A DNA stretch of 9,673 nt, taken from NCBI GenBank assembly GCA_014730235.1, contig WJIO01000088.1, forward strand, positions 1-9,673. Direction: 5' to 3'. The notes under the pieces were generated by a model. That model was not told the origin of the DNA, ran no database searches, and was given only the letters and a program-made list of their open reading frames with translations. Positions 1 to 9,673 of this stretch are shown here, piece by piece (the first letter of the stretch is position 1; every line of letters begins with the position of its first letter). The translations under genes and the position numbers were made by a program. The stretch is from Candidatus Poribacteria bacterium (lineage in GTDB: Bacteria; Poribacteria; DTPJ01; WJIO01).

Positions 1-80
1 CAATTGAACTATCTGACAAGGCACTTGAAGATAAAGCTGGTATTGTCGTATACCCAGATGAGTTTATGGAAACTGATTAA
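1..80 (+). CDS. 3' end of an unidentified gene (partial)
   Basis: An open frame enters from the window edge (first full codon at 3) and ends at TAA 78-80, giving 25 residues that finish in GIVVYPDEFMETD. The residue mix (acidic helix, hydrophobic strand GIVVYP, acidic tail) looks like a normal protein C-terminus and reads better than the competing frame 1. I do not recognise the family, and too little is present to assign a function. Frame 1 also stays open to about 149 but is rich in Lys/Ile/Tyr as expected from random AT-rich DNA. Confidence 0.5.
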   Translation, partial: IELSDKALEDKAGIVVYPDEFMETD

Positions 81-139
81 AAAATCCTATGTTTATAAAT
101 TCATATGCAAAGATATTTACGACACAGTTATCTTAAATA

Positions 140-166
140 GCTGGGCATAGCGGAGGAAGTTAGAAC
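140..166 (+). repeat. 27-bp direct repeat, copy 1
   Basis: This 27-bp stretch (starting GCTGGGCATAGCGG and ending GTTAGAAC) occurs again without mismatch at 651-677. It is clearly richer in G than the surrounding DNA. A diverged third copy lies at 2271-2299. It probably is the start of the C-terminal gene remnant described at 141-227. Confidence 0.85.
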
Positions 167-227
167 CAGGATAATAACCTCAAATAAGGATATACTCATA
201 CCTGAATTAGGAATAAAAGTCTTATAA
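141..227 (+). pseudogene. C-terminal gene remnant, paralogue A
   Basis: Read from 141, the frame gives 28 residues beginning LGIAEEVRT, containing ILIPELG and ending at TAA 225-227. The same frame in the second repeat copy (652-729) gives LGIAEEVRT followed by VFIPELIS and a stop. Beyond the identical 27 bp the DNA differs at many bases, yet the amino acids stay the same or conservative (R/K, I/V, I/V, L/F, then IPEL), which suggests descent from paralogous coding sequences. An in-frame TAG at 138-140 directly precedes it, so the N-terminal part is gone or frameshifted. I cannot name the family. Confidence 0.4.
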
Positions 228-286
228 CAATCAAATATCAGTAGCTATCATGCCGTTGTATAATCTATAATATCAAAAAGAGTTAT

Positions 287-314
287 TTGGGTTGATTTGG
301 TAAAAAAATATTAT
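287..314 (+). promoter_or_regulatory. Possible promoter for the small membrane protein gene
   Basis: TTGGGT at 287-292 and TATTAT at 309-314 are separated by 16 nt, about 60 bp before the ATG at 373. In DNA this AT-rich such a match can arise by chance, and there is no second copy to support it. Confidence 0.3.
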
Positions 315-372
315 AAGAGTTATTTTGTTAAATATTTTATCGTGACTTATAAGAAGAAGGGTAAGTAAGAAT

Positions 373-576
373 ATGCATATACTGTGGGGAGGACTTTTAA
401 TAGCAGCGGGTTTATTTATGCTAATCAACAGTCTATTAAAAAGTGATTTTGTTGTTTATCGTCTTTTGGTTTATCGAGCAAAAATACTATGGGGAAAGCA
501 TGTACATCTATTCTTTAATGTAGTTGGAGTTATCGTCATCATCTTTGGTATTTTGGTATTAATAAGGATTATCTGA
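373..576 (+). CDS. Small two-helix membrane protein, Imm17-like layout
   Basis: This 67-aa protein has two hydrophobic segments (about residues 3-22 and 45-66) joined by a basic loop (YRLLVYRAKILWGKH). That order, with GLFMLINSL in the first helix, an aromatic/basic middle and a second helix ending IIFGILVLI, resembles the small two-helix Imm17-type proteins that occur in polymorphic-toxin immunity sets. The resemblance is in layout only and is not proof. An AGAAGG stretch (355-360) lies 12 nt before the ATG, a long spacing for a Shine-Dalgarno site. No toxin gene is recognisable beside it; it sits alone between two copies of a 27-bp repeat. The alternative is a generic small membrane protein of unknown role. 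Confidence 0.7.
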   Translation: MHILWGGLLIAAGLFMLINSLLKSDFVVYRLLVYRAKILWGKHVHLFFNVVGVIVIIFGILVLIRII

Positions 577-650
577 TTCCACTAAATATATTTTTGAGTT
601 TTATCCAGGCTTATAAGGAGAAAGAGACTACTTTGAGTATAAAGATTTTG

Positions 651-677
651 GCTGGGCATAGCGGAGGAAGTTAGAAC
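651..677 (+). repeat. 27-bp direct repeat, copy 2
   Basis: Identical to 140-166 over 27 bp and in the same orientation. The two copies bracket the small membrane protein gene at 373-576. Confidence 0.85.
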
Positions 678-729
678 TAAAATAGTGAATTCATACAACG
701 ATGTTTTTATACCAGAATTAATATCTTAG
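652..729 (+). pseudogene. C-terminal gene remnant, paralogue B
   Basis: From 652 the frame reads LGIAEEVRTKIVNSYNDVF then IPELIS and TAG at 727-729. It parallels the remnant at 141-227 at protein level. A TAA at 640-642 in the same frame cuts it off upstream and no start codon fits. The family is unknown. Confidence 0.4.
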
Positions 730-734
730 AAATA

Positions 735-764
735 AAAATAATATAAAAGTCCTAATATTATTTT
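735..764 (-). terminator. A/T hairpin downstream of the 447-aa gene
   Basis: A perfect 10-bp A/T stem (735-744 with 755-764) encloses a 10-nt loop. On the minus strand it lies about 34 nt after the stop of the 447-aa gene and is followed by a T-rich run (TTTATTT). The stem holds no G/C pairs, so it would be a weak intrinsic terminator; it could act on either strand. Confidence 0.35.
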
Positions 765-797
765 AAAAATATCTTTTTGTATTTACAGACAATAACA

Positions 798-2141
798 TTA
801 CGGCATATAGGTAGCGGTAAACTCTATAGGATGAAAATTTCCTCCATACGCAAGAGAGTCCTGAATTCCATCATTGTTTGTTTGAAATCCTTTATGTCGT
901 AACCGTATCTGGAATCTATCATGTCCATTATCTATTGCTTGATTTAGAGCATCGATTAGTTTGTTTCCTGAACATGTAAAAGCAGGTATATCATATTCCC
1001 CCAATAAGGTTCCAGATATATAGTAATCTCCAAGCTCAATATTATCAGTTCCCCAGTAAACTGATTCTACCCAGATTTTTTCGATTAAGGAATATGGGTC
1101 ACCTACATCACCAAAATCATTAAATTTTATTTCAGCAGATATTATTTCTTTTCCGGAAAGGCTTGAAATATCAAAATTCAAGAAACCTCTAATGGTATTG
1201 TTAGATGGAATATCTCCTACTACAATCATTTTCTGGATATTAATCGTAATATCTTTAACAATATTTCCTCCCCCGGGTATCTGGGATAAACTAATACTTG
1301 GGAAAGCAAGTACCTCAATTGATTCTGTTTTCTGATCCTGCCCACCTTTTCCATCATCTACTTCAACTGTTATATCATAATTGCCAGAGGTATTAGGCAT
1401 GGTCCACTTTACTGGGTTGGTATCAGGATTGGCAAGGCTACCACCGGATACCGACCAATTGTATGTTACACTATCCCCGTCAGGGTCTGCTACAGCAGCA
1501 GAGAATGTATACTCAAGTCCCATGTAGTGGTTTCCCATAAAAGTAATCTCTGATATCTCAGGCGGATTATTTGGAATTTCACATCCCCATATAATATTCA
1601 TTGAGTCAGTAGCAGTACCTTCAGAGTTTGCGGCGGTTACAGTAAGATTATAGGTATCAGAAAGGTCTTCAAGGTTTACCTGGGCTATACGTTCGCCCCA
1701 TGCACCGTTTGAATCATCCCTTGAAAACTCAACAGCTGGAGCAGGTGTCCCCGATACAATAGCCTTTACCCTGTAGTAGCATACACCGTCTGATGCTGAA
1801 TAGGTAGGACCTTCAATTATCTCAAGGGTTAAAGTGGGAGCTTCAGCAGGTTCTCCCTCATCTGGCTGTTCTTCTTCAGGTGGTTCCTCTTCTGGTAATT
1901 CATCTTCTGGCGGAGTTTCTTCTCCCGGTGGTTCTTCTTCTGGCTCCTCTTCTGGTGGGGTGTCCTCCTCTCCCGGAGGTTCTTCTTCTTTTCCCACATC
2001 AGCTTCCCCTGCTTCTTCAGTATCTTTACTTTCTTCTACCGGGATTAGGCTACAGCCACATCCATTTGCTACAGCTGCTAAAGAAAAGAAACAAACTGTG
2101 GTTAAAACAATAAAGATAATGGATATTTTGTTTATTTTCAT
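798..2141 (-). CDS. Exported Ig/PKD/DNRLRE-domain protein (447 aa)
   Basis: Residues 1-26 form a signal peptide with an AVA|N cleavage site, followed by a Cys-Gly-Cys (C28, C30). Residues 35-101 are a Glu/Pro-rich linker. Residues 103-187 form an Ig-like module with a likely Cys121-Cys187 pair and the motif RDDSNGAWG. Residues 191-277 form a PKD/cadherin-like module (DPDGDSVTYNWS, VDDGKGG). Residues 280-447 form a DNRLRE-like beta-sandwich (RGFLNFDISSLSG; AIDNGHDRFQIRLRHKG). All parts point to an extracellular, non-enzymatic binding or structural role. The start is supported by AGGGAG 6 nt upstream and by homology with the 433-aa paralogue at 6439-7740. It has its own promoter (2192-2220). 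A lipoprotein reading is possible, but ANGC is a poor lipobox. Confidence 0.92.
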   Translation of the reverse strand: MKINKISIIFIVLTTVCFFSLAAVANGCGCSLIPVEESKDTEEAGEADVGKEEEPPGEEDTPPEEEPEEEPPGEETPPEDELPEEEPPEEEQPDEGEPAEAPTLTLEIIEGPTYSASDGVCYYRVKAIVSGTPAPAVEFSRDDSNGAWGERIAQVNLEDLSDTYNLTVTAANSEGTATDSMNIIWGCEIPNNPPEISEITFMGNHYMGLEYTFSAAVADPDGDSVTYNWSVSGGSLANPDTNPVKWTMPNTSGNYDITVEVDDGKGGQDQKTESIEVLAFPSISLSQIPGGGNIVKDITINIQKMIVVGDIPSNNTIRGFLNFDISSLSGKEIISAEIKFNDFGDVGDPYSLIEKIWVESVYWGTDNIELGDYYISGTLLGEYDIPAFTCSGNKLIDALNQAIDNGHDRFQIRLRHKGFQTNNDGIQDSLAYGGNFHPIEFTATYMP

Positions 2142-2147
2142 TTAGGG

Positions 2148-2153
2148 CTCCCT
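2148..2153 (-). promoter_or_regulatory. Ribosome binding site of the 447-aa gene
   Basis: AGGGAG on the minus strand, 6 nt before the ATG. It lies inside the short palindrome AGGGAGCCCT. It fixes the start at 2141. Confidence 0.7.
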
Positions 2154-2191
2154 GGCAACATAATATATTTATTTTGTTGTGGTATTTATTA

Positions 2192-2220
2192 ATCATACAA
2201 CCTTTTCAGTTTTATGTTAA
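2192..2220 (-). promoter_or_regulatory. Promoter of the 447-aa gene (shared design)
   Basis: On the minus strand TTAACA (2215-2220) and TATGAT (2192-2197) are separated by exactly 17 nt, with GAAAAGG inside the spacer. The same boxes, spacing and spacer core precede the 276-aa and 433-aa genes, which makes this a well-supported sigma-70-type promoter and suggests co-regulation. The leader would be about 45 nt. Confidence 0.75.
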
Positions 2221-2270
2221 ATTTAAAGAATTTTGTTATCTTTTAGAACTATTTAATTATTCAATTACTC

Positions 2271-2299
2271 GTTGGCCATAGCGTATGAAGATAAGAACT
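2271..2299 (+). repeat. Diverged third copy of the 27-bp repeat
   Basis: This stretch (GTTGGCCATAGCG, then GAAG and AGAACT) matches the copies at 140 and 651 at about 24 of 29 aligned positions with one inserted base. The reading frame seen in the other copies is not kept. Confidence 0.5.
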
Positions 2300-2333
2300 G
2301 TACTAAAGACTGGGGGTAGGGTCAATTCTTATC
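2290..2333. other. 11-bp inverted repeat in a GC-richer intergenic patch
   Basis: GATAAGAACTG (2290-2300) pairs with CAATTCTTATC (2323-2333) at 10 of 11 positions around a 22-nt G-rich loop. It lies between the end of the 752-aa gene and the promoter of the 447-aa gene. No T-run follows on either strand, so it is a poor intrinsic terminator. The patch 2302-2425 is richer in G/C than other spacers here and may be a relic of inserted DNA. A smaller stem (ATACTT 2383-2388 with AAGTAT 2395-2400) lies further on. Confidence 0.4.
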
Positions 2334-2436
2334 GGGTATAGTAGTTGGAGGGGTTTTTGTCTCCGGTAACACGAAGCTATGTATACTTTTAAGGAAGTAT
2401 AGGTCGGGGACGAGGAAGCAAATTCTTATAAATTTA

Positions 2437-4695
2437 TTATTCCTCAGAAAACCTCTTGAAATTATAATCAGGGTATACAATACTATCCAGATTAACCCTG
2501 CGGGCCATTTCATCCATTGATATTCCGGAATCCAGCTGATTGTAAATGCCCATATCCCATATATCAAAACCCTTTTTCTCTACATAGAAACCGTATATTT
2601 CTTCAGTCTGTCCTGCTATATTTCCCCTTAGAGGAATAACAGGGTTTGCCGGGTCATAACCTTCATCGAAATACCAGCCATTAGTCGGATCTATAAGTAT
2701 CCATCTGTTATCCAGATAGACTTCCACAAATACGTGGCCTATCCGGGGTCTTGCTTCCTCTTCATCTGTTTTAAAGCTTTTTATCCAGACTATACTTGAA
2801 GTCCTTATCATAACAGCAGGATAGCCAATCTCTCTGGCCACTGCTGAATAGACCAGTGCATAATCATGGCAGCCGCCAAGACTCATTTTTTCTAGCAACT
2901 CCTCTGCTGTGACCTTTCCAATTGTCTTACCGCCAGCAGAATAGGAAGTAAATTCATCTTTTAACCAGTGATATATGTTTCCCAGGTTATCCAGATTTTT
3001 TTTGTTAGAATATAATGTTTTTAAAATTGTATGATCCGAAATCTTTGATTGTTTCCCCTGAATTAAATATTTATTAGGATTTGCATAATCAATACCAAAA
3101 GCAATGCCGTATTCTGCAGCTGCTGGCTGGTAATCATTTTCTTGTTCTTCCACATCACATTCCCAGCAAAGCTCTATAACATCTGTAGCGGTACCTGCAC
3201 GATTGGCTGCAACAGCAGTTAAAGTATAAGAATCATTTAAATCATATAAATTTACCTGCGCCCTGTTATTGCCCCATGCTCCATTAGAATCATCCCTGGA
3301 AAATTCTATATCAGGTAGGGGCTTACCGGTTACGATTGCTTTGACCCTATAATAGCAGACATTATCCTCTTCTGAATATATGGGACCTTCATAGATCTCA
3401 AGCTTTATAGCAGGTTCTATGGCCTGTTCCTGCTTTCCGGTTGTTTCCTTCTCCTGTTCCTTCTCCTTAAGGATATCCTCCTTCTTACTATCATCCTGGC
3501 TGTCTTCTTCTTTTATTTCCTTATCACCGTTATTTTCTATTTCTGCTTCACCCTTAACATTATCAGGTACCTGTGGTGAAGATAAAAAATTATCTGCTAT
3601 TCTAAAAATAATCCCAATTATAGTGGATAGATAATATTTTAACCTTTCAAATAAGCTCCCAAATATATTTTTTTGCATTTGCAGGGGAAAATCATAAAGA
3701 TATGTTTGAGGATAATTACCCAGATCCCTCCAGTCACTCCATACTACCCTGTTTCCGGATATATCAGGGTAATCCTGAAGTTCATCCGAGGGATTTATTC
3801 TGGATGACCCGGAGAATCCCATCAGATCCATTAAGTATACCTGCCACTGGCCGTCCCTGTCATCAAGCCATATTACGTATTTACCTGAAATAGCCGGCTG
3901 CATCTGGTTTGAAGAAGAGGGACTTATGACAGAGGTATTTCCCGAAGACAAGTCATGGAGTTTTATATTAGCCGGGGTATCAGGTGTTGGTATAGCTGCA
4001 TCATGTTCAACCCATACTATTCTATCCTCCCAGATAGAAGGGTCTCTCTGATCATTTGGGGAAGGATAAAGAATCGTTGAATTGTCTGCTGCAATATCAT
4101 ACAGATAAATCTGCAGATAACCGGGCCTGAAGTCTGCCCATACTATCCTGTCTTCATATATCTCTGGAGTTGTCTGTAAATAATCCGTCGGATCTATCCT
4201 GGTGACAGTCTCTGCTGTGATGGAATACATATATATCTGATGAACTCCATCTCTTGTGTCAACCCAGACTATGTTGTCACCGTATATGCCTGGATATAAT
4301 TGATCACTGGTGGTTGCGCTTATTCTTATAGGGTCTGTAGCAGGGTCGGACAGGTCGTAATAATATATCTGATAATACCCATTCCTGTAGTCCTGCCATA
4401 CTATACTGTCACTGTAGACCGAAGACCAGGTTTGTATGGAGTCTGTTGGGTCCAGAGGATATGTTTCACCTGTGGAAATATCATGAATATATATTTGGCT
4501 CGTTCCATCCCTTATATCTTCCCAAACAATCCGGTCCTCAAATACACGGGGCTGCATCTGTCCCGTACTCTGCGGATCAACCCTTATAATTTCATCAGCA
4601 TATATATCACTTTTAAAACTGAATAATATTGAAGGTAGAAAACAGAACGCGATAATTAAATATATGATTATTGTTTTTCTTATACCTTTACACAT
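2437..4695 (-). CDS. Exported seven-blade propeller / Ig-like / transglutaminase-like protein (752 aa)
   Basis: Residues 1-33 are a signal peptide ending IYA|DE. Residues 37-340 hold seven TolB-like propeller repeats of about 42-48 residues, each with a core like DRIVWEDIRDG...QIYIHD (cores near 54, 96, 140, 182, 224, 272, 315). A hydrophobic stretch (351-372) and a charged Lys/Glu linker (378-427) follow. Residues 428-513 are the same Ig-like module found in the 447- and 433-aa proteins (RDDSNGAWG; C447, C510, C513). Residues about 560-710 are a transglutaminase-like (papain-fold) domain with the triad Cys609 (GGCHDYALVYSAVAREIGYP), His654 (IGHVFVEVYL) and Asp669 (ILIDPTNGW). It may be a transglutaminase or a cysteine protease-like enzyme acting on surface proteins or glycans; the substrate is unknown. 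No good Shine-Dalgarno site precedes the ATG, but the signal peptide supports this start. It lies 117 nt after the 276-aa gene on the same strand and may be co-transcribed with it. Confidence 0.93.
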   Translation of the reverse strand: MCKGIRKTIIIYLIIAFCFLPSILFSFKSDIYADEIIRVDPQSTGQMQPRVFEDRIVWEDIRDGTSQIYIHDISTGETYPLDPTDSIQTWSSVYSDSIVWQDYRNGYYQIYYYDLSDPATDPIRISATTSDQLYPGIYGDNIVWVDTRDGVHQIYMYSITAETVTRIDPTDYLQTTPEIYEDRIVWADFRPGYLQIYLYDIAADNSTILYPSPNDQRDPSIWEDRIVWVEHDAAIPTPDTPANIKLHDLSSGNTSVISPSSSNQMQPAISGKYVIWLDDRDGQWQVYLMDLMGFSGSSRINPSDELQDYPDISGNRVVWSDWRDLGNYPQTYLYDFPLQMQKNIFGSLFERLKYYLSTIIGIIFRIADNFLSSPQVPDNVKGEAEIENNGDKEIKEEDSQDDSKKEDILKEKEQEKETTGKQEQAIEPAIKLEIYEGPIYSEEDNVCYYRVKAIVTGKPLPDIEFSRDDSNGAWGNNRAQVNLYDLNDSYTLTAVAANRAGTATDVIELCWECDVEEQENDYQPAAAEYGIAFGIDYANPNKYLIQGKQSKISDHTILKTLYSNKKNLDNLGNIYHWLKDEFTSYSAGGKTIGKVTAEELLEKMSLGGCHDYALVYSAVAREIGYPAVMIRTSSIVWIKSFKTDEEEARPRIGHVFVEVYLDNRWILIDPTNGWYFDEGYDPANPVIPLRGNIAGQTEEIYGFYVEKKGFDIWDMGIYNQLDSGISMDEMARRVNLDSIVYPDYNFKRFSEE

Positions 4696-4800
4696 GATAT
4701 CAGGGATTAAAATATTTATAATAAGCTTGTCGTCTTTTCATTTTTTCTTCCATTAACAGGCAGTTCATGAAAACTTACATATTTATTATAGAGACCATAT

Positions 4801-4815
4801 TGAATAAAAAATTCA
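4801..4815 (-). other. Small hairpin at the stop of the 276-aa gene
   Basis: TGAAT and ATTCA flank five A (plus strand), giving a 5-bp stem that includes the TGA stop codon (4813-4815 on the minus strand). It is too weak to be called a terminator, so read-through into the 752-aa gene is plausible. Confidence 0.25.
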
Positions 4816-5643
4816 GGGGGTATAGTTTATAATAAAATTACCGTTTGCCTGAGCGGAATATGTAAGTCCGTCCCACTGATTGTCATTATCTGTTTCAAGG
4901 CCTTTAAAGTAAAAAATTATCTGGAATCTAACTGCCCCATCATCTATTGCCTGCTGTAGTTCACCTTTCAGTACGTCTGAGCTTATTTCAATAATCTCAT
5001 TATTGGACTCACCTATCAGGTTACCCGCTAAACCAAAATCACCAGGATTTAATGCTCTGGCGCCCCAGCTGGCAGAATAAATGCTTATAGGATAAAAAGC
5101 CGAAGTATCTCCATACCTCTCATAGGGTGGTCCCAGTTCCAGGAAGGCAGACTCAACATTTACTCCCGAGAGAGATGAGATATCATAACTTATATAACCC
5201 CTGCAGGGATTATTTTTGGCTGTATCTCCTATATACTGGACTGCTTCATAAGGGTGTAGTACATCTTCCCCGCTTATCATGTAACCAACTTCAGATATCT
5301 TAACATTAAGTTCCCTGCTTATAGTGCTTACCCGCTGTGTCTCTTCTAATTCAGGCTGGGGATTCTCTACGCCAGATTCTTCCTTTACATCTTCAGTGAC
5401 TTCTTCTTCAGCCTCCTCAGATGGTTCTTCTTCAGCAGGTTCTGTTTCAGTAGTTTCTTCTTCAGTTTCTTCAGAAGGCTCTTCTTCTGTCTCTTCGGTT
5501 GCCTTTTCATCCACAGATTCTTCTTCAGCCTCCTCAATTATTTCCTCTTCAGTCTGGGCCGTGCACTGGTTGCATACTGCAGCTGTGGTAAAAAATAACA
5601 GTGTGGCTATAACGGAAAGTATTAAATATATTTTTTTTTTCAT
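4813..5643 (-). CDS. Exported acidic-linker / DNRLRE-domain protein (276 aa)
   Basis: Residues 1-23 are a signal peptide followed by two cysteines (C24, C27; TAAVCNQC). AAVC could serve as a lipobox, so a lipoprotein is possible. Residues 31-102 are a Glu/Thr/Ser-rich acidic linker made of units like EEEPSEEAEEE. Residues about 115-276 are a DNRLRE-like domain (RGYISYDISSLSG; QAIDDGAVRFQIIFYFKG; TDNDNQWDGLTYS), clearly related to the C-termini of the 447- and 433-aa proteins, but the Ig-like and PKD-like modules are absent. A promoter of the shared type lies at 5680-5708. The leader resembles those of the paralogues up to CCAG, but the G-run and following bases are missing just before the ATG, so the ribosome site is weak. 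A run of ten A follows the ATG. Confidence 0.9.
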   Translation of the reverse strand: MKKKIYLILSVIATLLFFTTAAVCNQCTAQTEEEIIEEAEEESVDEKATEETEEEPSEETEEETTETEPAEEEPSEEAEEEVTEDVKEESGVENPQPELEETQRVSTISRELNVKISEVGYMISGEDVLHPYEAVQYIGDTAKNNPCRGYISYDISSLSGVNVESAFLELGPPYERYGDTSAFYPISIYSASWGARALNPGDFGLAGNLIGESNNEIIEISSDVLKGELQQAIDDGAVRFQIIFYFKGLETDNDNQWDGLTYSAQANGNFIINYTP

Positions 5644-5679
5644 ACTGGTTTCATTTTAAAATATATTTTTATAATTATT

Positions 5680-5708
5680 ATCATATACCTTTTCTTCTAT
5701 AATGTTAA
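5680..5708 (-). promoter_or_regulatory. Promoter of the 276-aa gene (shared design)
   Basis: On the minus strand TTAACA (5703-5708) and TATGAT (5680-5685) are 17 nt apart, with GAAAAGG in the spacer, as upstream of the 447- and 433-aa genes. Outside these boxes the sequence has diverged, so conservation of boxes and spacing is meaningful. Confidence 0.7.
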
Positions 5709-5845
5709 ATATATAGCCAGTATATACTTTTGGATAAAATTATAAGAAATAGAACCTTTCAGATTTCATAATGTAATAAGAAATTATTCTCAAAAATTAC
5801 AGGGTCGATATTACTTTAAAAATGCGGTTTTAAAAAAATATATTA

Positions 5846-6251
5846 TTACGTATAAAGATCCATCTTTAAAAAATTCATATTTTTTCCCTTTAAGACTATA
5901 ACATGCTCTTTTTTGTTGCATGCAGAGGCTACTCCTAATTCAATCGTCACATTTCCATTTTAACCTGTGAAATCAGCAATAATAACATCCACTGCACTTA
6001 TTTCGTTCCATATTTCGAGTGAATAATACCAGTGCTAACTTTTTGATCTACCTTGCAACTTCAATTTTACAAGCTAATTTTTTGCCTACTTAATTTCAAG
6101 CAATTATAAAAATACTTGTAATATCTTCAATATATTCTTTTGGTTTGAAGGGGCATTTTAGAAAAAAGTTCAAATATTTAAAACTAATTCTTTCTGGTAG
6201 GGAAGGATTTTTTAAAACATCAAAAGGACAAACTTATTTATGAATTCTCAT
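5846..6251 (-). pseudogene. Decayed TIR-like / deoxyribosyltransferase-like nucleotide-binding protein
   Basis: The ATG at 6251 has a strong ribosome site (TAAGGAG, 7 nt upstream). The frame reads CPFDVLKNPSLPERISFKYL, later KPKEYIEDITSIFIIA and GKKLACKIEVAR, but has stops at 6234-6236, 6096-6098, 6090-6092 and 6048-6050. After shifts near 6040 and 6016 it continues as IWNEISAVDVIIADFTG, TAA at 5960-5962, NGNVTIELGVASACNKKEHV. The pattern WNEIS-ADVIIADLTG-NPNV-ELGVA is the nucleotide-binding core of TIR-like and nucleoside 2-deoxyribosyltransferase-like proteins, many of them defence-associated. Here the residue between TG and N became a stop. Once a full-length gene of about 135 codons; now clearly inactive. 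The exact family is inferred from the motif. Confidence 0.75.
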
Positions 6252-6258
6252 CTGTCTG

Positions 6259-6265
6259 CTCCTTA
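6259..6265 (-). promoter_or_regulatory. Relic ribosome binding site of the decayed TIR-like gene
   Basis: TAAGGAG on the minus strand, 7 nt before the ATG at 6249-6251. It fixes the original start of the pseudogene. Confidence 0.65.
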
Positions 6266-6357
6266 TGCAAAGTGCCATTTCTACATCGCTACAATAAAAT
6301 ATAATTTATATATATTTTATATCAAATAGTCATAAAAGATAAAAAAATCTCATAAAT

Positions 6358-6386
6358 TTAACATAAAATTGAAAAGGGTGTATGAT
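6358..6386 (+). promoter_or_regulatory. Promoter of the 433-aa gene (shared design)
   Basis: TTAACA (6358-6363) and TATGAT (6381-6386) with a 17-nt spacer holding GAAAAGGG. Transcription would start near 6393, giving a leader of about 45 nt. The same arrangement stands before the 447- and 276-aa genes. Confidence 0.75.
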
Positions 6387-6426
6387 TAATAAATATCACA
6401 ATAAAATAAATATATTTTATGCTGCC

Positions 6427-6432
6427 AGGGGG
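6427..6432 (+). promoter_or_regulatory. Ribosome binding site of the 433-aa gene
   Basis: AGGGGG, 6 nt before the ATG at 6439; its position matches that of AGGGAG before the 447-aa gene. Confidence 0.65.
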
Positions 6433-6438
6433 TCCTAA

Positions 6439-7740
6439 ATGAAAAAAAACAAACTTTCCATTATATTTGTAACAATTACCATAATATGTATATTCTCAGT
6501 AGCCGCTATAGCAGACCAGTGTGGATGCAGGGCTATACTCCCTGAAGAAAGTAAAGATACAATAGAAGCAGGGGAAGATGCTGGCGAAGATGAAGAAGAG
6601 CCGCCGGAAGAGGAACCACCTGAAGAAGCGCCACCTGAAGGAGAACCTCCAGAAGAAGAACCACCTGAAGAGGAGGAGCCGGATGAAGGAGAACCAGCTG
6701 AGGCACCCAACCTTACACTTGAGATATATGAAGGGCCTATCTACTCATCAGATGGTATCTGCTATTATAGAATAGAAGCCAATGTGACAGGTAATCCCAC
6801 TCCCGATGTAGAGTTTTCAAAAGATGACTCAAACGGTGCCTGGGGAGAATATATAGCACAGATCAATCTTGAAGACCCCTCTGATACATACAACCTTACC
6901 GCTACTGCCACAAATGCTGAGGGTAGTGACAGTGCCTCCATTAATTTGGATTGGCAGTGTGCTATACCAAATAACCCGCCAGTTCTGGGAGAGATTTCAG
7001 TGGATATTACCACCCCTGTTATTTTCGATTTGCATACCTATTCCATAAATATAGCGGCTGATGATCCTGATGGAGATAGTCTGGAATATTCCTGGACATG
7101 CACTGCCGGAAGTCTGGACGATGGGAATGCCATAAAGCCTGAATGGTCAACTCCGGGAACTGGGGGAGACTATCAGATATCCGTAATAGTAGATGATGGT
7201 AATGGTGGAATTGCAGAAAGCTCTAAAACAGTATCTGTCTATAATGGAGCAGCACATAGGCCTTTGTATAATGAAGGGGGTTTTATTACAAGAAATGAAG
7301 CTGCCCACCCGGGAAGTTATCCCTGTGTTGGAGATTCTGACACCAACCAGCCTGAAAGAGGTTATATAAGCTTTGATATAGAAGGTTTTAGCGGGTCTGA
7401 AAAAATAGGGTATGCTGAAATATGGTTAATAGATGAGGTTAATTACGGAACTGATCCGGAAAGCCTAATAGATGCAGTATGGGTATCATCAGTATACTGG
7501 GGTGGACAGCAAATAGAGCTGAATGATTATGATTTATCCGGTGCTCTTCTTGGTGAGTTCCCTGGTGTTTCAAATGAGATTATAGTGGAAAATATTACAG
7601 ATAAATTAAAGCAGGCAATAGACGATGGGAGAGACAGGTTTCAAATACAGATCAGGCATAAAGGTTATTATACTGATAATGATAATTGTTCTGATGGCTG
7701 GCGTTACGAGGATGCTGCATTAGTATTCTATTCGAAATAG
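6439..7740 (+). CDS. Exported Ig/PKD/DNRLRE-domain protein (433 aa), paralogue of the 447-aa protein
   Basis: The domain order equals that of the 447-aa protein: signal peptide 1-25 (AIA|D), Cys-Gly-Cys (C28, C30), PEESKDT block, Glu/Pro-rich linker 40-90, Ig-like module 92-174 (C108 and C174; KDDSNGAWG), PKD-like module 178-268 (DPDGDSLEYSWT; VDDGNGG), DNRLRE-like domain 270-433 (RGYISFDIEGFSG; QAIDDGRDRFQIQIRHKGY; TDNDNCSDGW). The role is probably extracellular binding or structure; no catalytic residues are visible. It is transcribed away from the three minus-strand relatives, from its own copy of the shared promoter. Many codon differences from the 447-aa gene are synonymous, so both copies seem to have been kept under selection after an old duplication. 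Confidence 0.92.
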   Translation: MKKNKLSIIFVTITIICIFSVAAIADQCGCRAILPEESKDTIEAGEDAGEDEEEPPEEEPPEEAPPEGEPPEEEPPEEEEPDEGEPAEAPNLTLEIYEGPIYSSDGICYYRIEANVTGNPTPDVEFSKDDSNGAWGEYIAQINLEDPSDTYNLTATATNAEGSDSASINLDWQCAIPNNPPVLGEISVDITTPVIFDLHTYSINIAADDPDGDSLEYSWTCTAGSLDDGNAIKPEWSTPGTGGDYQISVIVDDGNGGIAESSKTVSVYNGAAHRPLYNEGGFITRNEAAHPGSYPCVGDSDTNQPERGYISFDIEGFSGSEKIGYAEIWLIDEVNYGTDPESLIDAVWVSSVYWGGQQIELNDYDLSGALLGEFPGVSNEIIVENITDKLKQAIDDGRDRFQIQIRHKGYYTDNDNCSDGWRYEDAALVFYSK

Positions 7741-7790
7741 GAAGAGATGATCCCTATTACTGTGGCGGCAAGTAAAAAATGCTGTTGTAA

Positions 7791-8021
7791 ACAATCATTC
7801 AAAGAAAACCAATAGATATTAATTATATAACAAAAGAATTCAATCTAAGTAAAACAGAGTACGCATTGGTAATTGATAACTTAATTAGATTAAATGTATG
7901 TACCTCCCCTTTTTCAGGTGGAACTACTTGGAATTCAGTAACTCTTTATAGAAACAATAAAGAAGTAATATTAACACCTTTCAGCATAGCTTTCATTGAA
8001 GTCTGTAATGCAAAAAAATAA
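7791..8021 (+). pseudogene. C-terminal remnant resembling Abi-alpha / DUF4393 protein
   Basis: An uninterrupted frame of 76 codons between TAA 7788-7790 and TAA 8019-8021 has no ATG. It reads ITKEFNLSKTEYALVIDNLI (helix-turn-helix-like), then RLNVCTSPFSGG, and ends VILTPFSIAFIEVCNAKK. The ending LTPF-x3-F-x2-C after a winged-helix-like segment is what I know from C-termini of Abi-alpha (DUF4393) proteins, which are linked to phage resistance. The N-terminal two thirds are missing; the 433-aa gene ends only 50 bp upstream. The coding quality is good, but the family assignment is from memory of the motif. Confidence 0.5.
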
Positions 8022-8371
8022 TTTTGGTGAAGAAACTAATTATTTATTGTTAAAATGAGAAATAATAAATTTATATATTTTCTCAGTCAGCATTAAGGAT
8101 ATAAATAAAGTCACAAATCCCGTCAGGATTAAAATTTAACGTCTTGCTTCGTCTATAGACAGGCCTTAGGTATGAAGATATTCGCAAGGATTTGCAGGGC
8201 TTTAAATAACACCATTCCGATATAATGAAATAATATGATTTTTTCGATATTATAGTGTATTTTTACCCTACCGTGCTACGCACTATTTATCTGATAGTTT
8301 AGCCATCATCATTGATAAGAATAATTTGATATAATAATTAAAATATCATTATTAAAATTAATAAACTAAAA
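8022..8371. other. Spacer without an intact gene
   Basis: No credible start-to-stop gene is seen on either strand. On the plus strand 8165-8209 reads LRYEDIRKDLQGFK and a stop, which looks like a short coding tail, but an in-frame TAG at 8159-8161 precedes it. Just before the nuclease gene, TGATAT (8327-8332) and ATATCA (8343-8348) form an inverted repeat with a 10-nt gap that could be an operator, although chance is likely in such AT-rich DNA. Confidence 0.4.
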
Positions 8372-8821
8372 ATGAATTCAGAATGGACTTATGAAAGTGA
8401 GTGGTTTGAAAAGACCAATGTTTCTTTAAAAATTAAGGATTATTTGGTAAATGGCGGATATACAATAACAAAATTCAATGTAGCAAAAACCGAAAAGGGT
8501 CATGATATCGAAGCAAAAAAAGATGGTAAAAAATTAATAATCGAAGTAAAAGGATTTCCTTCAGATAAATATGTCAGAGGTAGAAATAAAGGCAAAAAGA
8601 AACCAACTAATCCAAGATTACAGGCCAAGCATTGGATTGCAGAAGCCTTATTTTCTTTAATTCAAGCTAAAAATAAAAAACCAGATGCAATAATAGCTTT
8701 TGCTTTTCCAAAGTTTGATAGGTATACAAATCTGGTGAATAGTATTAGGGATATAATGAAAATTTTAGATTTAAGATGTTTTTTTGTTTCCAAAAATGGA
8801 AACGTAGAAGAAATAATTTAG
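8372..8821 (+). CDS. PD-(D/E)xK nuclease-like protein (149 aa)
   Basis: A predicted small restriction-endonuclease-like protein. An N-terminal helix carries acidic residues (ESEWFEKTN), and the core reads GHDIEAKKDGKKLIIEVKGFP, giving D45, E58 and K60 in the D-x12-E-x-K pattern of the PD-(D/E)xK fold. After it come a basic loop (65-82, RGRNKGKKKPTNP) and a helix with Q84 and H87 (QAKHWIAEALFSL), then a strand IIAFAFP. The whole protein is about the size of a single nuclease domain, so target recognition may come from a partner or from the basic loop. DNA cleavage or a structural role are both possible. No Shine-Dalgarno site precedes the ATG. The DNA is more AT-rich than the exported-protein genes, and neighbours are decayed genes, which suggests transfer. 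No methylase is seen nearby. Confidence 0.8.
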   Translation: MNSEWTYESEWFEKTNVSLKIKDYLVNGGYTITKFNVAKTEKGHDIEAKKDGKKLIIEVKGFPSDKYVRGRNKGKKKPTNPRLQAKHWIAEALFSLIQAKNKKPDAIIAFAFPKFDRYTNLVNSIRDIMKILDLRCFFVSKNGNVEEII

Positions 8822-8972
8822 ATAACTATATACAAATTATGCCCATTTGTTTTGATACTGGTTGATTTAAGGGGATATAGGGTAAAATGTATAGCCTTAC
8901 TTTTCTCATCGTCAAGAACGGTTTTTAATTAATTCTCATACGAAAAATTACTCTAAGACATCTAGTTAATAG

Positions 8973-9673
8973 TATAGGGTCGCTGTGGCAATAGATAATA
9001 ATTTCAATATAAATGGTTAATACAATAATTTTCACAGTAGAGAAAGGGCATTATCCGAGCTATATAATATTGAGTTACCGGAGGAAGTCGGTGATGGTGG
9101 AGATTTAACTGATTATTTTACTAAGCTTAATGGGGATGCGGATGATTTATTTGAAAAATACTGCAGTCCTTATCCCCAGAAGATAGACACCTCGCAGTTT
9201 AAGCCTATGACCCTGGAGAACCTTTCTGACATAATCGGCTTAACCATCAAAGAAGATAAAAATAATAAAGTTGTGACTTTTTTAGCTTTTTTACTGACAT
9301 ACACAGAAAATGACCAGTTCAATATTAGTTTCAATGCCCCTTCTTCTACCGATAAATCATATATCCCTCTGGAGTTATCAACCCTTTTTCCAAAAAAAGA
9401 TGTAATGAAAATAGCTTATTGCAGTCCAAAGGCTTTCTTTCATGATAAAGGAGAATATGATACTGATTTTGAAGGCTATATCGTTGACCTTTCCCGGAAA
9501 ATAATAATCTTTATGGACCAGCAGAATACTCAGTTACTTTAAAAGTTAAGGCCTCTGCTTTCCCACGACGGAAAGGAGATTAATTCAAAGATTACAGACA
9601 AGCACGACAGATATGGGCTGAGGACCAAAAATGTAAAATTAATTGGTTATCCGTCAGTTATATTCCGCAGTGC
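8973..9673 (+). pseudogene. Truncated mobile-element primase/helicase-like gene with in-frame stops (runs off window)
   Basis: In one frame the sequence reads VAVAIDNNFN (Toprim-like strand), TAA at 9018-9020, then ALSELYNIELPEEV, GGDLTDYF, PYPQKIDTSQFKP, and from the ATG at 9207 a segment with FNISFNAPSSTDKSYIPLEL (P-loop-like), IAYCSPKAFFHD and GYIVDLSRKIIIFMDQQNTQ (Walker B-like strand). TAA at 9540-9542 interrupts QLL-stop-KLRPLLSHD, where GAA (Glu) would be expected; the frame then continues as ITDKHDRYGLRTKNV and GYPSVIF to the window end. This matches the primase-helicase type of gene found on integrative elements and phages. The 5' part, including any start, is missing. The 111-aa open frame at 9207-9542 is only a fragment of it. 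The family name is from motif memory. Confidence 0.7.

Follow-up and report, generated by a model that had tools for sequence, protein, structure and literature searches.

The window, a stretch of 9,673 nucleotides from contig WJIO01000088.1, looks like a group of ordinary modular surface proteins of Candidatus Humimicrobiia, an uncultured actinobacterial class, and not like a dedicated enzyme system. The best reading places its genes in a glycan-binding, lineage-specific proteome of the cell surface. More precisely, g1, g3 and g4 would be exported ligand-binding proteins displayed on the surface of a Humimicrobiia (Actinomycetota) bacterium, and g2 would be a separate exported enzyme. The modules that they share would come from one Ig spacer reused over the whole surface proteome of the lineage, not from one machine, and the contig would be mis-binned. 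We give this reading as a whole a probability of about 0.6. It offers a first look at the surface-protein toolkit of this class. The toolkit comprises an Ig module that resembles I-set domains, a C-[NSG]-x-C motif that recurs behind the signal peptide, and CBM96-like tips, which hint at binding to glycans.

The four open reading frames of the preliminary description were recovered at the same positions (Table 1). It had presented them as exported proteins assembled from a common set of parts. They are modular and exported, and they share domains. However, only g1 and g4 have the full set. The g3 protein lacks Ig and PKD, and g2 lacks PKD, the DNRLRE-like tip and the N-terminal cysteine pair.

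Table 1. Features of the window discussed in the text (positions in nucleotides).
Feature	Position	Strand	Remarks
Repeat copy 1	135..214	+	after 3' end of GNAT gene
Repeat copy 2	647..731	+
g1 (447 aa)	798..2141	-	signal peptide, Cys28/Cys30, acidic Pro/Glu linker, Ig, PKD, DNRLRE-like C-terminal domain
DNRLRE-like / CBM96-fold domain of g1	801..1271	-	fold taken from homologous g4 domain
Ig (I-set-like) module of g1	1575..1838	-
Degenerate third repeat copy	2273..2298	+	5' half only; 4 mismatches; missed by repeat profile
g2 (752 aa)	2437..4695	-	signal peptide, RIVW/TIGR04275 propeller, acidic linker, Ig, transglutaminase-like domain
Transglutaminase core of g2	2686..3003	-	PF01841; Cys609, His654, Asp669
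Ig module of g2	3151..3414	-
Seven-bladed RIVW-repeat propeller of g2	3646..4605	-	TIGR04275, 7 stretches
g3 (276 aa)	4813..5643	-	signal peptide with CNQC, acidic linker, DNRLRE-like domain only
g4 upstream region	6321..6438	+	homologous to g1 upstream region (2142-2257, -)
g4 (433 aa)	6439..7740	+	signal peptide, Cys28/Cys30, acidic linker, Ig, PKD, DNRLRE-like domain
Ig module of g4	6706..6966	+
DNRLRE-like domain of g4	7270..7734	+	closest folds 8wab, 7vbo

The Ig modules of g1, g2 and g4 are true homologues, with 60-69% identity and an invariant DDSNGAWG, as had been proposed for the enzyme and two other proteins. Contig C341 of the same metagenome-assembled genome (MAG) holds a fourth copy, inside a zinc-ribbon/TM protein. 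The profile of the family picks up I-set Ig chains, Robo2 among them, at 1e-10, and the Ig of g4 is all-beta in its AlphaFold model. Unlike the I-set domains of Robo, titin and contactin, the module carries a class-specific DDSxGAWG stretch. Its single members stay under the Pfam I-set cut-off of 23.7 bits (best member 15.1 bits, E 0.024), and no Pfam model covers the module at its cut-off.

The module is present in 34/40 Ca. Humimicrobiia genomes, with up to 7 matches per genome, versus 1/84 in the phylum to which the MAG is assigned; the 83 relatives of the MAG are without it. It is joined to a DNRLRE-like tip in 26 non-identical Humimicrobiia ORFs (16 with PKD between the two). Elsewhere in the class it occurs on L,D-transpeptidase lipoproteins, a zinc-ribbon membrane protein and many others. 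It is class-restricted and not general bacterial stock; inside Ca. Humimicrobiia it is generic. A viral and a plasmid origin were discarded, with no relative of the module in IMG/VR and no near match in PLSDB.

In g1 and g4, an I-set-type Ig module and a PKD domain would form a stalk, while g3 would consist of the tip only. The PKD domains pass the PF00801 cut-off of 23.5 bits (40.6 bits in g1, 23.8 bits in g4). The AlphaFold model of g4 has a mean pLDDT of 88.3, and its PKD part matches PKD domains with Z of 9.9-10.5. After the signal peptide, the three proteins would keep an N-terminus rich in cysteine and a long acidic linker. The canonical lipobox [LVI][ASTVI][GAS]C is not found at the signal peptide end in g1 (ANGC), g3 (AAVC, CNQC) or g4 (ADQC), although some homologues have it (e.g. 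L036). The Cys pair differs from this motif, and no anchor was identified. A C-[NSG]-x-C directly after the hydrophobic N-terminus is present in 21 of the 51 Ig proteins. The upstream regions of g1 and g4 align together with the 5' halves of the genes (72% over about 700 nt) and are near-identical in the last ~85 nt. Upstream of g2 or g3 this similarity was not found. The shared regulation suggested for the four genes is thus narrowed to g1 and g4.

The C-terminal domains of g1, g3 and g4 align with one another. By sequence, they do not reach the DNRLRE cut-off (NF033679, 34 bits): g1 scores 18.8 bits, g3 14.5 bits, and g4 gives no match. Five of 13 family members give matches below 0.05, the best at 1.3e-5. 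The fold agrees with the assignment. In the AlphaFold model, the g4 domain resembles the chondroitin-sulfate CBM 8wab (Z 15.8, rmsd 3.6, 157 residues aligned) and the alginate CBM96 7vbo (Z 12.9, rmsd 3.4, 145 aligned), and both score above the unrelated rows of the comparison. The name "DNRLRE-like" therefore stands on the fold, with a sub-threshold sequence score. The CBM96 family was established from a module that binds alginate and is about 30% identical to DNRLRE domains; its polyuronate-binding groove has a set of basic and aromatic residues (Lys/Arg/Tyr) (PMC9971899). The tips of the window are like these families in the C-terminal domain fold and in their modular use in exported multidomain proteins. 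On the other hand, they are below the sequence cut-off, and no catalytic domain accompanies the stalk that carries them. From the modelled beta-sandwich of CBM96 type, we infer that the tips may bind glycan, most likely a polysaccharide, although a fold in common is no proof of such binding.

The Methanosarcina surface proteins offer a close parallel. Their abstract (PMC2447325) describes RIVW, LVIVD and DNRLRE parts together; with PKD, the parts list is the same as that of the window and class proteins. The propeller of g2 is of RIVW type, and that of the class-wide transglutaminase protein is of LVIVD type. However, the Methanosarcina proteins are archaeal and the toolkit of the window is bacterial, and that abstract does not mention the class-specific Ig module or its fusion to a transglutaminase. 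The presence of RIVW, PKD and DNRLRE parts in those archaeal proteins would also suit a structural role in the envelope. The Ig-PKD-jelly-roll proteins would then be an S-layer or wall scaffold without a specific ligand, with the Cys pair serving for disulfides or attachment and the transglutaminase helping to crosslink. The PKD matches of the g4 model include the archaeal surface-layer structure 1l0q (propeller-PKD), and the L,D-transpeptidases that carry the Ig module act on the wall. Nevertheless, the tip is closest in fold to glycan-binding CBMs and not to scaffold domains, several homologues have other C-terminal sequences in place of the tip, and there are only 1-7 copies per genome. We consider a scaffold unlikely.

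The g2 protein does combine a propeller and a transglutaminase-like enzyme, as the preliminary description had stated. Its propeller scores 220.2 bits with TIGR04275 (cut-off 85) over 7 stretches. Six RIVW blades were recognised by regex, and the seventh (SIVWQD) was read straight from the sequence. The transglutaminase core scores 43.5 bits with PF01841 (cut-off 23). The Cys-His-Asp triad typical of this superfamily is intact, with its residues in GGCHD, GHVFVE and DPTNG. The protein differs from the superfamily by its propeller-Ig context, and the sequence search returned no solved relative of the domain. A structure of g2 predicted without an alignment had a pLDDT of 44.7 and was set aside. 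The propeller and the Ig spacer would carry the catalytic domain, and the predicted target is a surface or extracellular protein or peptide.

Could the enzyme and the binding proteins form one system? The transglutaminase-like g2 would then recognise the shared Ig and cross-link or trim the Ig-PKD-DNRLRE proteins, acting with them at the cell surface, as originally proposed. The four genes lie inside 7 kb, with the Ig module common to g2, g1 and g4. At one locus elsewhere (L175), an LVIVD-propeller-transglutaminase gene lies upstream of an Ig-PKD gene, at a distance of 216 bp; the Ig-PKD gene lacks the DNRLRE-like tip. However, L175 is the only one of 20 Humimicrobiia loci with transglutaminase relatives to have an Ig gene in the fetched flank; the other 19 have none nearby, several of them on short contigs. 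The separation of enzyme and DNRLRE homologues, named beforehand as evidence against joint action, is therefore nearly complete. The usual architecture in the class is LVIVD-propeller-PKD-transglutaminase without Ig (16/20 loci). When 57 Ig modules were placed in a tree, those of g1 and g4 grouped as a pair, and the nearest module to that of g2 belongs to another genome. Many unrelated class proteins also carry the module. Because the Ig is generic in the class and adjacent at 1/20 loci, the one-system claim is unsupported, and we regard such a system as very improbable. A module shared inside one lineage is weak evidence of joint function.

The contig is probably a Humimicrobiia contig placed in a MAG of another phylum. 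This assignment is drawn from sequence features: the Ig distribution, codon usage and a class-specific ~85-bp repeat all agree. The Arg CGN fraction is 0.19 in the window genes, 0.47-0.59 in other contigs of the MAG, and 0.03-0.29 in Humimicrobiia. The repeat occurs in 20/40 class genomes versus 0/15 phylum relatives. An alternative is that the contig is rightly binned and the Ig genes moved horizontally from Humimicrobiia into the lineage of the MAG. For a 67-aa ORF (373-576), a relative with 61% identity is present on C399, a contig of the same MAG whose composition is like that of the main genome; the 60 other genomes tested gave no relative. Horizontal transfer would account for this better than mis-binning. 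Likewise, the tetranucleotide correlation of the window with the main contigs (0.77-0.84) is not below that with many Humimicrobiia loci. Nevertheless, a Humimicrobiia source is indicated by codon usage, by the repeat and by all four Ig modules, and no other genome of the MAG's phylum has the module. The 16S of the MAG is plainly that of a bacterium. The estimated contamination of the MAG is 4.77%, and contamination was judged here on sampled contigs. We find transfer quite unlikely. The Ig module and the repeat can serve as markers for misplaced Humimicrobiia contigs.

The ~85-bp repeat is directional and, over Ca. Humimicrobiia, delimits units that resemble cassettes (TA modules, GNAT, Ig genes). 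An integron reading was disfavoured. No IntI exceeded the TIGR02249 cut-off in 41 genomes, which are incomplete. By eye, neither an RYYYAAC/GTTRRRY pair nor palindromic ends were seen in the consensus of 38 copies, and the fetched flanks of six IntI-like recombinase loci lack the repeat. An RNA or DNA structure was dropped, as the alignment has no obvious palindrome, and so was the tail of a known protein, with no Pfam match. Rfam gave nothing over gathering scores in the window. Tentatively, and with considerable doubt, the class might have its own gene-cassette system, built on this non-attC repeat and carrying surface-protein genes of the Ig family among its cargo. The GNAT gene is the same on the two contigs of the MAG, but the repeat-bounded genes that come after it differ, and Ig genes are among them.

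The four window genes for predicted exported proteins (g1-g4, table) present recurrent parts. The proteins g1 and g4 have the same domain order and 52% identity. The preliminary description proposed a shared regulation of the four genes. The upstream regions are similar only between g1 and g4; those of g2 and g3 do not resemble these. Therefore, the likeness reflects paralogy of two genes rather than a regulon of four. The immunoglobulin-like (Ig) modules of the window show pairwise identities of 60-69%. In g2, the propeller consists of seven RIVW-type blades (TIGR04275, 220 bits), and the transglutaminase core contains Cys609, His654, and Asp669. Directly after the hydrophobic N-terminus, 21 of 51 Ig proteins present the motif C-[NSG]-x-C. 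The corresponding site, CGC in g1 and g4 and CNQC in g3, is not a lipobox. These cysteines could possibly form a disulfide or provide an unusual attachment.

Features of the window and of related loci
Feature	Location	Strand	Description
Window g1	798-2141	-	large ORF; signal peptide, two close cysteines, acidic linker, Ig, PKD, C-terminal domain
Window g2	2437-4695	-	large ORF; RIVW-type propeller, acidic linker, Ig, transglutaminase core
Window g3	4813-5643	-	large ORF; signal peptide, linker, C-terminal domain only
Window g4	6439-7740	+	large ORF; signal peptide, two close cysteines, acidic linker, Ig, PKD, C-terminal domain
Repeat, window	135-214, 647-731, ~2273		third copy, beyond g1, degenerate
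Repeat, L022 (contig C341)	657-742, 2643-2727		further copies in L199-L208
GNAT 3' end	window 1-144; L022 524-667		identical except one base (139)
67-aa ORF, window	373-576		membrane protein
Relative of 67-aa ORF, L125 (contig C399)	10761-10970		61% identity
L,D-transpeptidase lipoprotein, L036	9609-10664		Ig; YkuD by Pfam
L,D-transpeptidase lipoprotein, L037	3-791		Ig; YkuD by phmmer
L,D-transpeptidase lipoprotein, L042	8215-9246		Ig; YkuD by phmmer
149-aa ORF, window	8372-8821		weak, sub-threshold match to NO VEIN C-terminal (PF13020, E 0.02)

The g4 model (residues 85-433, built with 12 relatives) has a mean pLDDT of 88.3. By model comparison, the closest fold to its C-terminal domain is 8wab, a chondroitin-sulfate-binding CBM (Z 15.8, 157 residues). 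The alginate-binding CBM96 7vbo gives Z 12.9 over 145 residues, and PKD domains match the PKD part at Z 9.9-10.5. This C-terminus had been called DNRLRE-like. No window protein reaches the DNRLRE NCBIfam cut-off by sequence score; the fold supports the label, because the module that gave CBM96 its name shares about 30% identity with DNRLRE domains (PMC9971899). Searched individually, Ig modules stay below the Pfam I-set cut-off, and a 15-module profile retrieves I-set Ig chains (Robo2 at 1e-10). A 2004 description of Methanosarcina surface proteins reports RIVW, LVIVD, and DNRLRE jointly (PMC2447325). So, the component domains are already known. What is particular is the form of the Ig module, specific to the class Candidatus Humimicrobiia (Actinomycetota).

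The MAG (5.53 Mb, 451 contigs, 91.6% complete, 4.8% contaminated) is the only one of 84 genomes of its phylum with the Ig module, and the window is its entire contig C2 (9,673 bp). Among 85,000 species genomes, 19 loci were found. The titles of eighteen give Actinomycetota, Actinomycetes, or the name of a member, and that of the remaining locus gives "bacterium". One of the 19 is Candidatus Calidifonticultor, a member of Humimicrobiia. In this class, 34 of 40 genomes have an Ig match, and a 35th matches through the propeller alone. The DNRLRE-like domain is distributed similarly (the MAG and 20 Humimicrobiia genomes) and is absent from all 20 phylum relatives searched. The CGN fraction of arginine codons amounts to 0.19 for the window genes; other MAG contigs have 0.47-0.59 and Humimicrobiia loci 0.03-0.29. 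A directional repeat of the window (at 142 and 653) occurs in 20 of 40 Humimicrobiia genomes, and all 15 relatives of the MAG that were searched lack it. Because of these distributions and the codon use, the window is most likely a mis-binned Humimicrobiia contig. The Ig genes may instead have reached the MAG's own lineage by horizontal transfer. The sole observation contrary to mis-binning is the relative of the 67-aa ORF on C399, a contig with the composition of the main genome; it is the only relative detected, with none in 60 other genomes.

Within the class, 26 non-identical ORFs join Ig to a DNRLRE-like tip; in 16 of these, PKD separates the two. Other proteins with the module are L,D-transpeptidase lipoproteins, a zinc-ribbon membrane protein of C341, and proteins with a TM segment or a lipobox as anchor. 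The Ig modules of g1 and g4 pair in a 57-module tree, and the nearest neighbour of the g2 module comes from another genome. Reuse within the lineage explains why the Ig module is shared; thus, sharing says little about which proteins act together. Transglutaminase relatives occur in 26 of 40 Humimicrobiia genomes. At 16 of 20 loci read (L159-L178), they are LVIVD-propeller-transglutaminase proteins without Ig and with PKD mostly recognisable, a class-wide lipoprotein of about 820-890 aa. An Ig gene adjoins the relative at one of the 20 (L175), so a conserved adjacency is lacking. The earlier proposal that g2 and the Ig proteins act together at the cell surface is not supported.

The best supported reading is that of exported stalk-and-tip proteins and a separate enzyme. 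Ig-PKD would be the stalk, and the CBM96-like tip would bind a polysaccharide at or near the cell surface, a ligand that we infer, as we do the anchor. The g2 protein would be a separate exported enzyme, its transglutaminase-like domain placed behind the same Ig spacer and acting on a putative substrate. The window proteins are modular, lineage-specific surface proteins whose tips probably bind glycans.

The repeat has a consensus of about 85 bp (TTGGCTGGcCATAGcGgACGAAGTTAGAACCAgaAT...GATATTTTTATACCaGAATTgAgTTTTTAA, 38 copies). The repeat profile missed the degenerate window copy. In all 10 contigs with at least two copies, the orientation is uniform. A HicAB unit, identified by reading ORFs and not by family search, is 89.6% identical in two genomes with otherwise different surroundings. 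Its homology begins 6 nt before one repeat and ends about 100 nt past the next. Other repeat-bounded units seem, by reading, to carry RelE/ParE-, HigBA-, MazF-, and PIN-type toxin-antitoxin genes. Past the shared GNAT end, the window and C341 part at the repeat: the window continues to the 67-aa ORF and g1, and C341 to the Ig zinc-ribbon gene. One locus may have two alternative continuations here, or the strains may differ. The repeat bounds cassette-like units with toxin-antitoxin pairs, GNAT, and Ig genes. The layout is similar to that of gene-cassette arrays. However, the 38-copy consensus shows no visible attC-like palindrome, and no IntI match exceeds the cut-off in 41 genomes. By eye only, window 8262-8300 (ttttaccctaccgtgctacgcactattta) resembles a weakly conserved stretch 3' of some repeat copies.
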